Shown here: in pieces, positions 1 to 64,000 of the stretch | How positions within the stretch are numbered: position 1 is the first letter of the stretch | How the letters are laid out: the number at the start of each line of letters is the position of its first letter | DNA from: Solirhodobacter olei | GTDB lineage: Bacteria; Pseudomonadota; Alphaproteobacteria; Rhodobacterales; Rhodobacteraceae | Length of the DNA stretch: 64,000 bases | Assembly (NCBI RefSeq): GCF_004010155.1 | Contig: NZ_RRYH01000007.1 | Location: forward strand, 248,001 to 312,000 | Direction: 5' to 3' | Notes under the pieces: model-generated | Told to the model about the DNA's origin: nothing | The model's database searches: none | Seen by the model: only the letters and a program-made list of their open reading frames with translations | Translations under genes and position numbers: made by a program

Positions 1-92
1 CCGAAGCCCGACGAAGCCCCCCTGTGCATCCGCGCACCTTCCGGCCCGGCCCGCCGCGCATTAACTTGCGCCCGACAGATGGAGCGCAGACC

Positions 93-1115
93 ATGACCCT
101 CGAACTCGGCCTCGACACCTTCGGCGACAACAGCCTTGGCCCCGACGGCGCCCTGAAGCCGCACGCACAGGTGCTGCGCGACGTCGTCGAGCAGGCGGTT
201 CTGGCGGATGACCTCGGGCTGCATTTCATCGGCCTCGGCGAACATCACCGCGCCGATTTCGCCATCTCCGCGCCAGAGATCGTACTCGCCGCCATCGCCG
301 CGCGCACGAAGTCCATCCGCCTCGGCACTGCCGTCACCGTGCTGTCGTCGGACGATCCGGTGCGGGTGTTCGAGCGGTTCTCGACCCTCAACGCGCTTTC
401 CGAGGGCCGGGCGGAGATCATCCTCGGCCGCGGCTCCTTCACCGAAAGCTTCCCGCTCTTCGGGCTGGACCTGAACGATTACGAGCGCCTCTTCGAGGAA
501 AAGCTGGAGCTGATGGCGATGCTCCTGCGCGAGACGGAGGTGACATGGAAGGGCACGACGCGCGCGGCCCTCACCCGACAAAGGATCTATCCCAGCCTGT
601 CCCAGCCTCTGATGGCCTGGGTCGGCGTCGGCGGCAGCCCGGAATCCGTGGTGCGCTGCGTCGTCCATGACCTGGCGATGATGCTGGCGATCATCGGCGG
701 CGACGCCCGCCGCTTCCGCCCGCATGTCGACCTCTACTACCGGGCCTGCGCCCAGATCGGCCACGCGCCCCGCCCGCTCGGCGTCCATTCCCCCGGCCAT
801 GTGGCCGAGACGGACGCCGAGGCCCGCGAACAGCTCTGGCCGCATTACAAGAAGCTGCATGACCGCATCGGCTCGGAGCGCGGCTGGGCGCCGATGCAGC
901 GCACCCAGTTCGAGGCCGAGGCCGATCACGGCGCCCTCGTCGTCGGCTCGCCCGAGACGGTGGCGCGGAAGATCGCCACCACCGCGAAAGCACTCGATCT
1001 CGCCCGCTTCGACCTGAAATACGCCTCGGGCCCGATGCCGCATGACCAGCTGATGCGCTCGATCGAGCTTTACGGCAGCAAGGTCGTCCCGCTGGTTCAC
1101 GACCTTCTGGCCTAG
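93..1115 (+). CDS. Luciferase-like flavin-dependent oxidoreductase
   Basis: A 340-residue protein of the bacterial luciferase-like (LLM) superfamily, FMN-dependent TIM-barrel enzymes. The N-terminal strand (LELGLDTFGD), the segment GLGEHHRADF near residue 50, the stretch VLSSDDPVRVFERF and the glycine-rich ILGRGSF match the subgroup of uncharacterised LLM oxidoreductases that includes Agrobacterium Atu2307-type proteins. The substrate is unknown. The ATG at 93 is chosen because GGAG lies about 9 bases upstream and the protein then begins like its relatives; an in-frame ATG at 24 would add a proline/arginine-rich tail with no family resemblance. It stands alone, followed by a 131-base gap. Family assignment is firm, function is not. 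Confidence 0.88.
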   Translation: MTLELGLDTFGDNSLGPDGALKPHAQVLRDVVEQAVLADDLGLHFIGLGEHHRADFAISAPEIVLAAIAARTKSIRLGTAVTVLSSDDPVRVFERFSTLNALSEGRAEIILGRGSFTESFPLFGLDLNDYERLFEEKLELMAMLLRETEVTWKGTTRAALTRQRIYPSLSQPLMAWVGVGGSPESVVRCVVHDLAMMLAIIGGDARRFRPHVDLYYRACAQIGHAPRPLGVHSPGHVAETDAEAREQLWPHYKKLHDRIGSERGWAPMQRTQFEAEADHGALVVGSPETVARKIATTAKALDLARFDLKYASGPMPHDQLMRSIELYGSKVVPLVHDLLA

Positions 1116-1138
1116 CCCGGCCTGCCTGCAATCACGTG

Positions 1139-1152
1139 TTGATCTGCATCAG
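1139..1152 (+). promoter_or_regulatory. FNR/FnrL-type box upstream of the hemerythrin gene
   Basis: TTGAT-CTGC-ATCAG matches the FNR-family consensus TTGAT-N4-ATCAA at nine of ten defined positions. It lies 94 bases before the ATG of the hemerythrin-like gene, a reasonable distance for an activating site. In Rhodobacteraceae such boxes are used by FnrL (oxygen) and by Dnr/Nnr-type regulators (nitric oxide); the sequence cannot separate them. Confidence 0.55.
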
Positions 1153-1246
1153 GGCAATGCCCCTTTCACGCGTCTACCAAGACGGTGGAAGGCCGTGCGC
1201 CTTCGCGTGGTTTCCTTGTGGTGGAGCAGGCAGGAGAGGCTAAAGC

Positions 1247-1639
1247 ATGAAATGGCGTCCCGAATACGCAACCGGCCTCGCGTCGATCGACGAGCAGCAC
1301 AAGACGCTCTTCGCCTCGACCGACAGTTTCCGCGAGGCCCTGAACGCCGGCGAGGGCGCGGGGGTCTACGACCTCTTCCTGCAGTTTCTATCCGCCTATG
1401 CCGAGGCACATTTCGGCCTGGAAGACGAATGCATGCACATCCGCAAATGCCCCGTCGCCGCCCGCAACAAGGTGGAGCACGCGGCCTTCCTGACGCTTCT
1501 CGACCGCGAGGCGATCCGCTACCGCAGCGCGGGCTTCAGCCCTGAAACGGCCGGAGCGCTGCTCGACAAGGTCGAAGGCTGGCTTACCAGCCACATCTGC
1601 CGGATCGACATACAGCTCCGCGACCACGCGCCCGGCTAA
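1247..1639 (+). CDS. Bacteriohemerythrin-like protein
   Basis: 130 residues, the usual length for a single-domain bacteriohemerythrin, a four-helix bundle holding a non-heme di-iron O2 site. Expected ligands can be placed: H18, H55-x3-E59, H78, H116 and D121 with family spacing. The His normally four residues before H78 is N74 here, so one of the usual seven ligands appears changed. The start has GGAGAGG 7 bases upstream (1233-1239). The stop overlaps the end of zapE on the other strand by four bases. An FNR-like box at 1139-1152 suggests control by oxygen or nitric oxide. Likely roles are O2 or NO binding or sensing in the cytoplasm; the altered ligand makes O2 binding less certain. Confidence 0.82.
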   Translation: MKWRPEYATGLASIDEQHKTLFASTDSFREALNAGEGAGVYDLFLQFLSAYAEAHFGLEDECMHIRKCPVAARNKVEHAAFLTLLDREAIRYRSAGFSPETAGALLDKVEGWLTSHICRIDIQLRDHAPG

Positions 1640-2715
1640 CCCCAGTCCGCCGCCTGCATCTCGCGCAGCCGGCTCGCCGTGCGCCCGAATTCAAAGGACC
1701 CTTCGCCCTCGACATACAGGTTCTCCGGCGCATCGGCGGCCGATGCGATCAGCCGCACCCGCGCCTCGTAAAGCGTGTCGATCAGCGTGACGAAGCGTTT
1801 CGCCTCGTTGTAGTTCGAGGCGGTCAGGTGCGGGATGTTCTCCAGCACCAGCACCCGGATGGCGCCCGCGAGCGCAAGGTAATCCGCCGGCCCCAGCGGC
1901 CTTGCGCAAAGCTCCCAGAACGACGCGCGGGCAACGCCGTTGTGGAACGCCTCCACCACCAGCTCCCGCCCGTTCACCGGCAGGACCAGCGGGCTGCCGC
2001 GGTCGCCCCCGGTCAGCTCGGCCCAGATGGAGGAGATCGCGCGGCCGGCCTCCGCCCCCGCCGGGGTGAACCAGACCTGCGCCCCGGCCAGGCGATGCTG
2101 GCGGTAATCGCCCTCCGCCTCCAGCTCCACCACCTGCATCTTCTCGCGCAGAAGGTCGATGAAGGGCAGGAAGATCCCGCGGTTCAGCCCGTCCTTGTAA
2201 AGATCCTCCGGCACCCGGTTCGACGTGGTGACGATCACCACCCCGGCGTCGAAGAGCTTCTGGAACAGCCGCCCCACGATCATCGCATCGGCGATATCGG
2301 TGATCTGCATCTCGTCGAAGCACAGAAGCCGGGTCTTCGCGATCACCGCCTCTGCCACCGGCTGCAGCGCGTCCGCGGTCTCGGTCTTCCGCGCCGCCTC
2401 CAGCCCCTTCTGGATCTCCTGCATGAAGGCGTGGAAATGCACCCGCCGCTTCCGTTCGATCCCCGTCGCGGCCATGAACAGGTCCATCAGCATCGACTTG
2501 CCGCGCCCGACCCCGCCCCAGAGGTAAAGCCCCTTCGGCGCCGCCGGAGGCTTGGCGAATAATCCACCCAGAAGGCCCCGGCGCTTGGCAGAGGTCTCCT
2601 CCAGCCAATGCCGCACCTCCTCCAGCGCCGGCAGAACCGCGCGCTGCGCCGCGTCGGGCCGCAGATCACCTGCCGCCACCCGCGCGTCGTAAAGCTCTGT
2701 CAGCGTCTGTCGCAT
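1636..2715 (-). CDS. zapE: Cell division protein ZapE / AFG1-type ATPase
   Basis: 359 residues. It begins MRQTLTELYDARV, has a Walker A motif GGVGRGKS near residue 70 and Walker B LLCFDEMQ with the following ITDIADAM segment, typical of the AFG1/ZapE family of AAA+ ATPases. ZapE associates with the Z-ring in gammaproteobacteria, while mitochondrial AFG1 helps turn over respiratory complex subunits; which role applies here is not visible. The start at 2715 is preferred over longer in-frame starts because the N-terminus then matches the family. Divergent from the MFS gene, with two small inverted repeats in the 133-base gap. Converges on the hemerythrin gene with a four-base overlap. Confidence 0.9.
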   Translation of the reverse strand: MRQTLTELYDARVAAGDLRPDAAQRAVLPALEEVRHWLEETSAKRRGLLGGLFAKPPAAPKGLYLWGGVGRGKSMLMDLFMAATGIERKRRVHFHAFMQEIQKGLEAARKTETADALQPVAEAVIAKTRLLCFDEMQITDIADAMIVGRLFQKLFDAGVVIVTTSNRVPEDLYKDGLNRGIFLPFIDLLREKMQVVELEAEGDYRQHRLAGAQVWFTPAGAEAGRAISSIWAELTGGDRGSPLVLPVNGRELVVEAFHNGVARASFWELCARPLGPADYLALAGAIRVLVLENIPHLTASNYNEAKRFVTLIDTLYEARVRLIASAADAPENLYVEGEGSFEFGRTASRLREMQAADWG

Positions 2716-2722
2716 GCCGCCG

Positions 2723-2743
2723 TATACCGTTCGATCCGGTATA
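2723..2743. repeat. Inverted repeat in the zapE/MFS divergent promoter region
   Basis: TATACCG (2723-2729) and CGGTATA (2737-2743) form a perfect 7-bp inverted repeat with a 7-base spacer, 8 bases upstream of zapE. A second perfect dyad, TGTC-ATTG-GACA, lies at 2772-2783. Both are the right size for dimeric repressor sites, but neither matches a regulator I can name. Confidence 0.35.
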
Positions 2744-2848
2744 AGGAAAGATGATCGGCGGGCGCACATTTTGTCATTGGACAGGCCCGGCCCAGCCGCT
2801 ATCTCACGCTCGGTAACACGCGCGTGACCCGCGCCTCCGGAGGCCGAG

Positions 2849-4093
2849 TTGACCCAGACGCGCACCCCCCTCGTCACCCCGGTTCTGATCGCCGGCAGCC
2901 TGGTGCTGATCGTCAGCTTCGCGATCCGGTCCAGCTTCGGCGTGTTCCAGATCCCCATCGGCCAGACCTTCGGCTGGCCGCGGGAGGAATTCTCCTTCGC
3001 CATCGCCATTCAGAACCTCGCCTGGGGGATCGGCCAGCCGATCTTCGGCGCCTTCGCCGAACGCTTCGGCGACCGTCGCGCGGTGACGCTGGGCGCGATC
3101 CTCTACGCCGGCGGCCTGGTGCTGACCGCCGGGGCCACGACGGCAGGCGAATACCAGCTCCTGGAGGTCATGGTCGGCTTCGGCATCGCCGGGATCGGCT
3201 TCGGCACGATCCTCGCCATCATCGGCCGCGCCGCCCCGCCGGAACATCGCAGCCTCGCGCTGGGCATCGCAACGGCGGCGGGCTCGCTCGGCCAGGTCGC
3301 GGGGCCGCTCGCGACAGAGGCGATGCTGGCCCGGATGCCGCTTTCGACGGTCTTCCTGGTCCTTGCCGCGGCGATCCTGCTGGCGCTTTTCGCGCTGCCC
3401 TTCCTGACCGCGCCGACCCCGCATCACGCCGGAACAGAGCCTTCAGAGAAGCTAACCACCGTCGTCGCCCGCGCCTTCCGCGATCCCAGCTTTACGCTGA
3501 TCTTCGTGGGCTTCTTCTCCTGCGGCTACCAGCTTGGCTTCATCACCGCGCATTTCCCCGCGCTGGTGACGGAAAGCTGCGGTGCGATCTCGCCCACCGG
3601 GCCACTCGCGGCGCTCGGCATCTCCTCGACCTCGGCGTTGGGCGCGGCGGCCATCGCCTTCATCGGCATCGCCAATGTCTGCGGCACCTTCACGGCGGGC
3701 TGGCTGGGGCGGATCTATTCCAAGCGGCTTCTGCTCTCGGGCATCTACACGCTGCGCACCCTGGTCTCCGCCGCCTTCATCCTGACGCCGGTGACGCCCG
3801 CGACGGTGGTGCTCTTCGCCTTCGCCATGGGGGCGCTGTGGCTTGCCACCGTGCCGCTGACCTCGGGTCTCGTCGCGCAGATCTACGGGGTGCGCTACAT
3901 GGGCACGCTCTACGGCATCGTGTTCCTGTCCCATCAGCTCGGCAGCTTCACCGGCGTCTGGCTCGGCGGCTGGATGTACGACCTCTACGGCAGCTACACC
4001 GCTGTCTGGTGGATCGGCGTGGCGGTCGGCGCCTTCTCGGCCATCGTCCACCTGCCGGTGCAGGAGGAACCGCTGGAGGCCCGGCCGATCTGA
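2849..4093 (+). CDS. MFS transporter
   Basis: 414 residues with about twelve hydrophobic membrane segments and a central cytoplasmic loop near residues 190-210. The first loop after TM2 contains FAERFGDRRAV, the MFS motif A region (G-x3-D/ERxGRR type). Overall character fits the monocarboxylate/oxalate-formate type antiporter group (long TM1 with IRSSFGVFQIP). Start is TTG at 2849, supported by GGAGG five bases upstream (2839-2843); no ATG is better placed. It ends 19 bases before the 3' end of zntB on the opposite strand. Substrate is unknown. Confidence 0.85.
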   Translation: MTQTRTPLVTPVLIAGSLVLIVSFAIRSSFGVFQIPIGQTFGWPREEFSFAIAIQNLAWGIGQPIFGAFAERFGDRRAVTLGAILYAGGLVLTAGATTAGEYQLLEVMVGFGIAGIGFGTILAIIGRAAPPEHRSLALGIATAAGSLGQVAGPLATEAMLARMPLSTVFLVLAAAILLALFALPFLTAPTPHHAGTEPSEKLTTVVARAFRDPSFTLIFVGFFSCGYQLGFITAHFPALVTESCGAISPTGPLAALGISSTSALGAAAIAFIGIANVCGTFTAGWLGRIYSKRLLLSGIYTLRTLVSAAFILTPVTPATVVLFAFAMGALWLATVPLTSGLVAQIYGVRYMGTLYGIVFLSHQLGSFTGVWLGGWMYDLYGSYTAVWWIGVAVGAFSAIVHLPVQEEPLEARPI

Positions 4094-4112
4094 GCGCCGC
4101 CCTCCGGCCCGC

Positions 4113-5087
4113 TCAGATCCAGCGCAGCTTCCGAAGCAGCGCGAAGACCAGTGCAACGATGGCCAGCAGGATCGCGCAGACGATCCAGAAGCCGGCCTTG
4201 TTCTCGGCGCCCGGGATGCCGCCGACATTGATGCCCAGAAGCCCGGTGACGAAGCTGATCGGCAGGAAGACCACCGTGATGATCGAAAGCATGTAGAGGT
4301 TTCGCCCCACCCGGCCCGAAAGCACGCCCTGCAATTCGTCCCGCACGACCGCCAGCCGGTCCCGCAGCGCATCGGCATCCTCGATCGTACGTGTCAGCCG
4401 TTCATGCGCTTCGACCAGCGCCCGGGTCTCGCGCGGATCGAAAAGACCCGATTCCGCACGGATCAGCCCCGAAAGCGCATCGCGCTGCGGCCCGATATGG
4501 CGGCGGAACTGGATCAACCTGCGCCGCGCCTCCGAAATCTGCGCGCCCAGTTCCGGCTCCGGTTCCTCCAGCAGCGCATCCTCCAGGTCGTCGCAGTTCT
4601 CCTCCAGCCGGTGCAGGAACTCCTCGATCCGGTCGTTGAGCCGCTCGATCAGCCGGCAGATGAAGCTGCCGACGCGTTCCGGCCCCTGGCCGGCCGCGAC
4701 CTGCTCGCTCAGATCCCCGACCGAGACGAGATCGCGCACGGCGGTAGAGACGACCCGCGCCGGATCGGCGTAGATCCGGATGGAGACCATGTCCTCCGGG
4801 TCCTGCCCGGGGTTCAGGTTCACACCCCGCAGGATCAGCAGCATCCCCTCGCCCAGCGGCGCCGCGCGCGGCCGCGTCTCTTCCGCCAGAAGCGCCCGCA
4901 GCACCAGCGGGTCCAGCCAGCCGAGATTCTCCTGCATCCAGTCCTCGGTCCGCGCATGGCTGGCGCGCAGGTGCAGCCAGGCCAGCTCCGGCGCCTGCAG
5001 CGCACCGACGATCTCGGGCTCGTGCCGCAGCCGGGCGCCACGCTCGGGGCCGTTCAGCATGTAGGCGAAAAGGATGTGCTCGCTCAT
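4113..5087 (-). CDS. zntB: ZntB-type CorA-family metal transporter
   Basis: 324 residues. A soluble N-terminal domain with long helices is followed by two C-terminal membrane segments, the CorA/ZntB layout of a pentameric channel. The signature after TM1 reads GLLGINVGGIPG, that is GIN rather than the GMN of CorA magnesium channels, which places it with ZntB zinc transporters. The start at 5087 (MSEHILFAYML) is preferred over an upstream in-frame ATG that adds 27 residues with no family resemblance. The 275-base upstream region holds one copy of the CGGT repeat element, so expression may depend on whatever binds it. Confidence 0.88.
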   Translation of the reverse strand: MSEHILFAYMLNGPERGARLRHEPEIVGALQAPELAWLHLRASHARTEDWMQENLGWLDPLVLRALLAEETRPRAAPLGEGMLLILRGVNLNPGQDPEDMVSIRIYADPARVVSTAVRDLVSVGDLSEQVAAGQGPERVGSFICRLIERLNDRIEEFLHRLEENCDDLEDALLEEPEPELGAQISEARRRLIQFRRHIGPQRDALSGLIRAESGLFDPRETRALVEAHERLTRTIEDADALRDRLAVVRDELQGVLSGRVGRNLYMLSIITVVFLPISFVTGLLGINVGGIPGAENKAGFWIVCAILLAIVALVFALLRKLRWI

Positions 5088-5229
5088 GGCCCCAGAGATA
5101 GCGCGGTCCGGGGCGGGGCCCAAAGTCAAAAAGGCGGGGCCGGGCATATCTTTCCGGATCGCGGACAATCCGTTCCTGGAGCAGGAATGTTTCCTAATCG
5201 CGAACAGCTGTGCCAGGGTCTGCGGCCGG

Positions 5230-5299
5230 TTACGGTGCGAAAGCGGTGCAAAAGCGGTGTTATTTCGGTATTCGGATTTTGTGGCCTTTTCAGCCGTTT
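5230..5299. repeat. CGGT 11-bp phased repeat element, copy A
   Basis: CGGT occurs at 5233, 5244, 5255 and 5266, exactly 11 bases apart, followed by ATTTT at 5276 and CCGTTT at 5294. An 18-base stretch, TTACGGTGCGAAAGCGGT (5230-5247), is identical to positions 55012-55029. The element is about 145 bases upstream of zntB and the surrounding sequence is unusually AT-rich for this genome. Not a coding region. It may be a protein-binding array on one face of the helix or an interspersed repeat. Confidence 0.7.
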
Positions 5300-5362
5300 A
5301 GGCGCAATTTGGCGGGTCAGGGCCAGGCCCATCGCACGCCGCCTTCCAATGTCGTTAAGCTT

Positions 5363-6289
5363 TCAGACCGGATCGCGCAGCACGTCCGTCATCGCGGCCA
5401 TGATCGCCTCGGGATGGGTGTAGGGCAGGGCGTGGGTGGCGCCCGGGACCTCGGCCTGCCGCGCGTTGCGGTTGATCTGCGCCAGCCGCCCCATGGCGGA
5501 AAGCGGGATCACCGCATCCACCTCGCCCCAGACGGCGAGGACCGGCAGATCGGTCTCGCCCAGCTTGCGATGCGTCTGTGCGAGGTTTTCCCGCATCATG
5601 TTCCGCAGGCTGGACAGCACCGCCGGAAGGCTGCCGCGATAGCCCATTTCCGCGGCAGATCTCTTAACGAAATCAGGCAGTTCCGGCTGGGCAGGCAGGG
5701 CGCGGTTGATCGAGCGGCGGTGCATGATATCGCCCAGGACGCGGATCAGCCCGTCGCCCAGAACCGGAACCCGGGCGCAGAAGGAAAGGAACCGGCTTAC
5801 CCGGTGGCCCAGCCCCACCGGCGCCACCAGCACCAGCCGGTCCACGCGTTCGGGATGATCCTCGGCATAGGCGGTGGCGATGGCGCCGCCCATGGAATAC
5901 CCGATGAGCGTCACGCCCTGGGTAATCTCCAGCGCCGCAAGCAGCTCCTCCAGCTGGGTGACGAAGAAAGCCCGGTCCTGCCGCCCCGGCGGCCGGTCCG
6001 ACATGCCCCGGCCATAAAGATCATAGGTCAGAACCCGCATCCCAAGCCCCGTCAGCGCCACCGCGAGCGGGGTCCAGACATAGCTCGGCGTGGTCAGCCC
6101 ATGCACACAGACCACGATCGGCCCGCGCGAGGGGCCACGCCATTCGTAATAGGTAAGCCCTCGGGAAAGCTCGATAAAATCGCCCGTTGCCAGGCGCCGC
6201 GCCTTCGCGTCCATGGGCTTGCGGAGTGCCTCCACCACCACCGGCAGAAGCAGGAGGACAAGGATCAGGGCAAGAAGCGCCCAGATCAT
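5363..6289 (-). CDS. Alpha/beta hydrolase, membrane-anchored
   Basis: 308 residues. An N-terminal hydrophobic segment (residues 2-20) looks like a membrane anchor or uncleaved signal. The hydrolase fold follows: oxyanion motif VHGLTTPSYVW near residue 75, nucleophile elbow GYSMGG, an acid in the region VWGEVDAVIP and a catalytic His in GATHALPYTHPEA. Likely an esterase or lipase acting at the inner membrane; substrate unknown. It is the last gene of a leftward operon; its ATG overlaps the TGA of the upstream cyclodeaminase-like gene (ATGA). Confidence 0.85.
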   Translation of the reverse strand: MIWALLALILVLLLLPVVVEALRKPMDAKARRLATGDFIELSRGLTYYEWRGPSRGPIVVCVHGLTTPSYVWTPLAVALTGLGMRVLTYDLYGRGMSDRPPGRQDRAFFVTQLEELLAALEITQGVTLIGYSMGGAIATAYAEDHPERVDRLVLVAPVGLGHRVSRFLSFCARVPVLGDGLIRVLGDIMHRRSINRALPAQPELPDFVKRSAAEMGYRGSLPAVLSSLRNMMRENLAQTHRKLGETDLPVLAVWGEVDAVIPLSAMGRLAQINRNARQAEVPGATHALPYTHPEAIMAAMTDVLRDPV

Positions 6290-7203
6290 GTGCCGCGCGC
6301 CGTGGCCAGGATGTAGCGCGCCGTCATCAGGTCCAGATGCGCGCCGCCACCGTTCTTGGCGATGGTGATCTCGGACGCCGAGCGCCGCGCGTAGGCGCCG
6401 GTCTCGAGGTCGTAGAAATCCGCCAGCACGTCCTGCGGGGCGATCACCCCACGCGACAGCGGCGATTTCAGCTCGCCGATGTCATGCAGCGTGGTGTCCC
6501 GCGAATCGACGAAAATACGCGCCTTTTTCAACGCGGTATCGTCCACCTCCCGCATCTCGGGTGTATAGGCCCCGATCAGGTCGAGGTGGGTGCCCGGGCT
6601 CAGCCATTCGCCCTTGATCAGCGGTTCCTTCGACATCGTGGCGGTGCAGATGATATCCGCCGCCGCCACCGCGCCGGGCAGGTCATGGCTGATGGTCACG
6701 TAGGGCACCTCTGCCGCGAAGCGCGACGCGCCCTCGGCCGACCGGTTCCAGACGATGAACTGCGCCCCGGGGAAGGCAGAGCCATAGGCCTCCACCATCG
6801 AGCGCGCGACAGCCCCGGCCCCCACCAGCAGGATCACTCGGCTGTCGGGGCGGGCAAGGCGCTTGGCGGAAAGCAGGCTGTCGCCGGCCGTCTTCCACTT
6901 GGTGACCAGACCGAAATCGACCAGCGCCTCCAGCACCCCGGTCTCGTCCCGGAACAGGCAGACGGAGCCGTTGATGCTGGGCAGCCCGTTGCCCGGGTTG
7001 CCGGGGTAGATCGTCGCCGTCTTCACCAGCGCACCCATCCCCGCGATCCAGGCGGAGCGGGACAGGATCGTGTTCTTGCCCTGATGCAGAAGGGTGTCGC
7101 CGATCGCTGCACGGGGCATCCTGTGGCCTGCCTCCAATGCCTCGGTCAGCTTTGCCCAGTCGAGGCGCGGCTCGATTTCCGGTCCGATGATCTGGATGCT
7201 CAT
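6286..7203 (-). CDS. Ornithine cyclodeaminase / mu-crystallin family dehydrogenase
   Basis: 305 residues. The middle shows a Rossmann segment VILLVGAGAVARSMVEAY and the family's substrate-binding start (KTATIYPGNPGNGLPSINGSV). The family includes ornithine cyclodeaminase, alanine dehydrogenase and the delta1-pyrroline-2-carboxylate reductases of hydroxyproline/lysine degradation; the sequence does not single out one. The start at 7203 gives the typical N-terminus, and longer in-frame starts run into the upstream HAD gene. Four-base overlaps on both sides show translational coupling within the operon. Confidence 0.85.
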   Translation of the reverse strand: MSIQIIGPEIEPRLDWAKLTEALEAGHRMPRAAIGDTLLHQGKNTILSRSAWIAGMGALVKTATIYPGNPGNGLPSINGSVCLFRDETGVLEALVDFGLVTKWKTAGDSLLSAKRLARPDSRVILLVGAGAVARSMVEAYGSAFPGAQFIVWNRSAEGASRFAAEVPYVTISHDLPGAVAAADIICTATMSKEPLIKGEWLSPGTHLDLIGAYTPEMREVDDTALKKARIFVDSRDTTLHDIGELKSPLSRGVIAPQDVLADFYDLETGAYARRSASEITIAKNGGGAHLDLMTARYILATARGT

Positions 7204-7823
7204 GCCGCCTCCTCCGCTGTCAGAAGTCCTTCCGAGACCAGCCGCTCGGCCCAGCCCGCCGGCCCCTCGAACAGGTGCCCACGCCAGCCGCGCGCCTGGG
7301 CCGCCGCGATGTTCTCCGGCCGGTCGTCGGCGAAAAGCAGGGCTTCGGGGGCGAGGCCGCAGTCTTCCTCGACGATCTCGTAGATCCGCGGCTCGGGCTT
7401 CATCACCTGCAGATGGGCCGAAACGTAATGCCGGTCGAAATCGTTGAGGAATGCATAGCGGGCGCGGGCGATCTCGAAGGTTTCGGCGCCGAAATTCGTC
7501 AGTGCGAAGACCGGCACGCCCCGCGCACGAAGCGCGGACAGCAGGCGGACGGAGTGGTCGATAACCGGCGTACACATCTCCAGCCAGTTGTCCCGCCACA
7601 TCAGGATCGCCTCGCGATGCTCCGGGTGCCGATCGGCCAAGGCCGCCACGCTGGCGCCGAAATCCGCCCCCCGGTCGACGGAAAGGTTCATGCCGTCCAG
7701 GTCCACGGCCTTGAACAGTTCCCGCCGGGCGGCCTCGCCCAGCACGCGGTCATAGAACCGCAGCGGCTGCCACTCGATGAGGACATTGCCGATATCGAAG
7801 ACGACCGCCTCGGGACGGGTCAT
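7200..7823 (-). CDS. HAD-family hydrolase
   Basis: 207 residues with the HAD phosphatase motifs in order: motif [11 protein letters not shown] (nucleophile Asp near residue 9), motif II FALTNFG, motif III Lys in [10 protein letters not shown], and motif [11 protein letters not shown]. Subfamily IA, resembling 2-haloacid dehalogenase/YihX-type phosphatases. Likely a small-molecule phosphatase; substrate unknown. Starts with ATG overlapping the stop of the upstream YaiI-type gene and ends overlapping the start of the cyclodeaminase-like gene. Confidence 0.85.
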
Positions 7824-8275
7824 GCCGTTCTCTCTCTCCGGGCCGCGTTCAGTTCTCGGTCTAGGGCCTCCAGAAAACGCGAGCGATCGGCCTTTGTAAA
7901 GGGTCTGCCACCACCCTGCCGGAACGGGTCGGCGGCGCGCAGATCGGCCATCAGGTCGCGCGTCGCGAGGATCGTGCCGATGTTTTTCGGCGTGAAGATC
8001 TCGCCATTGTGCCGCACGACGCGGGCGCCCCCCTCGATGCAGCGCGCGGCGAGCGGGATGTCCCCGGTCACCACCACGTCGCCCCGCCCGGCGCGCTCGG
8101 CGATCCACTTGTCGGCCTCGTCCGGCCCGTCGGGAACGTAGATCATCTCCACCAGCGGGTTCTCGGAGGGCCGCAGCCCGCCGTTCGAGACGAAGGCAAG
8201 GCGTTCGAGATGGCGGCTCGCGACCTTCTCCGCCTCGGCCTTCACCGGGCAGGCGTCGGCATCGACATAGATCAC
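7820..8275 (-). CDS. YaiI/YqxD (UPF0178, DUF188) family protein
   Basis: 151 residues. The N-terminus [18 protein letters not shown] is the hallmark of this family, whose fold is related to PIN-like nucleases; acidic residues in VDADACP and in [16 protein letters not shown] could bind metal. Biochemical function is not established. The start codon is GTG at 8275 and overlaps the TGA of fghA (GTGA); no other start preserves the family N-terminus. Confidence 0.88.
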
Positions 8276-9102
8276 GCGAAGAGCGCCTCGGCATGGAAGG
8301 CGATGTGGTCCTCCATGAAGGTCGAGATGAAGAAATAGCTGTGATCGTAGCCCTTCTGCAGCCGGATCCGCCCCGGTTGGCGGCGGCGTGCGATGGCCTC
8401 GGCGATGGCTTCGGGCATCAGAAGGTCGATGAACTGGTCCGAGGTCCCCTGGTCGATCAGCAGCGGCCCGTCGAAGCCGCGCTTCTTCATCATCAGCGTC
8501 GCGTCATGCGCCGCCCATTTCGCCTCGTCCGGGCCGAGATAGGCCGTGAACTGCTTGCGTCCCCAGTCCGAGGCCGCCGGATGCGCGATAGGCGCGAAGG
8601 CAGAGACGGAGCGGAAGCGGCCGGGATAGGCCATGGCCAGCGTCAACGCGCCATGGCCGCCCATGGAATGGCCGGTGATCGCCTGCAGCTCCTCCTCCAC
8701 CGGGAAGGCGTTGAATAGAAGCCGCGGCAGTTCCTCGGCCACGTAATCCCACATCTGGTAATGGGGCGCCCAGGGCGCTTCGGTCGCGTTGACGTAGAAG
8801 CCCGCGCCCTGGCCGAGGTCATAGGCCTCGTCGTCGGCCACGCCGGCGCCGCGGGGGCTGGTGTCGGGGAAGACGAGGCCGATCCCGTGCTCGGACGCCC
8901 AGGCCTGCGCGCCGGCCTTCACCATGGCGTTCTCATGCGTGCAGGTGAGGCCGGAGAGATACCACAGCAGCGGCACCGGCTCCTCCTGCGCGGCTTCGGG
9001 CAGGAAAAGACCAAAGGTCATCTCGCAACCGCAGGCGTCGGAGTCGTGGGCATAGACGCCCTGCACGCCACCGAAGGCCCGGTTCTCGCTGATCGTTCTC
9101 AT
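8272..9102 (-). CDS. fghA: S-formylglutathione hydrolase
   Basis: 276 residues, normal for the family. Hydrolyses S-formylglutathione to formate and glutathione in the cytoplasm, the second step of glutathione-dependent formaldehyde oxidation. Visible motifs: the [10 protein letters not shown] segment near the oxyanion hole, nucleophile elbow [10 protein letters not shown], and a C-terminal His in YDHSYFF. The first-step enzyme (adhC) is in the same window at 14231-15361 but in a separate unit. Here fghA lies 13 bases downstream of an AEC transporter gene and overlaps the next gene by four bases. Confidence 0.93.
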
Positions 9103-9115
9103 CTGTCGTCCTCCG

Positions 9116-10045
9116 TCAGGCTGCGGTGATCCAGGCGAGCACGGCCGAGACCGTCAGCACAGAGATCGCCGTGGAGACCAGGATCGAGGCCGAGACGCGC
9201 TGCGGCGCGACCCGGAAATGCTGTGCCAGGATATAGGTATTGCCGGCCACCGGCAGCGAGGCCGCGGCCACCATCACATGCGCGGCGAAGCGGTCCACCG
9301 GGAAGACAAGGAGCGCCGCGATGGCCACCGCCGTGGGGTGCAGCACCAGCTTGCAGAAGCTCAGCCAGCCCGCCACCTCCAGCCGCTCGGCCGACCGCGC
9401 GGCGAGCGAAGCGCCGATGGCGAAAAGCGCCCCCGGGGTCGCCGCGCCGCCAAGGATCCCCATGAAATCGTTGATCGGCCGCGGCACCGGCCATCCTGTC
9501 ACCGACCAGAGCACGCCGAGGCCCATAGAGACGATCATCGGGTTCTTCAGAAGACCCATCCCGAGCGTGCCGAGGATGCGCCAGTGAACCCGGCCCTCGC
9601 GCGCGGCGGTGATCAGGATGGTGATGACCGAGGAGAAGACGAAGAGATCGATGGTCAGCACCATCAGCTCCGGCCCCGCCGCCTTGGGCCCCAGAAGCGC
9701 GATCAGAAGCGGCACGCCGAGAAAGCCGGTATTGCCGATCACCGCGCATTGCGCCTCGACCGCCGCCTCGGCCCGGCTGACCTTGCGTAGCATCGCCACC
9801 GCATAGGCCAGCAGGTAGACCGTCGTGGTCCCGGAGAGATAGGCCAGCACGAAGGGCGTGGAATAGATCTCGCTCAGCGAGAGGTTGGAGGCGAACTTGA
9901 ACAGCATCGCCGAGAGCGCGAAGTAGAAGACGAACTTGGTGATCGCCGCCACGCCCTCTTCCGACAGGAAACTGGAGCGGCCGGAGAGATAGCCGACGCC
10001 GATCAGGGCAAAGAACGGCAGGACCCGGATCAGCACCTCGATCAT
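9116..10045 (-). CDS. AEC-family (auxin efflux carrier-like) transporter
   Basis: 309 residues with about ten hydrophobic segments. The start MIEVLIRVLPFFALIGVGYLSGR and the later ALSAMLFKFAS and VIGNTGFLGVPLLIAL are typical of the AEC family, which includes malonate/malate carriers. Substrate unknown; a small organic anion is a reasonable guess. First gene of a leftward six-gene operon that runs through fghA to the alpha/beta hydrolase at 5363. The upstream gap contains a long inverted repeat. Confidence 0.87.
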   Translation of the reverse strand: MIEVLIRVLPFFALIGVGYLSGRSSFLSEEGVAAITKFVFYFALSAMLFKFASNLSLSEIYSTPFVLAYLSGTTTVYLLAYAVAMLRKVSRAEAAVEAQCAVIGNTGFLGVPLLIALLGPKAAGPELMVLTIDLFVFSSVITILITAAREGRVHWRILGTLGMGLLKNPMIVSMGLGVLWSVTGWPVPRPINDFMGILGGAATPGALFAIGASLAARSAERLEVAGWLSFCKLVLHPTAVAIAALLVFPVDRFAAHVMVAAASLPVAGNTYILAQHFRVAPQRVSASILVSTAISVLTVSAVLAWITAA

Positions 10046-10059
10046 AAATCCCCCTCGCG

Positions 10060-10152
10060 TTCATCCTGGCGAAAATATCCCCGCCGGAGGCGAGAAAAAT
10101 CCCGGTGATAAAGTCTTCGTGTCACCGGCGGGGATATTTGGACCAGGGTGAA
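10060..10152. repeat. Inverted pair of a 28-bp intergenic repeat
   Basis: The arms at 10060-10087 and 10125-10152 are reverse complements at 24 of 28 positions and share an identical ATATCCCCGCCGG end. A related sequence occurs at 22032-22060, so this is an interspersed element. The 37-base centre has no gene. As RNA the pair would form a long stem between the nitroreductase and AEC genes, plausibly separating the two leftward units. Confidence 0.6.
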
Positions 10153-10170
10153 AGGGCAAGGGGCCGCGCG

Positions 10171-10872
10171 TCAGGCGCCGGGTTTCAGCACCGTCATGAT
10201 CTCGCCCAGCGGCTTCTTGATCTTGGCCGCGGCGGGGACGGTCGCGCCCCCGGCCGGGTAGCCGACCGGCAGGATCATCACCGGCTTTTCCGAGGCCGGG
10301 CGGCCGCAGAGTTCGGGCAGGAACTTCATCGGGTTCGGCGTGTGGGTCAGGCAGACCAGCCCGGCGTGGTGGATCGCCGCAATCAGGAAGCCTGTGGCGA
10401 TGCCGACGCTTTCGGGCACGTAATAGTTCTTGTAGCGCTGCCCCTCTGCGGTGGTGCCCCAGCGCTGCGCGAAGACCACGATCAGCCAGGGCGCGATGTC
10501 CAGATGCGGCTTGGAGACGCCGGTGCCGATCGGTTCCAGCGCGCGCAGCCATTCGTCGCCGCCGCCGCCGGCGTAGAAGGCACGCTCCTCCTCCTCCGCC
10601 GCGGCGCGGATGCGGGACTTCATCGCAGGGTCGGAGATCGCCACGAAATGCCAGGGCTGGTGATTGGCGCCGGAAGGCGCGCCGCCCGCGGTGGCGATAC
10701 AGGCGGCGATGACCTCCTCGGACACGGGGGTGGGTGCGAAATCGCGCACCGTGTGGCGCTTGGCCATCGCGTCGCGGAAGCGTGTCGCATGGGCGAGTGA
10801 GGCCGCCGGGCCAAGGCTCACGTCATCGGGCAGGGGCAGCGGGCTATAGCCCAGGTCGTCCTTCGAATACAT
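10171..10872 (-). CDS. Nitroreductase-fold flavoprotein, iodotyrosine deiodinase-like
   Basis: 233 residues of the FMN-dependent nitroreductase superfamily. The FMN-phosphate region RHTVRDF (39-45) and the segment AGGAPSGANHQPWHF are clear. The protein resembles iodotyrosine deiodinase more than classical nitroreductases: LDIAP, ESVGIATG, AAIHHAGL, HTPNPMKFL and LPVGYPAGGATVP follow the deiodinase order. The Glu-Tyr-Lys triad that binds the amino-acid zwitterion in that enzyme aligns as E96, Y100 and K121 with the spacing I remember for the human protein (+4 and +21). Likely a reductive dehalogenase of halotyrosines or a related reductase. Starts at 10872, eight bases after mbfA, so probably co-transcribed with it. 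Confidence 0.82.
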   Translation of the reverse strand: MYSKDDLGYSPLPLPDDVSLGPAASLAHATRFRDAMAKRHTVRDFAPTPVSEEVIAACIATAGGAPSGANHQPWHFVAISDPAMKSRIRAAAEEEERAFYAGGGGDEWLRALEPIGTGVSKPHLDIAPWLIVVFAQRWGTTAEGQRYKNYYVPESVGIATGFLIAAIHHAGLVCLTHTPNPMKFLPELCGRPASEKPVMILPVGYPAGGATVPAAAKIKKPLGEIMTVLKPGA

Positions 10873-10880
10873 CTTGCGCC

Positions 10881-11858
10881 TCAACCGCCCCCGATCAGGA
10901 TGCCGGTCGCGAAGACCAGCGCGCCGCCAAGCACCACCTGCATCGAGGCCCGCAGGAACGGCGTTTCCATGTAGCGGTTCTGGATGAAGGCGATCGCCCA
11001 AAGCTCTACCGCGACCACCGCGAAGGCGACCATCGTCGCGGTCCAGAAATCCGGGAGCAGATAGGGCAGGGCATGGCCCAGGCCCCCAAGCGCCGTCATC
11101 ACGCCCGACGCGATGCCGCGCTTCAGCGGGCTGCCGCGGCCGGACAGTTCGCCATCGTCGCCGACCGATTCGGCGAAGCCCATCGAGATGCCCGCGCCGA
11201 TGGCCGAGGCGAGGCCGACGAGCAGCGTCTGGTGCGGATCGCGGGTGGCGAAGGCCGCCGCGAAGACCGGCGCAAGGGTGGAGACGGAGCCGTCCATCAG
11301 CCCCGACACGCCCGGCTGCACCCAGGTCAGAACGAACTGGCGCTTGGCCGCACGATCCTCCTCGTCACGTTCGTCGGCGCCGAGGTGCTTCTCGGCCAGT
11401 TCCTCGGCCCGGTGCTCGTGGCCGACCTCGGCGGCGGCGAGATCGCCGAGAAGCTTGCGGGTGTCAGCGTCCTTGGCACCTTCCGCCGCGCGCTTGTAGA
11501 AGGCGCCGGCCTGCCGCTCCATCGCGGCCGCCTCGTCGCGGATCGTTTCAAGCGAGAGGTTCTGCACGAGCCAGATGGGACGCCTTGCGTAAAAGCCCGC
11601 AACATGCTCGCGCCGAATGAGCGGGATCACGTCGCCGAAGCGCTTCTTGTGCAGCTCGATCAGGCGGCGGCGGTGGTCGTCCTCCTCCTCGGCCATGCCG
11701 TCGAAGATCTTGGCGGAGCCGGGGAAATCCGATCGCAGCCGTTGCGCATAGGTGCGGTAGATCTGTGCGTCATCCTCTTCCGAGGAGATCGCGAGCGCCA
11801 GAATCTCCTGTTCACTCAAGTCTGAGAAGCGACGGCGGTTCGACACACCGGGTATCAT
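10881..11858 (-). CDS. mbfA: Membrane-bound ferritin MbfA (ferritin-like + VIT1 domain)
   Basis: 325 residues. The N-terminal half is a ferritin-like/rubrerythrin domain with Glu/His pairs (SSEEDDAQIYRTYA, MAEEEDDHRRRL, AAAMERQAGAF, AAAEVGHEHRAEEL). The C-terminal half is a VIT1/CCC1 domain with membrane segments and the entry GLMDGSVSTLAPVFAAAFA. MbfA exports iron and protects against iron and peroxide stress in rhizobia and Agrobacterium, where it is repressed by Irr. The ATG at 11858 is chosen over the adjacent GTG because AAGGAG then sits six bases upstream. A perfect Irr-type palindrome lies just upstream. Confidence 0.92.
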   Translation of the reverse strand: MIPGVSNRRRFSDLSEQEILALAISSEEDDAQIYRTYAQRLRSDFPGSAKIFDGMAEEEDDHRRRLIELHKKRFGDVIPLIRREHVAGFYARRPIWLVQNLSLETIRDEAAAMERQAGAFYKRAAEGAKDADTRKLLGDLAAAEVGHEHRAEELAEKHLGADERDEEDRAAKRQFVLTWVQPGVSGLMDGSVSTLAPVFAAAFATRDPHQTLLVGLASAIGAGISMGFAESVGDDGELSGRGSPLKRGIASGVMTALGGLGHALPYLLPDFWTATMVAFAVVAVELWAIAFIQNRYMETPFLRASMQVVLGGALVFATGILIGGG

Positions 11859-11870
11859 CACGGACTCCTT

Positions 11871-11887
11871 ATTAGAATGTTTCTAAG
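11871..11887 (-). promoter_or_regulatory. Irr box (iron control element) for mbfA
   Basis: ATTAGAA-TGT-TTCTAAG contains a perfect TTAGAA/TTCTAA dyad with the three-base spacer of the Irr control element (consensus approximately TTTAGAA-N3-TTCTAAA). It sits directly before the mbfA ribosome-binding site, where a bound repressor would block transcription. Irr repression of mbfA under low iron is established in other alphaproteobacteria. Confidence 0.75.
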
Positions 11888-11937
11888 TTAACAGGAGGAC
11901 ATGGAGATGCAACCCTGTGGCAGGCTGGCACAGGCGC

Positions 11938-11966
11938 TTGTTTCACTGAACCGTTCTGTTTATATC
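11938..11966 (+). promoter_or_regulatory. Sigma-70 type promoter of the TetR regulator gene
   Basis: TTGTTT (11938-11943) and TATATC (11961-11966) are separated by 17 bases, a good housekeeping promoter for so GC-rich a genome. Transcription would begin near 11973, leaving a short leader with AAAGGGGA before the ATG at 11992. Confidence 0.5.
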
Positions 11967-11991
11967 TCGTTTACGGAAAGGGGAAGATGCC

Positions 11992-12609
11992 ATGACCATC
12001 GCCGTTGCAGGCGTCAAGAAGGGCCGAAAATACGATCAGGTGCTTGCCGGCGCCCGGACGGTTTTTCTCCGCGACGGGTTCGAGGGCGCAAGCGTCGATG
12101 ACATCGCGCAGGAGGCCGGCGTCTCCAAGGCGACCCTCTACAGCTACTTCCCCGATAAGCGGCTTCTGTTCCTCGAGGTGGCGCGTACCGAATGCGCCCG
12201 CCAGGCGCAGACGGCGCTTGAACTGACCAACCCCGAGGCCCCCCCGCGCGAGGTGCTGACGGCGGCCGCCCGGCGGCTTGTGTCGCTGGTCACCTCGGAT
12301 TTCTCTCAGAAGATCTTCCGTGTCTGCGTCGCCGAAAGCGACAGGTTCCCGGAGCTTGGCCGCGCCTTCTACGAATCCGGCCCGCAACTGGTCCATCGCC
12401 GCATCGCCGATTACCTGAGCGCCGCGCGCGACCGGGGCGAGCTGAAGATCGACGACGTGGCTCTGGCCGCCGACCAGTTCGCCGAGCTCTGCAAGGCGGG
12501 CATCCACTCCAAGCTGATCTTCGGCGCCGCCGCCTGCTGCCGCCAGGACCTGGAACGCACGATCGAAGGCGCGGTGGACATGTTCCTGGCGCGCTACGGG
12601 GTGCGGTAG
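11992..12609 (+). CDS. TetR/AcrR-family transcriptional regulator
   Basis: 205 residues. The N-terminal helix-turn-helix is clear: ARTVFLRDGFEGASVDDIAQ followed by EAGVSKATLYSYFPDKRLLF (residues about 20-60). The C-terminal ligand-binding domain resembles the AefR-like group. Divergent from mbfA; it could regulate a neighbour, itself or distant efflux genes. No obvious palindrome other than the Irr box lies in the shared gap, so there is no visible operator for it. ATG preceded by AAAGGGGAAG. Confidence 0.88.
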   Translation: MTIAVAGVKKGRKYDQVLAGARTVFLRDGFEGASVDDIAQEAGVSKATLYSYFPDKRLLFLEVARTECARQAQTALELTNPEAPPREVLTAAARRLVSLVTSDFSQKIFRVCVAESDRFPELGRAFYESGPQLVHRRIADYLSAARDRGELKIDDVALAADQFAELCKAGIHSKLIFGAAACCRQDLERTIEGAVDMFLARYGVR

Positions 12610-12644
12610 GGCAGGGCCTCGGGCGGCTCAGGCGCCGAACTTGC

Positions 12645-13376
12645 TCAGGCCTTGTCGCGCACCAGAAGGTGGTTGCCTTCCTGGCGTACGTCGAACCGCC
12701 CCGTCTTGCGGATCAGGTCGGAAAGCTTCGCGCTGCCGTAGGTGCGGGCGTCGAATTCCGGGTTGGCCTGGGTGATGAACTGGCCGATCTGGCCCAGCGA
12801 ATACCATTCGTCATCGCCGATCGCCCGCATCGCCCCGACGATCAGCGGGATCGCCTTTGAGGGTGGCTCCTTCTTCGCCGATACCTCGTCCCGGCCCGCG
12901 CTGGCCGCGGCTGCCCCGTCGCTCGCCGGGGCCGGCGCGGTCAGGTTCTCCACGAAGATGAAGCGCTTGCAGGCGCGGCGGAAGGCCTCGGGCGTCTTGT
13001 GCTGGCCGATGCCGTAGACGTCGAGCCCCTGCTCGCGGATGCGCGAGGCGAGGCGGGTGAAGTCGCTGTCGGAGGAGACAAGGACGAAGCCGTCGAACCG
13101 GCCCGAATGCAACAGGTCCATCGCGTCGATCACCAGCGCGATATCCGAGGCGTTCTTGCCCACAGTGTTCATCGGCGAATGGTGCGGCACGAGGCCCAGG
13201 GTCGCCAGCCGGTCGGACCAGCCCTTCAGCCCGGGGCGGGAGAAGTCGCCGTAGATCCGCCGGACCGAGGCCTCGCCGAGCCCCGCGATCTCCTCGAAGA
13301 TCGCCTCCGCCCAGGCGGGGGACGTGTTGTCGGCGTCGATCAGGACGGCGAGGAGGGGGATGCCGGCGCGGGCCAT
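12645..13376 (-). CDS. NYN-domain protein with C-terminal OST-HTH/LOTUS domain
   Basis: 243 residues. N-terminal NYN domain (PIN-like RNase fold): LIDADNTSPAW near residue 10, SDIALVIDAMDLLHS and VSSDSDFTRLA supply the conserved aspartates for metal binding. The C-terminal third, from about residue 165 (LIVGAMRAIGDDEWYSLGQI), matches the OST-HTH/LOTUS winged helix seen in LabA-like proteins, often RNA-binding. Probably an RNA-processing or RNA-decay nuclease; target unknown. The start at 13376 gives the canonical MARAGIPLLAVLIDADN; the longer frame has an unrelated cysteine/arginine-rich lead. Converges on the TetR gene. Confidence 0.85.
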   Translation of the reverse strand: MARAGIPLLAVLIDADNTSPAWAEAIFEEIAGLGEASVRRIYGDFSRPGLKGWSDRLATLGLVPHHSPMNTVGKNASDIALVIDAMDLLHSGRFDGFVLVSSDSDFTRLASRIREQGLDVYGIGQHKTPEAFRRACKRFIFVENLTAPAPASDGAAAASAGRDEVSAKKEPPSKAIPLIVGAMRAIGDDEWYSLGQIGQFITQANPEFDARTYGSAKLSDLIRKTGRFDVRQEGNHLLVRDKA

Positions 13377-13440
13377 CAGGGGTACCTTTCTTTTGGGCTG
13401 CCCTTCTAGCATCCCTGCGGCCCCGGCGACAGCCCGGCCC

Positions 13441-14226
13441 TCAACCGCCCTCGGTCTCGATCCGCACCGGGGCGCCGCAATGCTTGCAATGGATCGCGTC
13501 GGGCTCGTGCAGCAGAAGACCGCATTGCTTGCAGGGCGCGCGCACCTTGTTGGGCCGGAACAGAACCTGCGCCAGCCGCAGGAACAGCGTGACACCGAAG
13601 ATCATCACTACGACCGAGATCATCCGCCCCAGCGTGCCCTGCAGCGTGATGTCGCCGAAGCCCGTGGTCGTCAGCGCCGTCACGGTGAAATAGAGCGCGT
13701 CGGCATAGTTGCGGATCTGCGGATTGCTGCCGTGCTGGGTGGTGTAGACGATCCCGGTCATCACGAAGATGAAGACCAGAAGGTTGATTGCCGCCAGCAC
13801 CACCGCCTCGTTGCGGCGGAAGAAGGGGAAATCGACCCTGAGCCGGGCAAGAAGCTGGTAGGTCCGCAGAAGCCGCAGCGTCCGCAGGATGCGCAGGAAA
13901 CCGAGGCCCTCCTCCGCCAGCGGCAGCAGGAAGGACAGGACCGCGGCGAGATCGGCCCAGGCAGCCGGCCGGGCGAAGAAACGCAGCCGGCTGCCTGAGA
14001 TTGCCAGCCGCGCCCCGAAATCGGCAAGTATGACGGCGCCGAACAGCGCGTCGCCCAGCGTCGTCGCCAGCCCGTGCGGCAGGAAGGAGGTGACGATCAC
14101 GAAGACGATCGTCACCAGGTCGAAGATCAGCAGTGCGTAGCGGAAGGTATGGGCGCGCCTGCTCCGGCCCTCGTAGAGGGCACGGAGCCTGTCGCGCCGG
14201 GTCTCGGCCGCGCGCCCTCGGGCCAT
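13441..14226 (-). CDS. Voltage-gated type potassium channel with zinc ribbon tail
   Basis: 261 residues. Six membrane segments are visible; the fourth carries regularly spaced arginines (ILRTLRLLRTYQLLARLR), like a voltage sensor. The pore loop has the selectivity filter TTTGFGD. After the last segment the protein ends in two Cys-X2-Cys pairs (CKQCG and CKHCG), a small zinc ribbon, which is unusual for a channel tail. An upstream in-frame ATG would overlap adhC; the start at 14226 leaves four bases after the adhC stop. Cation (most likely K+) conductance is inferred from the filter. Confidence 0.85.
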   Translation of the reverse strand: MARGRAAETRRDRLRALYEGRSRRAHTFRYALLIFDLVTIVFVIVTSFLPHGLATTLGDALFGAVILADFGARLAISGSRLRFFARPAAWADLAAVLSFLLPLAEEGLGFLRILRTLRLLRTYQLLARLRVDFPFFRRNEAVVLAAINLLVFIFVMTGIVYTTQHGSNPQIRNYADALYFTVTALTTTGFGDITLQGTLGRMISVVVMIFGVTLFLRLAQVLFRPNKVRAPCKQCGLLLHEPDAIHCKHCGAPVRIETEGG

Positions 14227-14230
14227 CTGC

Positions 14231-15361
<1,131 letters not shown>

Positions 15362-15510
15362 GGTGTCCTCCCTGTGCGTGTCGGGGCGCATGCTGGGCGA
15401 AAGGCGGGCGCGATGCAACCGCCCGCGCGGCAGGCGGTGCCCCGTTTCCGACGGCCGGCCCGCCCCTCGCCGGGGCGGACTCGACTCCCCCCACGGGCGA
15501 GCCTAAATTG

Positions 15511-15525
15511 GAACGTATGGAGAAC
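15511..15525 (+). promoter_or_regulatory. LexA (SOS) box upstream of imuB
   Basis: GAAC-GTATGGA-GAAC is the reverse complement of GTTC-N7-GTTC, the direct-repeat LexA operator of alphaproteobacteria, with both half-sites perfect. It ends eight bases before the ATG of imuB, so LexA bound here would sit on the promoter or leader. imuB genes are classic LexA targets. Confidence 0.78.
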
Positions 15526-15533
15526 ATCTGGTC

Positions 15534-17174
15534 ATGCACGACACCCGCCGCATTCTGTCGCTCTGGTTTCCGCGCCTTGCCGCGGAACGGCTGATCCGGC
15601 GCGACAGGCTGACCGGGCCGGTGGCGGTGGTGGCCGAGGTGGGCAACATGCGCCTCCTCTCCGCGCTTTCGGCCGAGGCGGAGGCGGCGGGCCTCGCCCC
15701 CGGCCAGCCGCTGAGGGACGCGCTCGGCCTCTGCCCCACGCTCGTCACCCGCCCCGCCGATCCGGAGGCGGAGGCGGTGTTTCTTTCCCACCTCCGGCGC
15801 TGGGCGGGCAAGCTCTCGCCCTGGGTGGGGGAGATGCCGCCGGACGGGCTGGTGCTCGACATCACCGGCTGCGCCCATCTCTTCGGCGGCGAGGCCGGGA
15901 TGGTCGCGCTGCTGGAGCGGGAATGCGCCCGGCTCGGGCTCATGGCGGAGATCGGGCTGGCCGATACGGTTGGCGCGGCCTGGGCCTTGGCGCGTTTCGC
16001 CGGGCGGGCGCCGGGGCGGCTGCGCTCGGGCGACGATATCGCGCAGGAGGCGCGGGCCACCCGCTCCCGTGCCGGGCGGCGGCACTGGACGCGGGGCGGC
16101 CAGCGCCCGGTCCTCGCCGCGCCCGCCGCGCCACAGGCCCGCATCGCCCCCCCGGGCCATATCCGCCAGGCGCTCGGCCCCCTGCCGGTCGCCGCGCTGC
16201 GGCTGCCGCCGGAAGTGGTGACCGCGCTGGCCCGGGTCGGCCTGAACCGGATCGAGGATATCCTCGGCATGCCCCGCGCCGCGCTGTCGCGCCGCTACGG
16301 TCTTGCCCTCATCCGGCGGCTCGACCAGGCGCTGGGGCTGGAGGCGGAGCCGGTCTCCGCCCCCCGGCCGGAGGTGCATTTCGCCACCCGCCTGACCTTT
16401 CCGGAGCCGATCGGCCTGGCCGAGGATATCCTCGCCGGGATCGACCGGCTGCTTCCGCCGCTGGCCCGCAAGCTCGCCGCCGCCGGGCGCGGGGCGCGGC
16501 GGCTCAGGCTGCAGGCCTTCCGCAGCGACCACGGGACCGAGGCGGTGGAGGTCGGCCTCGCCCGCCCCTCGGCGCTCGCCGCCGATATCCGCCCGCTGCT
16601 GGCGATGAAGATCGAGGCGATCGACCCCGGTCTCGGCATCGACTGCCTGCGCCTGGAGGCGCGGGTGGTGGAGCCGCTGCCGGCCCGGCAGATCCGCGGC
16701 CCGCTCGACGGTGGCGCGGCGGAGGATCGCGGCTTCGACCTGCTGATCGCCCGGATCGGCGCGCGGATCGGGATGGAGGCGCTGACCCGCGCCCATCCCG
16801 GTGACAGCCATATCCCGGAGAAGGCGGCCCAGACCCTCGCCGCCGCCTGGTCGGAACCGGCCGGCGCCTGGCCCGCGGCCCCGGCGCCGCGGCCCCTGCT
16901 GATGTTCCCACCGGAGCCGGTGAGCTGCCCCGAGGGCGCCGAGGGCCCGGCACCGCCCGCCCGCTTCCGCTGGCGCCGGCGGGACTTCGCGCTGGCCTCC
17001 GCCACAGGGCCGGAGCGGATCGCGCCGGAATGGTGGCTGGACGAGCCCGCCTGGCGGTCCGGCCCGCGCGACTACTGGCGGGTGGAAACCGGTTCCGGAG
17101 AGCGGCTCTGGCTCTATTATGCCCATGGCGGGGCGGTCTCGGGGGGGTGGTTCTGCCACGGCGAATTCGCCTGA
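15534..17174 (+). CDS. imuB: ImuB, Y-family polymerase-like mutagenesis protein
   Basis: 546 residues. Y-family fold but with a catalytically dead start: the opening RRILSLWFPRLAAERL lacks the acidic residue found in active Y-family enzymes, a hallmark of ImuB. The palm and finger regions follow (LVLDITGCAHLFGGEAGM), then helix-hairpin-helix segments (ALARVGLNRIEDILGMPRAAL) and a long C-terminal region ending RLWLYYAHGG. ImuB works as an adaptor between the beta clamp, ImuA and DnaE2 in SOS mutagenesis. A LexA box lies directly upstream. Neither imuA nor dnaE2 adjoins it: adhC is upstream and a DUF2794 gene downstream. Confidence 0.9.
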   Translation: MHDTRRILSLWFPRLAAERLIRRDRLTGPVAVVAEVGNMRLLSALSAEAEAAGLAPGQPLRDALGLCPTLVTRPADPEAEAVFLSHLRRWAGKLSPWVGEMPPDGLVLDITGCAHLFGGEAGMVALLERECARLGLMAEIGLADTVGAAWALARFAGRAPGRLRSGDDIAQEARATRSRAGRRHWTRGGQRPVLAAPAAPQARIAPPGHIRQALGPLPVAALRLPPEVVTALARVGLNRIEDILGMPRAALSRRYGLALIRRLDQALGLEAEPVSAPRPEVHFATRLTFPEPIGLAEDILAGIDRLLPPLARKLAAAGRGARRLRLQAFRSDHGTEAVEVGLARPSALAADIRPLLAMKIEAIDPGLGIDCLRLEARVVEPLPARQIRGPLDGGAAEDRGFDLLIARIGARIGMEALTRAHPGDSHIPEKAAQTLAAAWSEPAGAWPAAPAPRPLLMFPPEPVSCPEGAEGPAPPARFRWRRRDFALASATGPERIAPEWWLDEPAWRSGPRDYWRVETGSGERLWLYYAHGGAVSGGWFCHGEFA

Positions 17175-17186
17175 GGCGGAGAGTAG

Positions 17187-17245
17187 GCCCCCACCGTCTC
17201 CGGCAGGGGCCCCTCTTCCAACCCGGGTCCGCTATGGGTGGGGGC
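17187..17245 (+). repeat. Stem-loop with perfect 9-bp arms after imuB
   Basis: GCCCCCACC (17187-17195) and GGTGGGGGC (17237-17245) are perfect reverse complements flanking about 40 bases with shorter internal pairings. It follows imuB by 12 bases and has no T-run, so it may be a 3'-end stabiliser or a rho-type end rather than an intrinsic terminator. The remainder of the gap up to 17402 holds nothing else I can name. Confidence 0.35.
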
Positions 17246-17402
17246 TATGATCGCGACCCCGGGCAAGCTCATTTGCTCTGGGGGCGAAGATCGTGCGGGA
17301 TGGCGGCGAAAATAGGTGACTTCCGAGGTACTTTCCCGCGCTTTTGGCGGCGCGATTCTGGCGGCGCTTGATTTGTCAAAAACCGCCGGGCAATCTTTGC
17401 CC

Positions 17403-17750
17403 ATGACGGTCCAGACCCCGCAGCCCTTGCCCTTCGGTTCGCGCCCTTACGATCGGGTCGCCTTCGACCGTCGCGAGCTGGGCATCATCCTCGGGCTCTA
17501 CGGCCGCATGGTCGCCACCGGCGAATGGCGGGATTACGCGATCTCCAGCCTGCGCGACGCGGCGATCTTCTCCGTCTTCCGGCGCACGGCGGAGGTGCCG
17601 CTCTACCGGATCGAGAAGCATCCAAAGCTCAGGATGCGTCAGGGCATGTACGCGTTGATCGGGCCGGACGGCCAGGTGCTGCGCCGCGGCCACGACCTTG
17701 CGCTGGTGCTGCGGTTCCTCGAACGCAAGCTTTTCCGCGCGATCGAGTAG
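17403..17750 (+). CDS. DUF2794 family protein
   Basis: 115 residues, the usual size of this alphaproteobacterial family of unknown function. The core reads FDRRELGIILGLYGRMVATGEWRDYA, then FSVFRRTAEVPLYRIEKHPKLR and LIGPDGQVLRRGHDL, without membrane segments or a signal peptide. Such arginine-rich, compact proteins could bind nucleic acid, but nothing proves it. The start at 17403 is preferred over one at 17316 because upstream sequence is low-complexity and not conserved in style. Converges on the NlpC/P60 gene. Confidence 0.8.
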   Translation: MTVQTPQPLPFGSRPYDRVAFDRRELGIILGLYGRMVATGEWRDYAISSLRDAAIFSVFRRTAEVPLYRIEKHPKLRMRQGMYALIGPDGQVLRRGHDLALVLRFLERKLFRAIE

Positions 17751-17770
17751 CGGCCCCGGCCATCAGGGCG

Positions 17771-18601
17771 TCAGCCCACCGGCCGCCGCCGCGCGGTCAC
17801 CGGGCCTTCTCCGGCGGCAAGGATGCGGGCGATGGCGGCCTCGATCCCCTCGTAGCTGACAGCCATGGCATGGCCATTGGCATGGATCAGCCGGGTGCCA
17901 TCCACCACCATTGCCACATGCCCGCGCCAGAACAGGAGGTCGCCGCGCTGCAGCCCTTCGCCCTCCTCCAGCGCGCGGCCGACCGAACCCGCCTGCAGGT
18001 CGCTGTCGCCGGGGCAGGGCAGGCCACAGGCCCAGAGCGAGACCTGCACCAGCCCGGAGCAATCGATCCCGTCGCGCGAATTCCCGCCCCAGAGGTAGGG
18101 CGTGCCCAGGAACCCCTCCGCCACCGCGACCGGATCGTCCGCCCGTTCGGCCAGCGGCTGCAGGTGGATGGTCGGCACGAACAGCCCCGCCGCCGTCTCG
18201 CTGAACTGGCCCGAGGTGCCGGTGATCCGCAGTTCGGAGAGGCAGGAGAGCCGCGCCACCTCGTGCCGCTTGAGGTCGGCCGCGGGGTAGAGATGCGTGG
18301 CGGGGACGGCCACCCGATGCGTCACCTCCGCATCCGGGCCAAGCGCGGCCTCGGCGACATAGCCGACATAGCCGTCCCGCTCCGCCTGCACGAAGGCGTG
18401 GCCCTCGGCCCGCTCCAGCACCAGAACCCGCGCGCCGAGAAGAAGCTGGCGCTCCCGCGTCCCGCCGGGCGCGCGCAGCAGGTCTACCACGGGCAACGCG
18501 ATCCGCGCGGGCGTGCCCTCCACGAAGCGCCCGGCGCTCACCTCTCCGCGAAGCGAGACATGGGCGACGCGGGCATTGGCCGGGGTCAGCCTGCGGTCCA
18601 T
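17771..18601 (-). CDS. NlpC/P60 cell-wall peptidase with SH3 domains
   Basis: 276 residues. Two SH3-like domains (roughly residues 35-85 and 95-145) precede an NlpC/P60 catalytic domain: nucleophile Cys in GIDCSGLVQVSLWACG, and His residues in WRGHVAMVV and LIHANGHAMAV. Family members cleave gamma-D-glutamyl-diamino-acid bonds in muropeptides, as in YkfC-type recycling enzymes. No clear signal peptide, so it probably acts on imported muropeptides in the cytoplasm. Its start lies two bases after the stop of the M17 aminopeptidase gene, and the pair often works together on cell-wall peptides. Confidence 0.9.
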   Translation of the reverse strand: MDRRLTPANARVAHVSLRGEVSAGRFVEGTPARIALPVVDLLRAPGGTRERQLLLGARVLVLERAEGHAFVQAERDGYVGYVAEAALGPDAEVTHRVAVPATHLYPAADLKRHEVARLSCLSELRITGTSGQFSETAAGLFVPTIHLQPLAERADDPVAVAEGFLGTPYLWGGNSRDGIDCSGLVQVSLWACGLPCPGDSDLQAGSVGRALEEGEGLQRGDLLFWRGHVAMVVDGTRLIHANGHAMAVSYEGIEAAIARILAAGEGPVTARRRPVG

Positions 18602-18603
18602 CG

Positions 18604-19983
18604 TCAGAGCGCCAGCAGCCGCGGCAGGGCCTGCAGCAGCGCCCGTGCGCCCTGGCCCACGCCACCCTTAGGCCGCGCCGGGGCGGCACTGGGCATGTGG
18701 CCGTAGATGTCGAAATGCATGTAGGGCGCCGAGAGGAACCGCTTCAGGAACAGCGCCGCGGTGATCGAGCCCGCCATGCCGCCCCCCGGCGCATTGTCGA
18801 GATCGGCGATGCCGGGCTCGATCAGCGTCTCGTAGGGCGCCCAGAATGGCATCCGCCAGACCGGGTCGCGCACGGCCCGGGCCGCCTCCGACACCGCCGC
18901 CGCGGCCACGTCGTCATCGGTGTAGAAGGGCGCAAGGTCGGGGCCCACGGCGACCCGCGCCGCGCCGGTCAGCGTCGCCATGGAGATCACCAGGTCGGGC
19001 GCCTCCTCATCGGCCAGCGCCAGCGCGTCGGCCAGCACCAGGCGGCCCTCCGCATCGGTGTTGTTCACTTCCACCGTCAGGCCCTTGCGGCTGGTCAGGA
19101 TGTCCCTCGGCCGCATCGCGTTGCCGGAGATCGCGTTCTCCACCGCCGGCACCAGCACCCGCAGCTGCACCGGCAGATCCAGCGCCATGATCATATGGGC
19201 AAGTCCCAGCACCGTCGCCGCGCCGCCCATGTCTTTCTTCATCAGAAGCATCCCGGCGGCCGGCTTGATGTCGAGCCCGCCCGTGTCGAAGCAGACCCCT
19301 TTGCCGACCAGCGTCAGCCGCGGTCCGGCATCGCCCCAGCGCAGGTCGATCAGCCGCGGCGCACGGGGGGAGGCCCGCCCGACTGCGTGGATCATCGGGA
19401 AGTTCCGGCTCAGCAGCTCCTCGCCGCGCACCGCCTCCACCCGTGCGCCGAACCGGCGGCCGAGCTCGACGACAGCGGCTTCCAGCTCCTCCGGCCCCAT
19501 GTCGGAGGCCGGGGTGTTGATGAGGTCGCGGGTCAGCGCCTCGCCTGCCGCGATCGTCTCGATCCGCGCCGCGTCGACGCCCTCCGGGGCTTTCAGGCTC
19601 GCCTTCGGCGCGCTGCCGGCGTGGTAGCGGTCGAAGCGGTAGGAGGCGAGGAGCCAGCCGAGCGCCGCCTCCTCCGCCGCGTCCGGCGCGAGCGCGCCTT
19701 CCAGGTGCCACGCGCCCTCTGGCAGCTCACCGGCGGCCTTGGCCACTGTGAAGCGCCCACGCGTCCGCGCTTGGGCATTGCCAAGACCCACGGCGGCCCC
19801 GGCCAGGGCCCCGCCGACCCCTGGGATCAGAACCACCTCGCCCGCGCCCGCGGCAAAGCCCGAGGCCGCGACCCAGGCCGCCTGCGCCTCCGGCAGGCGC
19901 GCGCGCCAGTCCTCCAGATCCTCCTTGGCGACAACGTGAAGCGGCAGGGAGGGGGCGGCGGCGGGTGCGAAGCTCAGGGTCAT
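18604..19983 (-). CDS. Leucyl aminopeptidase family (M17) protein
   Basis: 459 residues. The C-terminal catalytic domain carries the di-metal and active-site signatures: VGKGVCFDTGGLDIKP, LLMKKDMGGAA and the family pattern NNTDAEGRLVLADAL. Hydrolyses N-terminal residues from peptides in the cytoplasm. Shorter than PepA (about 500 residues) and closer to the PepB-like group. With the adjacent NlpC/P60 enzyme it could complete the degradation of cell-wall peptides. Start ATG at 19983. Confidence 0.92.
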   Translation of the reverse strand: MTLSFAPAAAPSLPLHVVAKEDLEDWRARLPEAQAAWVAASGFAAGAGEVVLIPGVGGALAGAAVGLGNAQARTRGRFTVAKAAGELPEGAWHLEGALAPDAAEEAALGWLLASYRFDRYHAGSAPKASLKAPEGVDAARIETIAAGEALTRDLINTPASDMGPEELEAAVVELGRRFGARVEAVRGEELLSRNFPMIHAVGRASPRAPRLIDLRWGDAGPRLTLVGKGVCFDTGGLDIKPAAGMLLMKKDMGGAATVLGLAHMIMALDLPVQLRVLVPAVENAISGNAMRPRDILTSRKGLTVEVNNTDAEGRLVLADALALADEEAPDLVISMATLTGAARVAVGPDLAPFYTDDDVAAAAVSEAARAVRDPVWRMPFWAPYETLIEPGIADLDNAPGGGMAGSITAALFLKRFLSAPYMHFDIYGHMPSAAPARPKGGVGQGARALLQALPRLLAL

Positions 19984-20056
19984 GGGTCTCTCTCAAGGCT
20001 GAATTGCGCCCAGCCTAGTCCTTCCCGTGCCACCCGCAAGGGCGCGCGGCGGGCCC

Positions 20057-20452
20057 TCAGCCGGAAAGCCCGCGCAGTCCGCCGGCGCTCGACATCGCGT
20101 GCGCCGCAAGCCGCATGAGACGGGCCCAGGTGGCGGCCAGCGCGGTGGTGTCGCAATGCCACCGCGGCGGCGCGCCGAGGCAGTCCGCCACGCCGCCTGC
20201 GGCCTGCGAAAGCCCGGTGAAGCCCGTGTGATCGGCCAGCCGCCCCAGCCGGGCGAGGCCGCGCCCGAACCCTTCGACATCGCCGCTGTTGTAGAGCCGC
20301 ACGAGCGCGGTCATCTGCAACGCGATCTCGGTCATCCCGCGGCACAGGATGCGCTCCGCCTCGGGCATGCCGAACACGCGGCAAAGCGACGAGAGCCGAG
20401 CGGGATCCAGCGTCACCCTCTCCACCGGATAAAGCACCACCACCTCTGCCAC
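20057..20452 (-). CDS. Conserved hypothetical helical protein (HPt-like)
   Basis: 131 residues from the GTG at 20452. It opens VAEVVVLYPVERVTLDPARLSSLC and continues as amphipathic helices (GMTEIALQMTALVRLYNSGD, LARLGRLADHTGFTGLSQAA). I recognise this as a small protein found in Rhodobacteraceae genomes, similar in size and helix pattern to histidine phosphotransfer domains, but no clear phospho-His motif is visible. The open frame extends 80 codons further upstream with low-complexity sequence that I exclude. Divergent from carbonic anhydrase. Confidence 0.6.
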   Translation of the reverse strand: MAEVVVLYPVERVTLDPARLSSLCRVFGMPEAERILCRGMTEIALQMTALVRLYNSGDVEGFGRGLARLGRLADHTGFTGLSQAAGGVADCLGAPPRWHCDTTALAATWARLMRLAAHAMSSAGGLRGLSG

Positions 20453-20655
20453 GCTGGATCCCGCCCTTGCACCTTGCCCCTGGCTGATGCGCAGACTGCC
20501 CGATCGGCCTGAAGAAAGGCTTGCCTGGCGGCGGAAAATCCCGCGAACTTGTCTCAATTCCCGCGCGCCGCGCCGCCGGGGCCGGGGATGCGAAAAGCGG
20601 TTCCAACTTTCCCGTTTGCGCTTTAGACCCTCGGGATGACAGGAAAGGAGCGCAG

Positions 20656-21306
20656 ATGATCCACGCCCGCCCGCTTCCCAATTATCTCGCACAGCGCTAC
20701 CACGGCTGGAAAGCCACCAGCTATGCCGAGAACAAGGCCTGGTATCGGCAGCTCGCCCTGGGAGGACAGCACCCGCGCGCCATGGTGATTTCCTGCTGCG
20801 ACTCGCGCGTTCACGTCACCTCGATCTTCGGTGCTGACGCGGGGGAGTTCTTCATCCACCGCAACATCGCCAACCTCGTTCCGCCCTGCGAGCCCGACGG
20901 CGACCGTCACGGCACCTCCGCCACGATCGAATTCGCGGTCACCGCGCTGAAGGTCGCGCATCTGATCGTGCTCGGCCATTCCAGCTGCGGTGGCGTCAGC
21001 GCCTGCCACGCGATGTGCTCGGGCCAAGCGCCCGAACTGGAGGAGAAGACCAGCTTCATCGGCCGATGGATGGACATCCTTCGTCCCGGCTACGAGCGGA
21101 TCAAGGAGATCCCGGACGAGGCCGCACGGCTGAAGGCGCTGGAACGCGAGGCAGTGCTCGTCTCGCTGGAAAACCTGATGACCTTCCCCTTCGTGAAGGA
21201 AAGCGTCGACTCGGGCAACCTGACCCTCCACGGCCTCTGGACCGAGCTTGGCGAGGGCGGGCTGGAGCATTACGACCCCGCGCAGGGCGGCTTCGTGCCG
21301 GTCTGA
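20656..21306 (+). CDS. Beta-class carbonic anhydrase
   Basis: 216 residues. Zinc ligands and catalytic pair are visible: CCDSRV (Cys and the Asp-Arg dyad) near residue 40, and GHSSCGG with the His and second Cys near residue 100. Interconverts CO2 and bicarbonate in the cytoplasm. The start at 20656 follows AAAGGAG by six bases; the longer reading frame is not needed. Followed 31 bases later by the RNase D-like gene in the same direction. Confidence 0.93.
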   Translation: MIHARPLPNYLAQRYHGWKATSYAENKAWYRQLALGGQHPRAMVISCCDSRVHVTSIFGADAGEFFIHRNIANLVPPCEPDGDRHGTSATIEFAVTALKVAHLIVLGHSSCGGVSACHAMCSGQAPELEEKTSFIGRWMDILRPGYERIKEIPDEAARLKALEREAVLVSLENLMTFPFVKESVDSGNLTLHGLWTELGEGGLEHYDPAQGGFVPV

Positions 21307-21337
21307 CCGCCAACGCTGCCTGCGACAGGAGACGCGC

Positions 21338-21952
21338 ATGACCAACCATCTTCACAAGGGCGACCTTCCGGCCGGGCTCGACCTCGGCCCGGTCGTGGCG
21401 ATCGACACCGAGACGATGGGCCTTCTGCCGCATCGCGACCGGCTCTGTCTCGTGCAGCTCTCGGGCGGCGATGGCGACGCGCATCTGGTGCAGATCGCCC
21501 GCGGCCAGACCCGGGCACCGAACCTGGAACGACTGCTGGCGGATCCGAAGGTGCTGAAGCTCTTCCACTTCGCCCGCTTCGACATCGCCGCCTTGCAACA
21601 GGCCCTCGGCGTCGTGACGGCACCGGTCTACTGCACCAAGATCGCCTCCAAGCTGGTGCGCACGTTCACCGACCGTCACGGGCTGAAATACCTGCTCGCC
21701 GATCTCGTCGGCGTCGACATCTCCAAGCAACAGCAGACCAGCGACTGGGGCGCCGAGGAGCTGAGCGAGGCGCAGCAGGACTATGCCGCCTCCGACGTGC
21801 TCTACCTCCATCGCCTGAAGGCCGAGCTTGACCGGCGGCTGGAGCGTGAGGGCCGCACGGCGCTGGCGCAGGCCTGTTTCGATTTCCTGCCCTCGAAGGC
21901 CACGCTGGACCTGATGGGTTACGGCGACGAGGGCGATATCTTCCGGCACTGA
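21338..21952 (+). CDS. rnd: Ribonuclease D-type 3'-5' exonuclease
   Basis: 204 residues: a DEDD exonuclease domain alone, without the HRDC domains of E. coli RNase D. Exo I VAIDTETMGL, Exo II FHFARFDIAAL and Exo III YAASDVLYLHRL supply the four acidic metal ligands and the Tyr. Short RNase D proteins of this kind are usual in alphaproteobacteria. Likely trims the 3' ends of tRNA and other stable RNAs. ATG at 21338 follows CAGGAG. Confidence 0.88.
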   Translation: MTNHLHKGDLPAGLDLGPVVAIDTETMGLLPHRDRLCLVQLSGGDGDAHLVQIARGQTRAPNLERLLADPKVLKLFHFARFDIAALQQALGVVTAPVYCTKIASKLVRTFTDRHGLKYLLADLVGVDISKQQQTSDWGAEELSEAQQDYAASDVLYLHRLKAELDRRLEREGRTALAQACFDFLPSKATLDLMGYGDEGDIFRH

Positions 21953-22031
21953 GGCCCGGACGCGGAGAAGGGGGCCCCGGCCTGCGGCCTAGCTCCAAAA
22001 GACAGCCTGCCGGAGCGACGGGGCCTTATCG

Positions 22032-22060
22032 GCTTGGTCCGAATCTCCCCGCCAGAGGCG
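22032..22060. repeat. Third copy of the 28-bp intergenic repeat
   Basis: CTTGGTCCGAATCTCCCCGCC and the following AGAGGCG match the arms of the inverted pair at 10060-10152 (consensus C-TGG-CC-AAT-TCCCCGCC-GAGGCG) with a few substitutions. It lies in the gap between rnd and kdsD and is not coding. Confidence 0.5.
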
Positions 22061-22145
22061 GACTGCGGCCGATTGCGCGCCCCGGCCGTCTTGCAATCGA
22101 AGCCGGGATGATGAACTGGTGCGATTGGATGCCTAGATATGCGGC

Positions 22146-23135
22146 ATGTATGCCATGACCCAGCAAATGACCGACAGTAACGCCTTCCTCGCCACCGCCC
22201 GCCGCGTGATCGCGACAGAGGCCGAGGCCCTTGCCCGGCTGGGCGATCACCTGGGCGATAGCTTCGCCGAGGCCGCGCGGCTGATCCTCGACGCGCCCGG
22301 CCGGGTGATCGTCTCGGGCATGGGCAAGTCGGGTCATGTCGGGCGCAAGATCGCGGCGACGCTGGCCTCCACTGGTACCCCGGCGCATTTCGTCCACCCG
22401 GCCGAGGCAAGCCACGGCGATCTCGGCATGCTGGGGCAGGGCGACGTGGCGCTGGTGCTGTCGAACTCTGGCGAAACGCCGGAGCTGGCCGACGTCATCG
22501 CTTATACCCGCCGCTTCGCCATTCCGCTGATCGGGGTGGCGAGCCGGGCGGAATCGACCCTCGTGCGGCAGTCGGACGTGGCGATCCTGCTGCCCGAGGC
22601 GCCGGAGGCCTGTGGCAACGGGATCGTGCCGACCACCTCGACGACGATGACGCTGGCGCTGGGCGACGCGCTGGCGCTGGCGCTGATGGAACATCGCCGC
22701 TTCACGCCGGAGCATTTCCGCACCTTCCACCCGGGCGGCAAGCTGGGCGCGCGGCTCGCCAAGGTCGCCGACCTGATGCACCGGGGCGAGGCGCTGCCGC
22801 TGGTGGCGGAAACCACGCCGATGGACCAGACGCTGATCACCATGAGCCGCAAGAGCTTCGGCGTGGTCGGCGTGATCGGGGGCGACGGTGGGCTCTCCGG
22901 CATCATCACCGACGGCGACCTTCGTCGCCACATGTCGGGCCTTCTCGACTTGACCGCGGCCGAGGTGATGACCCGCGACCCCCGCACCATCGGGCCAGAG
23001 GCGCTGGCCGAGGCGGCGGTGGCGCTGATGAACGAGAAGAAGATCACCTGCCTCTTCGTGGTCGATCCGGCGGGCAGCCGTGCGGTCCAGGGCCTCCTGC
23101 ATATCCACGACTGCCTGCGCGCCGGCGTGGTCTGA
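22146..23135 (+). CDS. kdsD: Arabinose-5-phosphate isomerase (KdsD/KpsF)
   Basis: 329 residues. SIS domain (about residues 45-180) with VSGMGKSGHVGRKIAATLAS and VLSNSGETPEL, followed by two CBS domains (from about 215; VADLMHRGEALPLV and AEVMTRDPRTI). Converts D-ribulose 5-phosphate to D-arabinose 5-phosphate, the first step of Kdo synthesis for LPS and some capsules. Three in-frame ATGs (22146, 22155, 22167) are possible. Stop is four bases before lptC, so it leads the kdsD-lptC-lptA-lptB block. kdsB later in the window uses the Kdo made from its product. Confidence 0.92.
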   Translation: MYAMTQQMTDSNAFLATARRVIATEAEALARLGDHLGDSFAEAARLILDAPGRVIVSGMGKSGHVGRKIAATLASTGTPAHFVHPAEASHGDLGMLGQGDVALVLSNSGETPELADVIAYTRRFAIPLIGVASRAESTLVRQSDVAILLPEAPEACGNGIVPTTSTTMTLALGDALALALMEHRRFTPEHFRTFHPGGKLGARLAKVADLMHRGEALPLVAETTPMDQTLITMSRKSFGVVGVIGGDGGLSGIITDGDLRRHMSGLLDLTAAEVMTRDPRTIGPEALAEAAVALMNEKKITCLFVVDPAGSRAVQGLLHIHDCLRAGVV

Positions 23136-23139
23136 CACG

Positions 23140-23754
23140 ATGGGCGGCCGGGACAACGCCTATTCGCGTCTGGTCTTCTGGCTGAAGATCCTGCTGCCGC
23201 TGGCCGCCCTCGTCATCCTGTCGACGATGTTCCTCGTCGCCCGCACCATCGACCCCTCGCGCGCCATCCCCTTTGCCAAGGTCGATGTTCGCAGCCTTGC
23301 CCGCGAGCCCCGGATCACGGGGCCGAAATACTCCTCCGTCACCTCCGACGGCTCCTCGCTCCACATCACCGCGGCGGAGGCCCGGCCCGAGCCCGCCCGC
23401 CCGGGCCATGCGACGGCGACGAACGTGGTCGCGACGCTGACCTCGCCTGCCGGGCAAACCACCGTGCTGACGTCCGAGCGCGGCAAGATCGACACGCCCG
23501 GTAATCTCGTCACCTTCGACGGCAAGGCCCGCGTCGCCCAGGCGGGCGGCTATCAGGTCACCGCCCCGCATATGGAGGCCGCGCTCGACAAGACCCATGT
23601 CCTGGCCACCGGCGGGGTGACCGCGACGGCGCCCTTCGGGCGGATCACCGCCGCACAGATGCAGATCACGCCGGATCCCGCCGCCTCCGGGTCTTATGTT
23701 CTTGTTTTCAACGGCGGCGTGAAGCTGGTATACGACCCCGGGAAAAAGAGGTGA
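23140..23754 (+). CDS. lptC: LPS export protein LptC
   Basis: 204 residues. One N-terminal membrane segment (about residues 13-33; FWLKILLPLAALVIL) anchors a periplasmic beta-jellyroll (LptC/YrbK, DUF1239). It receives LPS from LptB2FG and passes it to LptA. The position, four bases after kdsD and four before lptA, supports the call. Start ATG at 23140, with no stronger alternative. Confidence 0.88.
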   Translation: MGGRDNAYSRLVFWLKILLPLAALVILSTMFLVARTIDPSRAIPFAKVDVRSLAREPRITGPKYSSVTSDGSSLHITAAEARPEPARPGHATATNVVATLTSPAGQTTVLTSERGKIDTPGNLVTFDGKARVAQAGGYQVTAPHMEAALDKTHVLATGGVTATAPFGRITAAQMQITPDPAASGSYVLVFNGGVKLVYDPGKKR

Positions 23755-23758
23755 CCTG

Positions 23759-24295
23759 ATGCCGCAGCCGCTCCGCACGTTCCGGGCCGCGCTTCTCGCG
23801 CTCGCCCTGCCGGCCGCTGCGCTGGCGCAGACCGGCGGCGCCCAGATCCAGTTCGGCCCGAAACAGGACCCGAACCAGCCGGTACAGGTGACGGCCGACC
23901 AGCTGAGCGTGAACCAGGCCGCCGGAACCGCGCTCTTCACCGGCCATGTCGTCGTCGGCCAGGGCGACATGCGGATGACCGCGCCCTGGGTGCAGGTCGA
24001 CTATGCCAAGGCGACCGGCGGCGGGCGCGGCACGATCTCGCTCGTCCATGCCAAGAACGGGGTGACCATCACCACGCCAACCGAGGCGGCGGAGGGCAAG
24101 GACGCCGTCTATACCGTCTCCACCGGCATCGTGGTGATGACCGGCGACGTGGTGCTGACCCAAGGCCAGAACGCCATGTCCGGCCAGCGCCTCGACATCG
24201 ACATGACCAAGGGCACCGGCGTTATGACCGGCCGCGTCCAGACCGTCTTCCACCCGGCCGCGAAGCCCGGCGCCACACAGGCGACCAAACCATGA
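23759..24295 (+). CDS. lptA: LPS transport periplasmic protein LptA
   Basis: 178 residues. A signal peptide (residues 1-23, ending ALAQ) precedes a single OstA/LptA beta-jellyroll (VTADQLSVNQAAGTALFTGH; VYTVSTGIVVMTGDVVLTQG). LptA proteins polymerise into the periplasmic bridge that carries LPS to LptD. Its stop overlaps the lptB start by four bases (ATGA), so the two are translationally coupled. Confidence 0.9.
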   Translation: MPQPLRTFRAALLALALPAAALAQTGGAQIQFGPKQDPNQPVQVTADQLSVNQAAGTALFTGHVVVGQGDMRMTAPWVQVDYAKATGGGRGTISLVHAKNGVTITTPTEAAEGKDAVYTVSTGIVVMTGDVVLTQGQNAMSGQRLDIDMTKGTGVMTGRVQTVFHPAAKPGATQATKP

Positions 24296-25053
24296 GCGCC
24301 GCGTCCGGACTTTCCGTCGCCCAGGGCACCGGCGGGCTGCGCGTCACGCACCTGCGCAAGAGCTATTCCAAGCGGCTGGTGATCCGCGACGTCTCCATGC
24401 GCCTCGACCGGGGCGAGGTGGTGGCGCTCCTGGGTCCGAACGGCTCGGGCAAGACGACCTGCTTCTATGCCATCGCGGGCCTCGTCCCGCCGGAGGGCGG
24501 GGAGGTCGTGGTCGACGGGCGGGACGTTACGCTTCTGCCCATGTACCGCCGCGCGCGGCTCGGCATCGGCTACCTGCCGCAGGAGATCTCGATCTTCCGC
24601 GGACTTTCGGTGGAACAGAACATCCTCGCCGTGCTCGAGATCACCGAAAACGATCCGCACAAGCGGCGCGAGCGGCTGGAGGAGCTCTTGTCGGACTTCT
24701 CCATCACCCACCTCCGCCGGGCGCCAGCGCTGTCGCTTTCCGGCGGCGAGCGGCGGCGGGTGGAGATCGCGCGCTGCCTGGCCGCCGATCCGAAATACCT
24801 GATGCTCGACGAACCCTTCGCCGGCGTCGACCCGATCGCCGTGGGCGAGATCCGGCACCTCGTTCATGACCTCAAGACCCGCGGCATCGGCATCCTGATC
24901 ACCGACCACAACGTGCGCGAGACTCTGGAAATCGTCGATCGCGCCTATATCCTGCATGAGGGCCGCGTGCTGATGAGCGGCACGGCGGAGGAGGTGATCC
25001 ACGATGAGAACGTGCGTCGCGTCTATCTCGGTCAGAATTTCCGCATCTCCTGA
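24292..25053 (+). CDS. lptB: LPS export ABC transporter ATPase LptB
   Basis: 253 residues. Walker A LLGPNGSGKTT, Q-loop LPQEISIF, signature LSLSGGERRRVEIAR, Walker B YLMLDEPFAGVDP and H-loop LITDHNVRETL are all present in order. The LptB-specific stretch of the Q-loop and the C-terminal YLGQNFR agree with LptB. It powers LPS extraction from the inner membrane with LptF and LptG, which are not in this window. Confidence 0.94.
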   Translation: MSAASGLSVAQGTGGLRVTHLRKSYSKRLVIRDVSMRLDRGEVVALLGPNGSGKTTCFYAIAGLVPPEGGEVVVDGRDVTLLPMYRRARLGIGYLPQEISIFRGLSVEQNILAVLEITENDPHKRRERLEELLSDFSITHLRRAPALSLSGGERRRVEIARCLAADPKYLMLDEPFAGVDPIAVGEIRHLVHDLKTRGIGILITDHNVRETLEIVDRAYILHEGRVLMSGTAEEVIHDENVRRVYLGQNFRIS

Positions 25054-25071
25054 CCAGCGGCGGATTGCCAC

Positions 25072-26340
25072 ATGACAGCGCGCGTCGCCCTCCGGCCGGA
25101 GGCGCGGCAGCGGCTGGCGATGACGCCGGCAATGCATTACGCGCTGCGCATCCTCAGGATGCCCGCGCCCGACCTAGTGGCCGAGATCGCGCGCGAAGCG
25201 GGCGAGAACCCCTTCCTCAGCCTGCCGCGCGAGGGGGCGGGCGCCCGTTCCTCCTTCGACGTGGCGCTGGAAACCGTCGCCGCCGCCCCGTCACTGGGCG
25301 AGGCGCTGCGGGCGCAGATCGGCACCATGGCCCTGCCGAAGGGCCTGCGCGCCATGGCCGAATACCTCACCGGCGAGCTGCGCGAGGATGGCTACCTCGA
25401 CAGCAGCGTGGAGGAGATCGCTGCCTTCGCCAATGTCCCGGTGGAGCGGGTGGAGGAGGGCCTCGCCGTCCTGCAGCGCTGCGAGCCGACCGGGGTCGGC
25501 GCCCGCAACCTGGCCGAATGCCTGGCGCTGCAACTCGGGGATCACGGGCTCGAACGCGGTCTGGCCGATGCCGTCGTGGACCGCCTGCCGCTGTTCGCCG
25601 CCGGGCGCTGGGCCACGCTGTCCGCCGCGCTCCGCCTGCCGCGGGAGGAGCTGACCCGCATCGCCGCCGCCCTGCGCGAGCTGAAACCAGAGCCGGTGAC
25701 CGCGCCCGGTGCGCCCGCCGCACCGCTGCTGCCCGATCTCGTCGTCGAGCGGCAGAGCTCGGGCGGCTTTGCCGTCCGGCTGGGGCGGGAAGCGCTGCCC
25801 GTCCTGTCGCTCGACCGCGCAATGCTGGCGCGGGTCGAAGGCAGCACCGACCCCTTCGTCGCCGAGCGGCGCGAGACCGCGCGGCGGCTGATCCGGGCCG
25901 TTCGCGCCCGCGGGCGCACGCTGCAGCGAATCGGTGAAAGGCTGGTGCATGACCAGCCACGCTTCTTTGCCGATGGTCCCGACCATCTCGAGCCACGGCG
26001 CCGGCAGGATCTCGCTTTCGACCTGGGGTTGCATCCGGCGACGGTCGGACGCGCCATCGCCGGCAAGGCGCTCCTGGCCGGTGGCGTGCTCTATCCGCTG
26101 TCGATGTTCTTCTCCACCGGGCTGCCCGGCCCCGACGGCGGCGCGATCTCCGCTCATTCGGTCCGTGTCGCCATTCGCCGGCTGATTGATGCCGAGCCGC
26201 CCGAGCGGCCGATGTCCGATGAGAGGATTTGTGAAAGGTTGCGCGATGATGGCGTTGACATTTCGCGGCGAACGGTCGCCAAATACAGGCAATGCATGCG
26301 GATTCCATCCTCTTCCGAACGCCGCCGTCGCAAGGGTTGA
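25072..26340 (+). CDS. rpoN: RNA polymerase sigma-54 factor RpoN
   Basis: 422 residues. Region I activator-interaction helix is near the N-terminus (LRPEARQRLAMTPAMHYAL...ENPFL), the core-binding domain follows, and the C-terminus carries the RpoN box RRTVAKYR about 20 residues from the end. Somewhat shorter than the 430-500 typical, due to a short acidic region II. Its position right after lptB and before hpf and ptsN is the standard proteobacterial arrangement. Confidence 0.92.
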   Translation: MTARVALRPEARQRLAMTPAMHYALRILRMPAPDLVAEIAREAGENPFLSLPREGAGARSSFDVALETVAAAPSLGEALRAQIGTMALPKGLRAMAEYLTGELREDGYLDSSVEEIAAFANVPVERVEEGLAVLQRCEPTGVGARNLAECLALQLGDHGLERGLADAVVDRLPLFAAGRWATLSAALRLPREELTRIAAALRELKPEPVTAPGAPAAPLLPDLVVERQSSGGFAVRLGREALPVLSLDRAMLARVEGSTDPFVAERRETARRLIRAVRARGRTLQRIGERLVHDQPRFFADGPDHLEPRRRQDLAFDLGLHPATVGRAIAGKALLAGGVLYPLSMFFSTGLPGPDGGAISAHSVRVAIRRLIDAEPPERPMSDERICERLRDDGVDISRRTVAKYRQCMRIPSSSERRRRKG

Positions 26341-26447
26341 ACCCTTCGGGCCGCGCGTGCGGAAAACACCGGCCTGCAAAGGCTTCCCATCCCAAACCGG
26401 TCCAGAAGAGAGCAGAGGGCGGCCTGGACCGTCCGCCCGGAGGAACC

Positions 26448-27023
26448 ATGATGCGCTACCAAATCAGCGGAAAGCAGATAGACATCGGTGATGCTCTGCA
26501 GACCCATGTGAAATCCGAACTCGACGAGGTCGTCAGCAAATACGCCCAGCGCGCGACCGAGGCGCTGGTGGTGTTCTCGCGCATGGCGCATGAGTTCGTC
26601 TGCGAAAGCACGGTGCATCTTTCGACCGGTCTGACCGTCTCGGCCAGCGGTCGCGCGACCGAGGTCTACGCCGCTTTCGAGGGCTGCCGCGAGAAGATGG
26701 ACAAGCAGCTCCGCCGTTACAAGCGCAGGTTGCGCGACCATCACGATCGGCGTGAGGAGCCGGTTGAATTCGGCGGGGGCTCCGCCTATATCCTCGCGTC
26801 AACCGAAGGATCCGACGCGCCCGAGCCGGACAGCCTGCAGCCGATGATCATTGCCGAGATGGAGACGCGCATCCCGGCGCTCTCGGTCGGCGAGGCGGTG
26901 ATGCAGATGGAACTGGCGGGGGCCAATGTGCTGGTCTTCCGGAACGAGAAGAACAGCGGGGTCAACGTGGTATATCGTCGGGACGATGGCAACATCGGCT
27001 GGATCGATCCTGCTAATACCTGA
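26448..27023 (+). CDS. hpf: Ribosome hibernation promoting factor, long form
   Basis: 191 residues: the N-terminal sigma-54 modulation/S30AE domain (residues 1-100; YQISGKQIDIGDALQTHV) and a C-terminal dimerisation domain (about 130-188; PMIIAEMETRIPALSVGEAV), the long HPF type that makes 100S ribosome dimers. ATG at 26448 follows GGAGGA by three bases; the next codon is also ATG. An upstream in-frame start at 26292 would overlap rpoN. Same-strand spacing suggests co-transcription with rpoN and ptsN. Confidence 0.93.
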   Translation: MMRYQISGKQIDIGDALQTHVKSELDEVVSKYAQRATEALVVFSRMAHEFVCESTVHLSTGLTVSASGRATEVYAAFEGCREKMDKQLRRYKRRLRDHHDRREEPVEFGGGSAYILASTEGSDAPEPDSLQPMIIAEMETRIPALSVGEAVMQMELAGANVLVFRNEKNSGVNVVYRRDDGNIGWIDPANT

Positions 27024-27062
27024 GGTAACAGCCGTCGAAGAGCGGCGCGAAGTGGATCGGGA

Positions 27063-27530
27063 ATGGACCTATCGGCAATCCTGAAGCCCGGGGCCCTCAA
27101 GGTCATCGGACAACTGAGCAGCAAGAAACGGCTGTTTCAGGAAATCGCCGATCTGGCCGGATCGGTCTACGGCATTGAATCCGCTCTCGCCTTCGACGGG
27201 CTGCAGGAGCGCGAGAGCCTCGGCGCCACCGGCGTCGGCCACGGCATCGCGCTCCCCCACGCCCGGATCGACAACCTCACCGACATCATCGGCGTCTTCG
27301 TGCGGCTGGAACGGCCGATGGATTTCGATTCGGTGGACCGTCAGCCGGTGGACCTGATCTTCGCGCTTTTCGCGCCGAAGGATGCCGGGGTTGACCACCT
27401 GAAGGCGCTGGCGCTGGTCTCGCGCACCATGCGCGATGCCGGCACCTGCGCCAAGCTGCGCGCCAATACCGATCCGGGCAAGCTCTACGCCGTGCTGACA
27501 GAGGCGAAGACCGACCACCAGGCCGCCTGA
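27063..27530 (+). CDS. ptsN: PTS IIA-like nitrogen regulatory protein PtsN
   Basis: 155 residues. The phosphorylated His is H66 in GIALPHARID, with the family core ATGVGHG just before. PtsN is the EIIA component of the nitrogen phosphotransferase system and regulates potassium uptake and other processes by its phosphorylation state. Last gene of the rpoN-hpf-ptsN block; three hairpins follow its stop and likely mark the 3' end of the transcript. Confidence 0.93.
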   Translation: MDLSAILKPGALKVIGQLSSKKRLFQEIADLAGSVYGIESALAFDGLQERESLGATGVGHGIALPHARIDNLTDIIGVFVRLERPMDFDSVDRQPVDLIFALFAPKDAGVDHLKALALVSRTMRDAGTCAKLRANTDPGKLYAVLTEAKTDHQAA

Positions 27531-27552
27531 GCGGCTTGGCCCCGCCGGATAC

Positions 27553-27598
27553 GTGGCGCGAAGCGCCACCGGGCAGCGCCCGACCGCCCGGACGGGCG
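27553..27598. terminator. Three tandem hairpins between ptsN and the sulfotransferase gene
   Basis: GTGGCGC-GAA-GCGCCAC (27553-27569), CGGGC-AGC-GCCCG (27570-27582) and CGCCCG-GA-CGGGCG (27585-27598) are perfect dyads packed end to end between two convergent genes. There is no T-run, so intrinsic termination is doubtful, but the structure fits a 3'-end barrier for both transcripts. The GCCACCGGGCAGCGCCCGAC type of sequence is something I associate with intergenic repeats in this family. Confidence 0.45.
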
Positions 27599-27646
27599 CG
27601 CGCTTCTTCACCCGCGCGGGGTAGCAGGTCCCGCAGTTTCCCCGGC

Positions 27647-29053
27647 CTACCCCCGCCATCGCCCGAAGCCGAAGGTCGCGTAGTCGCGCTGATAGGCCTC
27701 GCGGCAGGCGGCCTCGATTTCGTCATCCACCACATCGGCCAGCGCGAAGGGCGCCTCCGCCTCCGCCGGCGCGATCTTCGGCGCGCTGCACCCGACCTCG
27801 GCGGCAAGGAAGTCGAGCCCCTCCTGCAGCCGCTCCTCCCGCAGCACCAGGTCGGGACCTGCGAGGCGGCCATAGGCCTCCAGCACCGCGGCCTGGCTGG
27901 CCCAGACGGCATCGACACGCAGGCTCGCCTGTCCGTTCAGGCTGGCCTTCGCGAATTTCAGGAAGGCGAGGAAGCCCGCCCGGTGCGCGGCGAGGTCATA
28001 GGCCCCGGCCTCCATCTCCTGTGGTAGTCGCACCTTGTAAAGCCGCCGCAGTACCCGGCGGACCCCAGCGAACCGGCCCAGCACGACGTGCTGGCAGAAG
28101 GCGGCATGGGCGCGGGGCAGGGGGTGGCGCAGCACGGTGAAGCTGCGATGCGGCCCGGTTTCCTGGCGCCACGCGCGCAGGCTCTTCTGGTTGAACCCGC
28201 GGCGAAGCCCGCCACCCGCCGCCTCCATCCAGCCGCGGATTCGCGCGTCGGGCCCCGGCCGGATCGGCATGTACAGCAGCCCCGCCCCCTCCGCCGCGAC
28301 AAGGCCGGGCACGCCTGCCCCGCGCCGCGGTTCGAAATTCGGGGTGCGGGACAGGTTGAAGCGGTCGAGCCGCGCCAGCGCCGCCTCCATCTCCTCCGGG
28401 TTCTCCACCTTCTCGACCAGCGCCTCGGGGTTCTGCTTTTTCAGCTTGTCGGGCAGCGCCGCCGCCCGCCCCACGACACCAAGGAAGGCGGCCAGCCCGT
28501 TCAGGACTGCCAGATCGGCGAGATCCTCGTAATCGACGTAGAATGCCGTCTGGCCGGAGACCTGCAGCGCGTGCTGGATATGCATCTGGAAGGCCTGCCG
28601 CGCCTCCAGGTGCCGCTCGAACCCCTCTGCCTCGAACCGGGCCAGCGCGGTCTTCTGGGTCTTCACGTCGGCCAGCCGCCATTGCCCGGTCTGCGACGCG
28701 ATCCGAAGCGAAATATAGCTTTCCAGCGGGTTGCGCGTCAGCACCACCTTGGCGCAGCGTCGGTCCTCAAGGCAGCGGGCCAGCACACGGGGATCGTGGT
28801 CGTGAAAGAAGCGGAACCCCGGCAGCCCGCCACCGGCGGCAATGATCCGGTCGAGCAGTCCCAGCGGATCGGCCTCGCGCATCGCCAGCGTCACGCCCAG
28901 AAGCTCCTCCCTGTTCTTCCGCCCGATGAAGGTGGGGTTGTAGACCTCGCCGTGGCACAGGATCCCGGGAACCGCGCCAAGGTTCTGTTCCAGCAGGTTC
29001 GAGCCGGTGCGCATCTCTGCAAAGATAACGAAATAATCGAAGGGCTGCGTCAC
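27647..29053 (-). CDS. NodH-like sulfotransferase with two sulfotransferase-type halves
   Basis: 468 residues from a GTG at 29053 that overlaps the previous stop (GTGA). The N-terminal half (1-230) is a sulfotransferase: the PAPS 5'-phosphosulfate loop EMRTGSNLLEQNL near residue 12 and the 3'-phosphate motif VVLTRNPLESYISLRIA. The C-terminal half (about 275-468) looks like a second, Sulfotransfer_2-type domain, with FTVLRHPLPRAHAAF as its 3'-phosphate motif but no convincing P-loop. Annotated as nodulation protein NodH in some Rhodobacteraceae. Probably sulfates a cell-surface glycan built by the adjacent glycosyltransferases, releasing PAP that CysQ removes. Confidence 0.8.
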   Translation of the reverse strand: MTQPFDYFVIFAEMRTGSNLLEQNLGAVPGILCHGEVYNPTFIGRKNREELLGVTLAMREADPLGLLDRIIAAGGGLPGFRFFHDHDPRVLARCLEDRRCAKVVLTRNPLESYISLRIASQTGQWRLADVKTQKTALARFEAEGFERHLEARQAFQMHIQHALQVSGQTAFYVDYEDLADLAVLNGLAAFLGVVGRAAALPDKLKKQNPEALVEKVENPEEMEAALARLDRFNLSRTPNFEPRRGAGVPGLVAAEGAGLLYMPIRPGPDARIRGWMEAAGGGLRRGFNQKSLRAWRQETGPHRSFTVLRHPLPRAHAAFCQHVVLGRFAGVRRVLRRLYKVRLPQEMEAGAYDLAAHRAGFLAFLKFAKASLNGQASLRVDAVWASQAAVLEAYGRLAGPDLVLREERLQEGLDFLAAEVGCSAPKIAPAEAEAPFALADVVDDEIEAACREAYQRDYATFGFGRWRG

Positions 29054-30756
29054 CGGGCCCCCTTCACCAGATAGGGCCGGCCATGGCGGGCCGGCGGTTC
29101 CTGCGGATCCTCGCCCACCGGGAAATCGCCCATCAGATGCGGCTGCATGCCCTGGTTCTTCAGGTTCTGCAGGAACCGGCCGAAGCCGGTCAGGTCCACC
29201 ATCCGCGGCGCCTCGGTCAGACGGCGGGCCGTGCGCGGGCTGATCTCGTCCACGATCGCCTGCAGGGGCTCCATCGGGTTCTCGACGAAATCGGCCATGG
29301 TCCAGACGCGCACCCGAGCCTTCAGGTGGGGCGTGCGCAGGATCGACAGATGCTCCCCCTCGATCTTCTGCAGCCGTGCCGCCTCGCGCCGGATCTCTGA
29401 GAAGTTGACGTTGGACTGGAAAAGCGGCACCGCCCAGGCGCCGGAGATGACCGAGATCTGCGCATTGGCGTCGAGCGCCATGAACCAGCTGACCGCCTGG
29501 TTGTCGGCGGGGCCGAACTGGAAGCACTGCCGCTCGCCCCGCGTGTTCCAGATCAGGTTCGTCAGGAACGCCCGCGCGTCATAGTCCCGCAGCCCGGCGG
29601 AATCGGAAAGCGCTCCGTTGTAGACCCTTTCCTCGCCCGCCAGATGGGCCCGGTCGGGGGCGAAGAGATGGCCATGCACCCGCCCGCCGATCGACTTGGC
29701 CAGCCAGGTCTCGAAATTCTCGAATAGCTCGGTGAAGCCCTCGAAAACGGAATAGGGCGCCGCCGTCCGCCCGTTCTCCCAGTTCTCGTTCGGACATCGG
29801 CTTTGCATGTAAGGACCCGGTCGCCCCCGTGTCCGCCGCTCCACCGCCTTGGCGAAAAGCCGGTCGATCTTGCCGGGATTGGGCTCTGCCATGGCCGAAC
29901 CGGCATGGTCGGGCGCCAGAAACGTGCGGTAGAGCCGCTCCGCCTGCGGCCAGATCTTGCGCGCGACGAAACAGTCCGACCGGCGCAGCAGCTGCAGGTG
30001 GTCATCGTAGAACATATGCGGCTTGCCCTGGAAATCGAACTTCGAGAGCGTCAGCGACCGGCTTTCCACGTTGCGCGAATAAAGCCGGACCATGCTCTGG
30101 AAATAGCTCTCGTCCGGGATCCAGACGCGCCGGAAGTAGCGGTCGAAGACCGGCCGCCGCGGATCCTCCAGGATGGCGGAGAGGGTCTGCCGTGTCAGGC
30201 ACCACCACTGGCTGCCCATATGCGGCACCAGCCCCTTCGGGATCCGCCGCCGGTAGCCGACGCGGCGCTGGAGCCGCACGTAACGGTCAAAAAGCTTGCG
30301 ATGGCGTTTCCAGGCGAAGGGGAAGCGCAGCGTGAAGCGCTCGGCGTCGAGCCCGCCGACGGTCCATGTCACGTCCTCCGTCGTCACCGATTCGATGAAA
30401 TCCGTGTGCGGCCGCTGGTCGAGGTAGCGCTGCAACTCCTCCACCGGGCGCAGCGGCAGGCAGGCGCCGGAGGCGAGGTAGACATGCCGCACGTCGGGGA
30501 AGCGGGCCAGCATCAGCTCCGCCGCCGCCTGGGTGGCGGCGACCATGCCCCAGGTGCCCCATTCGCAGGCGAAGCGTGGGCCGAATGCGACGTTCGGCAG
30601 GCCGGCAAGCGCGGCGCGAAAACCCTCCGCCCGGTCCGCGCCCACACGCCGGTCGACATGGATCACCACCGGGCAGTCCCGCTCCGCCCAGTAGCGCGCG
30701 ACCTGTTCCGCCCGGTCGAAGGCGGTGTGGCAGAGCATGATGAAGCCCACGCTCAC
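29050..30756 (-). CDS. GT14-type (core-2/I-branching) glycosyltransferase with C-terminal extension
   Basis: 568 residues from a GTG at 30756 overlapping the previous stop. The first 270 residues are a Branch domain (GT14, beta-1,6-N-acetylglucosaminyltransferase type): IMLCHTAFDRAEQVAR, VVIHVDRRVGADR, ACEWGTWGMVAATQAAAELML, YLASGACLPLRPVEEL and SQWWCLTRQTL, then WIPDESYFQSM. The remaining 270 residues (from about 310) match no domain I can name with certainty; a DUF5927/DUF5928-type module occurs there in relatives. Cytoplasmic, no membrane segment. Likely transfers a sugar during synthesis of the surface glycan that the next gene sulfates. Confidence 0.8.
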   Translation of the reverse strand: MSVGFIMLCHTAFDRAEQVARYWAERDCPVVIHVDRRVGADRAEGFRAALAGLPNVAFGPRFACEWGTWGMVAATQAAAELMLARFPDVRHVYLASGACLPLRPVEELQRYLDQRPHTDFIESVTTEDVTWTVGGLDAERFTLRFPFAWKRHRKLFDRYVRLQRRVGYRRRIPKGLVPHMGSQWWCLTRQTLSAILEDPRRPVFDRYFRRVWIPDESYFQSMVRLYSRNVESRSLTLSKFDFQGKPHMFYDDHLQLLRRSDCFVARKIWPQAERLYRTFLAPDHAGSAMAEPNPGKIDRLFAKAVERRTRGRPGPYMQSRCPNENWENGRTAAPYSVFEGFTELFENFETWLAKSIGGRVHGHLFAPDRAHLAGEERVYNGALSDSAGLRDYDARAFLTNLIWNTRGERQCFQFGPADNQAVSWFMALDANAQISVISGAWAVPLFQSNVNFSEIRREAARLQKIEGEHLSILRTPHLKARVRVWTMADFVENPMEPLQAIVDEISPRTARRLTEAPRMVDLTGFGRFLQNLKNQGMQPHLMGDFPVGEDPQEPPARHGRPYLVKGAR

Positions 30757-31763
30757 GCCCAGTTTCCCTTCGACATCAGGCCGAGGATCTCCAGCTGGCG
30801 CCAGTTGATGTATTTCTCGCTCCATTTGCACCAGAGGTCGTCGCGGTCCCTCAGGCCGCTGTCATAGGCGATGTATTCCTTGCTCGCGCCGTAATGCTGG
30901 CGGCGGGTCAGCTCCTCTTCCGCCTTGGCGGCGAAGGTGTTCAGGAACTTGGCGTGAAGCAGGCAGCCCGAGGTCTTCTCGCCCCCCCATTCGTCGTAGA
31001 CGTGGTTCAGTCCGCGCGGCAGCAGCATGTGGGTGGAGCTGACATAGGTGTAGTGCCGCTTCCACTTCACCAGCGGGATCTTGTTCAGCGCCGGCGCCCG
31101 GCCCGGAGCATCGGCGAAGAAGGTGCGCGCCCGCGGCCCGCCCTGGATCCACAGGTTCCCCATCCAGTGGTTGCGCTTGATCGTGTAATTGCCGCTGTCG
31201 AACCAGCAGGCGATCTCGAACGGGTCCTGCCCTTCGCGGTAGGCCTGCGCCCGGATCGAGCCCTTGGGATACATGTCCAGAAGCATCGCCCCGAAAGAGC
31301 GGATCTCGCACGCGTCAAGCCAGTCCGTCAGCGCCCGGATCGGCCGGGTGTCGCAGAACGGGTAGATGAAGAACTCGTCGGGATCGACCACAAGCACCCA
31401 ATGGCCGTGGCCATGACGCATCTGCAGCCCATTGAGCCAGTCGACCCCGAAATTCGCGGCCTTGTAGCTGCCCTTCGCCGACCAGAGCGAGACATCGGGC
31501 TGCGCCGCCAGGTACTCGCGCGACCCGTCGGTGGAAAGGTTGTCGACCATCAGGAAATGATCGACCCCCAGCGCGCGGTAGTAGCTGAGGAAATAGGGCA
31601 GGCGGATCCGCTCGTTCCGAAGCGTGGTGAAGACGAGGATGTCCTGTGGTCCGATCCGTCCCGTCCGGTCGGCCAAGGCGGTCAGCTCCCGCCGCTTCAG
31701 GAGGGCCTGCAGCCGCCATCGCCGCCGTTTCAGACGCAGCCGGTATGAATTCCACAGACCCAC
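30753..31763 (-). CDS. GT2-like glycosyltransferase
   Basis: 336 residues from a GTG at 31763. After a very basic N-terminus (RLRLKRRRWRLQALLKRREL) comes a GT-A fold of the Glyco_tranf_2_4 type: ILVFTTLRNERIRLPYFLSYY, HFLMVDNLSTDGSREYL and the metal-binding VVDPDEFFIYP. Ends with a conserved tryptophan-rich segment (CKWSEKYINWRQLEILGLM). Paralogous to the gene at 31930-32946. Stop overlaps the GT14 start, so it opens a three-gene coupled unit with the GT14 and sulfotransferase genes. Sugar donor and acceptor unknown. Confidence 0.82.
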   Translation of the reverse strand: MGLWNSYRLRLKRRRWRLQALLKRRELTALADRTGRIGPQDILVFTTLRNERIRLPYFLSYYRALGVDHFLMVDNLSTDGSREYLAAQPDVSLWSAKGSYKAANFGVDWLNGLQMRHGHGHWVLVVDPDEFFIYPFCDTRPIRALTDWLDACEIRSFGAMLLDMYPKGSIRAQAYREGQDPFEIACWFDSGNYTIKRNHWMGNLWIQGGPRARTFFADAPGRAPALNKIPLVKWKRHYTYVSSTHMLLPRGLNHVYDEWGGEKTSGCLLHAKFLNTFAAKAEEELTRRQHYGASKEYIAYDSGLRDRDDLWCKWSEKYINWRQLEILGLMSKGNWA

Positions 31764-31929
31764 TCGTACGCCCTTCGGCCCCCGCCCCTGCCTCGCGGCC
31801 GGTCTATCAAGCTATCCGTAACTGCGGTTGAATGTATCTCACATCACTCGCGTTTAGCGAGAGATTAGCCGTGCCGCCCGATCTGGTAAACCGGCAATCC
31901 CGCGCGCGGTGCCGCCTGTCGCGGCGGCG

Positions 31930-32946
31930 CTACATCCCCGCCGGCCAGCGCCCGCGCGCCATCAGGCCCAGCCGCTCAAGCTGCCGCCAGTCCTCGTAGC
32001 GGGCGGAGGTGGTCCCGCACCAGAGCGCCGGGTCGCCGAGGATGCCGTCGTAATAGCCGTCGTAACGCTCGGCATGGGTGAAGTGCTCGCGCCGCAGCTT
32101 CTCCTCCGCCGATTTCGCAAGGATCTCGGGCAGGAACTTGGTGTGAAGCAGCACCCCCGTCGGCCGCTCCAGCCGCGCGTCGAAGCCAGCGTTCAGCCGC
32201 CGGGGCAGGGCGATATGGGTGGAACTGAGATAGGAATAGGGTCTTTTCCAGCGCACCAGCGGGGTCTTGTGCAGATGGGGCCCCAGCTCTGGCCGGTCGG
32301 GGAAGAACACCCGTTCCCGCACCCCGCCGCGGATCGAGATATTGCCGTAGCGCGCCTGCCGCTCCCAGTGATAGCCCGCCGCGTCGAACCAGCCGAGGCT
32401 GCGGGTCGGGTCGCCATCGCTCCCGCCCTCCGAAAGCCGCCCCTTCGGATAGAGGTCGAGCATCAGCGCCGCCATCGCCGGAATCTCCTGGCTGTCGAGC
32501 CAGCGCGTCAGTGCGGCCAGCGGCTGCGCGTTCCAGCCGGGATAGACCAGCAATTCATCGGCATCGACCGTCAGGCACCAGTGCCCCGCGCCATGGCGGA
32601 ACAGTAGCCAGTTCAGCCAGTCCATCCCGAACCGCGAGGCGCGGTAGCTCGCCTCCGTCCACCAGAGAGAGACATCGGCCTCCCCCGCCAGCAGCTCCGC
32701 GCTGCCGTCGTCGCTGGCGTTGTCGACAATCAGGAAATGCCCGACGCCAAGCGCCCGGTAATGCGCCAGGAAGACCGGCAGCCGACCGTCCTCGTTTCGG
32801 ATCGTGGCGAAGGCGAGGATCGTGCCCGGTCGGATCGCGCCCCTTCGGGCCGAGACGGCTCGAAGTTCCCGCCGCTTCGCGAAGGCGCGTAGCACAAGCC
32901 GCCGGCGGCGAAGCCTCTGCCGGTAGCTCCGCCAGAGGTCCGTCAT
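31930..32946 (-). CDS. GT2-like glycosyltransferase, paralogue of the next gene
   Basis: 338 residues. The same basic lead (RQRLRRRRLVLRAFAKRREL), the same GT-A start (ILAFATIRNEDGRLPVFLAHY), DNASDDGSAELL, catalytic LTVDADELLVYP and the terminal EDWRQLERLGLMARG. It aligns end to end with the 336-residue protein at 30753-31763, so the two arose by tandem duplication. A 166-base gap with AT-rich sequence separates them, so the downstream copy probably has its own promoter. Likely acts in the same polysaccharide pathway with a different acceptor. Confidence 0.82.
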   Translation of the reverse strand: MTDLWRSYRQRLRRRRLVLRAFAKRRELRAVSARRGAIRPGTILAFATIRNEDGRLPVFLAHYRALGVGHFLIVDNASDDGSAELLAGEADVSLWWTEASYRASRFGMDWLNWLLFRHGAGHWCLTVDADELLVYPGWNAQPLAALTRWLDSQEIPAMAALMLDLYPKGRLSEGGSDGDPTRSLGWFDAAGYHWERQARYGNISIRGGVRERVFFPDRPELGPHLHKTPLVRWKRPYSYLSSTHIALPRRLNAGFDARLERPTGVLLHTKFLPEILAKSAEEKLRREHFTHAERYDGYYDGILGDPALWCGTTSARYEDWRQLERLGLMARGRWPAGM

Positions 32947-32977
32947 CCGCGCCCTGCGTCCGCGCGGCCCGGCACCG

Positions 32978-33874
32978 CTACTGGGCCGCCGCGCGCAGCG
33001 ACAGAGTCTCTTCCAGGTATTGCCGAAAATCCTTGTTCAGATCCTCGCGCGCCAGCCCGTAGGCAACGGTGGCCTGAAGGAACCCGGCCTTGGAGCCGCA
33101 GTCGAACCGCTGCCCCCGGAAGCGGAAGCCGTGAACCGGCCGGCCCGAGTCGATCTCCGCCGCGATGGCGTCGGTCAGCTGGATCTCCCCGCCCGCGCCC
33201 TTCTTGGCCTGGTTCAGGGTCTCCATCACGTAGGGCGTCAGGATATAGCGCCCGATCACGGCGAGGTTGGAGGGCGCATCCTCCCGCCTCGGCTTCTCGA
33301 CCATGCCGCGCACCCGCACCAGCGCGCCGTGCTCCTCCGAGATGTCGAGCACGCCGTAGGAGGAGGTCTTCTCCGGCGCCACCTCCATCGCGGCCACGAC
33401 ATTGCCACCGGTCTCGGCATAGGCCTCCATCATCTGCTGCAGGCAGGGCTTCTCGGCGGCGATCACGTCGTCGGTCAGGATCACCGCGAAGGGCTCGTGG
33501 CCCACCAGCTGGCGCGCGCACCAGACGGCATGGCCCAGGCCCTGCGCCCGGTTCTGGCGCACATAGGCGATCGCGCCCGAGGGCATGTAGGTGCTGCGCA
33601 GGGTCTCCAGCAGGGCGGTCTTGCCGGCCGCCTCCAGGCTCGATTCCAGCTCGGGCGCATCGTCGAAGTAATCCTCCAGCGCGGATTTGCCGCGCGAGGT
33701 GACGAAGATGAATTCCGTGATGCCGGCCGCCCGGGCCTCGTCGATCGCGTATTGGATCAAAGGCCGGTCGACCAGAGTCATGATCTCCTTGGGAATCGAT
33801 TTCGTGGCCGGCAGGAAGCGCGTGCCCAGCCCCGCGACGGGGAACACCGCTTTCGTCACTTTCCGAGTCGTCAC
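32978..33874 (-). CDS. galU: UTP-glucose-1-phosphate uridylyltransferase
   Basis: 298 residues from a GTG at 33874. Nucleotidyltransferase signature KAVFPVAGLGTRFLPATKSIPKEIM, then LVDRPLIQYAIDEA, the UTP-site region VILTDDVIA and VEKPRREDAPSNLAVIGRYIL. Makes UDP-glucose, the precursor of surface polysaccharides and osmoprotectant glucans. Its place between glycosyltransferase genes and kdsB fits a polysaccharide locus. No ATG gives a better N-terminus. Confidence 0.93.
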   Translation of the reverse strand: MTTRKVTKAVFPVAGLGTRFLPATKSIPKEIMTLVDRPLIQYAIDEARAAGITEFIFVTSRGKSALEDYFDDAPELESSLEAAGKTALLETLRSTYMPSGAIAYVRQNRAQGLGHAVWCARQLVGHEPFAVILTDDVIAAEKPCLQQMMEAYAETGGNVVAAMEVAPEKTSSYGVLDISEEHGALVRVRGMVEKPRREDAPSNLAVIGRYILTPYVMETLNQAKKGAGGEIQLTDAIAAEIDSGRPVHGFRFRGQRFDCGSKAGFLQATVAYGLAREDLNKDFRQYLEETLSLRAAAQ

Positions 33875-34095
33875 ATCAAAATCCTTGTCCTACAGCCGCC
33901 CGCCTGTGCCGGGATCCCCAACCGGAGCGGGCACCCGACATTCTGTCTGAAATCCGCAGGTTGGGGAAGGGCGCAGTGCAGGCGCGCCTCTCCCCGCAAG
34001 GCCTAGCAGAGCCGTCACGGCTCGGCACCCGTCGCCCTTGGCGCTAGGCCGAAGCCCGCCGCTGGGCGCCCAGGCGCCAGCGGCCGCCCGCCGGC

Positions 34096-34896
34096 TCAGC
34101 CCGCCGCCATCGCCGCCAGCATCGCCTCGATCCGGGCGACGTCATTGGGGTTGTTCAGCTCCCAGAACTGCCGCCCGCGCGCCTCCACCTCGACGCAGAG
34201 CACCGGGCGCTCGCGCTCCAGGAACCGCAGCTGCTCCAGCCCCTCCAGGCTCTCCAGCGGGCCCGGCTGCCAGCGCGGATAGGCGGCCAGCGCCGAGGGC
34301 CGGTAGGCATAGACGCCGACATGGTGGAAGACCGGCGTCTCCTCGTCATCGGCATAGGTCTTGCCGGTATAGGGAATGACTTCCTTGGAGAAATAGAGCG
34401 CCTTGCGGTCCCAGCCGAAGACGGCGGTCGTGCCGCCCACCCGGCCGTTGCGGCGGTCGTCGAGAAACCCGTTCAGCGCCGCCCCGTCGCAGCGCAGCAC
34501 CGGCGTCGCGACCTCGGCCACGGGATCGGCGCGCAGGCCTGCCACCAGCTCCTCCACGAACCAGGGCGGCGTCAGCGGCGCGTCGCCCTGCAGGTTCACC
34601 ACGATGTCGAAACCGCCGCCGAGCCGGTCGAAGGCCTCGGCGCAGCGCTCGGTGCCGTTGCGGCAGGTGTCGGAGGTCATCACGACCTCCGCCCCGAAGC
34701 TCTCCGCCTCGGCCCGGATGCGCTCATCATCGGTCGCCACCACCACGCGGTCGGCGCCCCTGACCTGCATCGCCGCCTCCCAGCTGCGCCGGATCAGGGT
34801 CTTGGAGACGCCATCCGGCCCCTTCAGCGCCACAAGCGGCTTGCCCGGGTAGCGGGTCGAAGCATAGCGGGCGGGGATCGCGATCAGGACCGACAT
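34096..34896 (-). CDS. kdsB: 3-deoxy-manno-octulosonate cytidylyltransferase
   Basis: 266 residues. Starts SVLIAIPARYASTRYPGKPLV, with VVVATDDERI and VVNLQGDAPL (CMP-Kdo synthetase pattern) and the C-terminal NNPNDVARIEAML. Activates Kdo with CTP for LPS inner core or Kdo-containing capsule. Its start overlaps the cysQ stop by one base (TGATG), so they are coupled. kdsD sits 12 kb away in the LPS-transport block; this kdsB may serve both LPS and the adjacent locus. Confidence 0.92.
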   Translation of the reverse strand: MSVLIAIPARYASTRYPGKPLVALKGPDGVSKTLIRRSWEAAMQVRGADRVVVATDDERIRAEAESFGAEVVMTSDTCRNGTERCAEAFDRLGGGFDIVVNLQGDAPLTPPWFVEELVAGLRADPVAEVATPVLRCDGAALNGFLDDRRNGRVGGTTAVFGWDRKALYFSKEVIPYTGKTYADDEETPVFHHVGVYAYRPSALAAYPRWQPGPLESLEGLEQLRFLERERPVLCVEVEARGRQFWELNNPNDVARIEAMLAAMAAG

Positions 34897-35693
34897 CAGG
34901 CCTCCTTCAGCGCCACGCCGGGCGCATAAGCGATGAAGAACGAATTGGCAAAGCCGGGCTTGCCGTAGGTGAAGGGCGCGTGATCCTCGAAACGGACCAT
35001 CCGGCCCCCGGCCGCGCGCAGCACCGCGTCGCCCGCCGCCGTATCCCATTCCATGGTGCGGCCGAGGCGCGGGTAGAGGTCGGCCTCGCCCGTCGCCACG
35101 AGGCAGAACTTCAGCGAGGACCCGGCGGAGGTCATGTCCTTCACCGCGTATTTCGCGATGTAATCGTCCGTCGCCGCGTCGCGGTGGGATTTGGAGGCCA
35201 CGACCATCAGCGCCGTGTTGTCAGGGGTGGAAACCGCAAGCGGCGTCAGCCGGCCGACCTGCACAGGGTCGAACGGCCCCGCCTCCTCCACCGCCGTGCC
35301 ATCGGCGCGGGTGTAGAACAGCCGCCCCTTGGCCGGCGCGTAGACCACGCCGCGGATCGGCACGCCCGCCTCGACATAGGCGATGTTCACTGTGAAATCG
35401 CCGCGCCGCTGGACGAATTCCTTGGTCCCGTCCAGCGGGTCGACGATCAGGAAGGTAGAGACCTCTTGTTCATGCGTCCCGGCCTGCTCCTCGGTCACCA
35501 GGGGCAGGTCCGGGAAGGCCTCCCGTAACCCGGCCGAGATCAGCGCATCGGCGGCCTCGTCGGCCTCCGTCACCGGGCTCGCATCCGCCTTGGAGCGGAC
35601 GGCGAAATCCTCCGCTCCGTAAATCTCCATGATCCGGTCGCCCGCCGCCAGCGCCAGCCGCCGGAAGACCGCCTCGAGCCGATCGAACTCCAT
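34896..35693 (-). CDS. cysQ: 3'(2'),5'-bisphosphate nucleotidase CysQ
   Basis: 265 residues of the inositol monophosphatase-like superfamily. Metal and substrate motifs: PVTEADEAAD, VTEEQ, IVDPLDGTKEF and MEWDTAAGDAVL. CysQ hydrolyses 3'-phosphoadenosine 5'-phosphate (PAP), the by-product of PAPS use. Its neighbourhood with sulfotransferase and glycan genes suggests it clears PAP made during glycan sulfation, not only during sulfate assimilation. Translationally coupled to kdsB; divergent from the KpsM-type permease. Confidence 0.9.
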   Translation of the reverse strand: MEFDRLEAVFRRLALAAGDRIMEIYGAEDFAVRSKADASPVTEADEAADALISAGLREAFPDLPLVTEEQAGTHEQEVSTFLIVDPLDGTKEFVQRRGDFTVNIAYVEAGVPIRGVVYAPAKGRLFYTRADGTAVEEAGPFDPVQVGRLTPLAVSTPDNTALMVVASKSHRDAATDDYIAKYAVKDMTSAGSSLKFCLVATGEADLYPRLGRTMEWDTAAGDAVLRAAGGRMVRFEDHAPFTYGKPGFANSFFIAYAPGVALKEA

Positions 35694-35842
35694 GAAACCG
35701 CCTTTCCGCCTCAGATTGTCTGCAATGTTGAATAAAATCGCGCCACTTCCTATGCTTCATCGCCAAGGCTTCGGCAAGTTTTGGCACGCCTTCGTTGAGT
35801 GATCGAGTAAGCAAGCGTTCCCAGTACAGGCAGACCCGTGCG

Positions 35843-36664
35843 ATGTTCAGCCCGAGTGTGACGGCCAATACCGCGACAAGCCTCTTCCGGCAGATGGACC
35901 TGATCTACCACGCCGCGGTGCGCCATGTCCGCAAGAGCCACGGAAACGCGATCATCGGGCTGGTGATGAACATGATGCAGACGGTGATGATGATCGTCGT
36001 CTTCTACATCATGTACAAGGTGCTGGGACTGACCTCGATGCGGGTGCGGGGCGATTTCGTCCTCTACATCATGTCCGGCATCTTCCTCTTCATGACGCAC
36101 ACGCGGACGCTGGGCGCGGTCTCCTCGGCCGATGGCTCCACCTCGGCGATGATGAAACACGCGCCGATGAACCCGATCGTCTCGGTACTCTCGGCCGCAC
36201 TCGGTACGCTCTACGTGCAGCTCCTCTCGATGGGTCTGGTGCTCGGGGTCTATTCGTTGAGCTTCCATCCGGTCAGCATCGCCGATCCGGTGGGGGCTAT
36301 GGCCATGGTGCTCCTGGCCTGGTCGAGCGGGATCGGCATCGGGCTTCTCTTCCGCGCGCTGCGGCCCTGGCAGCCGGACCTCGCCACCATCGCCACGCTG
36401 ATCTTCATGCGCGCCAACATGGTTGCCTCGGGCAAGATGTTCGTCGCAAACAGCCTGCCGCCGAGGATCCGGGGCTATTTCTCCTGGAACCCGCTCTTTC
36501 ACACCATCGACCAGTGCCGGGGCTTCGTGTTCGAGAACTACACCCCGCATTTCACCTCGACCCTCTACCCGGTCTACGTGACGCTCGCCTGCCTGATGAT
36601 CGGGCTGATCGCGGAGTTCTATACCAGCCAGCACGCCTCGGTGAGCTGGGAGATGGGGCGATAG
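35843..36664 (+). CDS. ABC-2 type polysaccharide export permease (KpsM-like)
   Basis: 273 residues from the ATG at 35843; a TTG at 35795 would add 16 residues and cannot be excluded. Six membrane segments are visible, with the ABC-2 permease pattern (VRKSHGNAIIGLVMNMMQ; PHFTSTLYPVYVTLACLMIGLI near the end) of KpsM/Wzm exporters. It would move a capsule-type polysaccharide across the inner membrane, but the partner ATPase (KpsT) is not in this window. Divergent from cysQ, at the edge of the polysaccharide locus. Converges on alkB. Confidence 0.82.
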   Translation: MFSPSVTANTATSLFRQMDLIYHAAVRHVRKSHGNAIIGLVMNMMQTVMMIVVFYIMYKVLGLTSMRVRGDFVLYIMSGIFLFMTHTRTLGAVSSADGSTSAMMKHAPMNPIVSVLSAALGTLYVQLLSMGLVLGVYSLSFHPVSIADPVGAMAMVLLAWSSGIGIGLLFRALRPWQPDLATIATLIFMRANMVASGKMFVANSLPPRIRGYFSWNPLFHTIDQCRGFVFENYTPHFTSTLYPVYVTLACLMIGLIAEFYTSQHASVSWEMGR

Positions 36665-36715
36665 CGGGCCCCCCTTGCGCAGCGCCGCCGGGCCAACATC
36701 AGTCCCTGTTTCTGC

Positions 36716-37327
36716 CTAATCGACCACCCGCAGCGTCAGGTTGATCCGCCCGCCCTTCGGCAGCAGGGCGGAGCTTCCCGGCCGCACCCGGTCGATGCCG
36801 TGATAGGCCAGCCGCGCCGCGCCCCCCATCACCGCCACGTCGCCCGAGCGCAGCCAGACGCTCCGCGTCGGATCCTTCCGCGCGGTCCCGCCGACCCGGA
36901 ACAGCGCCTCGTCCCCCAGCGAGATCGACAGCACCGGCCAGGTGAAATCGGCCTCGTCCCGGTCCTGGTGCAGGCCCATCCGCGCGCCCTCGGCGTAAAA
37001 GTTGACCAGGCAGCAATCCGGCATGCGCTCGGCCGAGACGAGATCGCGCCAGACCGACAGCACGCTTTCCGGTATCGCGGGCCAGGCGCCGCCCGCCGGG
37101 TGGCGCTCCTCGTAGCGGTATCCCTTTCGGTCGGTGAACCAGCCGTAGCGGCCCGCCGCCGTCATCCGCACGCTCATCGGTTTGCCCGAGGGCGTGACCG
37201 GCGCGTAGAGCGGCGCGGCGCGGATCACGCCGCGCAGATCCTCCACCATCGCCGCCTGCGCCCCGGCGTCCAGATAGCCGGGATGCACCGCCACCCCGTT
37301 CAGATCCAGCGCCGATGCCTCCGCCAT
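36716..37327 (-). CDS. alkB: AlkB-type 2-oxoglutarate-dependent dioxygenase
   Basis: 203 residues. Iron ligands: HQD in MGLHQDRDE (near 130) and a second His in LAYHGIDRV; the 2-oxoglutarate pair is in GGRINLTLR at the C-terminus. Removes 1-methyladenine and 3-methylcytosine lesions by oxidative demethylation. The coding region is the 3' end of a much longer open frame that runs antisense through dnaK; the ATG at 37327 is chosen because the protein then has AlkB length. No Ada-type or LexA site was seen upstream. Confidence 0.92.
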
Positions 37328-37372
37328 GCGCGTCTTTCCCTGTCCCGACACGGTTTTCAGGCCCATGGGGCG

Positions 37373-37402
37373 CTTGCAGCCCCTAGGCCCCCCTCTTATA
37401 TA
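37373..37402 (+). promoter_or_regulatory. Probable heat-shock (sigma-32) promoter of dnaK
   Basis: CTTGCAG (37373-37379) followed after nine bases by CCCCCTCTTATATA (37389-37402) resembles the sigma-32 pattern CTTG-N3 ... CCCC-AT-rich. It lies 110 bases before the dnaK start. The long leader between has no other obvious promoter. Confidence 0.45.
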
Positions 37403-37510
37403 CGCCGGGAAGCACGGTCGGGCCATCTGCGCCCGGTCAGGATTTGGGATCTGGGACGGGTGCCGTATCCGGGCCTGCCCCTCAACATCGCCGAAGGAAG
37501 AGGAACACAA

Positions 37511-39433
<1,923 letters not shown>

Positions 39434-39450
39434 CGGCACAATCACGAGGG

Positions 39451-39481
39451 GGAAGCGGCCCGGACGCATCGGGCCGCTTCC
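39451..39481 (+). terminator. Intercistronic hairpin between dnaK and dnaJ
   Basis: GGAAGCGGCCC (39451-39461) and GGGCCGCTTCC (39471-39481) form a perfect 11-bp stem with a nine-base loop, 17 bases after the dnaK stop and 18 before dnaJ. No T-run follows, so it would attenuate or protect the dnaK message rather than end it cleanly, consistent with dnaK being made in excess over dnaJ. Confidence 0.6.
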
Positions 39482-39499
39482 GCCGTCAAGGGGTACCGG

Positions 39500-40651
39500 A
39501 TGGCAAAGCGGGATTACTACGAGGTTCTCGGCATCGCGAAGGGTGCGTCGCCGGAAGAGATCAAGAAAGCCTATCGTCAGAAGGCAAAGGAACTGCACCC
39601 GGACCGCAACGCCTCGAACCCGGATGCAGAGGCGCAGTTCAAGGAAGCGAACGAGGCCTATGACACGCTGAAGGACGATCAGAAGCGCGCCGCCTATGAT
39701 CGTTTCGGCCACGCTGCCTTCGAGGGCGGCGGCATGGGCGGTATGGGCGGCCACCCGGGCGGTGGCGATTTTGCCTCCGCCTTCTCCGACGTCTTCGAGG
39801 ATCTCTTCGGCGATTTCATGGGCCGTGGCGGCGGCGGGGCCGGTGCCCGGTCGCGGGCGCAGCGTGGCTCCGACCTGCGCTACAACCTCCGCGTCACGCT
39901 GGAGGAGGCCTATCAGGGCGTCCAGAAAACCATCAACGTACCGGCTTCGGTCACCTGCGCCGCCTGCAGCGGCTCGGGCGCCGAGGGCGGGGCGGAACCC
40001 GTCACCTGCCCGACCTGCTCGGGCATGGGCAAGGTCCGTGCCCAGCAAGGCTTCTTCACTGTCGAACGCACCTGCCCCACCTGCGGCGGCATGGGCCAGA
40101 TCGTGAAGAACCCCTGCCGCGTCTGCGGCGGTGCCGGGCGGGTGGAGAAGGACCGCGCGCTTTCCGTCAATATCCCCGCGGGGGTGGAGACCGGCACCCG
40201 CATCCGCCTTGCCGGCGAGGGCGAGGCGGGCCTGCGCGGCGGGCCGCCGGGCGACCTCTACATTTTCCTCGAGGTGCGCGAGCACCCGATCTTCCAGCGT
40301 GACGGCATGACGCTCTATTGCCGGGTGCCGCTCTCGATCATCACCGCCGCGCTCGGCGGCGAGATCGAGGTGCCGACGATCGACGGCGGCCGCAGCAAGG
40401 TGAAGGTGCCGTCCGGCAGCCAGACCGGCCGCCAGATGCGCCTGCGCTCCAAGGGCATGCCGGCGCTGCGCGGCGGCGGCTCCGGCGACATGCTGATCGA
40501 GCTCGCGGTAGAGACCCCGGTGAACCTCACCGCGCGGCAGAAGGAGCTTCTCCAGGAATTCGCCAAGATTTCCGAGGAGAACAACAACAACCCGGAAGGC
40601 CAGACGTTCTTCTCCAAGGTGAAGAATTTCTGGGAGGGTATGAAGGGGTGA
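39500..40651 (+). CDS. dnaJ: Molecular chaperone DnaJ
   Basis: 383 residues. J domain with HPD (LHPDRN, residue about 35), a G/F-rich region ([15 protein letters not shown]), four zinc-finger repeats ([32 protein letters not shown]) and the C-terminal substrate-binding domains. Stimulates DnaK ATPase and delivers clients. Start ATG at 39500. Two palindromes follow the stop and may end the operon. Confidence 0.97.
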
Positions 40652-40657
40652 GGTCCG

Positions 40658-40701
40658 GCCCCGGCTTAGCCGGGGCGAAAACGCTCCAGTGGAGCGTTTT
40701 C
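40658..40701. repeat. Two adjacent palindromes between dnaJ and radC
   Basis: GCCCCGGC-TTA-GCCGGGGC (40658-40676) is followed at once by GAAAACGCTCC-AGT-GGAGCGTTTTC (40677-40701), stems of 8 and 11 bp. The second has A-runs and T-runs at its ends, so it could act as a bidirectional terminator for dnaJ. The style (with the following CGCCCGGAGCGCAAGCG) suggests a dispersed intergenic repeat. Confidence 0.5.
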
Positions 40702-40800
40702 AGGACCGAACGCCCGGAGCGCAAGCGAAGGGCCGGGGGCCTACAAGCGGCACTGGCCCCCATTAACTCTTCCTTCACCGAGCGCGCGCACCCTTTCCGC

Positions 40801-41565
40801 ATGCCGCCGCGTCCGCCTGCCTTTCGGGAAGCCTCCCCCTCGCTTTTCGCGCCCGACGAAGCGCCGCCAGCGCCGCTCGGGCCCGGGCGGCTGCCCTCCT
40901 ATATCGAGGGTCACCGCAGCCGTCTGCGCGCCCGGTTCATGGAGGGGGGCGCCGCGGCGATGCCGGATTACGAGCTGCTCGAACTCGTCCTCTTCCGCGC
41001 CATCCCGCGGCAGGACGTCAAGCCGCTCGCCCGCCGCCTGCTGGACACCTTCGGCGATTTCAACCGCGTCCTCACCGCCCCCACCCACCGGCTGGCCGAG
41101 GTGCAGGGCGCCGGCTCCGCCGTGATACAGGAGCTGAAGATCGTGGAGGCCGCGGCCCAGCGCCTCGCCCGCGCCCGGGTGATGCACCGCCCCGTCCTCT
41201 CGGGGTGGGAGGCGCTTCTGGACTACTGCCGCACCGCCATGGCGCATCGCGAGGTCGAGCGGTTCCGCGTCCTCTACCTCGACCGCAAGAACATCCTCAT
41301 CGCCGACGAGGAACAGGCCCGCGGCACGGTCGACCACGTCCCCGTCTACCCGCGCGAGGTGGTCAAGCGGGCGCTGGAGCTGAACGCCTCGGCGCTGATC
41401 CTGGTTCACAACCACCCCTCGGGCGATCCCACGCCGTCAGAGGCCGATATCGCCATGACCTTGCAGATCCGCGACGCGGCAGAGGCGCTGTCGCTGCAGC
41501 TCCACGATCACCTGATCATAGGCAAGTCGCGCGAGGTCTCGCTGCGCTCGGACGGCTATATCTGA
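40801..41565 (+). CDS. radC: RadC/MPN(+) JAMM-domain protein
   Basis: 254 residues. The metal-binding JAMM motif is [14 protein letters not shown] (near 200), preceded by helix-hairpin-helix-like segments ([16 protein letters not shown]). Family name is historical: a role in DNA repair is unproven. Start at 40801 (MPPRPPAF) is the first ATG after the palindromes; the longer frame would overlap dnaJ. Its stop touches the end of the following leftward gene. Confidence 0.9.
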
Positions 41566-42477
41566 TCAGCGCGCAGCGATGCGCAGCACCGGGCCGAGGC
41601 CGGCAAGCGCCACCGACTGGCCCTCGATCCCGGCCCGGCAGCGCGGCATCGCCAGCGTCACCTGCACCGGCGCAGCGCCATCGGCGCGCAGCATCCGGCC
41701 CGCGATCTGCCGCCCGCAGCTGGCCTGGGTCACCGGGGCCGCCACGTCGACCCGCACCCGCCCACCGGCGTCCAGCGCCCTCGGCACGGTATAGACCTGC
41801 GCCTGCGCCGGCCACGGCAGCCCGGCATCGCCAAGCAGGGTCAGGAAGCCGCCATCTGCCCCCGGCCCACGCGGGTTGTCGGCAGAGACATCGCCCGCGC
41901 TCCCCGCCCCCGCGCCGAATTCCAGCGCGTCAAGGCGGAAGCCGGCGTTGCCCCGCCAGCTCACCGCCACGCGGCGGACCGCGGCGAGATCCGGTACCGG
42001 CGCGCGCGCCACCACCTCTGCCCCGCCGGGGAAGTGGACAGACACCTGCGCGGGATCGGCCATCGCCGGCATGTCCAGCGTCAGGGTGCCCTCTGGCGAG
42101 GTCGCCTGGGTGAACTCAAGCCCGTTGCTCCGTATATCCACCCGTTCGTCGGCGTTGCAGGGCGCGGAGAGGCCGAGATGCAGCATCGCCCCCGGCTCGG
42201 GCGCCAGCGCCAGATGCGCCGCGCAGGAAAGGTCAGCCGGTGCCACCACCGGCCCGTTCGTCTCGCCGGGCAGATCGAGGGCGACAGGGCCGCGCGCAGG
42301 AAGGGCTGGCACCGGCTGCGCGGTCGGAAGCCCCGCCAGGGCCTCGGGCGCCACGAGATGCGGCACCCCGGGCAGGTGCCCGCCAGCGGGGGCGCTGTTC
42401 TGCATAAATTGGCCGGTTGCGGCTGCCAGAAGGAAGGTGGCGGCAACCATGGCTATATTGCGTCTATGGTCCGTCAT
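41566..42477 (-). CDS. Conserved exported/anchored protein of unknown function
   Basis: 303 residues. N-terminal hydrophobic stretch (about 8-24; NIAMVAATFLLAAATGQFM) acts as signal or anchor; the rest is proline/alanine-rich with beta-type patterns (VSVHFPGGAEVVARAP, VRRVAVSWRGNAGFRLDALEFG) and a single conserved-looking Cys pair (CAAH and CNADER; CGRQIAG and CRAG later). Such proteins often sit beside secA in Rhodobacteraceae, sometimes labelled translocase, with no evidence I know. It is downstream of secA across a terminator, so it has its own promoter. Function not inferred. Confidence 0.65.
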   Translation of the reverse strand: MTDHRRNIAMVAATFLLAAATGQFMQNSAPAGGHLPGVPHLVAPEALAGLPTAQPVPALPARGPVALDLPGETNGPVVAPADLSCAAHLALAPEPGAMLHLGLSAPCNADERVDIRSNGLEFTQATSPEGTLTLDMPAMADPAQVSVHFPGGAEVVARAPVPDLAAVRRVAVSWRGNAGFRLDALEFGAGAGSAGDVSADNPRGPGADGGFLTLLGDAGLPWPAQAQVYTVPRALDAGGRVRVDVAAPVTQASCGRQIAGRMLRADGAAPVQVTLAMPRCRAGIEGQSVALAGLGPVLRIAAR

Positions 42478-42589
42478 GGAACCGTCCTCATGTGGCGGTT
42501 TCAGACGGGTTAATAAATGATTAAGGCACCTGCGTGGCAGGCCTGTGGCGTCGGGCGGGGAGAATTGGGCCGGGGCCCGGGGAAACGGC

Positions 42590-42627
42590 AAAAGGCGCGG
42601 GCCCAGGCCGGGCCGCGCGCCTTTTTT
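42590..42627 (-). terminator. secA: Bidirectional terminator downstream of secA
   Basis: Stem GGCGCGGGCCC (42594-42604) with GGGCCGCGCGCC (42610-42621), one unpaired base, loop AGGCC. On the + strand it is followed by six Ts (42622-42627), on the minus strand by four (complement of AAAA 42590-42593). It ends secA transcription, 24 bases beyond its stop. Confidence 0.75.
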
Positions 42628-42650
42628 CGGTGGGCCGGCGACTCAGTCGA

Positions 42651-45377
<2,727 letters not shown>

Positions 45378-45560
45378 GTTGTCTCCGCGTTCCGTCCTGA
45401 CGCCGCGCCTGAGGCTATGCCTTGCCCGCAGGCGCGGCCTTGCCTAGAACACCGGGGCGGACCCGGCGTCCATTGCTCACACGACATGGGCGATGTAAGC
45501 GGCTGCCGGAAGAGTGTCAACGTCGCGGGACCCCGCGTCCCTAGCAGGAGTCAGCCCAAC

Positions 45561-46487
45561 ATGCTCAAAATTGCGAAATTGTGCCTTGCCGGTGCGCTTG
45601 CGCTCTGCATGGCCACCCCGGTCATGGCAGACAGCGCGACGGCCACCACCTCTGGCAGCACCACCACCGCCGCCGATGCGGCCCCCTCCACCACCAATTC
45701 CAAGACCGGCGCGACCGTCACGGCGAAAACCGTCGTCGCCACGGTCAATGGCCAGAAGATCACGCTCGGCGAGATGATCGCCCTGCGCGACCAGCTGCCG
45801 CCGCAGTACAAGCAGCTCGACGATGCCGTCCTCTTCAAGGGCATCCTCGACCAGATCATCCAGCAGACCATGCTGGAGCAGTCGGTCGCCGGCAAGCTGT
45901 CCACCCGCCAGCAGCTTCAGCTCGCCAACACCAAGCGCGCCTTCGTGGCCAACCTGGTGCTGGAAGGCGTGACCGCCGACGCCACTTCGGAAAAGGCGCT
46001 TCAGGCCGCCTATGACAAGAAATTCGCGAATTTCCAGCCCGGCCTTGAATATCACGCCGCCCATATCCTCGTCCCGACCGAGAAGGAGGCCAAGGACATC
46101 AAGGCCCAGCTCGACAAGGGTGCCGATTTCGCCACGCTGGCGAAGAAGGATTCCAAGGACGGCTCCGCCCAGAACGGCGGCGACCTGGGCTGGTTCGGCG
46201 CCGGCATGATGGTGAAGCCCTTCGAGGACGCCGTGATGAAGCTGAAGCCCGGCCAGATCTCCGACCCGGTGCAGACCCAGTTCGGCTGGCACATCATCAA
46301 GCTGATCGCCACCCGCCCGGCCAAGAAGCCGACGCTGGACGACGTGCGCAACGACCTCGCCAAGCAGCTTCAGTCCGAGGCCGTGGCCGCGAAGATCAAG
46401 ACGCTCACCGACGGCGCCAAGATCGAGAAGACGGATAGCGGCATCGATCCGAAACTTCTGAGCGACGAGAGCCTGATTTCCAACTAG
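45561..46487 (+). CDS. Periplasmic peptidyl-prolyl isomerase (parvulin type)
   Basis: 308 residues. Signal peptide (1-23, ending VMADS), a Thr/Ser/Ala-rich linker to about residue 55, a SurA-type N-terminal chaperone segment, and a single PpiC/parvulin domain from about 165 (YHAAHILVPTEKEAKDI; DLGWFGAGMMVKPFEDAV; TQFGWHIIKL). Folds exported proteins, in keeping with its place divergent from secA. ATG at 45561 follows AGGAG. argJ begins 35 bases after its stop in the same direction. Confidence 0.9.
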   Translation: MLKIAKLCLAGALALCMATPVMADSATATTSGSTTTAADAAPSTTNSKTGATVTAKTVVATVNGQKITLGEMIALRDQLPPQYKQLDDAVLFKGILDQIIQQTMLEQSVAGKLSTRQQLQLANTKRAFVANLVLEGVTADATSEKALQAAYDKKFANFQPGLEYHAAHILVPTEKEAKDIKAQLDKGADFATLAKKDSKDGSAQNGGDLGWFGAGMMVKPFEDAVMKLKPGQISDPVQTQFGWHIIKLIATRPAKKPTLDDVRNDLAKQLQSEAVAAKIKTLTDGAKIEKTDSGIDPKLLSDESLISN

Positions 46488-46522
46488 GTTCCCCTGCGGG
46501 GGCAATTTCAGCGGAGGCGGCG

Positions 46523-47947
46523 ATGGCCAAGAAGAGCGCCAAGGTCGAGAAGACGGACTGGAAGACGGAGGCCAAGACCCTCCGCTCCAAGCTCTCGAAG
46601 CTTCGCAAGAAGCTGAAGGACGCCCCGGTGGACGAAGGGGCGGAGGCCGCCGAGGCCCCCGCCGCCGCTTCCTCCTCGGCCCCGGCTCCGGTCGCCAAGG
46701 CCAAGACGGTCATCGTCTCCCCGCTTGCCCCCGCCGCCTTCCCGGCGCTCCCCGTCATCGCCGGCGTGCGCTTCGCCGCTGTCGAGGCCGGGGTGCGCTA
46801 CAAGGGCCGGACCGACGTGATGCTGGTCCGCCTCGACCCCGGCACCGTGATCGCCGGGGCCTTCACCCGCTCTTCCACGCGCGCGGCCTGCGTGCTCGAC
46901 TGCCAGGCCAAGCTCGCGATCAAGACGCCCGACGAAGCCGCCGGCGCCGCGATCATCGTGAACTCCGGCAATGCCAATGCCTTCACCGGCGCGAACGGCC
47001 AGGCAGCTGTCGACCGTGTCACCGGCGCGGTGGCAGAGGCGCTCGGCATGCCCGCCGCCCGCGTCTTCTCCTCCTCCACCGGCGTGATCGGAGAGCCGCT
47101 GCCGCATGACCGCATCACCGCCAAGATCGGCGAGCTGAGCGAGGCGCTTTCCGCGGACGGGATCGAGATGGCCGCCCGCGCCATCATGACCACCGACACC
47201 TTCCCGAAAGGCGCCTCGGCCGAGATCGAGGGCACGGACGGCAAGATCCACATCGCCGGCATCGCCAAGGGCTCGGGCATGATCGCGCCCGACATGGCGA
47301 CCATGCTGGTCTACATCTTCACCGACGCGAAGATCTCCCGCGCCAATCTGCAGAAGATGCTCAGCCGCAACCTCGACGACAGCTTCAACGCCATCACCGT
47401 CGACAGCGACACCTCCACCTCCGACGCGCTGATCCTCGCCGCCACCGGCCAGTCCGGCCTGCCCGAGATCAAGCCCCGCACGCCCGAGGCCCGCGCCTTC
47501 GAGGCCGCGCTCCGCTCCGTCATGACCGACCTCGCCCAGCAGGTCGTCCGCGACGGCGAGGGCGCAACCAAGTTCGTCGAGGTCCGCGTCACCGGCGCCG
47601 CCAGCCGCGAGGACGCCCACAAGGTCGCCATGTCGATCGCCAACTCGCCGCTGGTGAAGACCGCCATCGCGGGCGAGGATCCGAATTGGGGCCGCATCGT
47701 CGCCGCCGTCGGCAAATCCGGGGCAGAGGCCGACCGCGACCGCCTGACCATCCACTTCGGCGACATCCTGGTGGCCGAGAAGGGCTGGCGCGCGCCTTCC
47801 TATAGCGAGGCCGACGGCGCCGCCGCGATGAAGCTGCCGGAGATCCGGATCGGCGTCGACCTAGGTCTCGGCCGTGGCGCGAAGACCGTCTGGACCTGCG
47901 ACCTCACCCATCGCTACATCGACATCAACGCCGACTACCGGTCGTGA
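46523..47947 (+). CDS. argJ: Bifunctional ornithine acetyltransferase / N-acetylglutamate synthase
   Basis: 474 residues, about 60 longer than usual. Residues from about 63 (VSPLAPAAFPALPVIAGVRF) are a complete ArgJ. The autocleavage site is in PDMATMLVYIFTDA, where the nucleophile Thr frees the beta chain; the family stretches GEDPNWGRI and STSDALILAATG are also seen. The first 62 residues are an Ala/Lys-rich, probably helical, extension (KVEKTDWKTEAKTLRSKLSK) with no known role. Cyclic arginine pathway: moves the acetyl group from acetylornithine to glutamate. Followed 34 bases later by mutT. Confidence 0.93.
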   Translation: MAKKSAKVEKTDWKTEAKTLRSKLSKLRKKLKDAPVDEGAEAAEAPAAASSSAPAPVAKAKTVIVSPLAPAAFPALPVIAGVRFAAVEAGVRYKGRTDVMLVRLDPGTVIAGAFTRSSTRAACVLDCQAKLAIKTPDEAAGAAIIVNSGNANAFTGANGQAAVDRVTGAVAEALGMPAARVFSSSTGVIGEPLPHDRITAKIGELSEALSADGIEMAARAIMTTDTFPKGASAEIEGTDGKIHIAGIAKGSGMIAPDMATMLVYIFTDAKISRANLQKMLSRNLDDSFNAITVDSDTSTSDALILAATGQSGLPEIKPRTPEARAFEAALRSVMTDLAQQVVRDGEGATKFVEVRVTGAASREDAHKVAMSIANSPLVKTAIAGEDPNWGRIVAAVGKSGAEADRDRLTIHFGDILVAEKGWRAPSYSEADGAAAMKLPEIRIGVDLGLGRGAKTVWTCDLTHRYIDINADYRS

Positions 47948-47981
47948 CCCGCGGGCGGGCCGGGCAGGGCAGGGGACGCGC

Positions 47982-48380
47982 ATGAAGGTCATCCTCGTCT
48001 CCGCCGTCGCCCTGATCGACGTCGACGGCCGCGTGCTGCTGGCACAGCGGCCCGAAGGCAAGTCGCTGGCGGGCCTCTGGGAGTTTCCCGGCGGCAAGGT
48101 CGAACCCGGGGAAAGCCCCGAGGCCGCCCTGATCCGCGAACTGTACGAGGAACTGGGCATCGAGACCTGGAAAAGCTGCCTCGCGCCGCTGACCTTCGCC
48201 AGCCACGCCTATGACGATTTCCATCTGCTGATGCCGCTCTTCGCCTGCCGCCGCTGGGAGGGTACGCCCCAGGCGCGCGAGGGCCAGGTGCTGAAATGGG
48301 TCCGCCCGGCCGAGATGCGCCAGTACCCTATGCCGCCCGCCGACCTGCCGCTGATCCCGATCCTGCGCGACTGGCTCTAG
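47982..48380 (+). CDS. mutT: NUDIX 8-oxo-dGTP pyrophosphohydrolase
   Basis: 132 residues, MutT size. The Nudix box is GGKVEPGESPEAALIREL followed by YEELGI, matching GX5EX7REUXEEXGU exactly. Likely sanitises oxidised dGTP. Start ATG at 47982; it follows argJ in the same direction and probably shares its transcript. Converges on infB, with a strong bidirectional terminator in between. Confidence 0.92.
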   Translation: MKVILVSAVALIDVDGRVLLAQRPEGKSLAGLWEFPGGKVEPGESPEAALIRELYEELGIETWKSCLAPLTFASHAYDDFHLLMPLFACRRWEGTPQAREGQVLKWVRPAEMRQYPMPPADLPLIPILRDWL

Positions 48381-48673
48381 GCCCTGGCGGGCCGTCCTGA
48401 CGCAGAAGGGCAACGCCGTCGAACTTTGTCGGGAATGTGGCGGAATTGATGTGCCATTCCGCGCCCGCTCCGGTAAAATTGCAATCGTTGGGGGTGTTGC
48501 GGCGGCGGGCAACAATATGTTGGGCGCCGCGCAGCCCGGGGTCCGCGCACCCGCGGCGCAAGGGTGTCGCGCCGGACCGGGCCGCTCTTCCAGCTGATAC
48601 TGTCTTGGCAAGAACAAGAAAGGCCGGGGGCAATGTACCCCCGGCCTTCGCTTTTCGTCCGTTCCGGGCGGAA
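48381..48673. other. Intergenic region between mutT and infB
   Basis: A 293-base gap between convergent genes. It holds a dyad GCGGAAT...ATTCCGC (48440-48462), a perfect small palindrome CAACA-ATA-TGTTG (48510-48522) and, next to infB, the terminator at 48620-48648. No open frame with coding character was found. A short AT-rich stretch (GTAAAATTGCAATCG, from about 48474) could be part of a promoter for a small RNA, but I cannot support one. Confidence 0.4.
48620..48648 (-). terminator. infB: Intrinsic terminator of the rimP-nusA-ylxR-infB operon
   Basis: AAGGCCGGGGG (48620-48630) and CCCCCGGCCTT (48638-48648) form a perfect 11-bp stem with a seven-base loop. It lies 25 bases after the infB stop. 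The minus strand continues TTTCTTGTTC, a weak T-run; the plus strand continues CGCTTTTCG. Probably terminates both mutT and infB transcripts. Confidence 0.75.
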
Positions 48674-51181
48674 TCAGGCGAGCTTGCGCTCGACCTCCTC
48701 GCGCTCGAAGATTTCGATGACGTCGCCGGGGCGGATGTCTTCGTAATTCTCGAAGGCCATGCCGCATTCCTGGCCGGAGTTGACCTCCTTGACCTCGTCC
48801 TTGAAGCGCTTCAGCGTCTTCAGCGTGCCCTCGTGGATCACCACGTCGTCGCGCAGAAGCCGCACGCCGGCAGACCGCCGCGCCACGCCCTCGGTAACCA
48901 GGCAGCCCGCCACCTTGCCGACGCCGGAGACCTTGAAGACCTCCTTGATCTGGGCATAGCCGATGAAGTGCTCGCGCACCTCGGCCGACAGCAGGCCCGA
49001 GGCCGCCGCCTTCACGTCGTCCACCAGGTCGTAGATCACCGAGTAGTAGCGGATCTCCACGCCCTTCTGGTTGGCGCTGGCACGGGCAGAGGCATTGGCC
49101 CGGACGTTGAAGCCCAGGATCGGCGCGCCGCTGGCTTCCGCCAGACCCACGTCGGTATCGGTGATCGCGCCGACGCCGAAATGCAGAACCCGCACCCGGA
49201 CCTCGTCGTTGCCGATCTTCTCCATCGCCTGCACGATCGCTTCGGCGGACCCCTGCACGTCGGCCTTCACCAGAATCGGCAGCTCGGCCACGTTGGCATC
49301 GGCCTTGGCCTTCGCCATCAGCTGTTCCAGCGTCGTGGCAGCACCCGCCGCCGCGCGCTTGTCCTTCGCGGCGCTCTCGCGATAGTCCGCGATCTCGCGC
49401 GCCTGCGCCTCGGTCTCGACGACGTTGAGAACGTCACCGGCCTGCGGCGTGCCGTTGAGGCCGAGAACCTCGACCGGAACCGAAGGTCCGGCCTCGTCCA
49501 CGCGCTCGCCACGGTCGTTCTGCAGTGCGCGCACCTTGCCCCACTGCTCGCCGACGACGAAGATGTCGCCCTTGCGCAGCGTGCCGTTCTGGACCAGCAC
49601 GGTCGCCACCGGCCCACGGCCGACGTCCAGCTGCGCCTCGATCACGGCGCCAAGCGCGGCCCGCTTCGGGTTCGCCTTCAGTTCCAGGATTTCCGCCTGC
49701 AGCGCGATCGCTTCCAGCAGCTGGTCAAGGCCCTGGCCCGTGGTGGCCGAGACCTCCACGTCCTGCACGTCGCCCGACATGGCCTCCACGACCACCTCGT
49801 GCTGCAGCAGGTCGGTCCGCACCTTCTGCGGATTGGCCGACGGCTTGTCGATCTTGTTGATCGCCACGATCATCGGCACCTTGGCCGCCTTCGCGTGGTT
49901 GATCGCCTCGATCGTCTGCGGCATCACGGCGTCATCGGCGGCGACCACGAGCACGACGATATCCGTCACCTGCGCACCGCGGGCACGCATCGAGGTGAAG
50001 GCAGCGTGGCCCGGCGTGTCGAGGAAGGTCAGAACCGCCCCCGATTCGGTCGTCACCTGGTAGGCGCCGATGTGCTGGGTGATCCCGCCGGCTTCGCCGG
50101 AAACGACGTTCGCCTTGCGGATCGCATCCAGAAGCGAGGTCTTGCCGTGGTCGACGTGGCCCATGATGGTCACGACCGGCGGACGGGAGACGAGGTCTTC
50201 CGCCTTGTCCTCGACCGTGTCGATCACCTGCTCCACGTCGGCTTCGGAGACGCGGGTTGCGCGGTGGCCGAATTCCTCGATGACCAGCTCGGCGGTGTCG
50301 GCGTCGATGGTCTGGTTCATGGTGACCATCATGCCCATCTTCATGAGCGACTTGACCACGTCGGCGGCCCGTTCGGCCATCCGGTTGGCAAGCTCGGAGA
50401 CGATGATCGTCTCCGGCAGCTGCACGTCGCGGACCTGCTTCTCGGCCTTGACGTTCATGCCCATGGCCTTCTGGCGGGCCCGCTCCTGCTTGCGCTTCAT
50501 CGCGGCCAGCGAGCGCTGACGCCCGCCTTCGCCCGCAAGCGCCTCGTTCAGGGTCAGCTTGCCCGCGCGGCGGCCCTCGTCGCCGGCACGGCCCTTGCCG
50601 TTGCGGTTGTCGCCGCGTTCCTCGCGCTCGCGCTCGGATTTGCGCTGGACCGGGGGCCGGGCCGGGGCGCCGCCGCGCGGAGCGGCGGGCGCTTCGCCCG
50701 GGGCCGCGGCCGCAGCCGGGCTGGACTTGGCAGCCGCCTCGCGGGCGGCCTCGGCCTCGGCTTCCGCCTTGGCGCGGGCCTCTTCCTCGGCCTTGCGCTT
50801 CTGGGCTTCGGCCAGCTCGCGCTCTTCGCGCTCCTTGGCTTCCATCTCCTCGCGCTTGCGCTGGCGCTCTTCCTCGCGGGCGCGCGCCTCGGCTTCGCGC
50901 GCGGCCGTCTCGTCGGCCTCGCGCGCCTTGGCGGCCTGAACCGCCTTCAGCCGGCGTTCCATCTCCGCATCGCTGATGCCCGCGGGACGGCGCGACGGGT
51001 CGCCGACCGGCCCCGCCTTGCCTGCACCAGCACCCCCGGCCGGGCCGGGCTTCGGCACCACAACGCGCTTGCGCTTGGTCTCAACCAGGACGTTCTTCGT
51101 CCGGCCGTGGCTGAAGCTCTGCTTCACCTGACCCGACCGCGTTCCCAGCCCCAGCGTTTTCTTGCCGTCAGTATCGCTCAT
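48674..51181 (-). CDS. infB: Translation initiation factor IF-2
   Basis: 835 residues. The long N-terminus is highly charged, with coiled-coil patterns ([20 protein letters not shown]). The GTPase domain begins near 335: [15 protein letters not shown] (G1), DTPGHAAF (G3), NKIDKP (G4). C-terminal domains IV-VI follow, ending [16 protein letters not shown]. Positions initiator fMet-tRNA on the 30S subunit. Its ATG overlaps the ylxR stop (ATGA). Confidence 0.97.
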
Positions 51182-51810
51182 GCGTCTTTCGTATCCTTCC
51201 CGGCAGCGCCGCCGCCGTTCAGCCCGCGCAACCGCGCGAGCTTTGCCGCTTCCTCTACAACACGGGTTGCGAGTCCACCAGCCGCAAGCGCGCCGTGTAT
51301 CGCATGTTCCCGGGCGAATGCCAAACCCATTTCCTGACGGCTCAGACAGCCGATGAGGCTGTCCGGACCCGCCGGTGGATGGAGCTTTGACTTGCCCCGT
51401 TCAGACCCGTCCGAGGCCTGGATCAGGACCGCCGCGCGGTCCTTGCCAAGCCAGTCTTTCACCTTCTCGTAGCCGACGACCGCCTCGCCCGCTTTCCGCG
51501 CGAGCGAGACCAGATCGACCACCCGGCGCGCGAGCTGGGCCTCGACATCCGCCGCCAGCCCCTCGGGCGCCGTCACGGCCTGCCTGGCCGCACGCGCGAA
51601 CAGTCCCTTCTTCGCCGCCTTCTCGATCGCCGCCCGGTCGGCAGAGACCCAGATGCCCCGCCCTGGCAGCCGCCCGAGAATGTCGGGAACGACCTCGCCG
51701 GCCGGCGAGACGACGAAGCGGATCAGCCCACCCTTGGGCTGAACCTCTCCAGTCACGATGCAGCGGCGCTCAGGCTCGTCCGCCGCCTTTCCGGCGCCGC
51801 CGCGCGTCAT
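51178..51810 (-). CDS. ylxR: YlxR-type RNA-binding protein with L7Ae-like domain
   Basis: 210 residues. Residues 15-90 are the YlxR/DUF448 fold ([37 protein letters not shown]). The C-terminal part (from about 105; [20 protein letters not shown]) resembles an L7Ae/ribosomal L30e-like RNA-binding domain, a fusion often seen in alphaproteobacteria. Location between nusA and infB is diagnostic. Start at 51810 preferred because a longer frame overlaps nusA. Role in RNA binding or transcription is inferred. Confidence 0.88.
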
Positions 51811-51814
51811 GCTC

Positions 51815-53455
51815 TCAGGCCTCCTCCGCGCCCTCGGCGGCCGCACCCTCGAGCGCCTCGCCCTCCTCAGGCTCGGCATCGAGCGCTTCCAGCTCCGCCG
51901 GGTCGACCCAGCCAAGCATGACCCGAGCGGTCATGATCAGGTGCTGGGCTTCCTCCAGGCTCATCTCGAACTTTTCGAGGACGCCCTCATCCTTCTGGCG
52001 CTCGCCGTCGACTGTGGTCCAGCCGCCGGCCAGCTCCCAGTCGGCGCAGGTCGCGAAGTCCTCGAGCGTCTTCACCCCGTCCTCGGCCAGCGCTTCCACC
52101 ATCTGCGGCGTCAGCCCCTCGAACTGAACCAGGCTGTCCTCCACGCCCAGCTCGCGGGCATGTTCCAGCGCCTTGCGGTTCTGCTCTTCCAGGAAGTCGC
52201 GGGCGCGGGCCTGCAGCTCCTCGGCGGTGTCCTCGTCGAAACCGTCGATCGACAGCAGCTCGTCCTGCTCGACATAGGCCACTTCCTCGAGGTTGGTGAA
52301 GCCTTCGGCGACCAGAAGCTGCGCCATCATCTCGTCGATGTTCAGCGTGTCGATGAACAGCTGCGTACGCTCGGCGAACTCGGCCTGCCGGCGCTGGCTT
52401 TCCTCGGCCTCGGTCATGATGTCGATATCGAGCCCGGTCAGCTGCGACGCCAGCCGCACGTTCTGCCCGCGCCGCCCGATGGCGAGCGACAGCTGCTCGT
52501 CCGGCACCACGACCTCGATCTTGCCGGCTTCCTCGTCGATGACGACCTTGGAAACCTCGGCCGGCTGAAGCGCGTTCACAAGGAACGTGGCCTGGTCCTG
52601 GTTCCACGGAATGATGTCGATCTTCTCGCCCTGCAGCTCGTTCACCACGGCCTGGACGCGGCTGCCGCGCATACCGACACAGGCGCCGACCGGGTCGATC
52701 GAACCGTCATAGGAGATCACGGCGATCTTGGCGCGCGAGCCCGGGTCGCGGGCGACGGCCTTGATCTCGATGATGCCATCGTAGATCTCCGGCACTTCCA
52801 TCTTGAACAGCTCGGCCATGAACTGCGGATCGGTGCGGCTCAGGAAGACCTGCGGGCCCCGCGCCTCGCGGCGCACATCCTTGATGTAGCAGCGGATGCG
52901 GTCGTTCGGGCGATAGCTTTCGCGGCCGATCTTCTCGTTGCGGCGCAGCACGCCTTCGCCACGGCCGATATCGACGACGATATTGCCGTATTCCTCGCGC
53001 TTGACGATCCCGTTGATGATCGTGCCCTTGCGGTCCTTGAATTCCTCGAACTGGCGGTCGCGCTCCGCTTCGCGGACCTTCTGCAGGATCACCTGCTTGG
53101 CCGACTGCGCCGCGATCCGGCCCATCTCGACCGGCGGCACCTCGTCGATCAGCTCCTCGCCGATCTCGGCATCCGGCTTGATCCGCTTCGCCTGGTCCAG
53201 CGTCAGCTGGGCGGAGTGGTTCTCGATCTCCTCCTCCGGCGTGACGGTGCGGACGCGGGTGAAGGTGGCGCGGCCGGTCTTGCGGTCGATATGCACGCGG
53301 ATGTCCAGCTCGGCCCCGTAACGCGACTTTGCCGCCCGGGCGAGGCTGTCCTCCATCGCCTGGATCACCAGGTCCGGGTCGATCATCTTCTCCCGCGCCA
53401 CCGCCTCGGCGGTCTGCAGAAGTTCCAGCTGGTTGGCAGAGGTGATTGCCATCAT
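51815..53455 (-). CDS. nusA: Transcription termination/antitermination factor NusA
   Basis: 546 residues. N-terminal RNA-polymerase-binding domain, S1 domain (about 135-200), two KH domains ([42 protein letters not shown]) and two C-terminal acidic repeats, ending in a Glu/Ala-rich tail. Two adjacent ATGs (53455 and 53452) are possible. Acts in pausing, termination and antitermination. NusA controls its own operon in E. coli; the leader hairpin before rimP makes this possible here. Confidence 0.96.
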
Positions 53456-53468
53456 CGTCTCCTGGGGC

Positions 53469-54086
53469 TCAGTGTTTCACGGGCGCGGGTGTGTCCTCGT
53501 CGCCGCCCTCATCCTCGTCGTCTTCGATCTCGTCGAACTGGCTTTCGTCGATCACGCCGGAGGCCTTCTTCTGGCGCAGCATCTCGGTGATCAGCTCGTC
53601 GGTCAGCACCAGCTTCGCGTCCGAGAGCCAGTCGAAGTCCAGGCCGATCGTCACCGGGTCCTCGTCCTTGCCGCCCTCGATCTCGATCAGCACCTCGTTG
53701 CCCTCGGTGCCCTGCAGGAACCCCTTGAAGCGGCGGCGGCCGTCGATCAGCTCGGTGGTCTCGATCCGCGCTTCCCAGCCGGACCAGATGTCGAAATCCT
53801 TCAGCCGGGTCAGCGGCCGGTCGATCCCGGGGGAGGAGACCTCGAGGACGTAGTTCTCCTCGATCGGGTCTTCAACGTCCAGCACGGCCGACACGGCGGT
53901 AGAGATCTTGGCGCAGTCCTCGACCTCGATGCCGCCCTCGGGGCGGTCGGCCATGATCTGCAGCGTGCGGGTGTTGCCGCCCATCAGGCGGATGCGCACC
54001 AGTTCATAGCCGAGCCCCTCGATGGTCGGGGTCACGATCTCGGCGAGGCGCCGGTCGATGGCAGTCTTGGCGATCAGGTCGGTCAT
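53469..54086 (-). CDS. rimP: Ribosome maturation factor RimP
   Basis: 205 residues. Core: [20 protein letters not shown], then [21 protein letters not shown] and the signature [20 protein letters not shown] longer acidic C-terminal tail ([15 protein letters not shown]) is normal in alphaproteobacteria. Needed for 30S subunit assembly. Start at 54086 ([13 protein letters not shown]); an alternative ATG at 54128 lies inside the leader hairpin and would add 14 residues. First gene of the operon. Confidence 0.92.
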
Positions 54087-54096
54087 CCGGCATCCG

Positions 54097-54125
54097 AAAA
54101 TAAAAAGACGGGCGCGCGGCCCGTC
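54097..54125 (-). terminator. Terminator-like hairpin in the rimP leader
   Basis: Read on the minus strand, GACGGGC (complement of 54119-54125) pairs with GCCCGTC (complement of 54107-54113) over five bases of loop and is followed by TTTTTATTTT. It ends 11 bases before the rimP ATG. This is an intrinsic terminator lying inside the operon leader, so it likely serves as an attenuator. Confidence 0.65.
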
Positions 54126-54177
54126 CATCCCTCCGGTGGGCTTCAGGTTTGGACCCCGAAGCGCCGCTGTTGAAGGC

Positions 54178-54206
54178 GATATAGGCCAGCGCGGGTGAGT
54201 CTGCAA
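54178..54206 (-). promoter_or_regulatory. Sigma-70 promoter of the rimP-nusA-ylxR-infB operon
   Basis: On the minus strand TTGCAG (complement of 54201-54206) and TATATC (complement of 54178-54183) are separated by exactly 17 bases. The start would fall near 54171, giving a leader of about 85 bases before the rimP ATG. Confidence 0.55.
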
Positions 54207-54430
54207 GCGCCTTCGCGGGGGAGTGGGCCCCTCGGCCCGAAACAGCGGTGCGAGAGCCCCGCGGGGCCAGCGCCCGTCCGCCCCGTCGCACCTTCGGTGC
54301 GCCACCATACGTTGGCACGCCTCCGGCCTGACGGGCGGGCACCGGCCCTCTTATCCGAGCAAGACGCCGTAGGGTGCGCATTCATTGCGCACCGTTCACC
54401 GCCCCCCCCGCGGATGGGCGCAGCCCCTCC

Positions 54431-54898
54431 TCAGCCCGCCGTCCCGTCCCTCGGGTTGTTCCGCACGATCCAGAGGTTCAGCGCCGCCGCCAGCGTCAGC
54501 CAGCCGAGATACGGCAGCACCAGCAGCCCCGCCACCCAGTCGAGCGGCCAGAAGGTCACGAACATCGCCGCCACCGCCAGCCAGAGGATCGCCATCACGA
54601 CAAGGCTCATCCGCATCCGGTGCGCGCCGAAGAAGACCGGGGTCCAGAGCGTGTTGAACGCGATCTGCATCGCCCAGAAGGCCAGCGCCATGCCGCTGCC
54701 GGGCTGCGCCGCCACCCGGCTCGCCGCATAGCTGCTCAGCAGGTAGAGGACCGACCAGGCGACCGGGAACACCCAGCGCCCCGGCGTCCAGGTGGGCTTG
54801 TTCAGCGAACTGTACCAGGCGCCGGGCGGGAACAGCACGCCCGTCGCCGCCCCGGCCGCCGAGGCCGCAAGAAAGATCAGAAAAAGGTCGGGATGCAT
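54431..54898 (-). CDS. tspO: TspO/MBR family protein
   Basis: 155 residues with five hydrophobic segments. The signature WYSSLNKPTWTPGRWVFPVAWSVLY is clear, and NTLWTPVFFGAHR follows. TspO binds tetrapyrroles; in Rhodobacter it is an outer-membrane regulator of photosynthesis gene expression. Presence of the gene is compatible with, but does not prove, a phototrophic host. The 199-base upstream region holds copy B of the CGGT repeat element. Confidence 0.92.
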   Translation of the reverse strand: MHPDLFLIFLAASAAGAATGVLFPPGAWYSSLNKPTWTPGRWVFPVAWSVLYLLSSYAASRVAAQPGSGMALAFWAMQIAFNTLWTPVFFGAHRMRMSLVVMAILWLAVAAMFVTFWPLDWVAGLLVLPYLGWLTLAAALNLWIVRNNPRDGTAG

Positions 54899-55011
54899 CG
54901 TGCGCTCCTGTGGTCACTGCCCGCCATACCTAGGGCATGACGGGGCAGGATTCACGCCGCCCGGCGGGGCGTTGTGCGAAGCGCCGCCCCACCGTCCCGA
55001 AATACGGTATC

Positions 55012-55082
55012 TTACGGTGCGAAAGCGGTAGCAAATCGGTGCTCTATCGGTGCCCCTATTTTTCCTGCTTTCCCAACCGTTT
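55012..55082. repeat. CGGT 11-bp phased repeat element, copy B
   Basis: CGGT occurs at 55015, 55026, 55037 and 55048, exactly 11 bases apart, with a further one at 55005. ATTTTT begins ten bases after the last unit and CCGTTT lies at 55077-55082, matching the layout of copy A at 5230-5299. The element is about 115-150 bases upstream of tspO and just past the xylA stop. Confidence 0.7.
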
Positions 55083-55097
55083 GGTCCCCGCGTCGGT

Positions 55098-56402
55098 TCA
55101 GACGAAGCGGTTCCAGATATTCTCCAGCCGCTCCTGCCGCCCGGATTTCGGCTGCGGGTTGATCCCGTCCTTGAGCACCCGCGCGGCGATCCCGTCGAGC
55201 GTTCCCGAGGCCAGCATCTCCTGCGCCTCAGCCCGCTCCCAGCCCGCGTAGCGCGCCTTGCGCGCGGCCTCCAGGGACCCGTCCTCCAGCGCCGCCGCGG
55301 CCGCCTTCAGGCCGCGCGCGCAGACGTCCATCGCGCCGGCATGCGCCAGGATAAGGTCTTCCGGATCAAGGCTTTGCCGGCGGATTCGCGCGTCGAAATT
55401 GGTCCCGCCCGTGGTGAAACCCCCGGCCTTGAGGATCTCGTAATAGGCCACGGCCACCTCCGGCACGTTGTTGGGGAACTGGTCGGTGTCCCACCCGGAC
55501 TGGTAGTCGTTCCGGTTCATGTCGATCGACCCGAAGATGCCCAGGCTCGTGGCCATTGCGATCTCGTGCTCGAAGCTGTGCCCGGCGAGGATCGCATGGC
55601 CCTGCTCGATGTTCACACGGATCTCATTCTCCAGCCCGAACCGCTTCAGGAACCCGTAAACCGTTGAAACATCGTAATCATATTGATGCTTCGAGGGTTC
55701 CTGCGGCTTCGGCTCGATCAGGATCGTGCCCTTGAACCCGATCTTGTGCTTGTAGTCGACGACCATGTGCAGGAACCGCGCCATATGCTCCGCCTCGGCC
55801 CCGAGGTCGGTGTTCAGCAGCGTCTCGTACCCTTCGCGCCCGCCCCACAGGACGTAGTTCTCGCCCCCGAGCTTGTGGGTCGCATCGATGCAGGTCTTCA
55901 CCGTCGCCGCGGCGAAGGCGAAGATGTCCGGATCGGGGTTCGTCGCCGCGCCCGCCATGTATCGGCGGTTGGTGAAGAGGTTCGCCGTGCCCCAGAGAAG
56001 CCGCGTCTTGGACCGCTCCATCTTGGCGGCGAAATAGTCGACAATCTCTTCCAGGTTGCGGGTATTCTCTGCGAAATCAGCGCCTTCCGGGCGTACGTCG
56101 GCATCGTGGAAGCAGAAGAACGGCGCGCCGAGCAGGTCGAACATCTCGAAGGCCACATCCGCCTTCTGCTTGGCGCCGGCCATGCCGCCGTCGAACCAGG
56201 GCCGCTGGAAGGTGCGCCCGCCGAACGGGTCACCGCCCTCGTAGGCGAAGGAATGCCAGTAGGCCACGGCAAAGCGGAGGTGATCCTCCATCCGCTTGCC
56301 CATCACCACCTCGTCGGGGTTGTAATGATGGAAGGCAAAATCGTTGGCGCTGTCCGGCCCCTCGTAGCGAAGTGCCGGGATTCCCTTGAAAAAGTCACTC
56401 AT
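55098..56402 (-). CDS. xylA: Xylose isomerase
   Basis: 434 residues, the long (class II) form. Metal and substrate signatures [52 protein letters not shown] and the catalytic His in [12 protein letters not shown]. Converts D-xylose to D-xylulose. Nine bases after xylB, in the same leftward unit. The array element follows its stop. The full pathway to xylulose 5-phosphate is encoded here. Confidence 0.97.
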
Positions 56403-56411
56403 GGTCAGTCC

Positions 56412-57854
56412 TCAGGAGGTCAGGCCCGACACCGCCCGCTGGGCGGTACGGTAACGGGCATGGGCCGCGTCGAATGCCGCGGAAAGATTGGGTTCGGGCT
56501 CGATGACCCTGGCGATGGCCGGGGCGGTGGCGATCTCTGCGCCCGCACCGGTCGCGGCCATCAGGGCCAGCCGCGCCGCGCCGAAGGCGCCGCCGAAATC
56601 GCCCGAGACGGGCAGTTGCACGGGCGTGCCGAGCGCCGTCGCGATCGCCTTCAGCCAGTAGTCGGACCGCGAGCCGCCACCGACGGCCTGCAGGCTCTCG
56701 ATCTTCGTGCCGGTCGCGGCCAGCGCGTCCCGGCAGTCGCGGATGGCGAAGGTCACGCCCTCCAGCACAGCCCGCGTCGCCGCCGCGCGGTCGGTCGCAT
56801 GCTCGAGACCCAGGAAGGCGCCGCGGATCGCGGCATCGTTCAGGGGTGTCCGCTCACCCCCGAGATAGGGCAGGAACAGGGTCTTGCCCGGGACTTCCAG
56901 CGCTCCGAGGCCGCCGGTCAGATCCGCCGCGTCGGAGCCGACGAGACCAGCGAACCAGTTCAGTGCGTCAGTCGCGGCGAGGATCACGCCCATCTGGTGC
57001 CAGGTGTCCGGCAGGGCGTGGCAGAAGGTATGGACGGCGGTTTCCGGATCCGGCTGGTAGCCGTCGTTCGCCGCGAAGAGGACACCCGAGGTGCCGAGCG
57101 AGACGAAGGCCTCGCCCGCCCGCACCACGCCGACGCCGACGCCCGAGGCCGCATTGTCACCGCCACCACCGGCCACCACCACGTTGCGCGGCAGGCCCCA
57201 GCGGGTAGCAAGCTCCGGCCGGATCATGCCCGACACCTCGGAACCTTCGACCAGCCTCGGCATATTGTCGCGCGACAGCTCTGTCGCGGCCAGAAGCCCG
57301 TCCGACCAGTCCCGCGCGCCGGTGTCGAGCCAGCTGGTGCCCGCCGCGTCCGACATCTCGGCGACATGATCGCCGGTGAGCCAGAGCCGCAGGTAATCCT
57401 TCGGCAGCAGCACCTTGGCGATGCGGTCGAAGATCTTCGGCTCGTGCTTGCGGACCCAGACCAGCTTCGGCGCGGTGAAGCCGGGGAAGACGATGTTGCC
57501 GGTAACCTCGCGGAACACCGGATCGGCGTCCAGTTCCGCCGCCTCGGCGAAGGCGCGGGTGTCGTTCCAAAGGATGCAGGGTCTCAGCACCTCGCCGGAG
57601 GCGTCGATCAGCGTCGCCCCGTGCATCTGCCCAGACAGGCCCAGGCCGCGCACGGCCGACAGCGAATGCTGTGCGGCCAGCGCGTCGAAGACCTGTTCGG
57701 CGGCGGCGATCCAGTCCGCCGGCGACTGTTCCGACCAGCCGTCGGCTGGCCGGCTGACGGTGAGCGGGGCCGAAGCCTCCGCCACCATCTTCTGCGCGTC
57801 ATCGATGAGGATGGCTTTGAGGCCCGAAGTGCCCAGATCGAGCCCGAGATACAT
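56412..57854 (-). CDS. xylB: Xylulokinase
   Basis: 480 residues of the FGGY carbohydrate kinase family. ATPase start YLGLDLGTSGLKAILID, later LSGQMHGATLID, and SLGTSGVLFAAND in the C-terminal ATPase half. Phosphorylates D-xylulose to xylulose 5-phosphate for the pentose phosphate pathway. One base separates its start from the stop of the ABC ATPase gene, so the genes are probably one operon. Confidence 0.95.
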   Translation of the reverse strand: MYLGLDLGTSGLKAILIDDAQKMVAEASAPLTVSRPADGWSEQSPADWIAAAEQVFDALAAQHSLSAVRGLGLSGQMHGATLIDASGEVLRPCILWNDTRAFAEAAELDADPVFREVTGNIVFPGFTAPKLVWVRKHEPKIFDRIAKVLLPKDYLRLWLTGDHVAEMSDAAGTSWLDTGARDWSDGLLAATELSRDNMPRLVEGSEVSGMIRPELATRWGLPRNVVVAGGGGDNAASGVGVGVVRAGEAFVSLGTSGVLFAANDGYQPDPETAVHTFCHALPDTWHQMGVILAATDALNWFAGLVGSDAADLTGGLGALEVPGKTLFLPYLGGERTPLNDAAIRGAFLGLEHATDRAAATRAVLEGVTFAIRDCRDALAATGTKIESLQAVGGGSRSDYWLKAIATALGTPVQLPVSGDFGGAFGAARLALMAATGAGAEIATAPAIARVIEPEPNLSAAFDAAHARYRTAQRAVSGLTS

Positions 57855-57855
57855 T

Positions 57856-58623
57856 TTATGCGGCCTTTTCCGGATGTTTCCCTAGGATGATCATGCCCAG
57901 AAGGTCGTCTTCCGTCACGTCCTTGACGTTCACGGTTCCGACAAGTTGGCCGTTCTTCATCACGCTGGCCCGATCGCAAAGCTCCATCACCGCATGGATG
58001 TCATGGTCGATGAGGAAGATGCCGAGGCCCTGACGCTTCAGCTCGTGGATCAGGTCCGCGACCATCTGCGTCTCATGCGGGCCAAGGGCCGCGGTGGGTT
58101 CGTCCATGATCAGGATGCGCGCGTTGAAATAGACCGCGCGGGCGATCGCCACGGACTGCCTCTGCCCGCCTGAGAGGGCCGAGACCGGGTCCTTGAACTT
58201 GCGGAAGTTGGGGTTGAGACGGTGCATGATCTTGCGCGTCTCGGCCTCCATGTGGGCGTCGTCCACGAAGCCCATCGGCGTCACCAGCTCTCGCCCCAGG
58301 AAGAGGTTCGAGGAGGCGTCGAGATTGTCGGCCAGCGCCAGCGTCTGGTAGATCGTCTCGATATTGTAGGCGCGGGCGTCGCGCGGGTTGTTGATCGTGG
58401 CCTTCTGGCCGTTGATGAAGATCTCGCCCGCGTCCTGGTGGTAGGCGCCCGACAGGCACTTGATCAGGGTCGATTTGCCGGCCCCGTTGTGGCCCAGAAG
58501 ACCGACCACCTCGCCGGGGTAGAGGTCGACCGAGACATGGTCGACCGCCTTGATCCCGCCGAAGGCGATGGAGATGTCGCGCATCTCCACAAGGGGCGTG
58601 CCGCGTTCGTTCATGGCCGTCAT
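57856..58623 (-). CDS. xylG: Xylose ABC transporter ATPase (single domain)
   Basis: 255 residues with one complete nucleotide-binding domain: Walker [15 protein letters not shown], signature [15 protein letters not shown], Walker [14 protein letters not shown] and H-loop [11 protein letters not shown]. Classical XylG/RbsA ATPases have two fused domains (about 500 residues), so this is the half-size form, which would dimerise. The start at 58623 (MTAMNERG) overlaps the permease stop (ATGA). Function is inferred from the cluster. Confidence 0.88.
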
Positions 58624-59915
58624 TTCAGGGCCCCCGTGCGTTTGCGATAGACGATGTCGACGAAGACGGCGAGCACAAGGACGCTGCCGACGACGATGTT
58701 CTGGAACGGCGAGTCGACCCCCACCATGGCCATGCCGGAGTTCAGCGCCTGCATGATCAGCGCGCCGAGGATGGCGCCGTAGATCGTGCCGACACCGCCG
58801 GCCAGCGCCGTGCCGCCGATGACGGCGGCGGCGATGGTGCGCAGCTCGTCCAGCGTGCCGATGTCGTTGGTGTGATAGGTCTGCCGGGCAGAGGCGACGA
58901 CGGCCGAAAGCGCGGCCAGCGCCCCCATCAGCGCGAAGACCTTCACCGTAAGCAGCTTGGTGTTGATGCCCGAAAGTTCTGCCGCGTCGGGGTTGCCGCC
59001 GGTGGCGAAGACATAGCGACCGAAGCGGGTCTTCAGTGCGACCAGCGTCATCGCGATGGCCACCGCGATCAGCAGGAAGACCGAGATTGGAAGCCCGTAG
59101 ACGTCGGCATAGCCTTGAGGCATCGGCTTGCCGATCGCGGCGAAGTGGCGCCGCAGCACGGCCGGCGGGATCTGGTAGGAGTTCAGGATCCAGACGAAGC
59201 CGAGAATGGCGACGACGATCACCGCGGCGATCACCACCTCTGCCCAGACCGGCTTCACCGGGAACTCGTGCCGGATCTTGGCGCGGCGGCCATGCCAGAG
59301 GGCGTAAAGCGCGCCGGCGCAGGCGAGGATGCCGAAGGCCCACGAGGCCGGCGCACCCAGCGTACCGTTGATGCCGCCGAAGAGCTGGAAGTTGTCGTCC
59401 AGCGGGCCCAGCGTCTGGCCGCTGGTGATGTACCAGGCGACGTTGCGCCAGACCAGGAGACCGCCGAGCGTGACGATGAATGAGGGCACGGCGAGATAGC
59501 CCACCAGCCAGCCGTTCAGCGCGCCAATGATCGCGCCCACGGCGAGCCCGGACACGATCGCCAGCGGCGCGATAAGCGGGCTGCCGAGCGGGATGCCGAT
59601 GTCGGGCAGCAGGCGGACCTGCAGCAGGCCCATCACCGCCGAACACAGGCAGAGCAGCGAGCCGACCGACAGGTCGATGTCGCGCATCACGATCACGAAA
59701 ACCATGCCGGTGGCCATGATACCGATGGAAACCGTCTGGATCGTCAGGTTGAAGATGTTGCGCGGGGTTAGGAACAGGCCGTGGGTGACAAGGTGGAAGC
59801 CCACCGTCAGCACGATGAACGCCACCACCATGCCCAGCATGCGGGTGTCGAGTTCCAGGGTTTCGATGAAGGATTTCTTGCGGGGCGCGCCCGCGACATC
59901 GGCCGATGCGGTCAT
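58620..59915 (-). CDS. xylH: Xylose ABC transporter permease
   Basis: 431 residues with about ten hydrophobic segments, BPD_transp_2 type ([67 protein letters not shown]). Longer than RbsC (about 320), as XylH is. Moves sugar through the inner membrane with XylG and XylF. A long hairpin lies between it and xylF. Confidence 0.92.
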
Positions 59916-59950
59916 GGAGATGATCCTCGGAAGAGGCCTCTGAAGGGTTG

Positions 59951-60002
59951 CGCCGCCCCGGACGCGGCCCGGACGCGAGGTCCGGACAGGGTCGGGGCGG
60001 CG
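59951..60002 (-). terminator. Large stem-loop between xylF and xylH
   Basis: CGCCGCCCCG (59951-59960) and CGGGGCGGCG (59993-60002) are perfect reverse complements enclosing a smaller GC-rich hairpin. It sits in the 118-base gap between the binding-protein gene and the permease gene. No T-run. Such structures often protect the 3' end of the binding-protein message and reduce downstream expression. Confidence 0.6.
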
Positions 60003-60033
60003 CTTCAGGTCAGTCTTGAAGGGCAGTCCCGGC

Positions 60034-61056
60034 TCAGTTGCAGGGCGCCGGGCCGTTCTTCACGCCCTGGCAGAGCTCCGCCTTGGTGATCCAGCCGGCC
60101 TTCACCACCACGTCGAGGTTGTGCTTGGTGATCGCCTGCGGGGTCAGGAACTCGGCGGTCATGGCCGTCCCATCGGGCGAGTTCCACTTCGTGGCGCCCT
60201 TGATTTGGTCCATCTTGGTGCCCTTGGCGAGTTCGACGGCGATCTCGCCCGCCTTCCTGCCGAGGACGCGCGAGTCCTTCCAGACCGAGACGGTCTGCGT
60301 GCCGAGCGCAACGCGGTTCAGTGCGGCGTGGTCGCCGTCCTGACCGGAGAGCGGAACCACCATGCCTTGGGCGGCCAGCGCAGCGGCGACACCGCCGGCG
60401 GTGCCGTCGTTGGAGGCCACGACCGCGTCGACCTTGTTGTTATTCGCGGTCAGGATCTGCTCCATGTTCTTCTGGGCGTTCGCGGGCAGCCAGCCGTCGG
60501 TGTACTGCTCGCCCACCACCTTGATCTCGCCGGAGTCGATGAACGGCTCCAGGACCTGCTGCTGGCCTTCACGCAGGAAGTCCGCGTTCGGGTCGGTCGG
60601 CGAGCCCTTGATGAAGACGTAGTTGCCGTGCGGCATGGCGGCGAGCACTTCCGCCGCCTGCATCCGGCCGACTTCCATGTTGTCGAAGGTCAGGTAGAAA
60701 GCGCGCGGGTCGCTGATCAGGCGGTCATAGGCGATGACCGGGATCCCGGCGTCCGCGGCGGCCTTCATCGCCGGGGCGATGGCCTTGTTGTCCTGCGCCA
60801 GGATGATCAGGGCGTTGGCGCCCTGGGAGATCAGGCTCTCCACGTCGGTGATCTGCTTGGCCGAGGACGATTGGGCGTCGGTCGAGATGTAATCGGCGCC
60901 GGCGGACTTCAGCGCGCCCTTGATCGCGGCCTCGTCCGTCTTCCACCGCTCTTCCTGGAAGTTGGACCAGCTCACCCCGACCTTGAGCGCATTCGCGACC
61001 AGCGGAAAGGAAAGACCAACCGCCAGCACGGCGGTGGTCAGGAACGATTTACGCAT
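60034..61056 (-). CDS. xylF: Xylose ABC transporter substrate-binding protein
   Basis: 340 residues. Signal peptide (1-23, SFPLVANA), then a periplasmic-binding type 1 fold: [48 protein letters not shown] and [16 protein letters not shown], all matching XylF. Binds D-xylose for delivery to XylH. Start at 61056 follows GGGAGGA by six bases. First gene of the leftward operon; an operator-like AT-rich region lies upstream. Confidence 0.95.
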
Positions 61057-61130
61057 GTGATCCTCCCTAATGGATGCGGCCTGCGTAGGCCTGTCCGGCA
61101 AACACGCCGGGACCAATCGAGGATGGCGGC

Positions 61131-61160
61131 AATAAATTTAGTTGTCAAAATAAAAATGAT
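61131..61160. promoter_or_regulatory. AT-rich operator/promoter region between xylF and xylR
   Basis: A 30-base AT-rich island (AATAAATTTAGTTGTCAAAA and following) stands out in the GC-rich background. It contains a perfect minus-strand -35 hexamer, TTGACA (complement of 61143-61148), for xylF, and TTTAGTT...AAAATAAA is an approximate dyad. It is the likeliest place for XylR to bind, by position only. Confidence 0.4.
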
Positions 61161-61268
61161 TCGTGATGTATTGTGATGTGCGGGCTTTGGGCGAAAACTG
61201 CTGCGCTGCAGGAATTTTTCGGCGAAACTGGCATCGCAGACCTGCCTTTTTGTTCGGAGGCCGAATAA

Positions 61269-62552
61269 ATGACGCCGCGCGCTACCGTGGCCAGGATGGA
61301 ATCGGCCGGCGCCGTGACCGGTTGCGGCCCCCTCATTCCGCCGCCCTCCGAGGTGCTGCGCCCGCTGCGCCAGCAGGTGTTCGAGCGCGTCCGCGCCGCC
61401 GGGCTGATCGCCCGGGTGCAGCTTGCCAAGGACCTGGGCGTCAGCCCGGCTTCGGTGACCACCGCCACCTCGGAGCTGATCGAGGCCGGGCTGATCAAAG
61501 AGGTCCGCGCCCCGCGCGACCCCGAGACCGGCCGCGGCCGCCCCGCCGTGGCGCTGGGCGTGCGGGCGGAGGCGCATTACGCCGCCGGCATGAAGCTCTC
61601 GGACCGCGAACATACCGCGGTGGTCGTCGATTTCTCGGGCCGTCTGATCGCAAGCGACTCGGTGCCCCGCGTGCCGGGCGCGATGAACATGTCGGCGCTG
61701 CTCGATGCGGGCGAGCTTCTGCTCGACAAGGTCTGCGCCAAGGCCGGCCTCGCACGGCGGGAGCTGAGCGCAGTGGGTATCGGCGTGCCGGGCTTCGTCA
61801 GTCGCGCGGCGGGGTTGGTACTGTGGTCGCCGGTCCTGGCCGAGCTGCCCGCCCCCTTCGCCGCCGCCGCCACCGCCCGCTTCGGCCTGCCCGTCCATAT
61901 CGACAACGACGCCAACCTCGTCGCCATGGCAGAGCTGTGGTTCGGCGTCGGCCGCAAGCTGCCCGATTTCGCGGTGCTTACCATCGAGCATGGCGTCGGA
62001 ATGGGGCTGGTGCTCAACCACCGGCTCTATCGCGGGGCGCAGGGGCTCGGGATGGAGCTTGGCCACACGAAAGTGCAACTCGACGGGGCACTCTGCCGCT
62101 GCGGCCAGCGCGGCTGTCTGGAGGCCTATGTCGCCGACTACGCGCTGGTGCGCGAGGCCACGACCGCGCTGAACTGGACCCATCGCGAGAGTCAGCCGGT
62201 CGGCGTGCTGCTCGAAAGCCTCTACGACCATGCCAAGGCCGGCAATGCCGCCGCGCGGTCGATCTTCCGGCGGGCGGGGAGGTACCTGGCGGTCGGCCTC
62301 GCCAATGTCGTCAATCTCTTCGATCCGGAACTCATCATCCTCTCGGGCGAGCGGATGCGCTATGACTACCTCTACGCCGCGGACACCCTGGCCGAGATGG
62401 AGGCCCTGATGCTGAATACCGGGCGCCCTGCGCCGAAGATCGAGATCCACGCCTGGGGCGACATGCTCTGGGCCCATGGCGCGGCGGCGCTGGCGCTGTC
62501 GGAAGTGACCGAGGCGCAGCTGACGACGGCGCGCGAGGTCGCGGCGCAATGA
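61269..62552 (+). CDS. xylR: ROK-family xylose regulator
   Basis: 427 residues. N-terminal winged helix (about 35-80; ARVQLAKDLGVSPASVTTATSELIEAGLI), then a ROK domain: VVVDFSGRL, VGIGVPGF, HIDNDANLVAMAELWFG, and the zinc signature HTKVQLDGALCRCGQRGCLE. The ROK zinc motif CXCGX2GCXE is intact. Divergent from xylF, so presumably a xylose-responsive repressor of the transport and catabolic genes. Its stop overlaps the start of the next gene (ATGA). Confidence 0.9.
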   Translation: MTPRATVARMESAGAVTGCGPLIPPPSEVLRPLRQQVFERVRAAGLIARVQLAKDLGVSPASVTTATSELIEAGLIKEVRAPRDPETGRGRPAVALGVRAEAHYAAGMKLSDREHTAVVVDFSGRLIASDSVPRVPGAMNMSALLDAGELLLDKVCAKAGLARRELSAVGIGVPGFVSRAAGLVLWSPVLAELPAPFAAAATARFGLPVHIDNDANLVAMAELWFGVGRKLPDFAVLTIEHGVGMGLVLNHRLYRGAQGLGMELGHTKVQLDGALCRCGQRGCLEAYVADYALVREATTALNWTHRESQPVGVLLESLYDHAKAGNAAARSIFRRAGRYLAVGLANVVNLFDPELIILSGERMRYDYLYAADTLAEMEALMLNTGRPAPKIEIHAWGDMLWAHGAAALALSEVTEAQLTTAREVAAQ

Positions 62553-64000
62553 AGGGTCTTGTGCTCTGGTTCCTCTCCGCCCTTGCCGCCGCCGCGCTGC
62601 CGGGGCCGTCCGATCCGCATTTCACCAGCCACGCGCAGGCGCTGCCGGCGGTACAGGTCTATTCCGGCGGGTGGGAGCACTTCGTCGGCGGTGGTGTAGC
62701 GGTCATGGACTGCAATCACGACGGCTATCCCGACATGTATGTGGCCGGCGGCTCCGGCCCTTCGCGGCTTTTCGTGAACACCACCGCGCACCCCGGCGCG
62801 CCGATCAGCTTCAAGCTGGGCCAGATCCCCGCGATCAGCGAGACGACCGGCGCCTATCCGATCGACATCAACGGCGACGGCTGGGTCGATCTTTTCGTGA
62901 TGCGGGTCGGCGGCAACGAGATACTGAAGGGCGGGCCGGATTGCACGTTCACCGACGTCACCAAGGCCTGGGGCCTCGATCCCGGGGACAAGTGGACCAC
63001 TTCCTTCTCCGCCACCTGGGACAAGGGGCAAAGCTGGCCCACCATCGCGGTGGGCAACTACGTCGACCGCAAGAACCCGAACGGGCCCTTCTTCGCCTGC
63101 GACGTGAATTACCTGATCCGGCCCGAGGGGCGGAAGTTCGGGGCCAAGATCCCGCTGAAGCCGGGGTTCTGCGCCCTTTCCATGCTGATCTCCGACTGGC
63201 GGCACAATGGCGAGCGGACGCTCAGGATCGCCAATGACCGGCAGTATTACGTCAAGGGCGGGTACGAGCAGATGTGGCACCTCTCCTCGCCCCCCCGCGA
63301 ATTCACTGAGGCAGAGGGCTGGCCGCATGTCTCGCTCTGGGGCATGGGGATCGCGAGCGCGGACCTGAAGGGAACCGGCTATCCCGACATCATGACAACC
63401 TCGATGGGGGACCAGCTGCTTCAGATCAACTCCGGCGGGGCGCTCTCGCCCGCGCCGTATTCGATCGGCACCTATGCGCAGCGGCCCTACAAGGGGGATG
63501 ACGGGCGCCCCTCCACCGGCTGGCACGCGGAGTTCGCGGACGTGAACAACGATGGGCGTGCCGATCTCTTCATCGCCAAGGGTAACGTCGACCAGATGAT
63601 GTCGAACGCCTCGAAAGACCCGAACAACCTGCTGATCCAGCAGCCGGACGGGCAGTTCGTGGAAAAGGCCGATGTGGCCGGGGTCGGCACCACCGCGCGG
63701 TCGCGCGGGGCGGCGCTTGTGGATCTGAACGGGGACGGGCTGCTGGACCTCGTCGTGGTCAACCGCCGCGCGCCGATGGAGCTTTGGCAGAACGACACGC
63801 CCACCGCCAACCACTGGCTGGAGGTTCAGCCGCGGATGGACAAGGGCGGCAACGCCTATGCCGTCGGTGCCTGGGTCCAGGTGCGCACCAAGGCCGGGAT
63901 GCAGGACCAGGAGATCGATGTCGGCGGCGGCCATGCCTCGGGCCACATGACGCCGATCCATTTCGGCCTCGGATCGGCCGATGCCGCGGAGGTGCGCGTG
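62549..64000 (+). CDS. CRTAC1/FG-GAP repeat protein (partial, runs off the window)
   Basis: 484 codons are open from the ATG at 62549 with no stop before the end. Signal peptide (about 1-21), then VCBS/FG-GAP-like repeats with calcium-loop patterns: DCNHDGYPD, DINGDGWVD, DVNNDGRAD and DLNGDGLLD at regular positions. Near the end, NHWLEVQPR and GHMTPIHFGLG look like the start of an ASPIC/UnbV domain. Secreted or surface protein, function unknown. The overlap with xylR (ATGA) implies coupled translation and a link to sugar use. Confidence 0.85.
   Translation, partial: MKGLVLWFLSALAAAALPGPSDPHFTSHAQALPAVQVYSGGWEHFVGGGVAVMDCNHDGYPDMYVAGGSGPSRLFVNTTAHPGAPISFKLGQIPAISETTGAYPIDINGDGWVDLFVMRVGGNEILKGGPDCTFTDVTKAWGLDPGDKWTTSFSATWDKGQSWPTIAVGNYVDRKNPNGPFFACDVNYLIRPEGRKFGAKIPLKPGFCALSMLISDWRHNGERTLRIANDRQYYVKGGYEQMWHLSSPPREFTEAEGWPHVSLWGMGIASADLKGTGYPDIMTTSMGDQLLQINSGGALSPAPYSIGTYAQRPYKGDDGRPSTGWHAEFADVNNDGRADLFIAKGNVDQMMSNASKDPNNLLIQQPDGQFVEKADVAGVGTTARSRGAALVDLNGDGLLDLVVVNRRAPMELWQNDTPTANHWLEVQPRMDKGGNAYAVGAWVQVRTKAGMQDQEIDVGGGHASGHMTPIHFGLGSADAAEVRV

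Follow-up and report, generated by a model that had tools for sequence, protein, structure and literature searches.

Within the window, i.e., the whole 64,000-nucleotide stretch of DNA that was analysed (positions 248001-312000 of contig C91 in the source genome, G000), the tetramer CGGT recurs four times with an exact 11-bp period at two places, which raises the question of whether such arrays serve the genes beside them or the chromosome as a whole. Direct reading places CGGT at 5233, 5244, 5255 and 5266 in copy 1 (array 5233-5269, + strand; position weight matrix score 100.5) and at 55015, 55026, 55037 and 55048 in copy 2 (55015-55051, + strand; score 88.8), as given in the preliminary description. 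Its observation that TTACGGTGCGAAAGCGGT is common to both copies without difference also holds, and CCGTTT does begin 28 and 29 bases past the start of the last CGGT. The T-run, which had been put 10 bases from that start, lies 11 bases from it in both copies. Each array is followed on the + strand by a T/C-rich tail common to the family, at 5270-5310 and 55052-55085; both right edges are approximate, the first being drawn from column conservation 3' of 29 arrays of G000 and 17 of its congener G248, and the second from direct reading together with this conservation. Copy 2 has an additional CGGT at 55005, 10 bp 5' of its array, within an inverted pair ACCGT...ACGGT (54991-55008, + strand) that forms the head of a "long" subfamily; in the alignment of this subfamily, GTTGTGCGA (54971-54979, + strand) is the counterpart of its GTTGCGCAA block.

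The flanking genes are all on the - strand. Copy 1 lies between a CorA/ZntB-type transporter on its left (4113-5087; PF01544, with ZntB as the best NCBIfam match, under the curated cut-off) and an alpha/beta hydrolase on its right (5363-6289; PF00561), and copy 2 between tspO (54431-54898; NF047825, above cut-off) and xylA (55098-56402; TIGR02630, above cut-off). The two copies had been described as lying upstream of leftward genes, and the start codons are indeed 145 bp away on the zntB side and 116 bp away on the tspO side, but the nearest gene ends are the stop codons on the opposite side, those of the hydrolase at 93 bp and of xylA at 46 bp. When the window was searched for CGGT-N7-CGGT-N7-CGGT with at most one mismatch, just these two arrays were found, which account for four overlapping matches where 0.76 would be expected; four were reached in 1 of 100 shuffles of the window.

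The family extends far beyond the window. G000 comprises 4.78 Mb in 122 contigs, and a whole-genome pattern search of the kind proposed earlier gave 111 matches (68 + 43) to CGGT-N7-CGGT-N7-CGGT. An array contributes several of these matches, and the reversed pattern has none, which puts the family far above chance. In a sample of 1.247 Mb (26%; contig C47 entire and parts of C36, C91 and C23), a position weight matrix detected 29 arrays with scores of 17 to 110, whereas an equally long simulated order-1 sequence reached at best -4.0 in the first round and less thereafter. The whole chromosome would thus hold on the order of 100 arrays. When all 256 tetramers were ranked at N7 spacing in the 1.247 Mb, CGGT and its complement came first with 45, followed by GGTG (23), which overlaps the CGGT unit, and GCGC (20). 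When periods from 4 to 23 were scanned for CGGT, period 11 gave 45 and all others at most 9. A periodicity search free of CGGT also put period 11 in the lead under strict settings (three units, threshold 13), with 20 in G000, where no other period exceeded 9, and 15 in G248, where none exceeded 3; under lax settings periods 14 to 17 matched or beat it in G000, and at a high threshold almost nothing was returned (5 in G248). A chance origin of the arrays is ruled out by the shuffles, the reversed control and the tetramer and period rankings. Near position 95770 of contig C47 in G000 there is also an AT-rich intergenic stretch with an 11-bp periodicity unrelated to CGGT.

The unit of G000 is CGGTGCnAAAn, repeated and then followed by the T/C-rich tail. 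The long subfamily, with its hallmarks of an upstream GTTGCGC block and ACCGTCCCGAAATACGGT, accounts for 10 of the 29 sampled arrays by regular expression, copy 2 included, and for a few more by eye. Four is the commonest number of units in the sampled arrays of G000, G248, G217, G287, G371 and G274. The counts are 26 arrays with four units, 9 with three and 4 detected by the matrix alone in G000, four units in 29 of 31 arrays in G248, and four in every sampled array of G217 (10), G287 (8) and G371 (9). Higher numbers occur in G250 (33 arrays: 13 with four units, 18 with five, 1 with six and 1 with eight) and in G242, where 4 of 6 sampled arrays have five. These samples are shaped by search patterns that were based on CGGT. 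In some arrays of G248, e.g., at C5:129494 and C3:113896, the junction between array and tail reads like ATCGGT-N-CCCCGATTT, with the unit core inverted.

We sought whether the arrays are placed with respect to genes as a regulator would require. Copies scattered at random within genes, against which the preliminary description had set its reading, were not found: none of the 29 sampled G000 arrays is inside a called gene (our own simple gene caller), although, once 40 bp are allowed for the tail, some arrays reach up to 24 bp into the end of a gene, and in other genera 4 of 81 array loci are within a gene by a rough gene caller. The strongly constrained 11-bp phase, the variable sequence between units and the intergenic placement are all as described earlier, and for these reasons the array design fits the suggestion that several protein monomers may sit on one face of the helix. 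The G000 arrays lie in 10 convergent, 16 tandem and 3 divergent gaps, against 79, 354 and 166 among 599 gaps; convergent gaps are enriched (p = 0.004) and divergent gaps are not (p = 0.051). With the 17 arrays of G248 (3 convergent, 9 tandem, 5 divergent), the pooled convergent excess has p = 0.007.

Such placement bears on the idea that the arrays are operators for an OmpR/PhoB-type transcription factor, a family whose sites are direct repeats with an 11-bp step. The geometry is present, and the start codons of chorismate mutase and lpd, for example, have an array some 30 bp ahead of them in several genera. Sites massed upstream of promoters, however, are not what the contexts above display (0 inside genes, 10 convergent, 16 tandem, 3 divergent); convergent rather than divergent gaps are enriched, about 100 sites occur in both orientations to their flanking genes, and the polarity and even spacing described below would be unexpected of operators, which makes this reading improbable. 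A regulator of zntB and tspO is not supported either, given that about 100 members adjoin unrelated genes, with convergent gaps enriched and divergent ones not. The skew polarity, the even spacing and the retention of addresses under sequence turnover likewise argue against a two-gene regulator. The regularity of the arrays is in their orientation to GC skew and in their spacing, not in their orientation to genes, which suggests chromosome landmarks rather than switches for two genes.

Many arrays lie shortly 3' of stop codons, and the family has a T-rich tail, as might be expected if they acted at the RNA level as terminators, leaders or small RNAs. Against this, 46 arrays fold no better than their shuffles, with z < -2 in 0 of 46 on the CGGT strand and 3 of 46 on the other, and the mean z for the two strands in G000 is -0.24 and -0.08. 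The orientation to genes is mixed, and an Rfam search gave no match at either copy of the window. An RNA element is therefore hardly credible. A fold of the minus-strand DNA of copy 2 (z = -2.6) was set aside, as the family folds give it no support. Elsewhere in the window, positions 36407-36561 on the - strand match the Ruegeria cis2 sRNA (RF02645), scoring 61.3 bits where the gathering threshold is 50.

Local strand bias, measured as GC skew, is usually the trace of DNA replication. In G000, where 52 of 61 full 20-kb segments have a skew above 2%, all 24 scorable arrays carry CGGT on the C-rich strand, with 5 of the 29 set aside as lying in a weaker or incomplete segment; when skew is taken over ±15 kb, the count is 27 of 29. 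In G248, it is 12 of 14, with 3 set aside. Among octamers counted at least 60 times in the same G000 segments, the best polarity is 0.85, below that of the arrays. Gene direction fails to explain this polarity, since the element strand accounts for 0.486 of the coding in G000 (more than half at 14 of 29 arrays). Orientation flips coincide with skew flips within C36, C47 and C91. Because skew and orientation flip together several times inside C36, while parS on C91 marks a flip of neither, the polarity is best described as tracking skew history rather than proven current replication direction. The repeated changes of skew sign within a few hundred kb on C36, C47 and C91 may themselves reflect inversions, misjoins or something stranger.

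In other genera, parS (TGTTTCACGTGAAACA) was taken as the mark of the origin, with only parS-bearing contigs being usable. By hand tally, the strand bearing CGGT points away from parS in 64 of the 90 arrays outside the genus (G274 32/45, G217 C4 5/5, G371 C16 9/14, G287 C40 10/16, G333 C2 6/7, G242 C34 0/1, G151 C1 1/1 and G176 C1 1/1). If the terminus of G274 is placed just before 1.128 Mb, the total becomes 65 of 90 (p = 3e-5). In that genome, the array strand is + in 12 and - in 3 arrays up to 1.012 Mb, - in ten consecutive arrays from 1.128 to 1.873 Mb, and mixed beyond; the change of strand sits opposite parS (2.93 Mb). Sampled GC skew in G274 changes sign from + to - in the interval 1.17-1.35 Mb and back again in 2.61-2.79 Mb, with one contrary sample at 1.71 Mb. 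The dnaA gene of G274 is at 1.349 Mb, near the terminus assumed here, which counts against the parS-based polarity. Skew is used throughout as a proxy for replication direction. Adjacent arrays are co-oriented beyond chance only when pooled (129 of 214, p = 0.002) and in G287 (43 of 61, p = 0.0009); taken singly, G000 (25/40), G248 (9/20), G274 (24/44), G217 (11/19), G371 (10/19) and G242 (7/11) are not significant.

The spacing of the arrays was compared with randomly drawn intergenic gaps in G000 and G248. In the G000 sample, median spacing is about 38 kb, the CV is 0.56 against 0.90 in the null (p = 0.002), and no spacing is below 8 kb where 4.2 were expected (p = 0.009). On contig C5 of G248, the CV is 0.57 against 0.87 (p = 0.07), with 0 against 2.6 below 8 kb (p = 0.03). 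For G287 and G371 the null was uniform between the first and last array of each contig. Among the listed arrays of G287 (at least 70, on contigs with three or more), 4 spacings are below 8 kb against 16.5 expected, with 0 of 5000 trials giving as few, and the CV is 0.77 against 0.97 (p = 0.012); in G371 (21 arrays) the CV is 0.61 against 0.88 (p = 0.027), with 0 against 1.3 below 8 kb (p = 0.25). No evenness beyond random was seen in G274 (CV 0.95 against 0.97, p = 0.47). Spacing is thus more even than random in G000 and in two of three further genomes.

From these patterns we tentatively propose, with a probability of roughly 0.43, that the arrays are putative binding sites of a protein that marks the chromosome with the polarity of replication. 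One sequence-specific DNA-binding protein would occupy them, its subunits lying on one face of the helix in 11-bp steps, typically four. About 100 intergenic arrays, rather evenly spaced, would each keep the same strand as leading strand, and their polarity would be read by something that travels along with replication or opposite to it; segregation, a translocase and a factor linked to the fork are examples. Several observations weigh against such a landmark role. The polarity of G274 is just 32 of 45 and its spacing is no more even than random; skew and arrays do not flip at parS on C91 of G000; and the distribution, described next, is patchy, which is odd for an essential chromosome function.

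Among seven genomes of the genus, CGGT-N7-CGGT-N7-CGGT has 111 matches in G000, 110 in G248 and 177 in G250 and one in each of the four others, with 0 to 4 for the reversed control. In a collection of 84,980 species, from which the window's own genome may be absent, a four-unit AAA-type pattern found 53 stretches, all in the MAGs WGNF01 (Rhodobacteraceae RI_331) and JAKAJW01 (WY4.bin28). A four-unit CGGT pattern was then applied to 394 Rhodobacteraceae genomes, about one per genus, and matched 32. The reversed control matched 28, mostly once, and single matches accordingly carry little weight. At least 10 matches are present in 10 of the 394 (G287 113, G000 50, G242 48, G371 27, G217 22, G151 22, G119 18, G266 16, G274 12 and G340 10). 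The reversed control, TGGC-N7 four times over, itself has 14 matches in G145, 20 in G175 and 16 in G215, which may mean that these genera have 11-bp repeats of other kinds. A looser common pattern matches at all in 37 of 385 genomes across the class: outside Rhodobacteraceae there are 0 to 3 matches per genome, similar to the background of 0 to 2 for the control, and inside the family G000 has 25, G210 8 and G055 2.

The nine other array-rich genera of Rhodobacteraceae keep the 11-bp period at dispersed loci with a different unit, which among the matches listed is mostly CGGTATYRCGT, unlike that of the source genus. This bears on the possibility that the functional feature is intrinsically curved DNA with phased A/T tracts every 11 bp. 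Units of the source genus carry AAA or TTT at helical phase, as do some units of G287; in most other array-bearing genera the units are mostly without A-tracts, and for this reason curvature is set aside as the conserved feature, being a very improbable explanation. A GC-rich unit, CGGTGCACRYC, with the 11-bp period is present in G018 (L034, L037, L213) and G147 (L031, L036, L038), which represent two further genera.

Array positions were compared among species by their flanking genes. Within the genus, 23 pairs of arrays have a common flanking gene, of which 19 are on the same side and strand (16 close by), none is mirrored and 4 are in another gap. In sequence, however, the paired 37-bp arrays resemble each other no more than randomly chosen arrays do: identities of 17 shared-gene pairs range from 25 to 32, and the means for 15 pairs are 27.0 for G250/G000 (7), 28.3 for G248/G000 (4) and 30.5 for G250/G248 (4), against 27.1, 27.7 and 30.2 for random pairs; this 15-pair comparison omits L168 with G248 C5:216504 (other gap) and L043 with G248 C5:274584 (gene 484 bp off). 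Address is thus kept while the letters are rewritten. This fits a binding code that has altered together with its putative protein, turnover of sequence then reflecting changed specificity, and it could also arise by gene conversion among copies.

Sites are also shared among genera, at chorismate mutase, gltD, an ABC ATPase and lpd. The chorismate mutase site is common to G274, G217, G333, G158, G292 and G176 and mirrored in G248; the gltD site is common to G151 and G217 and mirrored in G000 and G248; and the lpd site is common to G119 and G100. Among 16 pairs of the genus with other genera that have a common flanking gene, 11 are mirrored, 2 have the same orientation (L156/L265 and L152/L268) and 3 are in another gap. 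The 11 mirrored pairs represent four loci (gltD, chorismate mutase, the ABC ATPase and the gene of L193/L231). The same reversal is seen in the polarity: in the source genus the C-rich strand carries CGGT, and elsewhere the tetramer mostly belongs to the strand that points away from parS. On the same gene strand, the units at gltD are TCGGTATCACG in G217, CCGATTTGACA in G248 and CCGATATCGCA in the array-poor G182, and the best common unit on one gene strand is YCGRTWTYRCR. We infer, from sites found with patterns built on CGGT, that there may have been one ancestral unit, YCGRTWTYRCR, of constant polarity, with CGGT arising on either strand by coincidence. CGGT itself is therefore probably not the ancestral core. 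Of the earlier view that both the tetramer and its spacing are what is preserved, the spacing stands; CGGT, mostly on the opposite strand at sites shared among genera, probably does not. Furthermore, two array-poor genomes, G182 and G251, have a degenerate array 3' of gltD with the same array length as in G248; the lone match of G182 is this relic, which is absent from G252 and G249.

The chief rival to chromosome landmarks is a strand-biased dispersed repeat, mobile or REP-like, which would copy itself or spread by gene conversion with a strand bias at the fork, later inversions flipping skew and repeat together. The tie to skew that persists across skew flips is what such an insertion bias would produce. 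About 100 intergenic copies with convergent gaps enriched, the species-wide homogenisation of array sequence and the homogeneity of the long subfamily (10 of 29), which suggests copying, are also in its favour. An identical 37-bp four-unit array occurs at unrelated places, as L203 in G176, inside a DEAD/DEAH helicase gene with a 636-codon open frame, and as L232 between genes in G274, and this counts against pure vertical inheritance; recQ was ruled out as a site common to these two genomes, the identical array being at different places. A mobile repeat is harder to reconcile with position and orientation common to species (19 of 23 pairs, none mirrored), positions common to genera, relics of equal array length in array-poor congeners and even spacing. 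The arrays also form no hairpin, and neither terminal inverted repeats nor a target duplication were apparent by eye in the aligned copies. Altogether, we give this rival appreciable credence while thinking it more probably wrong than right. Two comparisons do not bear on the choice. Of 32 gene pairs whose adjacency is conserved between the initial G000 and G248 samples, none has an array in either genome, which makes the comparison uninformative; xylA was matched in 11 of 29 genomes and is followed by tspO, by eye, in G000 only, so that no empty-site comparison is available.

The full form of the landmark reading, in which polar, evenly spaced landmarks would be inherited by position across genera of Rhodobacteraceae and read in one direction relative to the fork, with a lineage "dialect" rewritten at every site, is doubtful as a whole. 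If the landmark reading is true, the arrays tell a machine of the chromosome, every few tens of kilobases, in which direction replication ran; the organisation of the chromosome in a large bacterial family becomes open to direct testing, and the simultaneous rewriting of a binding code at many sites can be studied in a natural example. If the mobile repeat is true instead, its spread records the history of the replication strand and helps to spot inversions in draft genomes.

How do the arrays compare with known systems? Noc, SlmA and MatP each act on the scale of the chromosome through tens of scattered sites; to our knowledge their sites are palindromes without replication polarity, whereas here direct arrays have polarity. 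Operators of the PhoB/OmpR type repeat directly every 11 bp along one helix face, and a direct-repeat step of about 11 bp is what we found; the arrays differ in being strand-polar, rather evenly spaced and not tied to promoters. REP/BIME elements, which are linked to RAYT transposases, resemble the arrays in having over 100 intergenic copies, but REPs are palindromic (PMC2817692), whereas the arrays repeat directly and form no stable hairpin. The hairpins expected of REP/RAYT elements were not found, z being below -2 in 0 of 46 arrays on the CGGT strand and 3 of 46 on the other. No description of such arrays was found in the literature on alphaproteobacterial KOPS, Rhodobacteraceae/Rhodobacterales repeats and evenly distributed binding sites, a search that left most subscription papers outside, and the accessible parts of PMC7901474 and PMC6315104 contain nothing on phased 11-bp arrays.

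The arrays would work like polar chromosome landmarks such as KOPS and AIMS, a likeness of function rather than an established membership in either. KOPS are 8-bp single motifs (GGGNAGGG in E. coli) defined by recognition by the gamma domain of FtsK. The arrays resemble them in being polar, present in many copies per chromosome and tied to the replication strand, an orientation found with the skew proxy in 24 of 24 and 12 of 14 arrays and with parS in 64 of 90; they differ in consisting of phased 11-bp units, intergenic and in about 100 copies. KOPS GGGNAGGG itself was rejected as a polar motif of G000, its polarity of 0.67 (202 of 302) being no higher than the 0.69 of an order-2 Markov model. 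AIMS are octamers whose abundance and bias rise toward the terminus, according to PMC5993296. Both AIMS and the arrays are strand-biased elements of mostly unknown function, the arrays being about 37 bp and more in length rather than octamers. In G274, the single genome tested for a rise toward the terminus, polarity is 17 of 23 in the terminus half and 15 of 22 in the origin half, i.e., the rise is not seen. Polarity is thus what the arrays have in common with KOPS and AIMS, while length, unit design, placement and copy number differ.
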